Shown piece after piece: positions 1 through 64,000 of a stretch of DNA of 64,000 bases. How positions within the stretch are numbered: the first letter of the stretch is position 1; each line of letters opens with the position of its first letter. The notes under the pieces are model-generated. The model had not been told where the DNA came from and made no database searches. It was given only the letters and a program-made list of their open reading frames with translations. A program made the translations under genes and the position numbers. The stretch is from Apostichopus japonicus (Eukaryota > Echinodermata > Holothuroidea > Aspidochirotida > Stichopodidae): positions 5,557,001 to 5,621,000 of the forward strand of contig NC_092578.1 of NCBI RefSeq assembly GCF_037975245.1, read 5' to 3'.

Positions 1-783
1 GTTACAGCACAATGGTAAATCACCTGACGGATAGAAATTAAACGCTCCATCCTGTACATCTAAACCCGTCAACCCTCTGGATGGCAAAACTAGAATATGA
101 ATTTATGCAAACATTTGAAAGGAAATTAACTCAGTAATTACGTATTATTAAGTCACATTTAGGTACTACGGTAGTAAATATATTTAAACAAAAAAAAATA
201 ATTAAAATATTTTTAAGTATGGAAATTGGATCACAACTATTCAATTTGGTTTTGCAAACAATACCCTCGTAAAAGAATTTCATATTATACTCATAACAGA
301 GTTTTAAAGTTCAAAATAATGGTGGCGTCTGAAAACAGTCTAAGAGTGTCCAATTTTTAAACAGATGCATTGGGACCATGTAAAGTAATAATATAATAAT
401 GATGAATGAAAAAAATATATCAAAATAGAAAGTGAGTCAAATGGTCTAAATTTCGAGTTCATAATATGCTTTTGAATAAATCCTTTACAAAGAATGCATC
501 ATCCATAAAAGGTTAAATTAAACCTTTTTGAATTACTAACATAGCAGTACGTAATGAATAAAAAATACCTTCATTTGCTTCCTAAAATTATCAAACTTGT
601 TAATAAAGAATAGAAAAAGTGGGAATTTAAAGGTAAACAGACAGGTCAAATTTCCCATTCATATAGAAGTGTATGTAATTCCGAGTAAGATGGTCTCTGC
701 AAAGTCAAAATAGCAGCTGCACTTTTCAAGTAATATCCACTTTAATTTTAAGCTGACAAAATTTGATAGCAAAATGTCATTTG
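1..783. other. intergenic, no recognisable feature
   Basis: AT-rich sequence with no open frame, splice pattern or repeat that I can support on either strand. Confidence 0.5.
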
Positions 784-880
784 TTCACTCTTTTGTAAAT
801 AGTGAATATTAAGTACTTTGGCTTTGAAATACGAATATTTCTGTTGTCAAATGGAGTGAATTTCCGCTCCTTTGGATTTA
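784..880 (+). repeat. partial copy of the right subterminal region of the 1033-3618 element
   Basis: This stretch matches 3469-3562 in direct orientation: both contain an agtgaatatta segment, a ggctttgaaatac segment and gtgaatttccgctcctttgg. It lies just outside the left end of the 1033-3618 element, so a related element or fragment sat here first, or an older copy was interrupted. The match stops before the terminal repeat. Confidence 0.65.
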
Positions 881-883
881 AAT

Positions 884-1086
884 TTTGGTTGTATACCGTA
901 TAGCAGTATGCATTGTACGCCGTACAGGCCTGCATATATTGTAACTAGTCTACGGCCAAATTTCTCGCGTTCGCAATTTGACAGTAGTTATATAATTAAA
1001 GGTTTCATCATGAAATGTGTTTGTACACATTACACTCTAAAAACAAAAGAGTGAAATTTTCACTCTCTTCACGGTATACAACCAAA
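884..1086. repeat. 16 bp perfect inverted repeat enclosing about 170 bp
   Basis: The left arm at 884-899 reads TTTGGTTGTATACCGT and the right arm at 1071-1086 is its exact reverse complement. The right arm falls inside the 1033-3618 element and the left arm outside it, so the arms span that element's left end. It may be a small foldback element or a trace of rearrangement between related elements. Confidence 0.5.
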
Positions 1087-1127
1087 GTGTGTTCTGATAA
1101 TGTTATCGGCTATATGCTGTGAATTAT

Positions 1128-1460
1128 TGTCGGAAATCAAGTAAACGAGTATGTCTAGACATAATGCCAGCATAAAAAACGGCACTAGTCAACTGATTTA
1201 AGTGAAGCATTAAATATTGCGTGAATATGCGGTGAATGTCGAAATCAAGAAAAACGACTAAAGCTAAACATAATGCCAGCATAAAAATACTGCACTTGGC
1301 AACTGATATTCAAGTAAACCATTAAATTCTGCGTGTATATGCCATGAATGTCTGAAATCAAGTAAAACGAGTGTCTAGACATAATGCCAGCATAAAAACA
1401 CTGCCTTGTCAACTGATTTTTAAGTGACATAAATGTCAGCATAATACTACTGCACTTATA
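1128..1460. repeat. tandem repeat, about 110 bp unit, roughly three copies
   Basis: The unit begins near gaaatcaag (1131, 1240, 1350), continues through acataatgccagcataaaaa and a caactgat segment, and the third copy is incomplete. It lies inside the 1033-3618 element and looks like its internal repeat. Confidence 0.75.
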
Positions 1461-1861
1461 CAACTGTGATGGAGTTTCAAACTGGTGAGCTTGTTGAATC
1501 AAAATGAAAAAGAATTGGGTTGGCCTCCTGTCTGGACCTAGCCAACAGAAAAGGTTGGGTGCACTTCAGGGGCTTCTCCTTAACAAATTGGCCAACATTG
1601 GTGCCCACAGCCTACCTGAAACGACAGAGTTATTTCAAAACATTATTACCCAGATGAAAACGTGTGGTTATGGATCAAATGGACACATTGTTTTTTAGTT
1701 TCTAATTCTGTGGTACACCTTAGTTGAAAAAAATAACGTCTTTACATCACTATCAATTTTGTCTATTAAAAACTATCCAACAGTTGAAGCGGGAAGGGTA
1801 ATAACCTTAACACCAAACACAACAAATGGTTCTTCCTTTTTGTATTGCACTAACAGGAACA

Positions 1862-2620
1862 TACACTGTATGAAGGCATTTGTAACGTTCTTATGATATT
1901 CCCTTTTAGGGGTTAGAAGTTCAATCAATCTTTTGGCCTAAGTTTCTCTCTCTGCTGCATAGGACCATTAACATCCCTGTTGTAAGCAATCATTCAGATT
2001 TTCCAACACAGTTGATAGATTAATTCTATTTTCTGTCCATATTAATTTTGTATTCCCTTGTGAATTAAATAGTGAAAGGGGGTACATCTTTGTTGTATTA
2101 TTAACTGGTAAAAGGCAACGTTGTTAATTATTGATATTCCTTTAAGACCCTGACTGGTTTTCTACGTTATTACCCATTGCTGTCTGTACTGTGAATGAAG
2201 TTACTCAACGTCACAGATAGTACCCATCTAAGAGTAGATGAATCTTGTGTTTGCTTTGGAGGGTGTTTCATTTGCTATGTCCATACACTGTGTACGTATT
2301 AGGCATCTGTAACTCTCTCAGGATATTCCTTTTTAAGGGGTTTGAAAGTCATGCAAATTTTTTTTGGCTTAAGTTTCTTTCTCTGCTACGTAGGACCATT
2401 AACATACCTGAATTGTAATCAATCATTCGGATTTTCCAACACAGTTCAACGTTTAATTGTATTTTCTGTCCATATTTTCATTCCCTTGCGAATTAAATAC
2501 TGAAAGTGGTTCAACTTTGTTGTAGTAACTAGTTAAATGCAAGGTTGTTTAATGTTGGTATTCCTTTAAGGCTCTGACTGGTTTTCTACAGTATTACTCA
2601 TAGCTGTTTGTACTGTGAAC
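1862..2620. repeat. diverged tandem duplication, about 425 bp period
   Basis: Bases 1862-2195 and 2287-2620 align along their length. Shared landmarks are taggaccattaacat, cagattttccaacacagtt (one mismatch in the second copy), attttctgtccatatt and ctgactggttttctac. It lies within the 1033-3618 element. Confidence 0.75.
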
Positions 2621-4309
2621 GCTAAATCTTAAAGCCGTATAGTATTGTTCTCCCGTATATTGAAGTTAAATTTATATATTGAACTTGTTTTAAAGTGACA
2701 TTTATATATATTATCTGCTATTGCTATTCATCATAGCAATGATTGAATATTGCAATTGTTTGTCGTCCGAAGTTGATTTTTTTTCTATTATTATTTTGCA
2801 ATTTTCGTTCAGGAAATTTCCCCTTATTCCCAATTTCCCACCTGTGAATAAATATGTATCCAAAAACAACCTGGTTATTCTGCTGTCTCTGTTTCACTTT
2901 GTGACGTTACATCTTGATACGTGAAATAACAACAACAACAAAAATCATAAAGAAAAACTTTCATGAAGAAAAACATAATTCCTGGACCTAAGCTGCATTT
3001 ACTTCTGGCCCAATACTCATAGGCCTAACATTAGGCATAGGCCTTATCTCCAAACAACTAGCCAATGTGTTAATGTGTATAGTGTCAAGCCTAATGTTAA
3101 ATGTTTCCGCTAAAGTACACTGTTAAGCGTAACGTTTAAGAGCCTAGCCAATCGACTGTAAGCAACGACGACCTGCGGCTCTGGCGACCTTCTAAATTTT
3201 ATACAATTTCACGTTCTTTCAGTTTCAACATTTGCTTTATAAACTGACCTCCAAACAACTTAATACCGTCACATCCAAATCCGCTCTCTTCAAGCCACTG
3301 CGAAACTGACATGTTTTAAGATGTAAAACGACAAGAACGAGCGAAGGCAAACGAGTAAAAAAAAAATGGCGTAAATACAAATATTTCTGAATTCGAAGAA
3401 ACGCATACTGATTGGTTGATCCTTCACTCCAAGAAAGAGTGAGAGTTCTTAGCATTTGATTGGCTCATTTTTTCACTCCTTTGTAAAGAGTGAATATTAA
3501 ATGGCTTTGAAATACAAAGATTTCTGTTGTCTAAAGGAGTGAATTTCCGCTCCTTTGGAGTTAAACATTTTTCACTCCGGTAAGAGAGTGAAAAGTTCAG
3601 TCTTTTGTTTTTAGAGTGTAGTCAATCCTATAACTTCACTTTGAATTAAAAAATGAATAAAACTGAAAACCTTGCTACTGCCCCTTTCAATGTAGTCACT
3701 TAGTAATTGTTATAACCTTCGATAACTGTTTGTTACGGAATTAATTATAGACGGCCTAGGATGTCATTTCCTTATTTTTTTAGCACGTTATAGCATATGA
3801 TTTCAAATATAAGAATTGATGGTATTATATATCTTAAAATATATAAACCATAGTAGTACGTCTTTTCATTTAAAGTAATAACAGCTAAAGCAGCAATATA
3901 TAAAAAAAAATATATATAAAAAAAGTCCGAGTGGAAGAATAAAAAGGCAGTCCAAGAAAAGAAGAGGATTTAAACTGTTGAATATTTAGCCCACTCGATA
4001 TCCTCTCCTAATAATATCACCATATAACTCTTATTAACCCGAATTCTCTGTAAGTTTCAACCAAAATAACTTAGTCAACAAATGTGAAAGTAATATATTA
4101 ATCGAAGTCAAACAAAGACAAAATAAGTCCATTACACTACCCCCCCCCCCCCTCCCTCTCCCTCAATAAAATGAAAATAAGGTGAGCTAGATTTAATTAA
4201 TTTCACTATTCAAACAACACTATACATGATATATGACATGCATACATTATTACTCTGGGCTTTTGTCGGAGAAACCAAATTCTTAGAATTGCATTTATTT
4301 ACACTCATA

Positions 4310-4605
4310 ACCTTCCAATAACATTACTACCTTCCAAGAACATCACCCCCTTCCAATAACATTACCCATTCCAAAACCATCACCCCTCCCCCCTCCCCAA
4401 GGACATCATCCCTTTCCAATAGCATCACCTCCTCCACGAACATCACCTCTTTGCATAAAATCATAAAATCGACCCCCCCCCCACCTCTTCAAGATCCAAT
4501 AATATCACCCCCAAGTTCCAATAACAGTGTCCCAATTTCTTATAACAACACCCCAAGTTCCAATAACATCACCCTCAAGTTCCAATAAAACCACCCATTG
4601 TATTC
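4310..4605. repeat. minisatellite, unit close to cttccaataacatcaccc
   Basis: About 15 degenerate units of 16-20 bp with C-run interruptions. A shorter related array occupies 39785-39900 in block B, so it predates the duplication. Confidence 0.75.
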
Positions 4606-4860
4606 GTTTTTCACTTCGGCGATTTCCCTGTAAGATTCAATCAAGATAACTTGGTAAAGAAATTAAAAGTGATTGAAAAGGAAAAAAAAATCAATCGAAC
4701 AATCGAACAATATCGTTTAGAACGATTTTGTTTCATTTTTTAATCTTTGTACCGTTTAAGTTTTCTTGATTCTGCAGTACACGAAATTCATCGCACGAAA
4801 GTCTCATGTACTGTACGGCCCAGGAAAAGTCCCGTTTGTCTCAATTACGGAGTTTTGTCT

Positions 4861-5035
4861 GTGAACATTTTGCAGAGAATTTTTCAATTGCTCAGAATGG
4901 AATGAAGTGAGCAATTGAACATTTTGCAGAAACATGTTGAATTGACGAGATTTGATAAGTTGTCAATTAAACATTTTGCAGAAAATTTTTCAATAGCTCA
5001 GTTAAAGCAACTGAGCAATCCAACATTTTTCTGAT
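4861..5035. repeat. degenerate tandem repeat, about 60 bp unit
   Basis: Three copies of a unit containing aacattttgcaga followed by a caattgctcag-like segment at variable spacing. I see no counterpart in block B, so it arose or was inserted after the duplication. Confidence 0.55.
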
Positions 5036-6189
5036 TTTGATAACATATTATCTTGCTATCTAAACAATTTACTGAAAAATGTCGACTTATGGGGCAAAGT
5101 TTTTCCTATGTTGATGGCACTTTTAAGCTTCCGTAGTTATGATAGAAAACTTAAAAATCGTTTATTACCTTCAGCATATGTAAACCGCTTAATGTTGACT
5201 TACAAATAACGAAGGTCAACTCGAGGTCCGAGTTCTAACGATCGATACATGTCAACATTCATGTGATACCGTTGTGTTCCGAAACAGCGTCAAGTTTCAT
5301 GCAATGCGTTGCAACCACTGTGGTTGCAGCAGTAGCCGTAATAGCCGCCAGGGTATACAGACTGAAGTATACATATTTAATGTTGTAGTAGTTCATTATT
5401 GTCGAATTGTAGGGGATATAAATTGATACCTCTTTCGCCGGTGGTAAGTAAAACAGAAAGAGCTGGTTGATAGGGAGTTGCTACTTTGGGAATAGGAACT
5501 CACAGGTTTGTGTTAACCTTCTTTTAGTGCAGGGTTGGGGAAACTGAATTAGTGGACTAATAGGATATTATTAGTAGCCTACTACTAATACTAACTTTGA
5601 TAGGCCGAGGCAATCCCTACAGAATAACATTGAACGTGGTAATGTACGTAGGCATTAATGATTAAGTGAGAATCGAGGACATAGGCAATCCTTCTGAAGA
5701 AGAGAACAAATGAGAAAAAGAAGGGAAAAAACGTGGCATAAGTCCTGAGGAACTGCGTTCTTAAGGTATTGATATCTCTTAACCTACTTGAATAAGCATG
5801 CGTAACATCGCTTGCAAGTTTCAATGTTACTGTTGCATTTTTCTTGTTACAACTTACAAAGTGAGAAACATTATCAAAGATTAGTGTAGCCTTGGAACTT
5901 AAGTTATTCATAGAATACAAATTAATACCCACTTGAAGGGTGCTAGTAAGTCTTTCAGTTCGTGTAGGCCAATTACGATGTAAGAAAAGGGATGCGAGTT
6001 TGCATAATTAGCAGCACATCTATCCAGACCTAGGGGCAATATGATCTGATTCAAAAGTGTTCTTTAATGTCAAGATTGAAGTTGCCAAAATTCTGACCGA
6101 ACATAGCCCAGCTTCATAGGCTGCAAAAAAATGATAGGTTATTTTAGTCAGTAGTCAGGACTGATAACATCTGTTTCGCTATTTGCAAG

Positions 6190-8590
6190 TGCATTATATA
6201 CGGGAATGTGTAACGTACGGAAGTTGTTCATGCTCTTCACGGAGCATTTCCTCCATCTGTAAACACACGTGCATAGTGAAAGCATCATTTAAAGTCTGGT
6301 ATGACTCATTATTTCAGGGAATGGCTTGAGCTAACGAAGTACGTAATGTGTTTCAAAGCATTCATAAACATGGTGTATGCATATGTTCATATCTAAACCA
6401 TTTAAAAACATCGATATCATGACGGCTTGGTCATGCTCAGGCAACCCCGGCCTAGGCCAGTGATATATTTTTCTTCCTGATAAAACAGATAAATATAGTT
6501 CAGCCGCCCCCCCCCCCCCACTCCGGAGAGAAAGTCACACAAAATGACAAAATTTATGCAGCTTTTTGGACCCAGATGGTTCGAATGATTGATTATAAAG
6601 CTTCAAATTATTACCAATAAATCTGCTCTCAAAAATTTCGCACCGTAGAGGATCTCTGACGGGCCGCACGCAACCCTACGGCGGGCCGAACTGTGGCCCG
6701 CGGGCCGTAGGTTGGACAACCCTGCCCTAGACAGTAGGATAAAGTCGGCCAAGTAGCTGCCCAAGTAGACGATTAACAATAAACAGTACCTGAACTTAAA
6801 ATATAAGAGCACTAAATTACTAAAAAATAGAACAATTAATAATAAATTGTAACCACTTTATTTAGAGTTTCACGCTTTAGAGTTTTAGGCCCCTTTAGAG
6901 CTGATATGCAGAAGATCAAATCCACAATACACGTCTGTCATTTTGGTAAAAAAACATTTTTACCGGCAATTAAGGCATGTGGAACTTCCGACTTGGATAG
7001 CATTCACTGTGCCATACACTAACAACCGTAGGATAGTATTAAGTTCGTGATCACAAAAACAAGAAGAATAAATGTTTCGTGTCAGAATACCAAGACGCAT
7101 AAGGTGACCAAAGACCTCTTGGAATGTTTATTGAGATATTTCCTAATGCTGTTTCTCATAACTTGCAAAAGTACAACCGCACGTTAAAGGAGATTTGAGA
7201 CAAGATTTTTCCAAAGATTTTTCAGATTTCCACTCGACACATGTTTCGTGTGGATGGAATATCAACCTTAGATTTTCATTGGGTAAAATATTTGTCTGAT
7301 TTAATAGGCAACGTAGTGTATTTTTCGCGCACTATTTTGCATTCACAAGAATAAATGATTAGAAAAATGTGCGTAGTCGCTAATCGAGAATCGGCTCAAT
7401 GTTACAGTGAGATACTGTGTAGGCTTACCTGCACTCACCTAGCTAGCACTACAGGACTCCTACAGATACCGAAGCCTAGCTATACCTTCTTATGTATTCT
7501 TTGTCGATGTTCTTTGGAATAGTTTGAGACAAAATAGGCCTAGCTGCATGTATGAATCATTCTGCGACATATTTACGATGTTCATCACTTTCTTTTGGTG
7601 GAAAAGATTAAATATCATAATTCACAGTAGCGCCATATATCTGCCGAACCTCGGTTCATCGAAGGTACTGATGTTGTAGTTTGTTTTTACTATATAGTAC
7701 AAGTGTGGAGATTTGAAGCGATTAAAGTGGCGAATGAATTTGCGTTTTGGCCTATAGCTTTTTAGTCACGCTCGCCAATTAGCGAGTACGTTTGTAAATA
7801 AATTTGGAGGCCTCAGAAAGTAGTAACCTCCACTTTGGAAACAATATCAGTCAACATTTAGTTGGAACAAAATAGTGAGGTATCATGCCATACGGCACTT
7901 ACCACGTAAGGACAGGGTGATTGTTTAATGATACGTAAACGTACTGCTTGACTTTCATTTGTGTAACTTGGCGCTGTACCTTTTGTGAGAATATTGATCA
8001 CGTGTACCCCCGTGAATGCCAACAGCGGAGGTATTGAACAAACGTTAGTACTGCAAGGTGAAGGACTGATATGTTGTTTCTGTTTTCAAAAGCATGGTGA
8101 AGAAATTTTCATTACTGGCATTCTAATGTAATAATGCAGCACTGCAAAATAAAGTTCCACCAAAAGGAAAGGCAGTGACGAACAGAGATTATGATCCACA
8201 AGCGATCACGTACTAATGACATGACAATTATATGTACCAAAGCAAAGGTAGATTACAATAATTGCAATGAATGATTTCCTCAGTTAAGAAATCCTGCAAA
8301 TGTCAATATTTCTTATAACAATAATACAAATAAACATTAACATCACGATGTTCGCATCACTATCATCCGCATAAGCAATAAAACACATGTGACATTGTAA
8401 GCAAACAACATTGCATATTACAATAACAAACTTTACCTTTTACCGTTCTTTTCCGTCATTTCAGAGAAAGTAAATAATTATCAGGGCAAGTTAATTCTAG
8501 AAGCTACTTGCCCGAATTGGCAAATTGCTTTAAAAGTTAAGAACAGCTCTTGCAATTAACACAGGTTGGCCATTTTTGCCATAAGGCGTA
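6190..8590. other. sequence specific to block A, about 2.4 kb, with a hAT-like end
   Basis: Block B passes from the counterpart of about 6180 (41890) to that of about 8595 (42030) almost directly, so this is an insertion in A or a deletion in B. The only recognisable part is 6655-6725, rich in gggcc and gcccg; its reverse complement begins CAGGGTTGTCCAACC, as many hAT-family ends do. I cannot find the partner end or a coding frame in the rest. Confidence 0.5.
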
Positions 8591-9864
8591 CTATAACGCC
8601 CAAAGTGCAGAGGAAGGGAGCTTATTTGAACTGTTGCTATACTTGGAACAAGATAGACCAAGATTACATATGTAACTGACACAGTAATTCTAGGACAGTC
8701 GTTTTAACTTTCTAAATGCTAATTTGTTTCGAAAGGGTGTCCAGTTTGACTTATTGTTATATTTTGTGCGCAACTTCATGGCTCATGATGCAGTAAAATT
8801 GAAAGTATACATGAGAAAGTATTGTTAACAGAAAAGCCTGCAGGTTGATAATGAGTTAAGCATGCAAGAACTATGGAAGAAGCAAGAATGTTTGCAGACA
8901 ACTGGTCGGGGATCATATTAAAGTCAATTAATAACACAGAAAATACGTATTGAGAATTTAGGAAGAATACTTCCGTAACAGCTTTTTTATCAGCATGCAA
9001 TATTATATTCTCGGTTGTCTCGATTGTTACTTGTGGGATTAAAAAGAACAGCTTTGACCGGTTTTATTTATTTGTAATTTTGAAAGAATTTCAGCCTTAT
9101 TGTCTGGGTGCTTTTATACACAATAAGAAACAGTGCACAACAATATATGATTCATTTTAAGGTTGCTGTTTGGCAAGTAATAAGTGCCCACTTATTTTGA
9201 CCCTTGTCGAATAGTTCACCTGACTTTGAGTTTCACAACTTTGTTTCTGTATGTTATTTGTCAAACTTAGAAGTTAAGTTAAAAATGATCCTGCTCACCA
9301 AAGAGGAAAGTTGATCACCTAATTGGAAAGCTACCTAAGATAGTTGAGTGTGGAGTGTGGACGTAATTGTAATCTGGTCAAACATGCCATTAAAGATCTT
9401 GTAGACATTGAATCAAGGGTGGAGTTAAAACTATACACCATGATCAAATCAAGCTTTTCTATGCAATTTGCCACAAATCTCTGATTGTCCTTCTGGCTTG
9501 CACCTGCTGGTAAATTTTCCCATATCATACCTCATCATCGTGATCAATTCTATTAAGAAATACAAAACTTAAAACGATCAAAATAGTTATAAAACTAGCC
9601 TTGTGGGTCAGGTCGAATTAGTAGCAACCAGAGTTTTATGGCATATCCACTTGGATTAAACACAGTGTTGTATTTATATAGCTTGCTGAACTAAAGTCAA
9701 GCAGTCTTAACATATAATAGATACATAACTTTGTATAAATTTGCATAAAATTTAATTTAATTTTCGATTGAGAAATTTTAATGATCCATGTTTGTTTTTA
9801 CTGCAGCGTTTTCCTGGTAATTCATCAATGTGGTTCATCTGACAAGTATTGGCCATTCATCATA

Positions 9865-12800
9865 ATGACTCCAGTGTTTGCCGCTCTTGTCGTCTTGGTA
9901 TCTGTATTGGTGGCTGCCTACATCTACAAGCAGCGTCATATGGTGGTGAGTTTATTGTCATGAGCGACAAATTAGATTATCATTCAATGTCCCTTAGTCA
10001 AACTTTCTTCAGCAGATGTCCATACATATTGTGAAATGTCATGAAAGATCAGCAGAGGTCAAAGACTCTTAAAAATCTTAAATAATAATATAGCTCCTAA
10101 ATATAGACACGTGTTTGCAGTGACTGCCACTCAACCAAGTTCAAGTGGGATTATACAGTTACAGTCTCGTAGTTTAGTACTTATCTCACTGATAACAGAT
10201 TTGGTCTGGGCTATGTTTAATCAAGCAGATATTAACCGATAAGAGATAGGATAGGAAATATATACCTCAAGTTCCTTCAACACATGACTAGATAACTACA
10301 ATGTGTGTACCGTTGTCCCTCTATATCTCGACACGACTAAAAGCTAGGACTAACTCGTAAATAACACAGCAAAAACCTGAACAATCAAGCACACCGTTAA
10401 CCTGAACTTCAACTCTTAATACACCTCTGAGGCTCTGAGTAATCCCTTTACTCGACCCAGTAAACTAAAATCATACATCATTTCAAATCAATACCCAACA
10501 ACTTGCGCAACCCTTTCCAAATATGGGAAGTGGCAATCATGTGATGAAACTAAAACATAACTTGATATAGTCGCAATAACCTATTCTACAAGTCTCAGCT
10601 CGTACATATTTTACTAACGTGCAACTTACAATAACTTGAATAGAACACTCACGTACACAGCTCATTTGTGTCCTAACATAAGCCCACACAATAAGTGATA
10701 GCATATAGCCTAACCTTGGGGCAATTACAGTACACAATTAGATCTACTTGACGTTACAAAATATCATTCAACATTTAATCACAGGTGAAATCTTACTCGA
10801 TTATAACGGCTCGCTCGAGGAACGGATAACTTCATCGCTCGCGGAAAAGAAATAAGCAATATTCATGGGGCGATCGTGGACATCTCTTGGGTTCGCTCTC
10901 TCATCAACTTGGGTTGACTCTCCACCACAGTAAACAATAAGTCTCTCATCCGAGACCTAAGCAATGCAAATCTGAGACATACATGCTTCCGAGAGTATTG
11001 ACAAAAGGAATTTACAAATGAAAGATAGAAGCTAAGGGGACAGACCCAGAGGACAGACCCAGGTGCCTCCATCAGCAAGAACCCAGCTGACAGGATGAAA
11101 ATAAACTAGAACTGCCAAATTTAACCACTCAGTATCTATCCACACAAACTGCTAAGACCACATTACTGAACAACAGGGAACCGTGTTCACAACCATCGGA
11201 ATTGTCAAAGTTGTTTACACACTTGCGAGTGCATAGAACAAATGCAAAATTCCCACTTCACTACATTATACATGGTGTCAGAAGAATTGCATACATCCAT
11301 GTCCTCCAACCAGTAAGATCTGAGATTTTGACCAGTACACACATATCTAGAGGTGATATTCTTTATGTTGTCTTGAGTTCTCATACATGCATGTAGTACA
11401 CATTACTAAAGAAATGTGTTTGTGCTGCCTTAATAAAACCAGAGGATTTTTTGTGACCATGTCTTGCTAGCCCTACAGCTATTTATTATTGGGTAATTTC
11501 ATGAGTGCATAGACTTTATGGTACCACTTGGCAGCAAATTGACCAGTGTGCGAAGTAGGTCTACTCACAATTTCTCTGTCATGTGGAAATCATTTTTAGT
11601 GTTTCTTAGTAAATTACACTGTATATAGCTGTCCGACCTTTGACATTTCACAATACGATTGTTTCATTATAAACAAGCATTAAATTTTACAAGCTATTGT
11701 TTGCTATGATTGTAAATGAAAAGCAAACATGGGAGGTACTGTAGGTTACTGCCTAACTTTCCAGCTGTGTATATATAGTATCATTTCCACTGACATAATT
11801 CCACGTACCAAACACGTTGAGCAATTGCTTCGGTGTTGATATACATATACAAAGCAAAGCTTAACATGCACTGTGCAGGTTTGTATTTTCATTATTGCAT
11901 AATGTTATGTCTAACACATAGTATAAAGTAACTTGTTTGAAGACTAGAGTGGCACAAAAATTGCTTTGTTTAGAACATGTTTTACTTCACACACCCTAGC
12001 CATAACCTGGAGGTATTCGTCTTTTCTCTTTCATTCTCCACTTTGCAGACTCCCGGATGGAAAGTGAAAACTACTATCCCTGGACTAGAGTCGAATGATC
12101 CACAGTAAAATTGCTTTTTCTTGTTGTTTATAAATGTGTACAGATTAAACTCCCTGCATGAGATACTCTTAAGTTTACGTGTAGCACTTGCAGTTGATGC
12201 AGCTTTCTAAGTTCATTGATAATACCGATGTTTCTCCCCTCAACTTAATCTGATTCAATATCCCATAACAAAGGCGTTCAATAGTTTGGCTATACCGCAG
12301 TGAACTTCATTTTCAAGCACTCGGGCTGAAAAGTGTCCACAGAATTGTCCCCGGGACGCGTATTTTTTTTCCCAGGACGAACGTGGGTTTCAGGTTTTTC
12401 AGGAATTTACAAATTCCTTTGAAATCAGAGTTAGGGTTTAAAAAGTGGGTAAGGGATCCTCTTTCAACGAATATGAAGGATTGTCGTTCATAATCTGGGG
12501 TCAAAACTAGGAAAAAAGATTCAGAACATGTTTTTTGAAAAAGCGTCACATGTTTTGAATCCAGGGAATTGATTGGCCGATGCCCACGTTCGTCCTGGGA
12601 AAAAAATACGCCCCCGGGACTTCTTATCGCTGATCAATCCTATATTTGTGAAAAGGCCCAGAATAATGTAAATTTAAAAACAAATGCGTTTCTATAGAAT
12701 GTTAAGTCCAGGAACATGGATTATTGACTATCATTCTTAAAACGGCCGCAGAAAAAAAAACATTGAAATCTGAAAATCCCTCCCATCCTCTTGAAACGTA

Positions 12801-15800
12801 TAGTGTAGGTATTACCCATGATGTCAAAATTCTGTCAACATCAATATTATGTCCCTGGAATTTCTGGGGGAAAATATGGTCTCTTTATTATGAGACCATG
12901 TCTAGCTTTCAACACAAAGAATAGCTCAAAGTCATATTGTGTAACTACTCACAGAATAATGTAATGTTTCACAGTACATTCTTTCTACCTGTTTTTACCA
13001 TTAATATATCATAGTGTAACTTACAAGTCTTTGTTTATAATTAAAGTCCAATATTGAGAAATCGAGAGTAAGTTATCGCAGGTTCGAGAAAAAAGGGAAG
13101 TCAAGTTTTCTAGTCTATTTATATTTGCAATAAAATAAGAATGAGTACATCAGATAAATTTATCACAAAACACCACTGTCCGTATAAATTTTCTTCATTT
13201 TTCAGTATTCCTTGGTTCTTCTTAAATCCAAGAGATAAAATTCCCCTTACTCTCCCTTTTTCATAACGTACTATCTTGCTTTGACGATTGCAAAATGTAG
13301 ATCGTATTTGTTATGTGCAGGAATGGCAACTATGCTGAAATTGCCACAGCAGGAAGCCTACATGAACTGTTAGTCAAACTGCACAAGACGCATGGGCCTA
13401 TTGTCTCATTTTGGTTTGGACCAAAGTTTACCGTTAGTGTAGCCGATCCTGAAATGTTTAAAGATTTGAAGGCTGTGTTCGATAGACCTCGTAAGTACAT
13501 GTCGTTTCATAAAACCCATAGTATTTACTGCACTCTACCCTTACCTGTCTCCATGCCACTTATGCACCCCAATATACCCTAACCTACCTAAATTAGTAAC
13601 ATCTTAGCACTGCGCACCCCCCCCCCCCCATTGCCCTACTTATGGGCCTGGTGGGTCACTGTGTTGTAAGTAGACATTAGAGGATAGCGTTAACTATAGG
13701 GCTTAGTATAAACTTAGCTGGTAGGTTTATAACAATTTGGTCGAATGATATTTGGTATCCTGTGATATGCCAAAGTTATATCTTTGTTCTTTCAAAATAC
13801 GTTTTGTCCACTAAAACCAAATCGTTCATTCATTCACTTATTTGTATTGTCACTTGTACAAACAATTACATATTGTTGCTGTAGTTTCATTGTCATAGTT
13901 TGGTATGTATCACTATCAATTACATTTACAACATTTACAAACAAGGATAATACAGGAATGTTCAATCTACAAATTGTTCAATCTACGTAAAAGTGAGATT
14001 TTGATTGTCTTGCCTTCTGTCCAACCAACGTTTTCCCCGGGCTGGTTGTCCTAGAAAATGAATTGAGCACCTGTGACATGACATTTCCTGCTATTCAGAG
14101 GAAGATTACATGAAAAATCTTTCTCTTGCTGAGCTGACTGCGCGGTTCAAGGAAACTAATACTTGACAGACGTGCATGACCTAAAGGGAAAGGAAAAGGG
14201 GAAATGTCTGCCGAGGAGATTAGAGGAGATACAGTAAAATGGTTCAGGTTTTTGGCAAGTACATGAATTTAATCCCCGTCAAGTTTACATGATTATGATT
14301 AACTTGTTGTCTATTTTTATCTTATAGCTGAGCTGTTCCGGTTGTTTGAGCCTCTGATGGGTCCAGAAAGCATCCAGTTTGCAAATGGCTTTGAAGGACA
14401 CAGACGCCGAAAACTCACCGACCCATCATGGAGTCATGACATGCTTCGACACTTTTGCGAAAGCTTCAATGAAGTAAGTGAATTGTCGACAAATTGGAGT
14501 TTAGCCACTGATTTGAACCGTGATTTTTACAGATTGGTTGTAAAGAATACAAAGCATAGAATCGTGTAAATTTATGTGTTTCTGTGTTAACTATAAACAT
14601 ACAGCAGAAATCTTTATTGGTATTCACAGCTTTCTACATTTCGATTTGGGCCGATTTTTGTATTCCTTTCTTTCTCTTTTGTTACTGTTGCAAGGATATG
14701 TATATTACCTTAGTGAACCACATTCTCTCACCATGCTCCTTCTGTGTTAATTGGTTTATTGTTTATTCTGCAGCTCGGTGAAGAGATGAGTACCAAACTC
14801 TCCTCTTTGCCCAAGATGGAACACATTCCCCTCTCTCAGTACACCCTAGCTCTCACCATCAAAGGACTCTCGCAGACTTCGTTTGGCAATTACTTCAAGG
14901 ATGATAAGCACTGCCACAATATGAAGCATAATTATGACATTGTACACAGAAAACAAAAAATACTCATTGAGAGTAAATTTACTTAACAAATGAGTGTCGA
15001 AACTATTATTCGTTCACATATTGTGTGTTTGAACGAGCTTGCTTAGGTTTGTGTGAGTATTTGTACCATCATGCTTTAATTTACTCATTCGTCCACGCAA
15101 GAAACGTAGAATTAGAGCTTTAGAGGTAATAATACTAGCTTCAAATGATAAAACTATTCGCACATTTAAGTTTACCCTTGACCATGGTAAATTTACTCAA
15201 TCTCTTCAGAAATGTCTTACAACAACGAGAGTTTAAGTACACGTTCGTGTTTAACTTTACTAGTATTAGAATAATCTCACACGCCGCTTTCAAGGACTAC
15301 TACTTCGTACGATGAATACGTCACTTTCACGCGCAGGCTACCTTATACCACGCTCACGAAGTTACGGTTACGAAGTTGTGGTGTTTCGTTAAGCATCTAA
15401 GAGTAAGTATTTTATTGAAAAGATGATCCAACAGCACAGGTCGTGGACTATACCTAACTTTTCATTTTTATATTGATCAACACATTCAGCTACTAGACTG
15501 ATACGTAAAGTCAGTGACAGTTACTTGCAAGGTTACTTGTAAGTTGTAACGTTAGGATAGCCTACTTGGGCAGCTTTGTCCCGTAGTCTTTGTAGGCTAG
15601 GCCTACATCTACGTGTAAGTAGGCATAGACTAGGCGAAAAGAATTGACTAGGCTAGGCATATGCCATCTGAGTTGACGTTGTGAACAGCAGTGTGGCAGT
15701 TGTTCAACTAAGAAATGACCTGCATATGCTACTACTAGTACTATTGTTCCACTTAGCCGAAAGTTTATGACTGCAATGATATATGTGGTTCTGTGTAGTC

Positions 15801-18800
15801 CAGCCTTACTTAATCCTAACGAGTAGCAATTTGATTGTGTTTGTGCAGGCCCTAGCCCTGCCAAAGCAGAGTGGGGCGGGGGGGGGGGGGGTATTAACAG
15901 TAGGCCCTATAGGGTAATATTGTGAAAGAGATCATACTTGTTATAACTACAGATGTACTGTTAAAAACAAAATAATACTAGGCCTAGGGGCCTAGGGCCT
16001 ATTATAAGAACAAATGAACAACCAAATTGCCATGCTACTTGGAAGTTGGAACATCATCTAGGCTACCTTATTAATATTAGCTTAATAGGGTACATGACTC
16101 TTAATTTAGTAAAGGTCGGGTGAGAAGCAGAAGTAGCTTATCATTGGGTCAGCAGAGGTAGAAATATACTATTTTTAAAATGTGAAAGTCAGGCACTAGA
16201 CCTAGGCATTTGAAGAAAATTAGGCTTAGCCTATATGCCTAATTTCATTCAAATTATATAGGTCTGCCATTGTTAATACCAACCCCTTAAACTAAAAGCC
16301 TTCATTATTCTTGCAGTTACAATAGACCACAGAAGTCAATACACAGGCCGCTTAGTTGAATCACCATTGCTACAAAATCCTTCACTAAATTCATAAGTGT
16401 ACCAGTATGAAGTAGTTGATCATGATGAACTAGGCTGGATGAAATTTAGTGAGAAACGTACATCAAATGATGAATTGTCATATTCTGATGATAAGGAGGG
16501 AAGAATAATAAAATTATTGATGTTAGTCAAAGCTCTGTCATGTCCTTGATGTTATTAACAGATGCTGATCGATGTCTCAGAGTTTTAAAATGCATATAGG
16601 CCTAATTTACAGCAGTTAATAGTTTCTCCAACTTTTTGAAGCTTCCTTCTACTTGTTTTTTTATTTTAATTTAATTCAGACTATATTCTTCTCAAAGACT
16701 GAAAAAAAATTATAATATTAATGTGAAAATCAACGGACAATGCCATTGCCTAAAATATTCATGAAGTGCTGCAAACGTTGATGAATATTGACTACTTGCA
16801 AAAGTCTTACTTTTGTCCTAATTTTGGGCTAAAAAATTCTTCTTTTGTCCTGTTTTATCGAGGATTTTGATCCTATACTTCAACTGTATCATAGACTTTC
16901 ACCATAGTCCACTTGAAAGCATGCTCTGTTCAACAGGCCATTGTAGCCATCAGTATAGAAAACTGCCTTGAATCATGATTTTGAATTTAAAGCCATTAGT
17001 TAAATATAGGCACATTGATGCTAATGCCTAAATGAGATTTTATAAATGTTTTAGGCCTACATAGAAAGGTGTTACTGGATAATACCAAGTTACATTTAAT
17101 CAGTCAGTATACTGCTATCGACAGTCTTATCTTTAAATAGCTGGAAAACATATTTCGTACGCTCTTTTTAATGATGTTTTGAAATGAACTGTTTCTTTTT
17201 CATTTCAGATTTTCATAAACACTGCAGAACGACAGTCCTGAAAAGGAGCCAAACATACGCAAAGTAAGCATGGCAGAAAATAGGTGGAATTTAAATTACC
17301 AATGCCCAAAATGTTCGGTCTTTTGGACAGGAAGGTTCAACAAACTCTTAGAACATTTACACTCCATTCACTCTCATGAGCAAAATTTTTCACTAAGATG
17401 CGGGATAAAAAATTGTGAAAAGACTTATGTTAAAATTGATTCATTTAAGAAACATCTGAAAAGGGTGCATAATAATTGTCATTTGGATGAAACACTGTCT
17501 ATGTCTGAGGAAGCAAACATGCAAATGCATTGCGATCATGAAGATACCAATTCTGAAATGCTAGAATATGATGCAAACATAACAGATCAAAGTTCTCACC
17601 TCCAAAATCAACTTGAAAACCAGTATCTATTTCCATATGCAATCCATGTTTTAAAATTGAGAGAAGTTCACAAATTACCTCGGACAATTTTAGATGAAGT
17701 TGCTAGTGAATATAATAAACTCTTTGTTTCAAATCTTCTCGACATTGAAAATGCCATAAATACTGATTTAGCTGCAATGGGTGTAAATATAAAAGATTGT
17801 CCTAACATTCAGGGAGTATTAAAGGAAAACAAACTTCGTAAAGCCATTGAACACATGGCTAGTGAGAATCATCAACTTCACTTTTGTAGACAACAGTTGA
17901 ATATGGTGGATCCCCTACAAATTTGTCTTGGATTTGAAGCATCTGGCAAGAAAGAAACATTCGAATATGTTTCTATTTTAGGTACTTTGCAGTCTATGTT
18001 GCTAAATGCTGAAATTTTAGCACATGTTATCAATGGACATTCATCTAGGGATCCAGATATTATGATGGACTATTGTGATGGAGCCAAATTTAAATGTAGT
18101 AGACTTTTTCAAATTCATTCAACTGCAATTCAAATTCACTTATATGTAGATGATTTTGAGGTTGTAAATCCTCTAGGGACATACACTGGTACCCATAAAG
18201 TTAATGCTATGTACATGTTTATTGGAAATGTTGAACCAAAATATCGATCTTCTGTGAACCATATTCAATTAGTTTGGCTTTGCAAAAGTTCATTAATGAA
18301 AAAATATGGCTTGGATACAATTATCAAACCCCTCATGGATGATCTAAACATTCTAGAGGAACATGGAATTCAGGTAAATGTTCATGGCGTAGAACACAAA
18401 TTTTATGGTTCAGTTTGTAGTGTCATAGCAGATAATTTAGCCAGTCATTTCATAGGGGGATTTACAGAATCTTTCTCAGGTTTTCGTGTGTGCAGGTTTT
18501 GTATGTGCACATCTGAAAGTCTCAGAAAAAATGAGCTTCATCAAAGTCATATGGAAAGAACAGTCAATGCCCATAAGATTCATGTGAGCAGAGTGCGAAA
18601 TGACAGCGAAATGTCAACTGCGTATGGTGTGAAGCTGGATTCGCCTTTGAATTCCCTTCATTATTTTCATGTAATTAATGGGCTACCACCAGACATAGCT
18701 CATGACTTGTTTGAGGGCGTTTGTCCAAAAATTTTGAGCACTGTGATGACGTCATATGTGCAGACAGGTCAAATTTCTGTTGAAACAATCAATAAGAGGA

Positions 18801-21800
18801 TCAATGATTTTCCATATGCAAGTTTTGACAAATCAAACAAACCCACTACATTATCTTGGTCATGCTCTTCAGTTAAGGTAAGGCAAAAAGCCTGTCAAAT
18901 GTGGTGCTTGATGCGCCTTTTTTTCTTGATGTTTTCAAATGACATTGAAGAAAAAGATGAAAAGTGGCAACTTTTGCTACATATCATTGACATTGTGGAC
19001 CTTGTGACTAGTCCTAGTGTGACCAAACAGTCATGTGTTTACCTCAATGGTGTGGTTTTAGATTGCTTAGAGCTGTTTTGTGAGCTATATCCAAATTCAC
19101 ATCTTACACCCAAAATGCATTTTATGACCCACTATGCCAAACAAATGATGCAATTTGGACCTTTATCACATTTTTGGACTTTGAGGTTTGAATCAAAACA
19201 TTCTTACTTCAAAGATATCTCAAGGGCTACTAAAAATTTAAAAAATATAACATATACCCTGGCAAAGAGACACCAAATATTTCAGAGTATCATTATGTCA
19301 ACTTCAGATTTGGGCAAAGAGAACACATTACCGGTACAAGGTGAAATGATCAAGATTGGTGAATTATCACCTGAAATGACACCATTCATTTTGAAAATTA
19401 CTGGGGAATGTGACGAGGTATATGTCTCAATGTCTGTACATTTGAATGGGGTGAGATATGATTCTGGAGCATGTGTTATCCTGAATGTAGTTGAGAGAAT
19501 GTGCCAATTTGGCTTAATCAAACTGTGTTTTTTTCACAATTGCGAGTGTTACTTCATTATTCATGAAATGGATACTGAGTGCTTTGATAGGAATTGTCAT
19601 GCATATGTTGTTGTAGAGTCAAATAGAAAAGTGATCATTCAGAGTAGGAGTTTTCTTGATCACAATGCTTTACCAATGTACAAAGTTGGTACTAAAAGCT
19701 ATGTAGTAATGAAGTACAAGTTGCATCAAGAGTATGCTGGCCTGTAAGCCATTGTCCACATACTTATCAAAAAGGCGAGGAGACCTTTTGTTGCTTTTTT
19801 GCTTGGTATTTTAAGTTTGTGGGTAGCCTTGCAGTACTCTAGCCATAATCAGCACAAACAAGTTTCACATTTTGATACATTTTATATCATTTTTTTTTCT
19901 CATCAGGCTGTGCAGTTTCTAAAGCCTCATCTTCTATAAAAAATAAGCATGCCAAAACTTGCCCTAGCTTTTAAAAATGGTACATGTTTTATCATTGCCC
20001 TTGAAAAATGCAGCAAAGATAACCTAGATGTTACAGACTGTTTTTTTGAAGGGAAAAACACAATCGTATTTTACAGCTTAATTGGGTTTTCAACATTAAT
20101 TAACTTTGTCCTAAAAAGAGCGTGTGAAGTAGAAGTTATCATTGTGAACTAAATCAGTATTAAAGAGCAACAACATGTCAACATTTCATATCACCTTCAA
20201 AGAACAAAAGCAGGTCTTTGAGGTTCAAGACATATCAACTTTAAAGGAAAAAGTGAGAAGTGAATTTCACATAGATGAGGATATCAGGTTTCAACTTTAT
20301 GACAAAACATGGGATGATTGGGTAGATGTGGAAATCCATCAGCTACCACAAAGAGGAAAAATCCAAATAATTACCATCCCTCATGAGGATACACTTCCAA
20401 TAAACTTGACTGACTTAAGCTCAACAAACAGCTTATTTAGTGAAAGTTATAACTTCTCAGATGCTCCAATCCAAATTGAGCCACCCACAAAAAACTTCAT
20501 AAGTAGTATGATTCAACTTGCACACCAAAAAGAAAGTTGCCAATCAACCTCTCAGGCTGAAGATATCTCTTCAGCTTCAACAAGTTCTAGTCATTCATGG
20601 AATGTGGAAGAAGACTGCAGTACCGGAGAGTCAGATGTCAAGAGAAAATGGCTTGAGATGTAAGATACTTAAGTTCCTTTTCTTCAATGTTTTACCCTCA
20701 ATGGTATGATCAACACCCATGCTATAATTTGAAAACTTTCAAATCTTGAAATAACTTGCCTTTACTTGCTGACCTTTACTTGCTGATAGGATCATTGTAA
20801 CATATCGAACAGTAACTGTAATGATTGCTTGGAAACAAGACCCAGATACATCACCGGACATTCTTCTGGGTGTGGTTAAATAACAACCAACAGGAGGAGC
20901 TGATGAAGGGGGGAGGGGGTAGAAGGGGAGGATGGCATAGTTAATGAACTAACACGTTCGTGCTACGGCTAAGGATCTGATGGTAGATGTTGGTTTATAT
21001 AAAATTGCAAAGCTGTGGAGATAACCGGTTTGTTAATCCAAAATATTTCTTCACAGGAAGCAATGGCCAGACAAATTTGCTCTGCCAAGACTGCCAGTTG
21101 TGTTGGAGGGAAAGCTCAACGCAGAGAGAATGCCTAACGACAGAGAAAGGAGACAGATAGTCCAAACATTGTTTGATTACATGGCAGGCTTTACAAGGTA
21201 AGTTAAAGTAACACTTGTTAATAGTAGATTTACTTCACTGATGCCATCCCTCACTTACCATACCTCACAATTTGTTGGGTTACAAAAGAGGTTGCTAAGT
21301 TATGTAGGATATATCTTACCATATTGGTTGTGCAACTGTCAAATTACCGGTTACTCAGGTACAAACAAATCTACCAAATGGATCATTACTGTGGACAAGC
21401 TTAATTGTCAAAGCATTTGTTGTTGAATGATGTCAATTATTTATGTGACAGTTACTTTGGTTATGGAGAAATTCACACATAATCTCTCAAAATATGTTAA
21501 CCCAAAGATGTTCATTCAACAGTGGTCACAAATCTTGCAGTGCTTTTCCATTGGTTATTTTCATGTATTGATAGTTGCCCTTTGGTCCATCAACACACAG
21601 CTATCCATTGTCAGCTCACTACTCAGAGGCAGTGAGATGCTTATTGGAGAAGTACCCCTTCCTTGGAAAGGAAACCATCCCTGGAGCCCGTCCAGTAGTA
21701 AGAGATCACTTTTGAAAATTTGCATAATATGGGTTCAGGGCTGCACACTTGTGCTGAAAGGAATTTTGGTGGATTAATGGTGCAGCTCTTCTCTTGATTA

Positions 21801-24800
21801 CCTCGATTACAATGATTAAATAATTGTGACATCCCTATTGTCATTCAAAAGTACAGTAAGAAATTCTTTCTCTGCATATCGTTTTCAAACTTTTTTATAT
21901 TGAGTCTTGGCATGATATTGATTGATTTGTAGAGCAATACCACAAAATTGTTGTAAGAAAATCAATATTTGTAAGATATTTTGGCAGAAAAACTGCTTTA
22001 GTTTGACTTTTGACAGCTGATGGATTTCACTCTTAAATTTGAGAAATCCCAACATTGGTTTTGAGCTATATTAATTGGACGATCAAAGTGTAATCGTGAT
22101 TGATGGCAATTATTAAATAGTTACAACTTTCAGCAATACTATGGAAGTCTGATGAAAACATCTGTTCTTTGTGTAATATTTCTAGAGCTTGGGATATGGT
22201 CACTGAAGGTTGAATATTATGGAGTTTTAAATAAACAGGTATATGGAGAGCCTGAGAGAGAGGGAGAGTTGGGGGGGTAGGCTTTTGAGGGAAAACATTT
22301 GGGAATCCATGTTCAATATTGACTATCCAATATTTTTATGTACAAATTATTATAATTTTTTTTTAAAACAGGAATACTGGAGAATGAAAATAATGGACAA
22401 GTTCAGGAATGAGAGAAAGCACATGCCAGTGGAAAAGAAGAGAAAAAGTAGTGGAGTGACACCAGCTAAAGCAGTTGATGATCAACAATTAGTAGATGAT
22501 ACAGCCAGTATTCAGAGGCATAAGAAGTAAGTATGTAGGTAGTAAGTAATTTACTTTTTTGATACGGGCTGAATATGAATCAAATAAATCTTCTGCTTTT
22601 TCTTCTGAAAAACAAAACAGAAACACTCTTCTTGCTCATTCTCAACTGTGTCATTTCCATATAGGCATCAGAATGGTAATCAAGGGTTTAAAAATAAAAG
22701 AAATCAATCAAGACTTCTTGTTCTAGAAGGACACGGTGGTGCCTTTTGTTTTGCAATGCATGGTTGGTGTGACCTCCATTTCTTTGATATTTGTGTTTCC
22801 ATAGGTGGATGCAGGAAGAGGCAAGAAGGGCTCGACAAAATGAAGTTAAGATATCACAGATGATGGAGATAACTTTTCAACCAAGAAGAAAATGGATTAT
22901 CGATGAAAAGCCTACTGTAGCTGAGCTGAAGCGAGAATTTCCTTGTCTGTTTTCACAGAGACAGGTAAACCTTCCTCCTACAAAAGCACAAGTTAAAATT
23001 TGCTCCTTGCAACTTCATGATGTGTTTCATACTGTTCTTCATTTCCATTGTTTTTCTTTCTTAATGAAAGTAACATTTCAGCATGCATCATGAAGATAGA
23101 TATGCTTTTTGGTTCTGATTACTTATGTAACCATGACGTTCATGATCATATCTTTATTGTAACATCCATGTAATTGCTTTCTTTGTCTGGTTGTCAAATA
23201 TATCATTCTGCAAAACATTTGCATTCTGCAGTTTGCAGTTTGCATTACAGTTCTTGTTGGGATATGCAAACAACATTTTGAAATGGTTTCATATGTTCAT
23301 TAGTGGAGTAGGGAATGAGATGGTGTTCAATGGCCATACACAGTGGAATATTCTCTTAAATTTATATATTTGCTTCATACTAAGATCAATCTAGACTTCT
23401 ATTTCTCTATGGCATGGACAGAGGCATGCACAAATGGTTTCATGTCTCCACGCCACCCAAGGAGTGTCAGCCTTTTTTGTCTGTTTTTCATACAAATATG
23501 TTTTAATATTTTATTTTCTCATTACAAATTTGCTTTACTGAAATATGAACTTCTACATTTTGTACAACAGATTCTCATCGAGATGAGGCGAATAACCCCC
23601 AGCATTGATGCTTGTCATGCAAAAGATCTTCTGATGAGCAACTTAGAGGCATATGCTAAATATTTAATAGATAGCTGCCAAAGCAAAAAGAATGCTAAAG
23701 CGATTGTTAACAACTACAGAGAGGCAATTGCCAACTTAACCAACGACCAAGCTAAAGGTAATTTTACTTCACTAATGTAGAATATTTATGTATATGAAAA
23801 GCTGATTTCCAGCCATAGTGAAATAGGTAAGAGGTTAAAAAGCACATTTAGTTAATGAACTTCTGAAACGACAATGCACCTTATTCCAAATTATCTCTTT
23901 CAAAATTGTTAGCATACATGAGGTCGTATGCAAAATGTACTGTACTTAATAGTAACTGATGCATATTTAGTACTATTACCATATGTATAAATGTACAAAT
24001 AAAAGCTACAAAAATAAGAGGTAAATCATGTTATTGCAGTTGATCGATTATTCTGGCCTGTTGGCAAGGGAGTTTGGGAAGTGTTAGTTCTTTAATGGAT
24101 TTTTGCAGGATCATTTGGAAGAAACAGTTTTTTTCACAGGTTTTTGCACAAGGACTTAAAAATTGACAAATTGGGTTAAATCAAATAGCCAAAAAGTTAC
24201 AGCATTAAATTTTTATCCACATTTCTTGTTGTGATATTTTGTCCCTTTCTGATATTTGAAATGTCCATGTGCCATTTTTCAAATATTATTAGCACCTCTA
24301 AGACGTGGAGCTCTATTGACAAAGGAATGTGTGCGAATACATACTACATTATATTTTATTCAACTTTCTCTAGAAGCAAAGGTCCTCACAGCTCTTGTAC
24401 TTGTACCGTTCTACTTTAAGGGAGAAAAGCTGTCTTCCTACCTTGTTGGAGATCAGGTATGTTATGATAGCAAAATGCAAACTTGATTCAGGGATTGCTC
24501 AACATAAATTGTTGGCTACTTTGTAAAAAATATATTATGCCCACTTTTTTTTAACCAAACACAACATATATTTATGACAATAATGTGGAAAACCATTGAT
24601 ATGTTTAAAAGGGTTGAAGTTGATTCAAGACTAATGATAATTATTTTTATACATTCTTGTGACTGTTTGAAACTTCATTTGTTTTTTTAATTATTTTATC
24701 TTCTTCAGGAGGAAGATTCACTTCTTACAGCACACCCAAAAGTTTGTTACAAAGGAGATCTGTACGCCCCTGAAGAAATTGTTGTGCAGGCTGAAAATGT

Positions 24801-27800
24801 TCTGGTCTGTACTTGCAAATCGATGTTAGATGCTCTTTGTTGTCTAATTTGCACATACTTTGCCTTTGATATGGAGTATCCAAAGGAATGTAAAAATTCC
24901 TTGTTGCTGGCAGAAACCATGCTTGGAGCGAAGAATAGAACAACACGAAGTGTACAATCACTTATTCAAAAGGTACTTTCATGTACCTCCAAAGTGTAAA
25001 ACACCCTCATTTGCTCTAACTTTGATATTGAGTATCAAAGATATGTTAGACTCCATTACTGCTGGCTGAAACAATGATATTAGTCCAGAACAGAAAAAAC
25101 ACAAACTATGCATTTATTGATTCAAAGGACCTTCATATAGCTCTTTAAGCTTTAACTTTAATAGACTAAGAGTTCTATACAATGGAAAACTAATTGAAAG
25201 CAAAAAAGTGTAAAAAGTATGGTTATTCTGTTTCTCAAAGTTTAGGTGTATGTTTTCTTCATTTTATTACCAATGCAAAGAAACTTTTGAAAAAAAGGTT
25301 TTGACTGTTCTTTTCCATTTTCTTTCATTTAAATTATTTATTCTTCATAAATAATTGCTGCATGGGCTGAAAAAGTTCTGGTCTGCACTTGCAAATCCAT
25401 GTTTGATGCACTTTAATTCATATATATAATTGTTAACCCTTGCCAATGAATGATCACTATTTCAAGTTTATGTCAACCTTTCCATGATGATATTAAAAGT
25501 AAATCACTAAAGTTTCATATTAGAATTTAGTATCATAACAATGTATTTAGTGTCAATACGCAAAACATTGTAACCCTTTGAGATGTACACATGTGCATGG
25601 GCGGGAGAAATCTAAAAAGTTTAAAGATGTTTGGTGTTGATTACATCCTAAAGCAGAGTTTTTTGTACTACGAAAACAAATAATCGTTGATGTTTAATTG
25701 ACTGGAAATCAATGGTGTTTATCGTTCTCGTCATTATATCTGGTCGTTTTATAAGTCATAGTATATATACATAAGTTAATTAGCCAAAGCATATCTTGCA
25801 AAGAAAATTATGTGTCTTTCATGAACGGAAAAGATTGATCAAAGTCATCTGCTTTTTACGTACTTTCAAGGAAGATATCGTTTTAACAAGTCTTAGAATA
25901 CTTTAACTGTTTTGGAGTACATGTGTTTAGTGTGCCTTCTTTTGTTCTGTTCTGACGCGTTTGATTTGATACGTATTTGTTTCAATAAAACATTGACAAA
26001 ACTACAATATTTTATCTCAGCTTTCATTTCTTAAGATTACATAAATGGTTAAGTGAATAGTAATTTTACTCATGGCTTGAGTATGTTTATGGTTCGACTA
26101 GTAAATTTAAACAAATTTCCTGGTAGTTTTCGGGATGTAACTTTACGAGGCTTATATAGTAACTTTACTACCAACACCATGTAAGCATACTCATAGTGGT
26201 CGTAAATTTACTCACATTTGCCTAGTAGAATTGGGGATGTAACTTTACTCGCAATTGGAGTAAATTTCGTTTTCTGTGTAAGCTGCTTTTATTGCATTTC
26301 GTCCCAATTCTTTATATATGAAAGCTGATCTTACTGACCTGACTTGTTTACAAGTATGATTATGCTTGTCCAACATCAAAGCAAAACAGTTTGCTGCCTG
26401 GATCTCATTCAACCAGCACATTAAGGACTTCTGCAATTGTATAGCCTCCCCTTCCCCTCTGTTTATGGCATATAGAAATAATGAACAGCCAAGGTTTCTC
26501 AAAATGTCAATTGATAAAAACTTTACATGTCTGGTTAATATGGCATAAAATAAGCGAAGGCCTATAAACAATCTCCTTCTGTGGAGTAATAAAGCTTTAC
26601 TTTACTTTTAGGCCACCAAAAAAGGGCAAAAAGGAAATAATACTCAAGGATTAGTTTGTACCACGCAACCGATTAAATAGAGGGCATCGTAGACATATGC
26701 TAAGTATAAAAACATAATTGCTTAAATACCGATAAGAAAAGAATAGGCAAATAAATGCATACATGGGGATCAGCATATCATGTGTAAGCCAAGGTCTATA
26801 GATATATTTGAGAGCGTTGACGATGTGCATGCCATATAGTATCACACAATGTAATATGTTTGCTATACTAATGACCCACCATGTGTTTGGGTCAAACCAG
26901 GATGATTGAAGCAAGAAGAGTGGCTTCATGTGGACTACTTCAGAGTTCCTATGATACTTATACCTATGATATAAACTTTACAGTACCTATCAAATAAGTA
27001 CCTATCAAATAAGTACCTATCATATGACCTTGGGAGTAACAATTATAATGATATATGATATACTGATGATATGAACTTGGAACTCGGGATTACCTATGAG
27101 CACTTGTTAAGAACTCTGGAGTATCAATGATACAAGTACCTACGATATGCACTGAGGAGTAGCTCCCAGTACCTATGATATTAACGTAGGAGTAGGCCTA
27201 CCGAAGCCCTGAGTAGTAGGCTACATTTTAGTCACTAGATATTGTATATGCTGAAAAACGTTAACCAATAATTTAATAATTATTGCGTTTGTAAACACTC
27301 TATATTAATTCTCTCTACCATTGGCCTATTACAGTGATACAACACACGATAAAATGTTTTTGTTTTTTCAATAAACATAACAAATAGCCAGCCCTACAAT
27401 TAGTCCACCTATATAGCTGGGTTTCTCAATCTTCGACAATCTTTTTTGCTCCAAAAAAGTTCAATACCTTTAGTTTACGATGCGACTCTGTAATGGCTAT
27501 GTTTTCATTTTGACAGTGCTGGAAAGAAATGGAAGCAAGATTGAGTGGTGCACAAATGTTGGAAGGCAGTGAGAGACAGAAAAGATATGATGAAGGTAAC
27601 TTCATAGACCTTCTTTATCCTTTTTACAATAAAATTATGCATTCCTCTTTTTGTGTTATACTGTAGCGCCTCCAACAGGTTGTAACTAGCCAAGCGGCTG
27701 TGGGTTCGATGGGGCCGCTGTCAGCCACCCTATGTCAGGATCAATGTGGGGCAATTACAAGTTAACAATACCTGAACCAATAAAACACGAACAAATAAAT

Positions 27801-30800
27801 TGAATTTTCTACAACCAATAAATTTAATACAAAGTCCGTCGCCAAACGTATAATTACGGGTCCTAAATCTACAATACGTAGGCGTTGCCTCGGGGAAATT
27901 CAACCCGAATCAAAGTCATCCCCAAGCCACAAATACAAGAATAATCCCGCAGGGTGAAGCGATAAAATCGTCCGACGCAAACACCGTGTTCCCAAACTTT
28001 AAATGGGTTTAGAGAACTAATTCAAAGGGATTCCGAAAAACGGGAAAAACGTCTACAACATTATAAGAAAAAGGACTCGGACTTGCCTAAACTATTAAAA
28101 TATAAAAGAAAATTTAACTTACTTAAAGAACTGGCCAACGGACCTCACTGGGCAGCAGCTTACACCCAACCCATAACACACTCTTAGAAATCAAAATTAC
28201 AACTGCTCTAACTTAATACAAATACTGACTCGAAACCTCAGATCTTCGCGTGGCTCGAACATTCCACATAGCTATGAAGGAACCAGACTGTTGTCACAAG
28301 AGCTGGACAGCTGAAAGGGAGACGGAAACAAACGAATAAAATAGCATGTGAAACTACACCAATTCACTATACATATAAAAGATATTAGATCAAACAGACC
28401 CCAGAGAACAATAGAACAATACACACAAACAGGACAACTACTCCAGCAGTGATGCCACCTATGTACGGAGACGTCTACGTGACGCTCATCCGTGCGTCAG
28501 ATCACCCCCACCCTAATGAGTAGGTCTCGTCCTCGAGTCTACAATAGAAAATTCCAAAAGTTAAGTAGTTCCCAATGAAATGCCCCAAACACACATACAC
28601 CCGTGCCGTCCCAACCAAATGTATGTTTTAGTGTCAAACACCCGCAGAACAATGAACCTGCGCACAATCCACATTTCTGCATCCAAATAGGTTACTAACG
28701 ATTAACCATCAATTACATTTCCTTTAAATATTAGAATGGTGATCAGTCACGCTAATATTGTACATAATCACTTAACCACACCGGAGGGCGACGTCTTCGT
28801 CCTGTAGGTCCTATATCACCCAGCGAGGTCGCCTAACACAATCATTATCACAATGTTCATCGCTCCCAGCCTCTTCTTCGCTCCATATATCTCTGTCACT
28901 ACTCTCCCCCCTTCAACCCTATCCCCAGTAATCGAATATGCAGTATTTTCCTCCGGAAACAGCTCCCGCACCCCGAAACTCGTGCATAATGCATCCGGCT
29001 CAAGATACCGCTTCAGTCTGGTTTCCTGCAACTAAAACGATAAGCCATTAATAATATGGGGACATGCACATCCCAATCTCTTTGATTCTCATGCTCATAT
29101 ACGCTGATCATTTGTTCCAACGTCCTGTTGAATCTCTCTACTAACCCATCACACTGGGTCGATATTCCGTCGTTCTAGTTTTATGAATTCCTAGGCTTTT
29201 AAATAATTCCCCAAATAATTCAGATTAAAAATGTGAACTTTGGTCAGAATGTATGATCTGCGGTACCCAAAATCTAGCAATGAAATAAGTATTCTGAAGC
29301 CACAGGTTTGGCCTCTTGATTAGAAATGGGATAAGCCTCCGTCCACTTAGTAAATTAGTCGGCAACTACTAATATATACCTGTTGCGGTTGTAAGTCTCA
29401 AGTAAAGGACCTAGAACATCAATCGCTACACGTTGCATTGGCTCTCATGCCTTCACTATTTCCATAGGGACTTGACCACGGGGAGTAGGGGGTATCAGAC
29501 GGGAACATAATTCACATCTACGACACCAGTCCTTGATGTCCCTTCTCATGGAAAACCAATAACACTTTGCTCTTACATTGGCCCTAGTTTTCTTTTGCCT
29601 AAATGACCATCAGTGGGGGAATTATGCAGCTCGTAAAGTATATCACTTCTCAAATTCTGGGGCACCACCAATAAGTAACTATTTTGTTCACCAGAGTCTG
29701 AACCCCATAACCTGTAGAGTACCCCTTCCCTAACATGAAATAAATCCCACTGATACCAATAGGCTCTGACTGCCCTACTCATTCCGCTAACTTTTTCCCA
29801 TCCCGGCCGGGGACCACCAGCGTTCTTTCAGTGCAAAATGACCCCGATATCCGGGTTATCGCACTGATACTGTCGCAGTTGGGCCTTACTACAACATCCC
29901 ACCCAATTACTATCGACAGTTACTAGATTTTACCTAAGGGGATCATTACCAACTACCTTTGTAGTAAGCTCGTTCTCCAAATTAGGGGAACTAAATTCTA
30001 CTCAAGATAATGCATCGGCATTAACATGTACTCTTCCAGGCCTTGTCTCTATCTCAAATTCAAAAGTATTTAATACTTCGATCCACCTGGCCACTTGACC
30101 CTGATGGGATTTGAAGTAATAGAGCCATTTTAAAGACCCGTGGTCTGTTCTAAGGTGAAACTTGTTACCATAAAGATATGGACGGAAGTATTTTACAAAC
30201 GTAACAACCGCAAGGAGCTCTTTCCTAGTAACATCATACTTTTTTACTCAATGTTCTACTAGCATATGCTACAGGGTGCTCCTCCCCATTAATCTTTTGC
30301 GAGAGATCTGCTCCCACCGCACGGTCACTCGCATCAGTGTCTAGTATGAACATATTTTCAAACTTTGGATATGCCGTAACGGGGACAGATTCCAATTTAG
30401 GCTTCAGGAGCTGAAACCGTTCCCCACAATGATCAGTCCAAACTCATTTCTCTCCTCTTCGGGAAAGTGAGTGAAGGGATTGCTATCTCTGCGAAATGTC
30501 CACAAATTTCCTATAACTCTTGTATGAAAATCGTGAAAGTGGATTCATCTGTCATAGATTATGTTGAAGAAGGCAAAAACTTAATAATACGTGGATATAA
30601 AAAGGAGAGTGCGGTTTTATGCCTTGATGGTGTAACTTTTGACCTCAAAGAAGCGCAGACATCAAATTCCCTTTTACTGGACATATGTTTCTGTGATCCA
30701 GAAAATTTCCAGGAGAATGAGACACATATTCATTATTTTGCGGTACAAGCATTAGCTCATGAATATTATGAACTACGCACCATGCGACCGAGAGTATAGA

Positions 30801-33800
30801 AGCTACAGCACTTATTGGAACAACATGTATATGCTGGCGATCTCTGTGAAGACAGTCCCAGTCACACAGGTCCTAAGTTTACTGACAACGATCTCTTAGA
30901 TGTAGTTCAGGCCAGTCAGAAAGAATTAAGGGCTGAACTGAATAAACTTAGAGCTTGTTGTATCAATGGGTTTTGGCGGCTTCTAGACTTTGATTATGAG
31001 TTTGAAGTTTTGTTTTTGAATGATTTAGTCAAGAATAATTGTCGGTATGAACTTAAATCGAAATGCATGCTCTGCTGGTAGAGTACTTGATTGCTTGCAT
31101 CGATATATAAATCGTACTTAACACTATTTTCTTGTAGAAAGGTAATTTTTAAACTTAAATCAACTTTAGTTGTATCTGACAACAACAACAAAGTTAGTGT
31201 GTTAGTCTGCAATTTGCTATGAAAGAGAGTAATTTCAACTTACCACTTTAAACTGCTGTTGTGGTTTATTAACTGCTTACGAATGCGTCACATTTATTTA
31301 TTGGTAGCCCTCGGGAATATGAGAGCTATGGTGAAGGAGATCGTACAGGAGAGGAAGGAAAATCCACCCAAGCCTCACGAGAGAGCTTTCATTGACCTTC
31401 TCATGGAAAACGAGGATATTTACGATGAGTCAAAGCTACTGGCAGAGGCGACCACATATATGGTTGCAGGATTTCACACCTCTGGATTTTGTGAGTAAAG
31501 TATGAAACATCACAATGTTGGCATCCTAAACAAACTTGAATTGACATTTCTGTAAAAAACTCGTAACAATATGCAGTTATGACATCATAGCACAAGTTAT
31601 GGTAAACTATCATTAAAGAAGTCTCTATACTTGGCATAATCCCTACTTAATTATTCTCGCAACTAGAAATCTCAACATTCAGGAAGGACATGAATAACCT
31701 GCCTTCTGCTCACCCCTCCCCCTCCCCCGATATCTTCTTTTGTTTCCACATCTGTCACCCATCTTCTTGTAGCTCTCATCTACCTTTTTTCTCCCTACTG
31801 TTCTGTCTTTGCCCTCCTCTAGTTTATTCCGCACTCTCTTTGCTTAATCCTCTCTTTGTCCCTCTTCAGTTTATCTCCTACCTCTCCTCTTCGACCTGTT
31901 GGTTTCTTTCTTCTCTTCATCCCTTGTGTACTAATCCTCTTACATCTATCTCTTTTGTGTTCACCCTGCTCTTTAACCTGTTTGTGTTCTGTGCGTGTAT
32001 TTGTCCTTTCTGTTACTTGTCATTCAGCCTCTGAAGAAGATCCTGCTAGGATCGAAACTGCAAGCCCACTTACTTTTAAACAACTAGTAATCTCATAAGT
32101 ATCCAATATAACCTGAAATCCTCTCTTGTAAATAGTTAACACTCACTATGTCTGAATCAGAATTCTTTGACGTTTCTTTGTTTTGCTATGTCTTTTTTCT
32201 GATTAGTTGCCATAGGCAGATAAGTAACCAACGCATTCAAGTTTGGGTGTGCGTGTGTATGTGACGCCCTATTTTTAAACACAATATCTCCAGATAGGTA
32301 ACCTCTGCAGTTCTCATATTTGGCATGTGGTCGACCATAATTAGTACAAGAAACATATTATTTTGAATGGAGGTCATTTGGGGTCAGCACAGGGCAAAAT
32401 GTGGAAATCTCAAATATACTATCTCCAGAACCTGAACAAATACATATGTAGTGTAAAGCTTTCACACAATTTGTTGTAGGTCACAGTTTACACGTGAATG
32501 ATACATAAATTGATGATCGCTATATTTATCTATGCGCCATAACCTGAACATCTAAGCAGACTTAAACAGTTACAATTTACATGTGAGTGATACATACATT
32601 AATGATCGCTATATTTATCTATGTTCCAGAATCTGAACATATCAGCTCATATACCTATGTATGGTAGGATAGCCTTATATAGTGTAAAGCTATTTGGTGT
32701 AAGTCACAGTTCATTTAAGTTAACCAGGGGTCAAAACTTTCAGCTGTAATCAACATAGCTGATGCATCAATAATATTTAAATGTTTATAAATGTTCCTAG
32801 TCGATTGCTAGTTAAAACATATGCACCCAAAATAGGCAAATGAACCTGGTTATCGAAGATCATTTGATTAGTTGCAATGATGTTTCAAACAGAATTTAGT
32901 GGTAATGAAAAGGGTACTAGGACACTTTAGACCAAATCGATATGACTGTTTAACATTAAAGACGTGTTGCTCTATGTCATAACTAGAGGTTTTGTATCAA
33001 CGTTTTCAGTGATAACTGATTGAATGATGTTGTTTCCCTTCATTATAATTCACTATAGTGCTATGTTGGACCATCTATTACCTGACCCTGAATCAAGAGG
33101 TACAAGAGAAAGTGTACCAGGAAGTCTTGCGAGTGGCTGGATCTAAAGAATCCATCGGACCCGAGGACATTACTAAATTTCAGTGAGGTTTTACATTTTA
33201 ATTCATGATACGATACCAAGTAGTTGTAGTACAGACTTTAGCAGTTACAATTTACATGTTAGTGATACATACAATGATGATCGCTCTATTTATCTATGGC
33301 TATAAAACAAAGACACAGCTTATATTAAACTTTGAAGCAGAATAAAGATGACTAACCTAATATGCTGGTTTTAAATAATTCAAAGTGTTGAAGGATGTCA
33401 AGTATATATGTGATTGATCTTTCATCAAAGTTTATTCCAAATGTCACAAAATAGCATGATTTGTATGATAGATTCTGTTGAAACAAAAGTGGTCATGTCA
33501 TTTTAATTTTTTTTATTAGTTATGTTAGCTGGCTGGCTGGCTGGATGCTGTTGCAGCGTTTGTGGTTGTGATTAGATAATCATCTGAATAGCATGTACCT
33601 GACTAGCATGTAGAATTCTTCTTTTGTCATGAGAAGTTTTGTCAAGACAATGACAGTATTAAGTGGCTGGTAGTTTCTTAACAAACCTAGCTTCCCTTTA
33701 TACCAGGGAATAATTTAGTGTTCTAAGTTTGTGTACCAGGTTTGAAGGATCTGAACTTTGTCTCGTATGAAATACTATGGTTTTCTTGTGTTAAAAAACT

Positions 33801-35764
33801 GCTATGTAATTTTGAATTTGCATGGCATTGTGCGTTGCGATCCACCATAATTCATTCACTGCTTTATACTGCTTTAAATCAACAACTTGCACCAGTTCTT
33901 CATACCAGGTCCCCATAAAATAGTTTTTTTCACAAAGCCTTAACATATTTTGTACATATTGTTATGTTTTTTATGTAGGTACATGAAACAAGTGATGGAT
34001 GAGTCTCTCCGATTAAGCATTCTAGCCCCATGGGCTGCAAAAGTTCAAGAGGTTGACATTTCTCTCGGCGGACATTTTATCCCTAAAGGTGTAAGTAACC
34101 ATTCGAAGTTTACCGTATTGTGGTTCGCCGCATTTCATTGGCTATATTGTTGTTTTATAGAGCATGTCCCCATCAAAACCTCCCTGTCACAGCTTGAACT
34201 GAACAACTATGGTCGTTTAAGAAATGACAAATTATTTTAATAAAAACTGATATCATGTAGATTTACATATTTATAACTGAGACACTTGTGTCTACTTCGG
34301 CATAAAATTGAAACTGTGAAACAAATTAAGAGAACTTTTTAATCGTTGTATCTTAAAGTTAGACACTTGATTGACTTTTTAGATATGTTTTCGATATTGT
34401 AGGCAGCTGTTCTCTTTTCAATAATTGGATTGCAAGAATGGATTGTAAAATATATTGCAAATGTGTTAGTACAGATGTCTGTTTTGATATGGTATGGAGC
34501 ATTGCAGTCAAATGTTTGTAGGCAGTAGACTTGCTATCTGAAGAGAGTATAGGTTCGCATCCTGATCATATCAATAAAATTATGTCCTTAGGCAAGGCAC
34601 TGTTATTATCCTCTTTGCCTCTCTTAATCCAGGTGTATAAATAGGAATGTGCTCGGTAAACTTGTAAGTATTGTCATTTCTCTTAGATGTAGATGTGGCG
34701 CCCTGTATTACCCAACTAGACTAAGGTATGTGGGTGTTGTAGAGTCATTTGAGAACATTTCTGATGCAAGACTCGATACATGACAAGTAAACCTAAGTAA
34801 ACTTCATTTTTTTTTAAACTTTACGATACCGACGATTTAAAGTGTTTAATACTCATATTTTCTAAGATATATCAATATTATAAGCGTCTAAGGAATTGCA
34901 GATCGCACATGAGTCTTTGGTTTTCTTTTGGACAGACTCCGGTGATCACAGCTTTGGGCGTGATGTCGCAGGATGAGAAAATATGGCCAAACCCCAAGAA
35001 GTAAGCAGAGATGACCACTTACTCGTATAATTATTGTAATTATTTCCAGCAATAGTTTACATTGGTTATTGGACAGTATACTTTACACTTTACGGCATCT
35101 TTATTTGTCACATATAAAAAATGTAACTTTTTTTTTAACAGTGTTAAACTTTTTGTAACTGTAACCAAGCCTAGTGGTATTGGAAACTCTTCACTCTTGA
35201 CTATTAAAAGCTCCGTATGATTGAAACCTTTCACTGCATTCTGTCACAGTTTCTTTGTCTAACAAATTCAATGCCAGGTCCTCCTTTTAATTTTCCAAAG
35301 TTTTGGTTTATACCATTTTTGGTTTGCTTCAACACAAATAAACGCTATATATTATAGTTTGAATGTTCAAAATACAGTAAAAAATCTGAAAATGTCTTTA
35401 AAACACTAATTTCTATATGTAACATTCATTCCTTTTAAAAGTTCAGTCAAAATGCTGAAATTTTCCGCCCATTTGCTTTCTTTTCACACCAAAATCGTGC
35501 TTCTACTCTGTTAGATTCGATCCTGACCGTTTCAGCCCAGAAAATGTCAAAGGTCGTCACCAGTTTGCCTTTCAGCCGTTTGGTTTACCGGGTCGTATCT
35601 GCCCTGGATGTAGGTTTGCCTTGTACGAGTTGACCGTGTTACTTGCGATACTCATCAGGAACTTCAAGTGGACCCTTGTTGAAGGCCAGATGGTTGAAAG
35701 TGTCCATGGATTGGTTACATCTCCAAAAGAGGAGATTTGGGTTCATATTGAAAAACGTCAGTAA
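9865..35764 (+). CDS. CYP20A1: cytochrome P450 CYP20A1-like, tandem copy 1 (11 coding exons, 477 aa)
   Basis: Exons: 9865-9945, 12049-12104, 13321-13490, 14328-14473, 14774-14941, 27517-27595, 31308-31490, 33059-33182, 33979-34090, 34936-35000, 35515-35764. All junctions are GT..AG and the phases join to 1434 nt with no stop. Human CYP20A1 is 462 residues, so the length fits. Visible marks: N-terminal membrane anchor (about 4-22), GSLHELL near 60, I-helix AGFHTS (287-292), K-helix ESLR (344-347), FDPDRF (396-401), and heme-ligand Cys424 in PFGLPGRICPG. An acceptor at 9806 in front of the ATG exon implies an upstream untranslated exon that I could not place. CYP20A1 is an orphan membrane haem monooxygenase with no settled substrate. 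Oddity: an 11.3 kb transposon begins at base +4 of intron 5, changing the donor from GTAAGC to GTACAC; read-through would end the protein at 14986. Confidence 0.92.
10130..11290 (+). mobile_element. possible LTR with primer-binding-site-like sequence
   Basis: This part of intron 1 has no counterpart in copy 2. It ends ..tataca at 11272, followed at once by TGGTGTCAGAAG, which resembles primer binding sites of many Gypsy elements. A TG start near 10130 would give an LTR of about 1.1 kb. No second LTR or pol frame follows before about 11430, so it would be a truncated remnant. The 5' boundary is a guess. Confidence 0.35.
12358..12611. mobile_element. Mutator-type MITE, 254 bp, 9 bp target duplication
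   Basis: Terminal inverted repeats of about 30 bp (12358-12387 and 12583-12611) share GCGTATTTTTTT and cccaggacgaacgtggg and differ by one T. They are flanked by the perfect 9 bp duplication CCCCGGGAC (12349-12357 and 12612-12620). CYP20A1 copy 2 keeps the empty site near 44222-44230. A 9 bp duplication with long ends is typical of Mutator-like elements. The open frame that crosses it is not a gene. Confidence 0.88.
14945..15200. repeat. transposon left terminal and subterminal repeats
   Basis: Holds the CACAGAAAAC terminus and copies of gtaaatttact or its relatives near 14975 and 15186. The right end has the same motif family. Confidence 0.7.
15300..15402 (+). other. candidate untranslated first exon of the transposase gene
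   Basis: A donor gtaagt at 15403 could pair with the strong acceptor ttctttttcatttcag ending at 17208, placing a leader exon from 17209 just ahead of the ATG at 17270. The exon start is unknown. The interval 15403-17208 shows no coding signal; its open frames, including 15562-15864 on the - strand, look like noise. Confidence 0.35.
17270..19747 (+). CDS. transposase, C2H2 fingers plus Transposase_21-like DDE domain (825 aa)
   Basis: A single open exon. The N-terminus has two C2H2 fingers (C12, C15, H29, H34 and C44, C49, H62, H67), presumably for binding the transposon ends. A middle linker precedes the catalytic region, about 230-650. Candidate acidic residues are D294 or D295 in YVDDFEVVNPLG, D388 in IADNLASH, and E482 in HDLFEG, with a Cys pair C408/C411 (CRFC) between the second D and the E, as expected of CMC-type transposases. 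LTPKMHFMTHY (612-621) recalls the conserved histidine block downstream of TNP2-type cores. Residues 690-825 form a C-terminal region I do not recognise. No frameshift or internal stop is seen, so it may be active. The triad is read by eye from motif spacing. Animal relatives are usually annotated as uncharacterised proteins. Confidence 0.82.
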   Translation: MAENRWNLNYQCPKCSVFWTGRFNKLLEHLHSIHSHEQNFSLRCGIKNCEKTYVKIDSFKKHLKRVHNNCHLDETLSMSEEANMQMHCDHEDTNSEMLEYDANITDQSSHLQNQLENQYLFPYAIHVLKLREVHKLPRTILDEVASEYNKLFVSNLLDIENAINTDLAAMGVNIKDCPNIQGVLKENKLRKAIEHMASENHQLHFCRQQLNMVDPLQICLGFEASGKKETFEYVSILGTLQSMLLNAEILAHVINGHSSRDPDIMMDYCDGAKFKCSRLFQIHSTAIQIHLYVDDFEVVNPLGTYTGTHKVNAMYMFIGNVEPKYRSSVNHIQLVWLCKSSLMKKYGLDTIIKPLMDDLNILEEHGIQVNVHGVEHKFYGSVCSVIADNLASHFIGGFTESFSGFRVCRFCMCTSESLRKNELHQSHMERTVNAHKIHVSRVRNDSEMSTAYGVKLDSPLNSLHYFHVINGLPPDIAHDLFEGVCPKILSTVMTSYVQTGQISVETINKRINDFPYASFDKSNKPTTLSWSCSSVKVRQKACQMWCLMRLFFLMFSNDIEEKDEKWQLLLHIIDIVDLVTSPSVTKQSCVYLNGVVLDCLELFCELYPNSHLTPKMHFMTHYAKQMMQFGPLSHFWTLRFESKHSYFKDISRATKNLKNITYTLAKRHQIFQSIIMSTSDLGKENTLPVQGEMIKIGELSPEMTPFILKITGECDEVYVSMSVHLNGVRYDSGACVILNVVERMCQFGLIKLCFFHNCECYFIIHEMDTECFDRNCHAYVVVESNRKVIIQSRSFLDHNALPMYKVGTKSYVVMKYKLHQEYAGL
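19949..20152 (+). CDS. small open frame between the two transposon genes (67 codons), doubtful
   Basis: An ATG frame that follows a good acceptor (ttttttttctcatcag, ending about 19907) and TATAAA at 19935-19940. It has no domain I recognise and could simply be 5' leader of the accessory gene starting at 20175. I list it because it is flanked by plausible signals in an otherwise intact element. Confidence 0.2.
   Translation: MPKLALAFKNGTCFIIALEKCSKDNLDVTDCFFEGKNTIVFYSLIGFSTLINFVLKRACEVEVIIVN
20175..24999 (+). CDS. transposon accessory protein, PB1/ubiquitin-like N-terminus (8 exons, 559 aa)
   Basis: Exons: 20175-20659, 21057-21197, 21601-21697, 22372-22526, 22805-22964, 23571-23757, 24293-24456, 24709-24999. 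All junctions are GT..AG and phases join to 1680 nt without a stop. Residues 1-70 look like a PB1 or ubiquitin-like fold (STFHITFKEQKQVFEV, then a WDDWVDV segment). Next come a Ser-rich linker, a KQWPDKFALPRLP motif (163-175), a basic region (about 245-265), a charged helical stretch (about 294-346) and a C-terminal domain. From memory, this order matches the large animal family often labelled uncharacterised or 'sterile alpha motif domain-containing protein 3-like'; I see no SAM domain here. The position downstream of a transposase suggests a second transposon protein, analogous in role to TNPA of Spm, but that is inference. The last exon could instead splice at 24972. Confidence 0.75.
25010..25412 (+). 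repeat. degenerate tandem copies of the accessory gene's last exon
   Basis: Bases 25018-25140 align with the 3' half of exon 8 (24862-24985), sharing tttgatat-gagtatc, gctggc-gaaac and attcaaag. Bases 25350-25412 align with exon 8 at 24775-24840, through ggctgaaaa-gttctggtct and acttgcaaat. Neither copy keeps the frame, so these are decayed duplicates. Confidence 0.65.
25984..25989 (+). terminator. polyadenylation signal of the transposon transcript
   Basis: A canonical AATAAA about 1 kb after the accessory gene's stop and about 290 bp inside the right terminus. It is the most plausible 3' end for the element's transcripts. Confidence 0.45.
26090..26278. repeat. transposon right terminal and subterminal repeats
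   Basis: About six copies of gtaa[ac]tttact or its relatives in 190 bp, ending in the GTTTTCTGTG terminus. They pair with the left-end motifs. Confidence 0.7.
26281..27516 (+). other. remainder of CYP20A1 copy 1 intron 5
   Basis: This aligns with 46741-48315 of copy 2, including a shared tacctatgat minisatellite (26985-27180 here, 47405-48085 there). No gene is present; the reading frames on both strands are noise. Confidence 0.75.
27662..28504 (-). repeat. Gypsy LTR (the element's 3' LTR)
   Basis: It starts TGTAGCGCC on the + strand and ends ..gatca at 28504, giving TG..CA boundaries. The adjoining cccccaccc at 28505 is the complement of a polypurine tract in a - strand element. No second LTR was found. 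Confidence 0.7.
28505..30455 (-). pseudogene. 5'-truncated Gypsy pol remnant (RNase H and integrase)
   Basis: Read on the - strand, the order is RNase H with a DTDAS motif (30327-30341), the usual downstream RNase H block with a TDHGSLKWL-like segment (about 30150), an integrase zinc-binding region (29573-29660), and an integrase core ending in DGLVERFNRTL (about 29120-29155). The frame is broken by stops and shifts, so no pol product can be made. Gag, protease, reverse transcriptase and the 5' LTR are missing; the element stops at about 30455 where DSCC1 sequence begins. Copy 2 intron 6 (48395-49100) has none of this. Confidence 0.85.
30467..31075 (+). pseudogene. DSCC1: DSCC1 (DCC1) processed pseudogene, truncated at both ends
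   Basis: About 200 codons in one frame resemble the N-terminal half of the sister-chromatid cohesion protein DCC1, part of the alternative RFC clamp loader. Recognisable stretches are NLIIRGYKKESAVLC, TFDLKEAQTSNSLLL, YELRTMRPRV and FWRLLDFDYE. Roughly the first 25 codons and the C-terminal half are missing. A TAG at 30797-30799 interrupts the frame, which otherwise stays open to about 31078. Vertebrate DSCC1 is split into many exons, so an uninterrupted 600 nt run indicates a retrocopy. It lies inside intron 6 of CYP20A1 copy 1, same strand, and is absent from copy 2. Its 5' edge meets the truncated Gypsy element. Confidence 0.85.
31675..32081 (+). mobile_element. pyrimidine-rich retroelement fragment with 14 bp target duplication
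   Basis: It is flanked by aactagaaatctca (31661-31674) and aactagtaatctca (32082-32095), one mismatch in 14, while copy 2 has a single aactagtaatccca at the matching site (49463-49476). The body is a C/T-rich tract of about 340 bp, then a gatcc-tgcta-ggatc hairpin (about 32039-32053) followed by gaaactgcaag and a short A-rich end. A 3' hairpin with a GAAAC motif recurs in Penelope-like and some LINE tails, so this may be a short 5'-truncated or non-autonomous member. The long + strand open frame across the tract is compositional. Confidence 0.65.
32482..33299 (+). repeat. three dispersed copies of a 55 bp repeat around exon 8
   Basis: Copies at 32482-32534, 32567-32623 and 33242-33299 share a ttacatgtgagtgatacata segment and gatcgctatatttatctatg. 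Two lie in intron 7 and one in intron 8. A degraded relative sits near 50893-50930 in copy 2. Confidence 0.6.
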
Positions 35765-36222
35765 AAACCTGTATTGCCTTTTATCAGCAACGTAGAAAGT
35801 CTTCTTCTGATTTAATAACTCAATTCAAAATGTTGCTGGTAGGTTTGTTTTGATTCCACTCTCTTCTTCATTTTTCTATCATTGGTAATGAATTTTAATG
35901 TAAAGTCACCAAAAACAATAGGAACATTGAATTATGTCAATTAAACCCTGTCAATGCTCCATGTTAGCCCTGCCCCTCTTCCATATATCTACACTGTTTT
36001 CACTTACCTGAAATATAAACTGAAGTTTGCTAATATTCGAAATGTTTCGAGAAATTATGGTGGAAGGGTTTCTTCTTCAAATTTACAAATATACTCAATA
36101 GAAATATAGCAGTGGTGAAGTTTTGATTTCGTTTTTATCTCTTACTTTTTCATATAATGGCATTAAATGCATGTTTGTTTTTATTTTTCTAAAGACATTA
36201 CTAATAATTAAAAAACAAAGTT

Positions 36223-36228
36223 AATAAA
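36223..36228 (+). terminator. polyadenylation signal, CYP20A1 copy 1
   Basis: An AATAAA about 460 nt past the stop. The homologous position in copy 2 (54402-54407) also reads AATAAA, so the signal is conserved between duplicates. Confidence 0.6.
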
Positions 36229-36800
36229 TATCTAGGCGACGTTGGTAACAATATCTTGACGGTACTGATGATAGTGCATTTAATAGTGACAATGAATGAG
36301 GAAACATGTAAAAGGAAGTACTAAATTTGTGTAATTATTAATAAAATTTGGCATAAAGAGATTTTCAGATATTAAAGACTGAGCATTAAACACAGCAACT
36401 TCTTTCACTTACTATTTTCTGTGCAACAGTGAGTACCATTTCAAAGAATGTTTGAGCAACAGAACAATAATTGTGTCCCTGCCACCATAGCCAAGAATAA
36501 AAGCTATTGATGTCCTAAGTGTAATCTTTAACAATATTTTATAAGGATCATTTCACGATTCTTGTTTTGATACTGCCCTTTGCACATTACAGAACAAGAC
36601 TTTGATAATATATAACATGCAGTATTCTTAATAATTCAATAATTTCAAAATAGCAATCAGGGATGGATTGATGGTGTTCTGGGCACCTAGGCAAATCATT
36701 GGGGCCCCCTCCACCAGCACTATAGCCAAGCAGAAAGTGTTTCGGTTAGTCCACTTCTGAGCACAACTTACCTTACATAGGTAAGGCCAAACATATATGC

Positions 36801-39164
36801 CAACACTGCATATGAAAAAGTCAAGACTAGGATCAGTTCTTGGATAAATGCACACTTGAATAAGAAGCTTTAACTAGAAAATTTATTATGACACTACATG
36901 TTGGAGTTGTGATTTAAGCTACGAGTAAGAGCTCCTTCGAATAAAGTTTAAACAAAATTATGGTACAATTTTCAAAGGGCTAACAATTTTCCAAAATTTC
37001 CTGTAAGTTTCTGTGTTGTCTATGACATAGCATAAAAGTTAACCTAACAACCTTCACTGTATGATTGAAGTACAGACTCCATTAATTACAGAATGGTATC
37101 TTAAAATGTCCACATACTTTCTCCCACTCCAGCCCACACTCAGTCCAGCCACCACTCCAGTCCCGATTCACACAGGAGGGGGTAAGGACATGAGAATGAG
37201 AGCTCAGAATGGATGCTCAGTAAGCTAACCGCCTCGCAGGTTTGAGGACAATACTGTAGTGGCAAGCTACCCTAGCATGGGGTCAAGGGATTTTGGCCTT
37301 GGTCGGGTCAATTCGAAATTAAGCACTTAATGCTCTGTGGGGATTGTGCTGAACAATTTGTGACAGAATATCAGTTTAAAGTTATTCAATAAATATAGGA
37401 AAACAATAATTTTTCAACAAACAATATGTTTCCATCAAACGTGTCTCACATTCTTTACATGCATACATAAAATGACTAATCCACAAATGACTTCATTCAT
37501 ATGGCATTCATATAACTGTATTTACTGTTCACGAAAACTGATGGGTGATTGTATGAAGAAACCGTTGTTCAAAGAAACACATGTTCGATATATCAGGTTC
37601 AACATTTCTGTCATATTTTTAATAATGAGGAATTTCTGCTTGTTTTCCCCACTTTTTTGCGTGTATGAATGACCAAAATTTGAACGTGGATTGGGTGTAA
37701 TGATGTAGATAGAGTGTCGCCGTTACGATGGAAATAGAATGTCGCCGTTAAATTATATCTTTGTCATTCATTCCGTTCTAGCGCTTTAATGGAGCAATAG
37801 CATCACAAAGCACTTCCAAATTTGAGTAATTACCATTAAAACAATAATTTTCGGTCTTTTTAACTTCTTTTTTCATTTTTCTTACTTTGTGTTTTGTTTT
37901 TTCTGACATTATGTTTCATTTTCTGTTTGATAGCCGTAATATATATATGACCATAGCCAATATGAGCATGGGCACATGCTTTCTCTCCTCCTCCTCCTCC
38001 TAAAAGAGGGGCAAAAAATACACTGGAAACACCCCCTAAATTTTTCGAATTATGTATCAGAGGGTATAGCCTGTATAGTGTCATCGAAAGTCATCAATTG
38101 ACATCGTTAATCTAATTTAAATTCCCTGAATCTTAAAATGTAGGGAAGAAATTGGCTCTTAAGTTTTTATTTCATATGGCAAACATATGTATGTCCATCC
38201 ACTAGGGTGCAGAACGTAGGAAGAATAAGAAAGGATACATTAGTACTTTAGAAGTCATAATTTATTACACTAGTTACACATCAACTATGCAGGACTTGCG
38301 ACACATCATTAAAGGCACGGTGCCTGCCAATATACCGGTTACTGAGCTTTATAAGGATCCACACCTTTCTACCAGAGAGTATCCATTTCATCATGCTATT
38401 CGAATTGACTTCCGAAGGCAAAATCTGTAACGTTAATTTCCACTATAAGAGTGTACTCTTGCCCATGCACGCCTGTGATAGAACCTGTACAACAGTTGGC
38501 GTTTGTTGAATAAAGCACGCAGCAATTTTAAGTGCTCTAAAATTGTGTTATCTCTTGGCCAAAGTAGAGAACATCATTGATTAATTGTGGAGTTTGTGAC
38601 TCTGTTTGATTTGTCAGCATCTTATGTAAAGTGTATTCATAAAACGGTGGGCATAGTTCAAACAGCTGGTAGAATCATATTGTCATATAGCAAGCTTCCA
38701 GTATGATAAAACATGTAGCCTATATGACAGGACATTTAAAACAGAATGAAAACGAAAGTAATGGGCAGGTATTATATTTGCAAGCACGCCATTCAATACC
38801 ACGTCACACTGATGGTCGAACGTCTAAAACAATTGACCAAATATTCAATGTAGCATATAAACCAAGAACTGACACCCAATTTCTTGTGATTGAAGTAATT
38901 AATGGAACTTGAAATTCAAACCAGTAATCAATGTTTGGCAAACTAAATGAAAATAGATGAAAAATTTGTGATTCATTTAGACTATAATGTAGCCAATAAT
39001 GCGAGCGCTAGCATCAATTAGGGAGGGAGCAAATCATAAGTTTAGTCAATTGTATGTGTTAGTATTACCATGTCAGTCAATTAATGTTTATATATACGTT
39101 CGGGAATAGAAAATGTACAATTTGAAGGTGTAAAAATTCGAACTTGTTTTTTGTCAAGTAAATC
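36801..39164. other. spacer between the duplicated blocks
   Basis: No similarity to either block and no coding frame that I trust. The 67-70 codon frames at 37472 and 38703 lack splice signals or recognisable motifs. Confidence 0.5.
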
Positions 39165-40352
39165 CAATAACTTCACTGTATTTAAAATAAGTGAAACTGA
39201 AAACCTTGCTGCTGCCACCTTTTAATTTTGAAGGCTTCTTTATCATTGTAATAACCTTCGAAAACTGTTTGCTACAGAATTAATTATGTGTAGACGGCCG
39301 CGGATATCATTCCCTTATTTTATCACGTTATAACATGATTTCAAATATAAAAATTTATGGTAGTATATATCTTAAAATATTAAATGCCATGGTAGTAGGC
39401 CTACATACTTCCATTTACAGCTACAGCAGCAGTCATAACAACAACAGAAACAAAAGACTGGAGTAGAAGTAAAGAAAGCTGGTCCAAGAAAAGAATAGGA
39501 TTTACACGGTTGAATATTTGGCCCTCTCGAAGTTTCAACCAAAATAATTTGGTACAAAATTGTGACAGTGATAATTTTTCATTTAATAAATATTAAAAGT
39601 CAAACTAAGCCAAAACAATTCCACCCACCCCCTCCCTCCAATGGATAATGGGGCGGTACTAGATTGAAATTATATCATTATTAAACCAACAGTATATGAG
39701 ATATGTGTAATTATCACTTTGAGTGTTTTTCGGAGAAACGCAATTCGTAGAAGAGCATTGATTTACACGTTTGAGGATTTGGCCGCTCATTACCTTCCAA
39801 TAACATTACCCCCTTCCGATAACATAACCTCTTCAAAACATCATCCCTTTCAATAACACCACCCCCAATTTCCAGAACAGCACCCCAAATTACAATAATA
39901 TACGGTCAAAACCAAGTTGAACATGGTGGATAAGGCAAACAAACCAGCAAACCTCAGTCCACTCCATCCCCCAGAAAAGTGGATTATGTTTCCATAAATA
40001 ATTGCTAAAAATCCCAGTATAGTCAATTGCAAATGGAAGGAAATGAGGGATCTATATTCTGAGGAACTGTTGATGTAAATTAAGATATTTCCAGAGATGT
40101 TGCAATATCGCCTAATGCACAAAAGCGTTAAGAAATGATATTCTTTCATCTTTAATCTTTGTACAGTAGAGTGCACGAAGGTCATTTCATTGTATAAGGT
40201 TTTCTTTTCTTTCTTTTAATGTTAAGATATTTTTTGGTATTTTTTTTTGTTGAAATTACGGAGGGGCTGTCCAGGGGATGAAACGACTTTTTCTTTCTTT
40301 CAGGTTCCTAAGAGGTGCGTCTGTTCGAGAAGTGGGAAAGGTTTAGAAACAC

Positions 40353-40661
40353 TGTGGAGTGTATAGTCTAGTGGTTACGCCGGCGTCTCCCAGTCATGAG
40401 ATCCCCGGTTCGATTCCCCGCCGACAGCAATGTGTGTCGTCTGGCAAGGGTGTTGTTCAATAACAACTTCCCGACATGGACGTTAAATGGATGTGTGCCG
40501 AGAGATTGGCTTCGGTCAGCTTGCGAGTCTATAAGCCTCCATGGCTTCTTTCGCGAGTTCCTGCTTGCGGGAAGATCACATATACATACATACATACATA
40601 CATACATACATACATACATACATACATACATACATACATACATACATACATACATACATAC
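40353..40661 (+). mobile_element. tRNA-derived SINE with (CATA)n tail
   Basis: The head looks like a tRNA: box A TAGTCTAGTGG at 40364-40374 and box B GGTTCGATTCC at 40407-40417, 32 bp apart. A body of about 160 bp follows (landmarks gacatggacgttaaatg, gcttcggtcagcttgcg, gttcctgcttgcggg), then a CATA microsatellite at about 40577-40661. It is absent from block A. A second copy of the body is at 62115-62330 on the other strand. I did not assign it to a named SINE family. Open frames across the tail, including a CATA-encoded MYVC repeat, are artefacts. Confidence 0.85.
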
Positions 40662-42902
40662 ACTGTGCTAGGTGAACTTAATGTATATTATGGACAGATC
40701 ACATACAGTACGATCGTTTCATATGGAGTAACTTAAAAACAGACATCTGCGAGTTGCATTTGGGTTGGGTTTAACTGATACAAGCTTATTGCAGAAATAT
40801 CATAACTATTCACATCGACTTATTTTCAATTATGATAGAGCACTTAAACTTATAGTTTAGGCCTATTACCTAATACCGGCAGCATACGTAAACCGCTTTT
40901 CGTTGACTTAAATAAAACAAGTTCAACTCGGGGTCGGAGTCCTAACAATGTTCAAGTGTCTAATTTCATGCAATGCATTGCAACCACGTTGGTTGCAACA
41001 TAAGCAGTAATAGAGACCTGTGTATACATGCTGAAGAATGTCTGTAATGTTGTTGTAGCTCAATGTTGTATTGTAGCTGAACGTAGAGTCTGAGACCGAT
41101 AGGGGATATAAATTGATCCATTTTTTTACCGTTGGTAGGTAAAATAGGAAGAGCTGGTTGAACAGGGAGTTGCTACTTCGGGAATAGGAACTCACAGGTT
41201 TGTGTTCAACTTCTTTTTTAGTGCACGGTTGGGGAAACTGAATTAATGGACAAATATTGCTAGTAGCCTATTACTACTAATACAATACCTAGTAATAGGC
41301 CGAGGCAATCCCTACAGAATAACATTGAACATGGTAAAAACGGTACGTAGGCATTCATGATCACGTGAGGTTTGAGGACAAAGGCAATTCTTCTGCGAAA
41401 GAGAACAAATGAGAAACAGGAGGGAAAAGAATTCGGCATAAGTACTCACGAACTGCACTCTAAAGGTCTTGATATCTCTTATCCTACTTGCACAGGCATG
41501 CATGCCTAACATGGCTTGCAAGTTACAACTTTACTGAAGCATTTTTCATATTATTACAACTTATAAATAGTGAGAAACCTTATCATACAGTAGTGGTACA
41601 GTCTAGGAACTTAAGTTAGTAATCCTGCCATAGAATCACAAATACCAACTTGAAGGGTGCTTGTAAGCCTTACGGTGTTTTTAGCACAATTGTGATGTCA
41701 AAAAGTTGATGCAAGTTTGCATAATTAGCAGCCTTAGTAAATCTATTTTAGATCTGGGGGGCAACATTACCTGATTCAAAAGTGTTCCTCAATGTCAAAA
41801 TTGGAGTTGCCAAAATTCAGACTGAACATAGCCCATTTTCATTAACTACAAAACTTAGTTATTTAGTCAGTAGTCAGGACTGACAACAATATCTGTTTTG
41901 TAGTCCATTGCCGGTAATCTGTAACTTATCAGTCTATGCACAATTCTGATTCATCGATATCTTCCCAGTGTAACAAATGATGTTAAATGCTATTCTATAC
42001 TCAGATATGTTCAGTATATATAGGCCTAAAGCAGAGGAAGTGCAGAGGAAGTGTAGAGGAAGTGAGATCATGTGATCAACTTTTATGTGAACTGCATGTT
42101 GCTGTACTTGGAACTAGATAGAGCAAGCACACACATGTATAACTAACATTATTGTACTTCTAGGACCGTCGCATATTTACTTTCTGAACGCTAACTTGTT
42201 CGGAAACGGTGTCAAGTTTGACTTATTGTTATAATACTTTGTGAGCAACTTCATGGTTTACGCTGCAGAAAAAAAATGAATCATATACATGAGAAAATAT
42301 TGTTTACAAAAAAGCCTGCAAGTTTGATCATGACATTTTTGTGCAAGAGCTATGGAAGATGCAAGAATTTTTGCAGATGGTTCGGGATCATATGAGGTCG
42401 ATCAAATATTCACAAAATATGTGTTGACAATTTAGGGAGAAAACTTCCATAACAGAAGTCAGCTGATGGTCTGTTGTCAAACATTTCAGCCTGCAATATT
42501 ATGCCGTTGTCCCGAAGGTTTCTTGTTTAATTAAAATGCATGGCTACATGACTGTCTTTTTCACTTCTCATTTGAAATGAGTTTTGGCCTAATTTTCTGG
42601 GTGTACTATACACACTTATAAACATTGCACAAACAAAATATGATACATTCTAAGCTTGCTGTTTGGCAAGATATAAGCACCCACTTATTTTGAACCTTGT
42701 CAAGGAAATTTTGATATAGCTTCCTGAACTTAGTCAATCGGGTCTAAAAATATAATAGACACATGATTTTGTAAACATTTGCATAAATTCATTGTATTTT
42801 ACATTGACAAATTTAATGATACATGGTTGTTTTTACTGCAGTGTTTTTTTTCCCTGGTACTTTATCAGAGACGTTTATCTGGAAATACCTTGTTTTGCCA
42901 TC

Positions 42903-45900
42903 ATGACTCCAGTGTTTGCTGCTCTTGTCGTCTTGGTAACTGTAGTGCTGGCTGCCTACTTTTACATGCAGCGTCATACAGTGGTGAGTAAGCCTATATT
43001 GCTCATTAGCTGAAGATAAGCTCATCATTCGTTTGTCCTTTAGTGAAACTTTTTTCAGCAGATGATCATACATATTGTGGCATTAACCATGGTTCGAGAG
43101 CATTCCTGCAATATTTGCAGAGGGTGTGGATGGATTTCAAGACCCACCAGGTTTAGAAATATTTTGCTTTGTGTTAAGGTCAAACGTCATTCAATATCAT
43201 CAGTGGTCAAAGTCTTTTAATCAGTTTTTAAACATTTTTCGCAACTAGTGAAATAATAGTTGAAGTTTTTCGTCTAGTGTGTAGATGCATAATGATGAGT
43301 ATATGTTTTATAGAGGTCAAAGGTCATTTACTGTCAACAAAGGTGAAAGTGTAAACATTTTAAACGTAATATCCCGATAAGGAAACCATTAGATGGTATC
43401 CCACACATAGTAAGGCATACTCCACATATCAAGTAGATAATTTCTAGTCATTTTTTTCTTGAGGTAAAAGGTCAGCAGATACATCAATATCTGCAAACCA
43501 TATAAGCATGAAACTTCAAGAATGGAAACTTAATATTTAGTGGTTGGAAAACCCAAGGTCAATAGTCACAAGAGGTCGCAAGAAGTCAAGGGTTGCAAAC
43601 ATTGTTAATTAATGTGATATCTCAGAACATTTGAGAAACGTGGACTATATCTTAGTATTATATGGATTCCCCCAAGTTGACTAAGGTGTACAGCAATGTG
43701 GCTGTGTACGTGTGTTTGTTTTTATATTCGAGAGTTCTCAGTTAGTCTTTGTCTCATAAGAACGTATATTAGGAGTTATCATGGCCTCTCGTTGTTAAAC
43801 CGTTTCAACTTTAGCTTCCATAAGAACCTTGAGTCAATTTTTTTCTGCACAAACAGTAGTCATAACATGGAGGTATATGTCTTTTTTTCTTTCATTTCTC
43901 CTCTTCGCAGAGTCCAGGATGGAAAGTGAAAACTACTATCCCTGGACTACAATCGAATGATCCACAGTAAAACATTGCATTTCTTGTTCTGTGTCTGTTT
44001 GCTTTATAAATGTGTACAGTTTAAACTTTATGTTTAAAATACTGTTAAGTTTAAGTGAATCACATGCAGATGAGTCAGCTTTTGAGTTCATTGATAACAC
44101 CGATTGCCCCCCTTAATAAGTCGGATTCTAATATCCCATATCAATAGAGTTCAATAGATTGGCTATATACCGTATAGTTAACTTCCATGTTCAATCCCCG
44201 GGATGAAAAGTGTCCACAGAATTGTTTCTGGAACTTGTACTGTATTATGTCTGCAACAAATTTTGAATAAGTACATCAGATTAATTTATCACAAAACACC
44301 ATTGCATGTTTTATAGTTTTTCATTTTTCAGTAGCAAGTTTGGCCATTTTGCTAGCCATATCCTTCGTTCTTCTTCAACTCCAAGAGATAAGCTTTTCCT
44401 TTACTCTCCATTCTCATTGCCAATCCCTTTTCCTTTGACTATGCAAAATGTGGAACGTATTTCTTATGTGCAGGAATGGAAACTTTACTGATATTGCCAT
44501 AGCAGGAAGCCTACATGAACTGTTAGTCAATCTTCACAAGACACATGGGCCTATAGTCTCATTTTGGTTTGGACCAAAGTTTACCGTTAGTGTAGCCGAT
44601 CCTGACATGTTTAAAGAATTGAAGGCTGTGTTCGATAGACCTCGTAAGTACACATTTATATCATGCAAAGTATGGTATAAACTTTGCTCGTAGGTAATAT
44701 TCATATGGTCTCATGATATTTGGAATCTTCAAAATACTTTTTTAGTTCACTTAAAGCAACATATTCATTCATTCATTTATTTATTTGCTTTGTCACTTGT
44801 ACAAACATTTACATACTGTTGTTGTAGTTTAATTGTCATACTTTAGTGCGTATCACTATCAATTCAACTGCCAGTATTTATAGACAAAAAGAAATGCAGA
44901 AATATATCAGAATCAAATATGTCATAATTACATAATACAGGGGTCCCCTTTGGGTCAAGTCCAGCCCGCAAAAGTTTTCAATCCAGCCTATGAAAAAACT
45001 TAGCCCACGATCTTAATCGGATCTGGGCATCTTCGGCTTGATATCCCTACCTCCCTGTTCAGTCTACTTTATAGTGAAATTTTGATTCTGTCCAAGAAAA
45101 TTGAGCACCTGTGACCTTTCATACCAATGGGAGGAAGATTACATAAAAAAAAACTCTCTTTTTCTTGCTGAGCTGACTGCAACGCGGTTGAAACTAATAT
45201 TTAACAGACGCACATGACTGAAAAAGAACGGAAAAGTAAAAAATGTCGGCCGAGGAGATTAGAGGAAATACAGTAAAATAGTTCAAATTTTGGCCAGGAC
45301 TTTGAATTTAATCCATGTCAAATTTCATATGATAATTATAAACTTTGTGTCTGTTCTTATATTGTAGCTGAGTTGTTCCGATTGTTTGAGCCTCTGATTG
45401 GTCCAGAAAGCATCCAGTATGCAAATGGCTTTGAAGGACACAAACGCCGGAAACTCACCGACGCATCGTGGAGTCACGACATGCTTCGACACTTTTGTGA
45501 AAACTTCAATGAAGTAAGTGAATTATCGACAAATTTGAGATTAACACCTGATTTGTATGATGATGTTAACAGATTGGTTTTAAAGAAGTTGTCATTTTTT
45601 GGAATCATTAAGACAATGTTTCTTGTTCTTGTCGTTAGTGCTGTAGCTTTGTATGTTATTATAGGTCTGCTTAATATTAAAACCTGTTCATTATAGAATC
45701 ATGTCAAGATTGCTAAATTATAATTCTCCTCATTATTTATCATTTTCAGTACTGGCTTGATCTAGATTAAGCAGTTATATTGCAAAATATGTCGTAGAGC
45801 AAGAAGTTAATTCCTTCTATACTATGCCATCGACACACTATGAATAGGCATGCTGTATTACCTTCGTATTGGGATATTTTCATCATTGGTAACCACTTGG

Positions 45901-48900
45901 CTTTATACTGTGAAGAATGTGACCAGTAGAGCGTGCAGTCATGCCAGAATGACTCTGTTTTAAAGATATTGGCACTCCATACAATTTCATATTAATAAGA
46001 TTTGAGATTTGAACTTCACACACCCTCAATCTACAATGGATCTATTCTATGCACACTGGTTAAATAGAAAAGACAAACTTATTTAACAGCAGACGTGGAA
46101 ACCCTGCGGGTTTCAAAACCAACATCACGCATCGAGATTGGATTTTGAGGTACTTCTTCAGTGTGGGAAACAAAATGCCAAAGTAGAAATCTGGATTTGA
46201 AAGCCTGTGAAAGCATGTGAAACTGTGCAGTGTTTGTTTGTCAGTAGAAATTTAGGGATTACCTGATAATTTTATTGACATAAAATCATGTAGTTTTTTT
46301 GTATGGCAATGGATTTTTTGTCTCAATTCTACCACAAATTCCAGTTTTAGACTGTATGTGTTAATTTTTTTATTGTTTTTTTTATATCATTTCTCAGGAA
46401 GATAACTAAGCATAGAATTATGTTTTCTACATTTTGATTTGGAGCCAATGACCCCTCCACTTTCCTTTCTTCCTTTCTTTTTTGTAACTGAAGCAAGGAA
46501 ACGTAAATTACCTTAGTGAACCACATTCTATCAAAATGCTCCATCTGTGTTAATTAATTTATTCTGCAGCTCGGTGAAGAGATGAGTACCAAACTCTCCT
46601 CTTTGCCCAAGATGGAACACATTCCCCTCTCTCAGTACACCCTAGCTCTCACCATCAAAGGACTCTCGCAGACTTCATTCGGCGATTACTTTAAGGATGA
46701 TGAGCACTGCCACAATATGAAGCATAATTATGAAATTGTGAGCTGCTTTTTTTGCATTTCGTCCCATTCTTTATATATGAAAGCTTATCTTTCTGACCGG
46801 ACTTGTTTACAAGTATGATTATGCTTGTCCAACATCAAAGCAGAACAGTTTCATGCTTATATATCATTCAGCCATCACACTAAGGAGTTCAGCAACCGTA
46901 TAACAGCCCCCCCCCCCCCATCCCCTCTGCATAAGGCATATAGAAATTATGAAGTAGATGGAAAAGCCAACTTTTTTCAAAAAGATACCAACAATAACTG
47001 AACATGTCTGGTTAGCTTGGCATAAATTCAGCGAAGGCCCCCAAAATAAAGAGTAAAATAGGAAATGGCACTAAAAGTCCAGTTAGTACTACACAACCAA
47101 TTAAACGGAGAGCATCGGGTGCACATGTTACGCATACTTGGTTAAATACTTAAGAAAAGAGAATGGGCAAAAAGTTCATGCATGGGGATCAGCATGTCAT
47201 GTGTAAGCCAAGGTCTATGGAGAGATGTGAGTGCGTTGATGATGTGCATGCCATATAGTATCACACAGTGTAAGGTAATTGCTATATTAATGACCCACCG
47301 TATGTTGCAGATTACTAAGCTATTATGCTTCGTCTGTGTGAGCAGGAAATAAAGGTCAAAGCAAGATGATTGAAGCAAGAAGAGTGGTTTCATATGGACT
47401 ACTTCAGAATACCTATGAGATGTATACCTATGATACAAAGTTTAGAGTACATATCATATAAGTACCTATCATATTAACTTGGAACTATGGTACCCATGAT
47501 ATATGATGTGAGCTTATTAGAGCTAAATATGAAGTTGTGACGGAAACGACATGTAAATAATTCGTATTCCGGCAGAAAGAGTTTCCAAGGGTGTTGGCGC
47601 ATAAAAGCAAAGATGGACGAGGTTTCGTATGGTATTTTGAATAACAATATTTCTATATTCTACAAATAGTTTGGAAAATACAGGTGAATGGTACAAGTTA
47701 GTGATAAGCAAAGGTACAGTATACTTAAGGCGCCAGAAAGAAATAACTTATCTATAAAGAATGGGTCTGAAGTCGATGAACTCGATGGTGTAGTAGAGCG
47801 CGCGGAATAAATAAATGATTAATAGTTCATCCAAGGACAGTTGTACTTGTTATAACGGGATCCACTTCCATTCACTGGATAGAAGTCAGATATGGTATGG
47901 AAAAGAGAAAGTCCATTCCGTAGTAGAAGTGATTAGATAATTAGATGGAAAGAAAGTTACTAAATACTTGAAGATCCTTCAGTCAAACCTTGAACAGATT
48001 ACCTATGAGCCAATGACAAGAACTTGGGAGTACCTATGATATGCACTGGGTAGTACCTCCCAGTACCTATGATACGCACTAGGGAATATGCCTACCAAGG
48101 CCATGAGTATTAGGCTATACTTCAGTTAATACTACCTATTATACGTTAACATGGTTCAATTGTTTAATAAGCATAAGAAATGATCAGCCCTTGATTAGTC
48201 CACATATGCATAGCTGGGTTTCTCAATCTTTCACAACTGTTTTGCTCCTCTAATGTTCAATACCTTTGTTTGATTATTATGCGACTCTAACATAGCTATG
48301 CTTTCATATTGACAGTGCTGGGAAGAAATGGAGTCAAGATTGGGTGGTGCACAAATGGTGGAAGGAAGTGAGAGACAGAAAAGATATGATGAAGGTAGCT
48401 TTATAGAACCTCTTTGTCTGCTTAATTTTTTTTTTTACATTTTAACATTATCCATCCCTATTTTTGTGTGAGACTTAGCCCAGAATGATTGTGAGAAGAT
48501 GACTTAAATCTCTACTGCGTACCTGACACAATTTTCTGATAGAAATGTTATTTTTAAACTTAAATCAAATTAGTTTTATCTGACAACAACAATACGTTTA
48601 GTGTGTCAGTTTGATCCAGGAACAACTATTGTCATCTTTCAAAAAGTCTGCCACCATTCCTTCTAAAAGTTAGGTGAGTTGGTGGTAGGTATCAGTGCCG
48701 TAGGTAGGTATAAGTGCCATGGGTAGGTATAAGTGCCAAAGGTAAGCATAAGTGCCACAGGTAGGCATCAGTGTCATAGGTAGGTATAAGTGCCATAGGT
48801 AGGTATAAGCGCCATAGAGCACTATCAGTTTGAATCACTTTCAAATTTTTTAGTGCTATGTAAGTTGCTTTTATTGTTCTTGTTCCCTTAAAAAGCTTTA

Positions 48901-51900
48901 GTATGAGCCTTGCTATTCCAAATTTACATTGCATAGAATTTTCTCATGAACTGCCCAAAAAACATGAAAAACCCAGCAATTTACTATGAAAGTATGAAGA
49001 GTAATTTAAACTTAAAAATCACTAAAATTTAAAAATCACTATAAACTGATGTTGTGATTAATTAACTGCTTACGTGTACATCACATTTTCGTATTGGTAG
49101 CCCTCGGGAATATGAGAGCTATGGTGAAGGACATCGTTCAGAAGAGGAAAGAAAATCCACCCAAGCCTCATGAGAGAGCTTTCATTGACCTTCTCATGGA
49201 AAACGAAGATATTTACGATGAGTCAAAGCTACTGGCAGATGCCACCTCATATATGGTTGGAGGATTTCACACCTCTGGATATTGTGAGTAAAGTATGAAA
49301 CATCACAATACTGGCATATTCAACTAAATTAATCTGCCATTTCTGCAAAAACTCGCAACAAAGAACTTGCAGTAATCACATTATAGAACAATTTATGTTA
49401 AAATATCATTAAAGAACTATTACTATTATACTCGGCATCATGGAAACTTTAATTATTCGTTCAACTAGTAATCCCAGAAGTATACAACATAACCTGAAAG
49501 CCTACCTAAACTTGAAATCCTTGTTAACACGATATCTCCAGATAGGAAACTTTATTTGCTATCGTATTTTGCATGTGGATTTCCTATAATGAGTACAAGA
49601 ACCTTATCTGCAGAGCCTTATAACACAAACTTTGTAAACAGGATATCCCAAGATAGTTTACATCACATAGTTCATATTTGTCTCTTTTATTTTTGGGTAG
49701 AGTTCAAAGGTCATTTGGGTCAGCAGAATTCCAAATGTCAAATTGTCAAATTGATCTCATCAGGTTATCTATTACAAATGCAAATTGAGCCCTTTATTGT
49801 TAGAGTGAGCATGCAAAATAAATTACCAACAACAAACAATGTCTGTCTTTCTTTCATCGTTGTAGTATTATGCCACATGATTCCCAGTCATAAAACCATG
49901 TAGGCACTGACTCTGTTTAGATTTATACTGCTCTCCGTCTGCAGTATGAACTTCAGCCAGGGTTAGCTTGCAAACTACTCTTGTGCTGCATTTGTAGTGT
50001 ATATGGAGGCAAACCGGAAGGAGGGTTTCTCTCAGAGTTTTTTTTTCTTGTGGTCACTAACTTGACAACAGAGTATTTGCCCACAAATTTGCTAGAAATT
50101 TCGAGTTATGGTACTCATGCTCAGAAGCTCAACAAGTATTGTTGCTGCCCCCCCCCCCCCCCTCAGAGCAGTTTTCATCACTAAGATCTTAATTGTCTTC
50201 AAGTAAAAACACCCAATGTTTGGGAATACTTTTGGAGGGTAAAAACCCCAGGAAAGTTATTATTCATTTAAGCAATTTACTATGCTCAAATGTGAGGCCA
50301 ATGCAGATGTGCCCTTATGAGTTTTGCTTTAGGCTTTTAAATTTTGTACGCTACTTGACACCCTAGACTATAATAATAAACTCCCCTAAAACATAATATG
50401 TAAATTGCAGCTGGAATCAACATGGCTATAATGCATCAATCAAACTAATATCAGCTGTTTTAACTGTTCATAAATGGTCCTAGGAGATTGTTAGTTGAAA
50501 AAATATATAAATGAAAAGCACACAAAAAAAAAGATCATTTGATTAGTTGCAATCTTCAAACAGAATTTAGTGGTAATGAAAAGGGTAGGTAGTCTAGACC
50601 AAATCGATGTGACTGTGTAACATTAAAGATGTATTGCTCTATGTCATAACTAGAGGTTTTGTATCGACATTATCAGTGATAACTAATTAAATGATGTTGT
50701 TTCCCTTCACAATAATTCACTGTAGTGCTATGTTGGACCATCTATTACCTGACCTTGAATCAGGAGGTACAAGAGAAAGTGTATCAGGAAGTCTTGAGAG
50801 TGGTTGGATCTAAAGAATCCATCGGACCCGAGGACATTCCTCAATTCCAGTGAGTTTTTACATTTTATTTCATGATAAAATACCAAATAGTTAAATTTAC
50901 ATGTGTATGATACATACATGATCTCTAAATTTAACTATTGCTGTAGGACATGGAGGACTCAGCTTGAGTTTAACCTTTAAGCAGAATAAAGAAGACTAAC
51001 ATAATATGCTGGCTTTTTGAATGTTGCAAAGTGTGAAGGCGGATGTCAGGCAAATATGTGATTGAAGTATAAAGCAGTTCCTTTGTTATCTGAATTGTTT
51101 TGCCAAATGTCACCAAACGGCATGATTTGTATGATAAAGTCTGTTGGAAACAAAAGTGGTCATGTCATCGTACGTTATGGTTTATATATTATGGTTTTTA
51201 TGAGTTATGTAGCATAGATGGATGGATGCTGTCGAAGTGGTTGCGTTTGGTAATCAGCGTACGTGACTAGCATGCAGAATGCTTCGTTTTGTCATGAGAA
51301 GTTGTGTCGCAGTTGTCAAGACAATAAAGGTGTTAAGTGACTGGTAATTTATTAACAAACCTAATTCCCCTTTAAACCAGGGTATAGTTTAGGGCTCATA
51401 TTTGTGTAGCAGGTTTGAGCCCTAATGATGTGAGCGTTGTCCCACATGAAATAATATGGTTACTGTCTACAAAAACTGCTATAGAACTTTGCATTTGGAT
51501 GGCATTTTTTATACTGCATTAAATCAACAACATTACGATCTTCACTGCCAAAACCAAATACCACCGAGTCCCCTGTTCTTGGCCAAAACAGTGGAGATTG
51601 AATATGTACGTGAGTAGGTAATGCTATCCATACTGAACTCTCCTCTGCACAAATTCATGATTCAACACACAGTGTACTATATCAGTGGTCAAGCCAAATT
51701 CGTCTGCGCACAGGAAAGTAATGCCAGCCATTAGAGCACTTGTGTTTACAATCATATGGTGGCTGGTCAATTAATTAGGTGGGCTCAAGGTTGAATCCCA
51801 ATGGCAGTACTTGGGGCAGTTTATGTATTCAAGTAACAAATTATTAATGCTCGATTGCATATGAGGAGAACTGTTTTTCTATAGACAGGCCTGATTGTCA

Positions 51901-53934
51901 TGAACTTGCAGCAATTTTCGAACCAGTAAATAATTTTGTTCAAATAGCTTTAGAATTTTGTTTTGTGCAAATGTTTATGATTTTATGCAGATACATGAAA
52001 CAAGTGATGAATGAGTCTCTCCGATTAAGCATTCTTGCTCCCTGGGCTGCAAAAGTTCAAGAGGTTGATATTTCTCTTGGTGGACATTCCATTCCTAAAG
52101 GTGTAAGTAATCATTCGAAATTCACCTTATTTTATGGTTTGTCTCTCATCAAAACGTCCCTGTTACAGCTTGAAATGAACAGTTATGCTCTTCAGAGAAA
52201 TGTTTAAAAATGACAAATGATTTTAATGTAACATGATTTCTTTAGAAAAGGCCTTATCATATTTGTAACTGGGACTATTGGCCACCCATTGTGTCTACTG
52301 TAGCAAAAACTTGACACAAATTAAGATAACCATGTAATCACAGTATCTCAAAGATTGACACTTGGTAGACTTTCAAACTTTCTACGCAAAGATGCTCCAT
52401 ATCGTGCAGATGCTTTAGTGTAGTTGCATGGTTATTTGATGTCAGCAGGTATAGTGATCTATTTCAGATGTTTTTGTATGCTAATGACATGGAACATCTC
52501 ATTATGTTTCCCCATATATTTTTCGCATATCATAAATCCGTCAATGAGGGTTGCTAAATATGGTTTCCAAACTGCGGGCAGCCCTTCTCTCTTTAAAAAT
52601 TGGATGAAAGAATGGATTGTAGGACTGGATTTCAAATGTGTTAGTAATCTTAGTGTCTGTTTGATATGGTATAGAGCATTACGTCATCAGATTAAAGGCA
52701 ATCTCAATCTGAGGAGAGTATAGGTTCGCAACCTGTCAGATCTTTTTTTAATTTTGTCCTACTGCAAGGCACTTTCATTATCTTCATTACCTGTCTTTAT
52801 CCAGGTGTATAAAAGGGAATGTGCGAGGTAACTTGTTACTATGGATATGGTTTCACCCAATGGGATTTCCCTTAGATGTTGGCACTATTTATTACCCAGC
52901 TAAGGGCAACTGTTTAAATTGTACAGACTTAGGTGTGTGGGTGTTGTAAAGTCATTTGAGAGCACGACTGATACAAGACTTCATACAGGACAAGTAAACC
53001 TAAGTTAACTTCAAAATTGTTTTTTTAAACTTTATGATACCGATGTTTGAAAGTGTTTAATACTCATATGTTCTAAGGTATATCAATACCATAAGCTTCT
53101 AAGGCATTGCAGATTGCAATGGATCATGAGTCTGTGGTTTTCTTTTGGACAGACTCCGGTGATTACAGCTTTGGGCGTGATGTCGCAGGATGAGAAAATA
53201 TGGCCAAACCCTAAGAAGTAAGTGGAGATGACCAAATATTCGTATTTGTCGATCACTGGACAGTATTCATTACTCTTCACATCTTTATGTGTGTCTTTGG
53301 TTTGTGTTAAATCGTTTGTAACTGTAACCAAGCCAGGTAGTATACACATATTATGGATACCTCTCACTCTTGACTATTAACAGCTCGGTATGGTTGAAAC
53401 CATATGACTGCATTCTATCAGTTTCTTTGTCCAACATATTTAATGCAATATTTTCATTTATCTTTGGCAGACCTTCTGGTTTATGCCAAATTTTGTTGTT
53501 TCTACACAAATATACGGTGTATATTATAGATTAAAAGGTCAAATACAGTAAATAAAATCTGAAAATGTCTGTGAAACACTCTTTCTTGTGGAATATTCAT
53601 TCCTTTTCAAAGTTCAGTCAAAATGCTAACAAAATCATCCATTTGTTTTGTTTCCACACCAAAATCTCGTTTCTACTCTGTTAGATTCGATCCTGACCGT
53701 TTCAGTCCTGAAAATGTCAAAGGTCGTCACCAGTTTGCGTTTCAGCCGTTTGGTTTACCGGGTCGTATATGCCCTGGATATAGATTTGCCTATTACGAGT
53801 TGACCGTGTTCATGGCGATACTCATCAGGAACTTCAAGTGGACTCTAGTTGAAGGCCAGTTGGTGGAAAGTGTCTATGGATTGGTTACATCCCCAAAAGA
53901 GGAGGTTTGGGTTCATATTGAAAAACGTCAGTAA
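42903..53934 (+). CDS. CYP20A1: cytochrome P450 CYP20A1-like, tandem copy 2 (11 coding exons, 477 aa)
   Basis: Exons: 42903-42983, 43911-43966, 44474-44643, 45368-45513, 46570-46737, 48316-48394, 49101-49283, 50726-50849, 51991-52102, 53153-53217, 53685-53934. Exon sizes and phases equal copy 1, giving 1434 nt with no stop. Motifs: N-terminal membrane anchor, I-helix GGFHTS (287-292), ESLR (344-347), FDPDRF (396-401), Cys424 in PFGLPGRICPG. Donors and acceptors are ordinary, including GTGAGC after exon 5, so this copy is the better candidate for full function. An acceptor at 42841 precedes the ATG exon, implying an upstream leader exon as in copy 1. Exons differ from copy 1 at roughly 4-9% of bases by eye (exon 4: 11 of 146; exon 5: 6 of 168). 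Confidence 0.94.
43314..43326 (+). promoter_or_regulatory. perfect DR1 nuclear-receptor motif in CYP20A1 copy 2 intron 1
   Basis: AGGTCAAAGGTCA is the consensus direct repeat with 1 bp spacing, bound by HNF4 and RXR heterodimers in animals. It sits in a dispersed repeat (see 56340-56680), so it may be incidental. Function is not shown by sequence. Confidence 0.3.
44937..45070. other. insertion in copy 2 intron 3, hAT-like end
   Basis: This stretch has no counterpart in copy 1 intron 3 and begins caggggtccc..gtccagcccgcaa, the style of a hAT terminus. No partner end or clear target duplication was found. Confidence 0.35.
47518..47995. other. block B-specific segment in intron 5, unidentified
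   Basis: Copy 1 passes from the counterpart of about 47515 to that of about 48000 (near 27095) without it, so it is a block B insertion or a block A deletion. I see no terminal repeats or coding content. Confidence 0.4.
48684..48815. repeat. minisatellite, unit ataggtaggtataagtgcc
   Basis: About seven units of 19-20 bp with small changes, in intron 6 of CYP20A1 copy 2. Not present in copy 1. Confidence 0.8.
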
Positions 53935-54401
53935 AAACCTGTATTTTCTTTTATCAGCAAAGTAGAAAGTTTTATACTGATTTACTACAACTGAAAATGC
54001 TGGTGGTAGGTTTGTTTTGATTCCACTTTCTTCTTCATTTTTCTATCATTGGTAAAGCAGTTTAATGTAAAGTAACCAGGAACAACATTGAATCATGTCA
54101 GTTAAACCATGACGATGCCCCATCCCATCCCTGCCCCACCCGTCCCTGCCCCACCTCCTTGAATATACACTGTTTTCAATCAACTAATATATAAACTAAT
54201 GTTTTGCCGATATTCGAAATGTTTCGAGCAATTATGGTGGAAGGGTTTCTTCTTTTTATTTATACATATAATCAATAGAAAGATAACGGTGATGAGGTTT
54301 TTTATTTCTATCAATGATCTGACTTTGTCATGTAATGTTGTTTAATGCTTGTTTGTTTTTTAATTTCTAAAGACATAACTAAAACTTTAAAAGAGAAATT
54401 A

Positions 54402-54407
54402 AATAAA
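54402..54407 (+). terminator. polyadenylation signal, CYP20A1 copy 2
   Basis: AATAAA about 470 nt past the stop, at the position matching 36223-36228 of copy 1. Confidence 0.6.
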
Positions 54408-55189
54408 AATCTAGACGGCGGTGGTAACAATGTCTTGACTGTACTGATGATAGTGCATTTCGAATTTCCAAGAAATGAGGAACTTAAAAAGGAAGAACTA
54501 AATTTGTGTGATAGTTACTATTATTTGCTTGAAGAGATCTATACAGATATTATAGACTGAGCATCAAACATAGCAACTTCTTTCACTTTATTAATAATTT
54601 TTCCTATGCAACAGTGTGTACCAGTTCAAAGTATGTTCTGGGCCCTGGCAACAGAACATCAATTGGGTTTCTTCCACCGGCACCATAGCCAAGAAGAAAA
54701 AAGCTATTGATGTCCAAAATATTATCATTAACAATTGTTTGTAAGGAACTTGGATCATTTCAAGATTATTGCTTTGATATTGCTCTTTGGAGATATTACA
54801 GTACAGCAGAATATTAACACGCATTATTTTGCATATTTTGTATATAAAAGTGTTGTCATTTTGTCCATTTCTGAGCACAACTTGTCTTACATTGGTTAGG
54901 CCAAAACTATTTTACCAATGTGAACACAAGGGTACTAATTGTAAATATCCAATTTTATCCGGAGTTTTCGAGGTTAGTGGGCCCCTCTTCAGTTCCTGGC
55001 CCTTTGGGCACTGTCCGATTGCCCGACCGGTCAGCCCTCTCCTGATTGCAATTATCTATAACCCTGAAGTTTCTGTGAGGACACGCATTTACAAAAATGT
55101 ATGAAATAAACTACGGTCCAATTCCAAACGATACAAATGTCTTTGAGTAATGGAAATCACTCCAATTTGTTACATTTAATTTCGGTGTT

Positions 55190-55645
55190 AAACAGTGCGT
55201 CTTCCAGGACATTAAAATAAAGGAAATATTTTACTTTATTTCAACCACTTCTCAGAATATGGATGATTCTATTATTGGTCTTTCAATTTTGCTGTTAAAC
55301 AAGTTTCACTTTGAAAATTGTGAAAATATATAAATTCATACACAACGCTATCATTTGTTTTAGATATTATAATGATATATTGTCTATTTCAATTTATATC
55401 AACCACTTCTTAGAATATTAAACACTGCAGCTTTTAACCTTTCACTGTTTGCTGTTCAAACAGTAGTTTCATTTAAATCAATGCACATTATGTGAAACAG
55501 TGTGCCTTTGCAGAAATTAAAATAAAGAAATATTTTACTTTAGATCAACCACTTCTGGATGTGGATAATTCTATTTTTTTGGTCTTTCTTTTTTTGCTGT
55601 CAAACAGCTGTTTCTTTGAAAAGTATGTCATATACAACACTATAT
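55190..55645. repeat. diverged tandem repeat, roughly three units
   Basis: Units near 55196, 55385 and 55497 share atcaaccacttct, aaatattttacttta (two of three) and a tttgctgt-aaacag segment. There is no coding content. Confidence 0.6.
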
Positions 55646-56339
55646 TTCTTCTACTTTTTTTAAATGTGATAACGATTTTGTATATCTACTTTGCTCTATT
55701 GAGGGAGTGGAGGGGTAACAAGTAGAAGTAAGGATGGCATATCTAGAGGAGATGTTTTTGTCCATGTTTCTGTAAGGTATAATGATGAGGGAGCAGTGCA
55801 AGTTTTGCAGAGATGGATTCACTTGCAATTACTGTAAAAGGTGAAGAGTATAAAGGTTACACAAAGAATTTCTCTTATAATTGTTTTGTTTACTTAATTC
55901 TGCCTCGTTTTTGCTCCATTTTTCTTTTCTTTTGTTGTTTCAATGTGTTTTGGGTTTTCACAGAATAAATGTAGATTTGGCATCTGATAGAGTTGTTTCA
56001 CTGTCTGTCTAGTTTGTCCATACATTGTTATTATGAAAAGTAATTAAACTGTTAGTAATAATAACCTCACAGTGCAGTCTGTTTAACTTTAATAGTAAGA
56101 TAATTAACTTTCCTAAGACACTAGATCTGTGCACTCTAAAAACGAAAAATGCAAAGCACAGTTCCCAGTTTTTAATTCCTTGCCCCGACATAAAGGAAGC
56201 TATGCGATGGTATGTGTGTATGTGTATGTTTATGACACTCGAAACAGGGAAACTCAAAAAGTTAATATGTGGATTAACTTCATACTTGGTATGTTATCAG
56301 TCTTAATAAGTACAAAAAGCCTATAACTTTAATGTTCAT

Positions 56340-56680
56340 TTGGTCTGAAAACCATATAAACACAATTACTCAGAATGTACATCTTTGTTGAACTACATGG
56401 TATGCACATCCAGCTTGTTGGGTACAAGAACCCTATTGAAATAGGTGGAGGTCAAAGGTCATTTGCGGTCAACATTTAAAATATAGTCTGAAAATCTTGT
56501 AAACATGATAACAAAAGTAGTACCTCCTTCTTGAACCTAATACTAGTATGTAGATCCAGCTTGATCAGTGCAATAATCCTATTGAAATTGGTAGAGGTCA
56601 AAGGTTACATAAGGTCAGACATCGCAGTCTGGAAAACTTTTAAACATGATAACTCCAAAATTAAAGCTACAATTAATCTG
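56340..56680. repeat. dispersed repeat with aggtcaaaggtca motifs
   Basis: Two units of about 145 bp (shared: catccagcttg or gatccagcttg, ctattgaaat, gaggtcaaaggt). A perfect DR1 lies at 56449-56461. Related units occur in CYP20A1 introns near 32290-32400, 43200-43340 and 49540-49720. Confidence 0.6.
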
Positions 56681-57337
56681 TCAATTCTTCAATGCAATTA
56701 GTTTAGTTCTGCGGAGGGGCTATTTAGGTCTCCAAAGAAACATACCTGGCTTTCTTGCAGGTAGTGAAATCTGTTTCAGAGTTCATATTCTTGCTTTAAA
56801 TGTGCACCTAAACCTTCTATAAGAGTTTCTCCTTCTGAGCGCAAGGGGTCAACAGGATACCTCAAATAGAGAAAAATGGCTCAAGGGGTCAACAGGTTAT
56901 GTCAAAAGGTAGAAAACTTTGCCACTTTCTCAAATATATTTCAAGGTATAAAAACAAAGTCATATAACTCTGAACAATTATTTAAAGGGATTTGCTAGCT
57001 CAAAGTTGGTAAAATGTGTCTAAATTTCACATAGGCCGTTCTTTCTGGATATTGAAACCTTTTGGTTTAAAATTCTATATGGATAATCCTTATGAGTCAA
57101 TGACATGGTTGATACTCTCAATGGATTTCTACAATGTTTTCATGTTCTCACTTAATCCTTGGACAAATTTAACTCATTTGCCCTACATTAGTCAGATAGT
57201 GACAGTATTGTTTATTTTGAGCAACTTATATTCAAGGTATCACCAAAGCTAACTGGCTTCGCTGTTAGAAAGGAAATTAATGGCACAAAGATCAAATTAT
57301 TTGGTCGTTCTCCACCAGCCTAAAACATACCGTCAGA

Positions 57338-57825
57338 TAGGCGCCCAAACTATACCTCTTACAGGCGCCCCCAGCTAAACCTCTTATAGGCGTCCCTTAA
57401 CTATACCTCTTATAGGCGTCCCCTAACTACATATCTTATAGGCGCCCCTAACTATAGGCCAACCTCTTATATGCACCCCAAACTATACCACTTATAGGCA
57501 CCCCCAACTAAACCTCTTGTAGGCGCCCAAACACTATATCTTATAGGCGTCCCCTAACTATATCTCTTATATGCGCCCCAGCTACACCTCTTATAGGCAC
57601 CCCAAACTATACCTCTTATAGGCACCCTAAACTATACCTCTTATAGGCACCTCTAGCTATACCTCTTATATGTACCCCCAACTATATCTCTTATAGGCAC
57701 ACCCAACTATACCTCTTATAGGCACCCCAACTATATCTCTTATAGGCACACCCAACTATACCTCTTATAGGCACCCCAACTATAAATCATATAGGGGATT
57801 CCCAACTATATCTCTTATAGGCACT
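57338..57825. repeat. minisatellite, 24 bp unit, about 20 copies
   Basis: The unit is close to ctatacctcttataggcacc followed by ccaa. Variants alternate between gcgccc, gcgtcc and gcaccc, consistent with local expansion of sub-variants. Confidence 0.9.
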
Positions 57826-60800
57826 TAAGAGGTAGTGTAGTGGAATCACCCAAAGAAATATTTTCTTGGACAGTTGGCAGAGTAATGACGTACCCTTGCT
57901 TGAGGTACAGCAACACCATGTAACAAAGATCTCATGGTCTTTCCATCCAGATTACAAATGTAAGTTGAGTTATTATTTCAGACTACCTTCTGTCAAATTT
58001 TGAGAGGGGAACTACCACTGCCAAAGCAAGGTCAAAGAAAGAGGATATTTTACAAAAAGAATGAAAAATAATGAATAAATAAACAAACAAAAGACAAAAT
58101 GACATAGAAAGCAAACACAATTTGTTTACTTTAGCATTTGTTTCTCATGTTCACAGGACCTCATTGCTGAACAATAAACTTGTGGTACCTTGAACATGGT
58201 ACCTTAACAGCACAAACTTCTTCAGTATGGCTTCATCACCAATGCCTGATGAAGTATCCCCAAACCCCACCCCCTCCCAATGCTACCTTACTAAAGAAAA
58301 AATAAATAAAGGTAACCCTAATGAAGTGAAAACCTAACAAAAGCACCAATGAAGAAACTCAAAGAAAAGAGAATATGATGAAACCAGAACAAAATTTGTT
58401 AATTGTTATTCATGTTTGCATTTATCCGTGCTCCTGATGAGATACAACTTGAAATTTGAACCATAAAAATGCTTGTCGCAATTTAAACTTGTATATCAGT
58501 GGCATGGACAGGATTCCAAAGTGGGCGGAGGGGGAAATCAATAATCCCCTCCACTTATTAAGGAAGGGGCATGAGCCTTTACGGAAGGACCAGAAGTCAA
58601 TTTATAAACTAGAAATTTTATCATATATAATAGAATTATTATTATTTAAAATAATAGTAAATTCAAATTCCCAGTACTGACTTACGTAGGGGCCTGAACC
58701 TTGATGGGAAGGCCAGAGGCCAGACTTTTATAAAGATAGGGGTACTGCCCTGGGGTCATTGAAGCTGTAGAGCATCTGGGTCCTCCCCTAGAAAAACATT
58801 CAAAGTTTAGACTTCAAATGGTGGGTGCATTCTGAGGCATATTAAACCTACAAATAAGATCTATATACAGTAAGTAGCTCCAAATGCAACAGGGGAGGGG
58901 GTTATAATTCTTCCCACACTGAAGACAAAAAATCCCCCACTGAAGGTGGGTGTCATGCCCCCCTCCTCCCCACCTTCGGGCACTGAAATGTTACCTACTT
59001 CCACACAGCATCACAGTAGCATCTAGTGCAACGTTGTCTTGGTTTTCTTACCTAAAATGGTGCACTCGCTGAGTTCATAATTAGCACAATCTAAGCACCA
59101 CACTGCAATGTTAACAGCAAAATAAGGTAGCTGAAAACACACTCTGTTAAGATAGCCAATAAAAATCACACCAAGAATGTGAAATTAAGCATTTTACTTT
59201 AACAGTGTGCAAACTAAACATTAGAAAACTACATGAAATGTGTGGGACACAAATTTTCTGTACAGCGTTGAATGGTTAGTAAATTGACGATTAGGTGTCA
59301 CCAAGTGAACAACCGCATACATCTCTTGGTTAGTGTTAGGTGTAATCCAATAATGTGTGAACATCCACTGGATTGCTTAAAAATACTACAAGCCGAAGCA
59401 CAATACAGCTCTAAGGCAGAAATGATATCACCTCATTACAATGACAGTTGGCAAGTACAACAATTCTTACACACACAGAGTAGATCAGACGTAGGTACAT
59501 ATGTCCTAAAAGTGTTGTCAAGCCTATATTTGGTGAACATGTGTTAGAAAGGTAACAAGTTTTCTTTAAACATTTACTGTGGTACCGTATATGGGCAACA
59601 AAGATAAACATGTTTTGTGCTCAAGTATATTTGCACTGCGACAGAATGGACATTGTAAACAAACAACCAGTTTTGTGTTTAAGTCATTAATAAAACTCTA
59701 TTGGTATGACTTCCAAGGTAAGTGAATCACTTTGAAGATACTTGCACATTATTCTGTTAGTAATGGACAGCTAAAGCAATACAAACACGGTAAACTTTCA
59801 CTGACCAAAATAGAATCTCAAATGTCATGATTACTTTTTTTTAGAAATTCTTTAAGGTATGGACAGTGAAATCAAAAACTCAAATTTCAGCCTAGTATGA
59901 TATTCAGTTTATAGTGGTAATATCAGCACTGACATAATAGAGAAGTTATTAAGAAACAGCCACTTGAAACATTAAATGTTAAAAATCAGAAGACCCAGCT
60001 TCTATTATTTTCTGTGGTCTCGAATGTCAACAAAGAAACACATCACACATACTTTAGCGTTACAATATACCCTCCCAATTATGCAAGACTGTCCCAACTA
60101 TGCAGGACCGTCCCAATCACGCAGGACTGTCCCATTTCTGCAATGAACATATACCATACTGCCAGCAAACAAAATTATCCCGACCTTCTAAAACTCTTTG
60201 TGACACGACAAGATATCTTCTTTTTTAAGACAAGTAAACTAACTTAAAGAAAAGAACACATGAAGGATAGTCAGCACATCACTGTACAGTACGTGATGTT
60301 TGGAAAGTATGATGCATCAGCCCACAAACATGATTCAAGCCGTTATATACGCCCCACAAGCTTGACGAGAAAAGCTGTGTAACATGAGCTAGATTGTTGT
60401 GACAAGTACGACCAATAACATTAATGTAGCTATTTTGCAATATAATTACTTAGGTATCCGTCGGTATAACGTGGTCATTAGATGTTACAGCTACACTAAA
60501 CTACGTAAGTACAAGCGCTGCGTCCCACTTTTCTTTCAACCAACGGAAAGACACAGAGCACCAGACACTCTACAGGTGTCTGTCAGTCTATAAATATGTT
60601 GACTCCCCCCTCACCAGACCTCCTCTTGTAAGGCCCAGAAATACAGCCAAGCAAGAAGTGATGAAATATACAGAGCCTACATCAGGACAAAATTTTATAT
60701 GAACTGTTGATTCCAAACTTTTTGAATGCAAGGATCAAGCGGAAGAAAACTTAGGTCAAAGCCTTTTCAGAGTTGAATATTAAATGATGGCACCGAACAG

Positions 60801-60843
60801 AAACCATTGGATGAGAGAGCATGTCTATAAATGATGAAAGGTT
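57826..60843. other. intergenic, no gene recognised
   Basis: It contains a short tandem array at about 60070-60140 (unit gcaggactgtcccaa, four degenerate copies) and a loose duplicate of a ggggc-tgagcctt segment at about 58565 and 58690. Open frames up to 91 codons carry no motif. Confidence 0.45.
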
Positions 60844-61090
60844 TTAGCGTTTTTCAACCTGTACCCAGATTTCTTCTTTCGGCGAAGTGACCAGGTGATG
60901 GACGCTCTCTACTACTTGCCCTTCGACAAGTTTCCATTTGAAGCTTCGGACCAGTAGCGAGACGAAGATTGAAAGCTCGTACAAGGCAAACTGATTTCCC
61001 GGGCATATACGCTGAGGGAGTCCGAATGGTTGAAAGGCAAACTGAGAACGACCTTTGACATTCTCCGCACTGAACCTATCAGGATTAAAT
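60844..61090 (-). CDS. CYP20A1: terminal exon of a third CYP20A1-like paralog (partial)
   Basis: The - strand exon begins at 61090 after an acceptor ending gctgaacag that is preceded by a long pyrimidine tract, and ends with TAA at 60844-60846. It matches exon 11 of the other copies in start phase and length (247 against 250 nt). It carries FNPDRF, PFGLPQRICPG with the heme-ligand Cys, FKWKLVEGQ and VTSPKEEIWV. About 62 of 82 residues match copy 1 by eye, so it is an older paralog. Exon 10 is not visible within the next 2.9 kb, although the corresponding intron is only about 0.5 kb in copies 1 and 2. The rest may lie past 64000, or this may be a stranded exon. The ATG-initiated frame that extends into the intron is not the real start. 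Confidence 0.85.
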
Positions 61091-62114
61091 CTGTTCAGCA
61101 AAATGAGAAAATGAAATGAGAGGAAACCGGAGAAGAAAAAAATGAGAAGAAAGATGAGAAGGCAATTATTAGAACAATTTTTGTTTCCAACATCACAGGG
61201 AGCTTTAAAGTAGATTTTTAAGATTATTTTCACCACATTTTGGATACAGTCTGATTTTACGATGTCAATTTCAAGGATTGCAAAAATACTTCAAATTGCT
61301 AAATTAATTTCAGTGATAGTGATAGTGAACATTGTTTTAATGTTCTTCTCTTTCTCAAATTGAATCTTGACAATGTTAGATTTAGACTATTAATCTTCCG
61401 TCTAACTCATGGTCTACCATAGACCAGAATAATCCAGAGATAATTTTACTTCTAGACGTGAGATGAGGAATATAATCCGAATATCCCAATGGACTTTGCA
61501 TTCGTTTCCTGTATTTGACATAACAACATTTGAGCTTGATACATTTTCTAACAAAAATGGAATAGTGGCATATATAGGTGTGATGTCATAGTCACCCACT
61601 GACAGAATTGCTTATTTTTTTCTCCAAAATTTGCATGTGATCCCACATTCAACAACATAACACCGGTTTGTTTCATTATCAATTGTGACGGAAACTGTAG
61701 CACCCTCATCAGGGGGATAATTTAATCGGAACCGCATCGCAAATTGCTCTGCCAAATGGTTAAGTTGCTATAGAAGTCCAAAGATGTATGGCCGTTGTTT
61801 CTTAACACAGGAAACAGTGTATGAATACAAGAGACAAATTTCAGAACCTGCAAAACTGCTAAACAGAATTGAACACAAAATTATTATCTGTTCAGCTATT
61901 AATGTTTTCAACACTACACATAGAAATTGTACCAGGATGATGTAGATTATGTTTGTGTGAGACTGCTATCAGTGAAAAGGTAAAAATATATACCTAAGTT
62001 AAATTGCCATAGGTCGCTGGTAATTAGAGAATAAACCGTCGAGGCACTAAATTTAGGGGAGTATTGGATAAGGTGCAGCAGGGTCCGCTATTGTCTAAAC
62101 TTTAAAGTCAAGAG
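61091..62114. other. upstream intron or intergenic sequence of the third CYP20 copy
   Basis: Searched on the - strand for the exon 10 signature (ALGVMSQDEKIWPNP) without success. Nothing else recognised. Confidence 0.5.
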
Positions 62115-62330
62115 GGCTTATGTATGTATTTAAGATCCTCCTGCAAGCAGGAACTGGCAAAGAAGCCTCATTGGCTTATCAAAGCCGCAAGCTGACCGAA
62201 GTCAGTCTCTTACATTCATATTTAACGTCCATGATTATGAATTGTCAACAACTATGTAACTGGACGACATACATTAATCTTGGAGTGACTCAAACCGGGG
62301 ACCTTATGATTGCAGAGAGGCCTTAAGCAG
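62115..62330 (-). mobile_element. second copy of the tRNA-derived SINE, 5'-degraded
   Basis: On the - strand it shares gacgttaaat, cttcggtcagcttgcgg and agttcctgcttgc with the SINE at 40353-40661, and keeps a box B-like ggtttgagtca (62286-62296). The box A half is degraded or missing. A short remnant of the CATA tail (tacatacataag) ends it. Confidence 0.8.
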
Positions 62331-63754
62331 AGAGGGCTTATCAGCATTACGGTTAAGAAAAGTTCTTCGCAATGCCTTTCATTTGGTGACTGAAGATTGA
62401 AATATTGCTATGAAACATCTTTGATAAATTTAAGGGATTCTTTGCTCATCGTTTGCTAAGAACATGTTTGGTTCACAGGTCTACGGTGTAGGCTACTGTG
62501 GGCCTAACGTTAGACGCTTGCGGTTTGATAATCAATAGTTTATAACTTAGGCTAGGGCTACACATATTCTGTACATTTAGGCTGATAGCCATATCTCTTA
62601 TTTCAAAGATCTAACAATCAGGTCACTTGGGAAGTTTGATAGCCTAGTTTATTTTTGTGCTTCAGTCATTCAGTTGACAAGCTTTGTCAGGCGCTGCACA
62701 GTTTGTTTCCTAGGCCTAACAAGTTAGCCCAAGCCTAGAGTATAATGATTGATTAATATCAGAATTAGTGATAAAGTTGTAATGTTAGCAGGACCTAATC
62801 ATAAGGCCTTTATATTTATAACAAAATCTCCAGAGGCTTTTCTCCATGAACTGTTGAAGCATTTAATTGTCATACTCTAGTTTATTTGGAAGAGACCACA
62901 AAGACAAAGATTTTGCCAAAATTTATCAGAAATGATATCATCTACATATGCTAATGACAATTGTTTGGGCTCATAATCTGAAATATCGTGAGACCAGGAT
63001 TCTTAACCCTTTAAAGAGACATTGTGGGCTTTCATAATTTCTAAGTGCACCAGATTTACTAAACATTTCTTTTTTAACAATTCTGCATGTACTTATAAGT
63101 ACAGTACAGTTTTGTCAAGACCTTTCATTATTTGATTTATGAGGCGAACAAACGTGTTTGATTTCCAAAAGATGAACACATGTCTAGACCATCTGATTCA
63201 CAAATAAAAGACATGTAAATGTTAATTTATTCTTTTTATAGGAATCAAAGGTAGTATGGAGAGGGATTCCGCCCCCTTTAACAACTATCCAAATTGGCTT
63301 AAAGTTGAAAATTCAATGCATGGAATTTCCACTTGGAATAATGTGTCAATAGAAGATCATTGCATCACTGTCAGTATATTGTTTACATGATGTGATTCGT
63401 CAGTGTCCTTGCCTTGCTTTGTCAATGTCCTGCACAACCTGTTGCCTAGCAACAACAGACCATCTCTATACCCTCTGATAATGATTTGTTTCTAGGGATT
63501 TGTGCATGCTAATTAAGGCTACTATAGAGTTATTGAGAATTATACAACACCTAATTGTATTCTGGTCATTTGATTGGTCAATTGCTCATTGATTGCATGC
63601 AAAATCCGCTCTATTGCACTCTATGAAATAGAACCATGGGTTATGCTATTTTGGTAGCACTTTTTTCAATGGTAAGAGAGCAGAGAAACCTGTCTGTTCA
63701 AAACAATCTGTTGCATGAGTGCATTTTACCCATCTTAATATAATATGTTGTATA
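62331..63754. other. no gene recognised
   Basis: AT-rich sequence without a supported open frame, splice pattern or repeat on either strand. Confidence 0.45.
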
Positions 63755-63915
63755 AAACAAATAATGAATGGTTTCCATTCGTGCAATACTGCAAATATTT
63801 CATTCGTTGTAATTTGTTCCATTCAACTCGGCTGTGCATTGTTGGATGGAACTTTCCATCTTTCAACTCATGAAATATTTGCACTAATGCACTCATAACC
63901 ATTCATTATTTGTAT
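63755..63915. repeat. imperfect inverted repeat, about 45 bp arms
   Basis: Arm 63758-63802 (aaataatgaatggt ... gcaaatatttcat) and arm 63868-63913 (atgaaatatttgca ... accattcattattt) are inverted copies with a few mismatches around a loop of about 65 bp. It may be a small foldback MITE; no target duplication was identified. Confidence 0.6.
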
Positions 63916-64000
63916 ATTAACAGATAGTCAGGAATGGTCACATTATGCTGTATCAGCCAATCAGAGCCAAAAATGAAAATAATGGATAGAGAGAGGTTGC

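What the first reader, a model, noticed from the sequence alone, without database searches (positions are those of the whole stretch)
14945..26278. Complete, apparently intact two-gene CACTA/CMC-like transposon nested in a P450 gene
Both edges are fixed by comparison with the empty site in CYP20A1 copy 2, giving symmetric CACAGAAAAC ends and a TA duplication. The 825-residue transposase and the 8-exon accessory gene are both open end to end. Intact two-gene animal elements with defined termini are worth cataloguing, and the open frames suggest recent or current activity.
Basis: partly seen in the sequence, partly recalled or inferred. Interest (0 to 1): 0.8.

Follow-up and report, generated by a model that had tools for sequence, protein, structure and literature searches.

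The report
Intact CACTA transposon in P450 gene
This is a complete and recently moving "jumping gene" of the well-known CACTA kind in an animal genome, with intact ends and two open genes; it is ordinary in kind, though its second gene has no known function.

Summary
The element is exactly 14945-26278 (11,334 bp), with ends CACAGAAAAC...GTTTTCTGTG and a 2-bp TA duplication at the 5' splice site of a P450 exon; a paralogous copy near 46,737 shows the empty site. The 825-aa transposase is one open frame; a second gene downstream reads as 8 exons (532 aa, no transcript evidence). The same genome holds two other full-length copies (about 0.3% substitutions away, each with disrupted genes), two older broken copies and seven deletion derivatives of about 4 kb. 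Of ten copies with flanks examined, seven have matching 2-bp duplications: TA, TG or CA, so not only TA. The transposase carries the EnSpm/CACTA signature (D294, D388, C-x2-C, H-x3-H, E641), invariant in ten aligned proteins; its Transposase_21 match is below the cut-off. Subterminal repeats cluster at both ends. Relatives of the second gene lie downstream of transposases only 30-36% identical, but were listed for two of the diverged transposase types only. Verdict: a real, recently mobile, autonomous-looking EnSpm/CACTA element; a new member of a known kind. The accessory protein is the open question.

The parts
14943..14944 (.). left copy of the 2-bp target-site duplication (TA)
   Evidence: sequence; empty site in the paralogous P450 copy
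14945..26278 (+). complete EnSpm/CACTA transposon, CAC...GTG ends
14945..14965 (+). left terminal inverted repeat
   Evidence: arms 14943-14965 / 26258-26280, TA duplication included, 87% complementary
26258..26278 (-). right terminal inverted repeat
14972..15261 (.). left subterminal GTAAMTTTACT-like repeats (3 separate places with at most 1 mismatch)
26059..26249 (.). right subterminal GTAAMTTTACT-like repeats (6 separate places with at most 1 mismatch)
17270..19747 (+). transposase, 825 aa, C2H2-like zinc finger at the N-terminus (weak Pfam match), DDE-type core with C(2)C and H(3)H
20175..20659 (+). accessory gene exon 1
   Evidence: GT-AG model; genomic matches
21057..21197 (+). accessory gene exon 2
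21601..21697 (+). accessory gene exon 3
22372..22526 (+). accessory gene exon 4
22805..22964 (+). accessory gene exon 5
23571..23757 (+). accessory gene exon 6
24374..24456 (+). accessory gene exon 7
24709..24999 (+). accessory gene exon 8, ends in a stop
26279..26280 (.). right copy of the 2-bp target-site duplication (TA)

Best explanation
An autonomous-looking cut-and-paste DNA transposon of the EnSpm/CACTA superfamily. The 825-aa DDE-type transposase (zinc finger for DNA binding, RNase-H-like core) cuts at the CACAG...CTGTG ends and inserts at a pyrimidine-purine dinucleotide, which is duplicated. The 532-aa accessory protein most likely works with the transposase as maize TNPA works with TNPD, by binding the clustered subterminal GTAAMTTTACT repeats and bringing the ends together or controlling the promoter. 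Shown: ends, 2-bp duplication, open genes, other copies, conserved signature residues, deletion derivatives. Inferred: the fold and catalysis, the DNA binding of each protein and the role of the accessory protein.
For: Empty site and TA duplication. Three full-length copies at unrelated sites: 35 substitutions (29+6) between the window copy and C9 and 27 between the window copy and C17, each over about 11.3 kb, besides insertions and deletions. Seven deletion derivatives of the same family, 0.12-1.27% apart from one another. Matching 2-bp duplications in 7 of 10 copies: TA in 3, CA in 2, TG in 2. D294, D388, C408-x2-C411, H617-x3-H621 and E641 invariant in 10 of 10 aligned proteins, the window's included; the C(2)C and H(3-4)H motifs and CAC..GTG ends agree with the published description (PMC12730594, passages read). 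Transposase_21 matched at E<=1 by 6 of 10 members, DUF4218 by 1 of 10. Exact subterminal motif at 5 separate places, 2 left and 3 right, none in the middle and none in the rest of the window. A related family in this genome has CACTG...CAGTG ends flanked by TA and the same gene order.
Against: The window protein scores 16.3 bits against a 28.6-bit Transposase_21 cut-off, and its locus is not among the 46 matches of a whole-genome PF02992 search at E<=0.1. No convincing PDB relative: 8 matches at E<=1, best 0.22, mostly zinc fingers. The transposase model was too poor to show a fold. One copy with intact ends (C16) has no matching flanking dinucleotide, and two copies (C22, C2b) have altered ends. 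The splice model of the second gene has no transcript evidence. Insertion polymorphism could not be tested.
Confidence: 0.88

Rival explanations
1. The element is a complete CACTA transposon but no longer moves: it is a recent relic whose transposition is shut off, and the open frames merely reflect youth. (This concerns activity, not identity, so it does not exclude the family assignment above.)
For: The two other full-length copies carry disrupted genes: an 0.8-kb insertion in accessory exon 6 in C9; single-base deletions in both genes and a 2.1-kb insertion near the left end in C17. Only three young full-length copies were found.
Against: About 0.3% substitutions between copies at unrelated sites, an open transposase in C9, and a pair of derivatives only 0.12% apart (C16 and C2a, 5 of 4,024 bases) all point to recent movement.
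Confidence: 0.35
2. It belongs to another CMC/CMCT lineage (Mirage, Chapaev, ESTA, Plavaka, Transib) rather than EnSpm/CACTA.
For: All share the C(2)C and H(3-4)H signature and mostly 5'-CA..TG-3' ends (PMC12730594, passages); the window protein's Transposase_21 score is weak.
Against: CAC..GTG ends, recurrent Transposase_21 matches (6 of 10 aligned members at E<=1) with one DUF4218 match, and a sister family with CACTG ends. Chapaev's 4-bp duplication is recalled, not tested; it does not fit 2 bp.
Confidence: 0.08
3. The downstream reading frames are not an accessory gene of the transposon but captured host sequence or chance exons.
Against: Matches lie downstream of the transposase on the same strand at 18 loci of a 34-36% identical type and 2 loci of a 30% identical type (rows paired by me); in the latter, at C2, the gene is a single open frame of 417 aa that aligns at E 1e-15 over 385 residues.
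Confidence: 0.04

Closest known systems
EnSpm/CACTA superfamily (maize En/Spm; EnSpm elements of other kingdoms)
   Same: CAC..GTG ends, subterminal repeats, DDE-type transposase with C(2)C and H(3-4)H motifs, a second gene, internally deleted non-autonomous copies
   Different: Ends read CACAG, not CACTA; duplication 2 bp, not the 3 bp given for plant elements (PMC8978399, passages); Transposase_21 score below the cut-off; accessory protein without a significant Pfam match (not compared with TNPA itself)
SmTRC1 and other animal TRC elements (PMC1636069, passages read)
   Same: 2-bp duplication (in 7 of 14 SmTRC1 copies, as reported there); CACTA-related transposase; relatives reported in Strongylocentrotus, Ciona, Danio and Aedes
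   Different: The three ends described there begin CCC; the SmTRC1 accessory products were reported without detectable similarity in other animal or fungal elements, whereas the one here recurs in diverged families of one genome
Two diverged transposase types of the same genome: 872-codon frame (e.g. L022, L032-L035) and 883-aa (L027, L028)
   Same: Transposase 34% and 30% identical in A1 with the same invariant residues; accessory matches downstream; the 883-aa type has CACTG...CAGTG ends flanked by TA
   Different: Not among the DNA-level matches; the accessory gene of the 883-aa type is a single frame without introns (broken in the L028 copy)

Membership tests
EnSpm/CACTA | 5'-CAC..GTG-3' ends with short terminal inverted repeats | tested here: met
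   CACAG...CTGTG; arms 87% complementary
EnSpm/CACTA | 2-3 bp target-site duplication | tested here: met
   7 of 10 copies with matching 2-bp duplications; 1 with intact ends but none; 2 with altered ends
EnSpm/CACTA | Transposase_21 (PF02992) domain over the curated cut-off | tested here: inconclusive
   16.3 bits against 28.6; 6 of 10 aligned members match at E<=1, best 0.00068; in the genome search the 872-codon type scores about 22 bits, 15 of 46 matches are over the cut-off, and the window's locus is not listed
[quoted passage not shown]
   D294, D388, C408, C411, H617, H621, E641 invariant in 10 of 10. Which acidic residues are catalytic is inferred from the motif pattern; other invariant D and E exist
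EnSpm/CACTA | clustered subterminal repeats at both ends | tested here: met
   14 matches with at most 1 mismatch (9 separate places, since near-palindromes count on both strands) in the outer 350+350 bp, against a mean of 0.095 and a maximum of 2 in 200 mononucleotide shuffles; 3 matches in the rest of the element, 2 in the rest of the window. The motif was chosen by eye from this sequence
EnSpm/CACTA | second gene with an accessory protein | tested here: met
   homology to maize TNPA not tested
EnSpm/CACTA | demonstrated transposition by the encoded proteins | not testable with these tools
   needs a cell assay

The most novel reading that the evidence does not exclude
Animal EnSpm/CACTA elements carry a conserved second gene, for a protein that perhaps begins with a beta-grasp-like domain and is neither TNPA nor a known Pfam family, which is a required partner of the transposase; and the 4-kb derivatives keep a truncated zinc-finger frame (101 aa, open in 7 of 7) that could act as a competing repressor of movement.
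Probability: 0.3. Interest if true: 0.5.

Novelty: new member of a known kind. Interest (0 to 1): 0.32.

Why it matters
A complete animal CACTA element with defined ends, open genes, near-identical sister copies and a set of deletion derivatives is a good substrate for testing how this superfamily moves in animals and what its second protein does. It also shows a recent insertion landing precisely in a P450 splice site.

Tried and rejected
Structure prediction without an alignment: both models were too poor to use (mean pLDDT 40.6 for accessory exon 1; 34.4 for the transposase). The order of strands and helix in the first (beta-beta-alpha-beta-beta-beta) only hints at a beta-grasp fold; no fold search was run. 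PDB search with the transposase profile gave 8 matches at E<=1, best 0.22, mostly zinc fingers, and with the accessory protein none. In viral contigs 68 stretches matched a pattern but none was confirmed as a relative. First exon models of the accessory gene with other borders failed by frame.

The C20 locus, which at first looked like a family lacking the catalytic core, is a decayed relic with many in-frame stops and an internal deletion, and was set aside. Paper searches around SAMD3, tried because the accessory protein reminded me (recalled) of SAMD3-like fish proteins, listed nothing that I judged relevant from titles and abstracts; the resemblance is untested. Codon-position counts show a third-position excess against five relatives, but at this divergence they are saturated, one of them (L027) counts overlapping pieces, and two of the eight inputs (L002, L004) gave no data, I think because they lay on the other strand; I do not rest anything on them.

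Full report
WHAT IS THERE. The window is G000:C18:5557001-5621000 of a 671.6-Mb genome in 35 contigs. Within it, 14945-26278 is an 11,334-bp insertion. Its flanks, joined, align at 91% (329 of 362) to the paralogous P450 copy at 46.4-47.0 kb. The paralog reads ATTG-TG-AGCTGC where this copy reads ATTG-TA-[element]-TA-AGCTGC. The insertion therefore lies in the 5' splice site that follows an exon ending ...GACATT: the left junction now reads GTACAC, while the element's last G together with the duplicated TA and AGC rebuilds GTAAGC at the right junction (sequence). That this is the splice site is my reading of the sequence; the effect on splicing is not known. P450 identity rests on two of three exon peptides matching PF00067; the name CYP20A1 was not tested.

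ENDS AND COPIES. The 27-nt left end is found at 10 places and the 31-nt right end at 9 (up to 3 mismatches, window included; reversed control 0 in both). I took flanks for ten copies. Three are full length: the window copy, C9 (34148232 down to 34136098) and C17 (6479424-6492898). C9 differs from the window copy by 29+6 substitutions and C17 by 27, each over about 11.3 kb, besides insertions and deletions. C9 has an 0.8-kb insertion in accessory exon 6 bounded by TTAA; C17 has a 2.1-kb insertion near its left end and single-base deletions in both genes. Of the three, only the window copy keeps both genes open. Seven copies (C3, C22, C16, C2 twice, C12, C19) share one internal deletion with a 10-base overlap at the junction; six are about 4.03 kb and the seventh (C2b) is 5.1 kb with two further insertions. 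They differ from one another by 0.12-1.27% and are 91-95% identical to the window element. Two older copies with stops in the transposase lie on C17 (about 15.64-15.66 Mb and 17.95-17.96 Mb). The flanks shown differ from copy to copy, so these are separate insertions rather than one duplicated region.

TARGET DUPLICATION. Of the ten copies, seven have the same dinucleotide on both sides: TA (window, C17, C3), CA (C9, C19), TG (C2a, C12). C16 has intact ends but TC/CA. C22 and C2b have altered ends. So the duplication is 2 bp and pyrimidine-purine in all seven, not specifically TA.

TRANSPOSASE. The 825-aa protein gives a weak Transposase_21 match (E 0.0056, 16.3 bits, cut-off 28.6). One search lists 58 matching stretches in the genome, the window's included, many in long open frames; 55 of 605 candidates were scored, so counts are lower bounds. 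I fetched loci of 12 relatives (L017-L028) and aligned nine of them with the window's protein (A1); two short frames (L023, L025) and one near-duplicate (L028) were left out, and two of the nine (L018, L026) were taken from a later start codon. In A1, D294, D388, C408, C411, H617, H621 and E641 are invariant, among other columns. [quoted passage not shown] Six of ten A1 members match Transposase_21 at E<=1 and one matches DUF4218. A whole-genome search with PF02992 lists 46 matches at E<=0.1, 15 over the cut-off, but not the window's locus.

ACCESSORY GENE. A reading of eight exons (20175-24999) with GT-AG borders gives 532 aa. No Pfam family matches significantly (best E 0.03, below its cut-off) and no PDB chain matches. 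Pairing the rows by hand, accessory matches lie about 4-5 kb downstream of, and on the same strand as, the transposase at 18 loci of a 34-36% identical type (through one stretch, residues 247-351) and next to it at 2 loci of a 30% identical type. In the 30% type at C2 the second gene is one frame of 417 aa beginning about 180 bases after the transposase and aligns at 23% over 385 residues, E 1e-15; the other copy of this type, on C17, is interrupted by a stop. In the 34-36% type, pieces of the N-terminus, middle and C-terminus occur in order behind the transposase of the C9 copy (L033). The gene is therefore an old part of at least three lineages of these elements. PMC1636069 (passages read) reported that two SmTRC1 accessory products had no detectable similarity in other animal or fungal elements. 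In the listings (held open-licence library only; titles and abstract starts seen) I noticed no paper describing this second gene.

SUBTERMINAL REPEATS. GTAAMTTTACT occurs exactly at 5 separate places in the element (6 matches, one place being read on both strands), 2 in the left and 3 in the right outer 350 bp, and nowhere in the rest of the window. With one mismatch, 14 of 17 matches (9 separate places) are in the outer 700 bp, against a shuffle mean of 0.095 and maximum of 2 (200 mononucleotide shuffles; motif chosen by eye). These are natural candidate binding sites for one of the two proteins (inferred).

SISTER FAMILY. The 883-aa type at C2:8080357-8090836 has ends CACTGTAAAAAAAAATCG...CGATTTTTTTTTACAGTG flanked by TA on both sides; its second copy on C17 also begins after TA. 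This ties the group to EnSpm with CACTG-type ends. The edges of the 872-codon type were not settled.

JUDGEMENT. A genuine, young, autonomous-looking EnSpm/CACTA transposon. It is a new member of a known kind; the accessory protein and the possible zinc-finger repressor in the derivatives (a 101-aa frame open in 7 of 7) are the parts worth an experiment. With about 1% divergence, open frames in the derivatives are weak evidence for selection. The host was not identified.

Noticed in passing
window 24777-24838 and 25353-25414: A 62-nt stretch of accessory exon 8 is duplicated (84%) in the downstream non-coding part of the element; matching pieces are seen in the C9 and C17 copies and the derivatives.
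   Followed up: partly
G000 C9 copy, accessory exon 6 (L005): An 0.8-kb insertion with terminal inverted repeats (AGCAGCATTTTGCG) flanked by TTAA, looking like a piggyBac-type non-autonomous element (type recalled).
   Followed up: no
G000 C17 copy, about 425 bp from its left end (L007): A 2.1-kb insertion with near-inverted ends CAGGTGCGTATCCAGG / CCTGGATACGCGCCTG.
   Followed up: no
window 57320-57822: Tandem array of about 25-nt units (CCCAAACTATACCTCTTATAGGCAC-like).
   Followed up: no
L029/L030 (C20:16864200-16876600); similar DNA matches on C2, C5, C9, C14, C19, C20, C21: Relatives at about 65-84% DNA identity whose matches skip most of the transposase core; the one read (C20) is decayed, with remnants of the accessory gene.
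   Followed up: partly
window about 13.3-36 kb and 44-54 kb: Two tandem P450 gene copies, 80-97% alike in the listed repeat pairs, the first carrying the transposon.
   Followed up: partly
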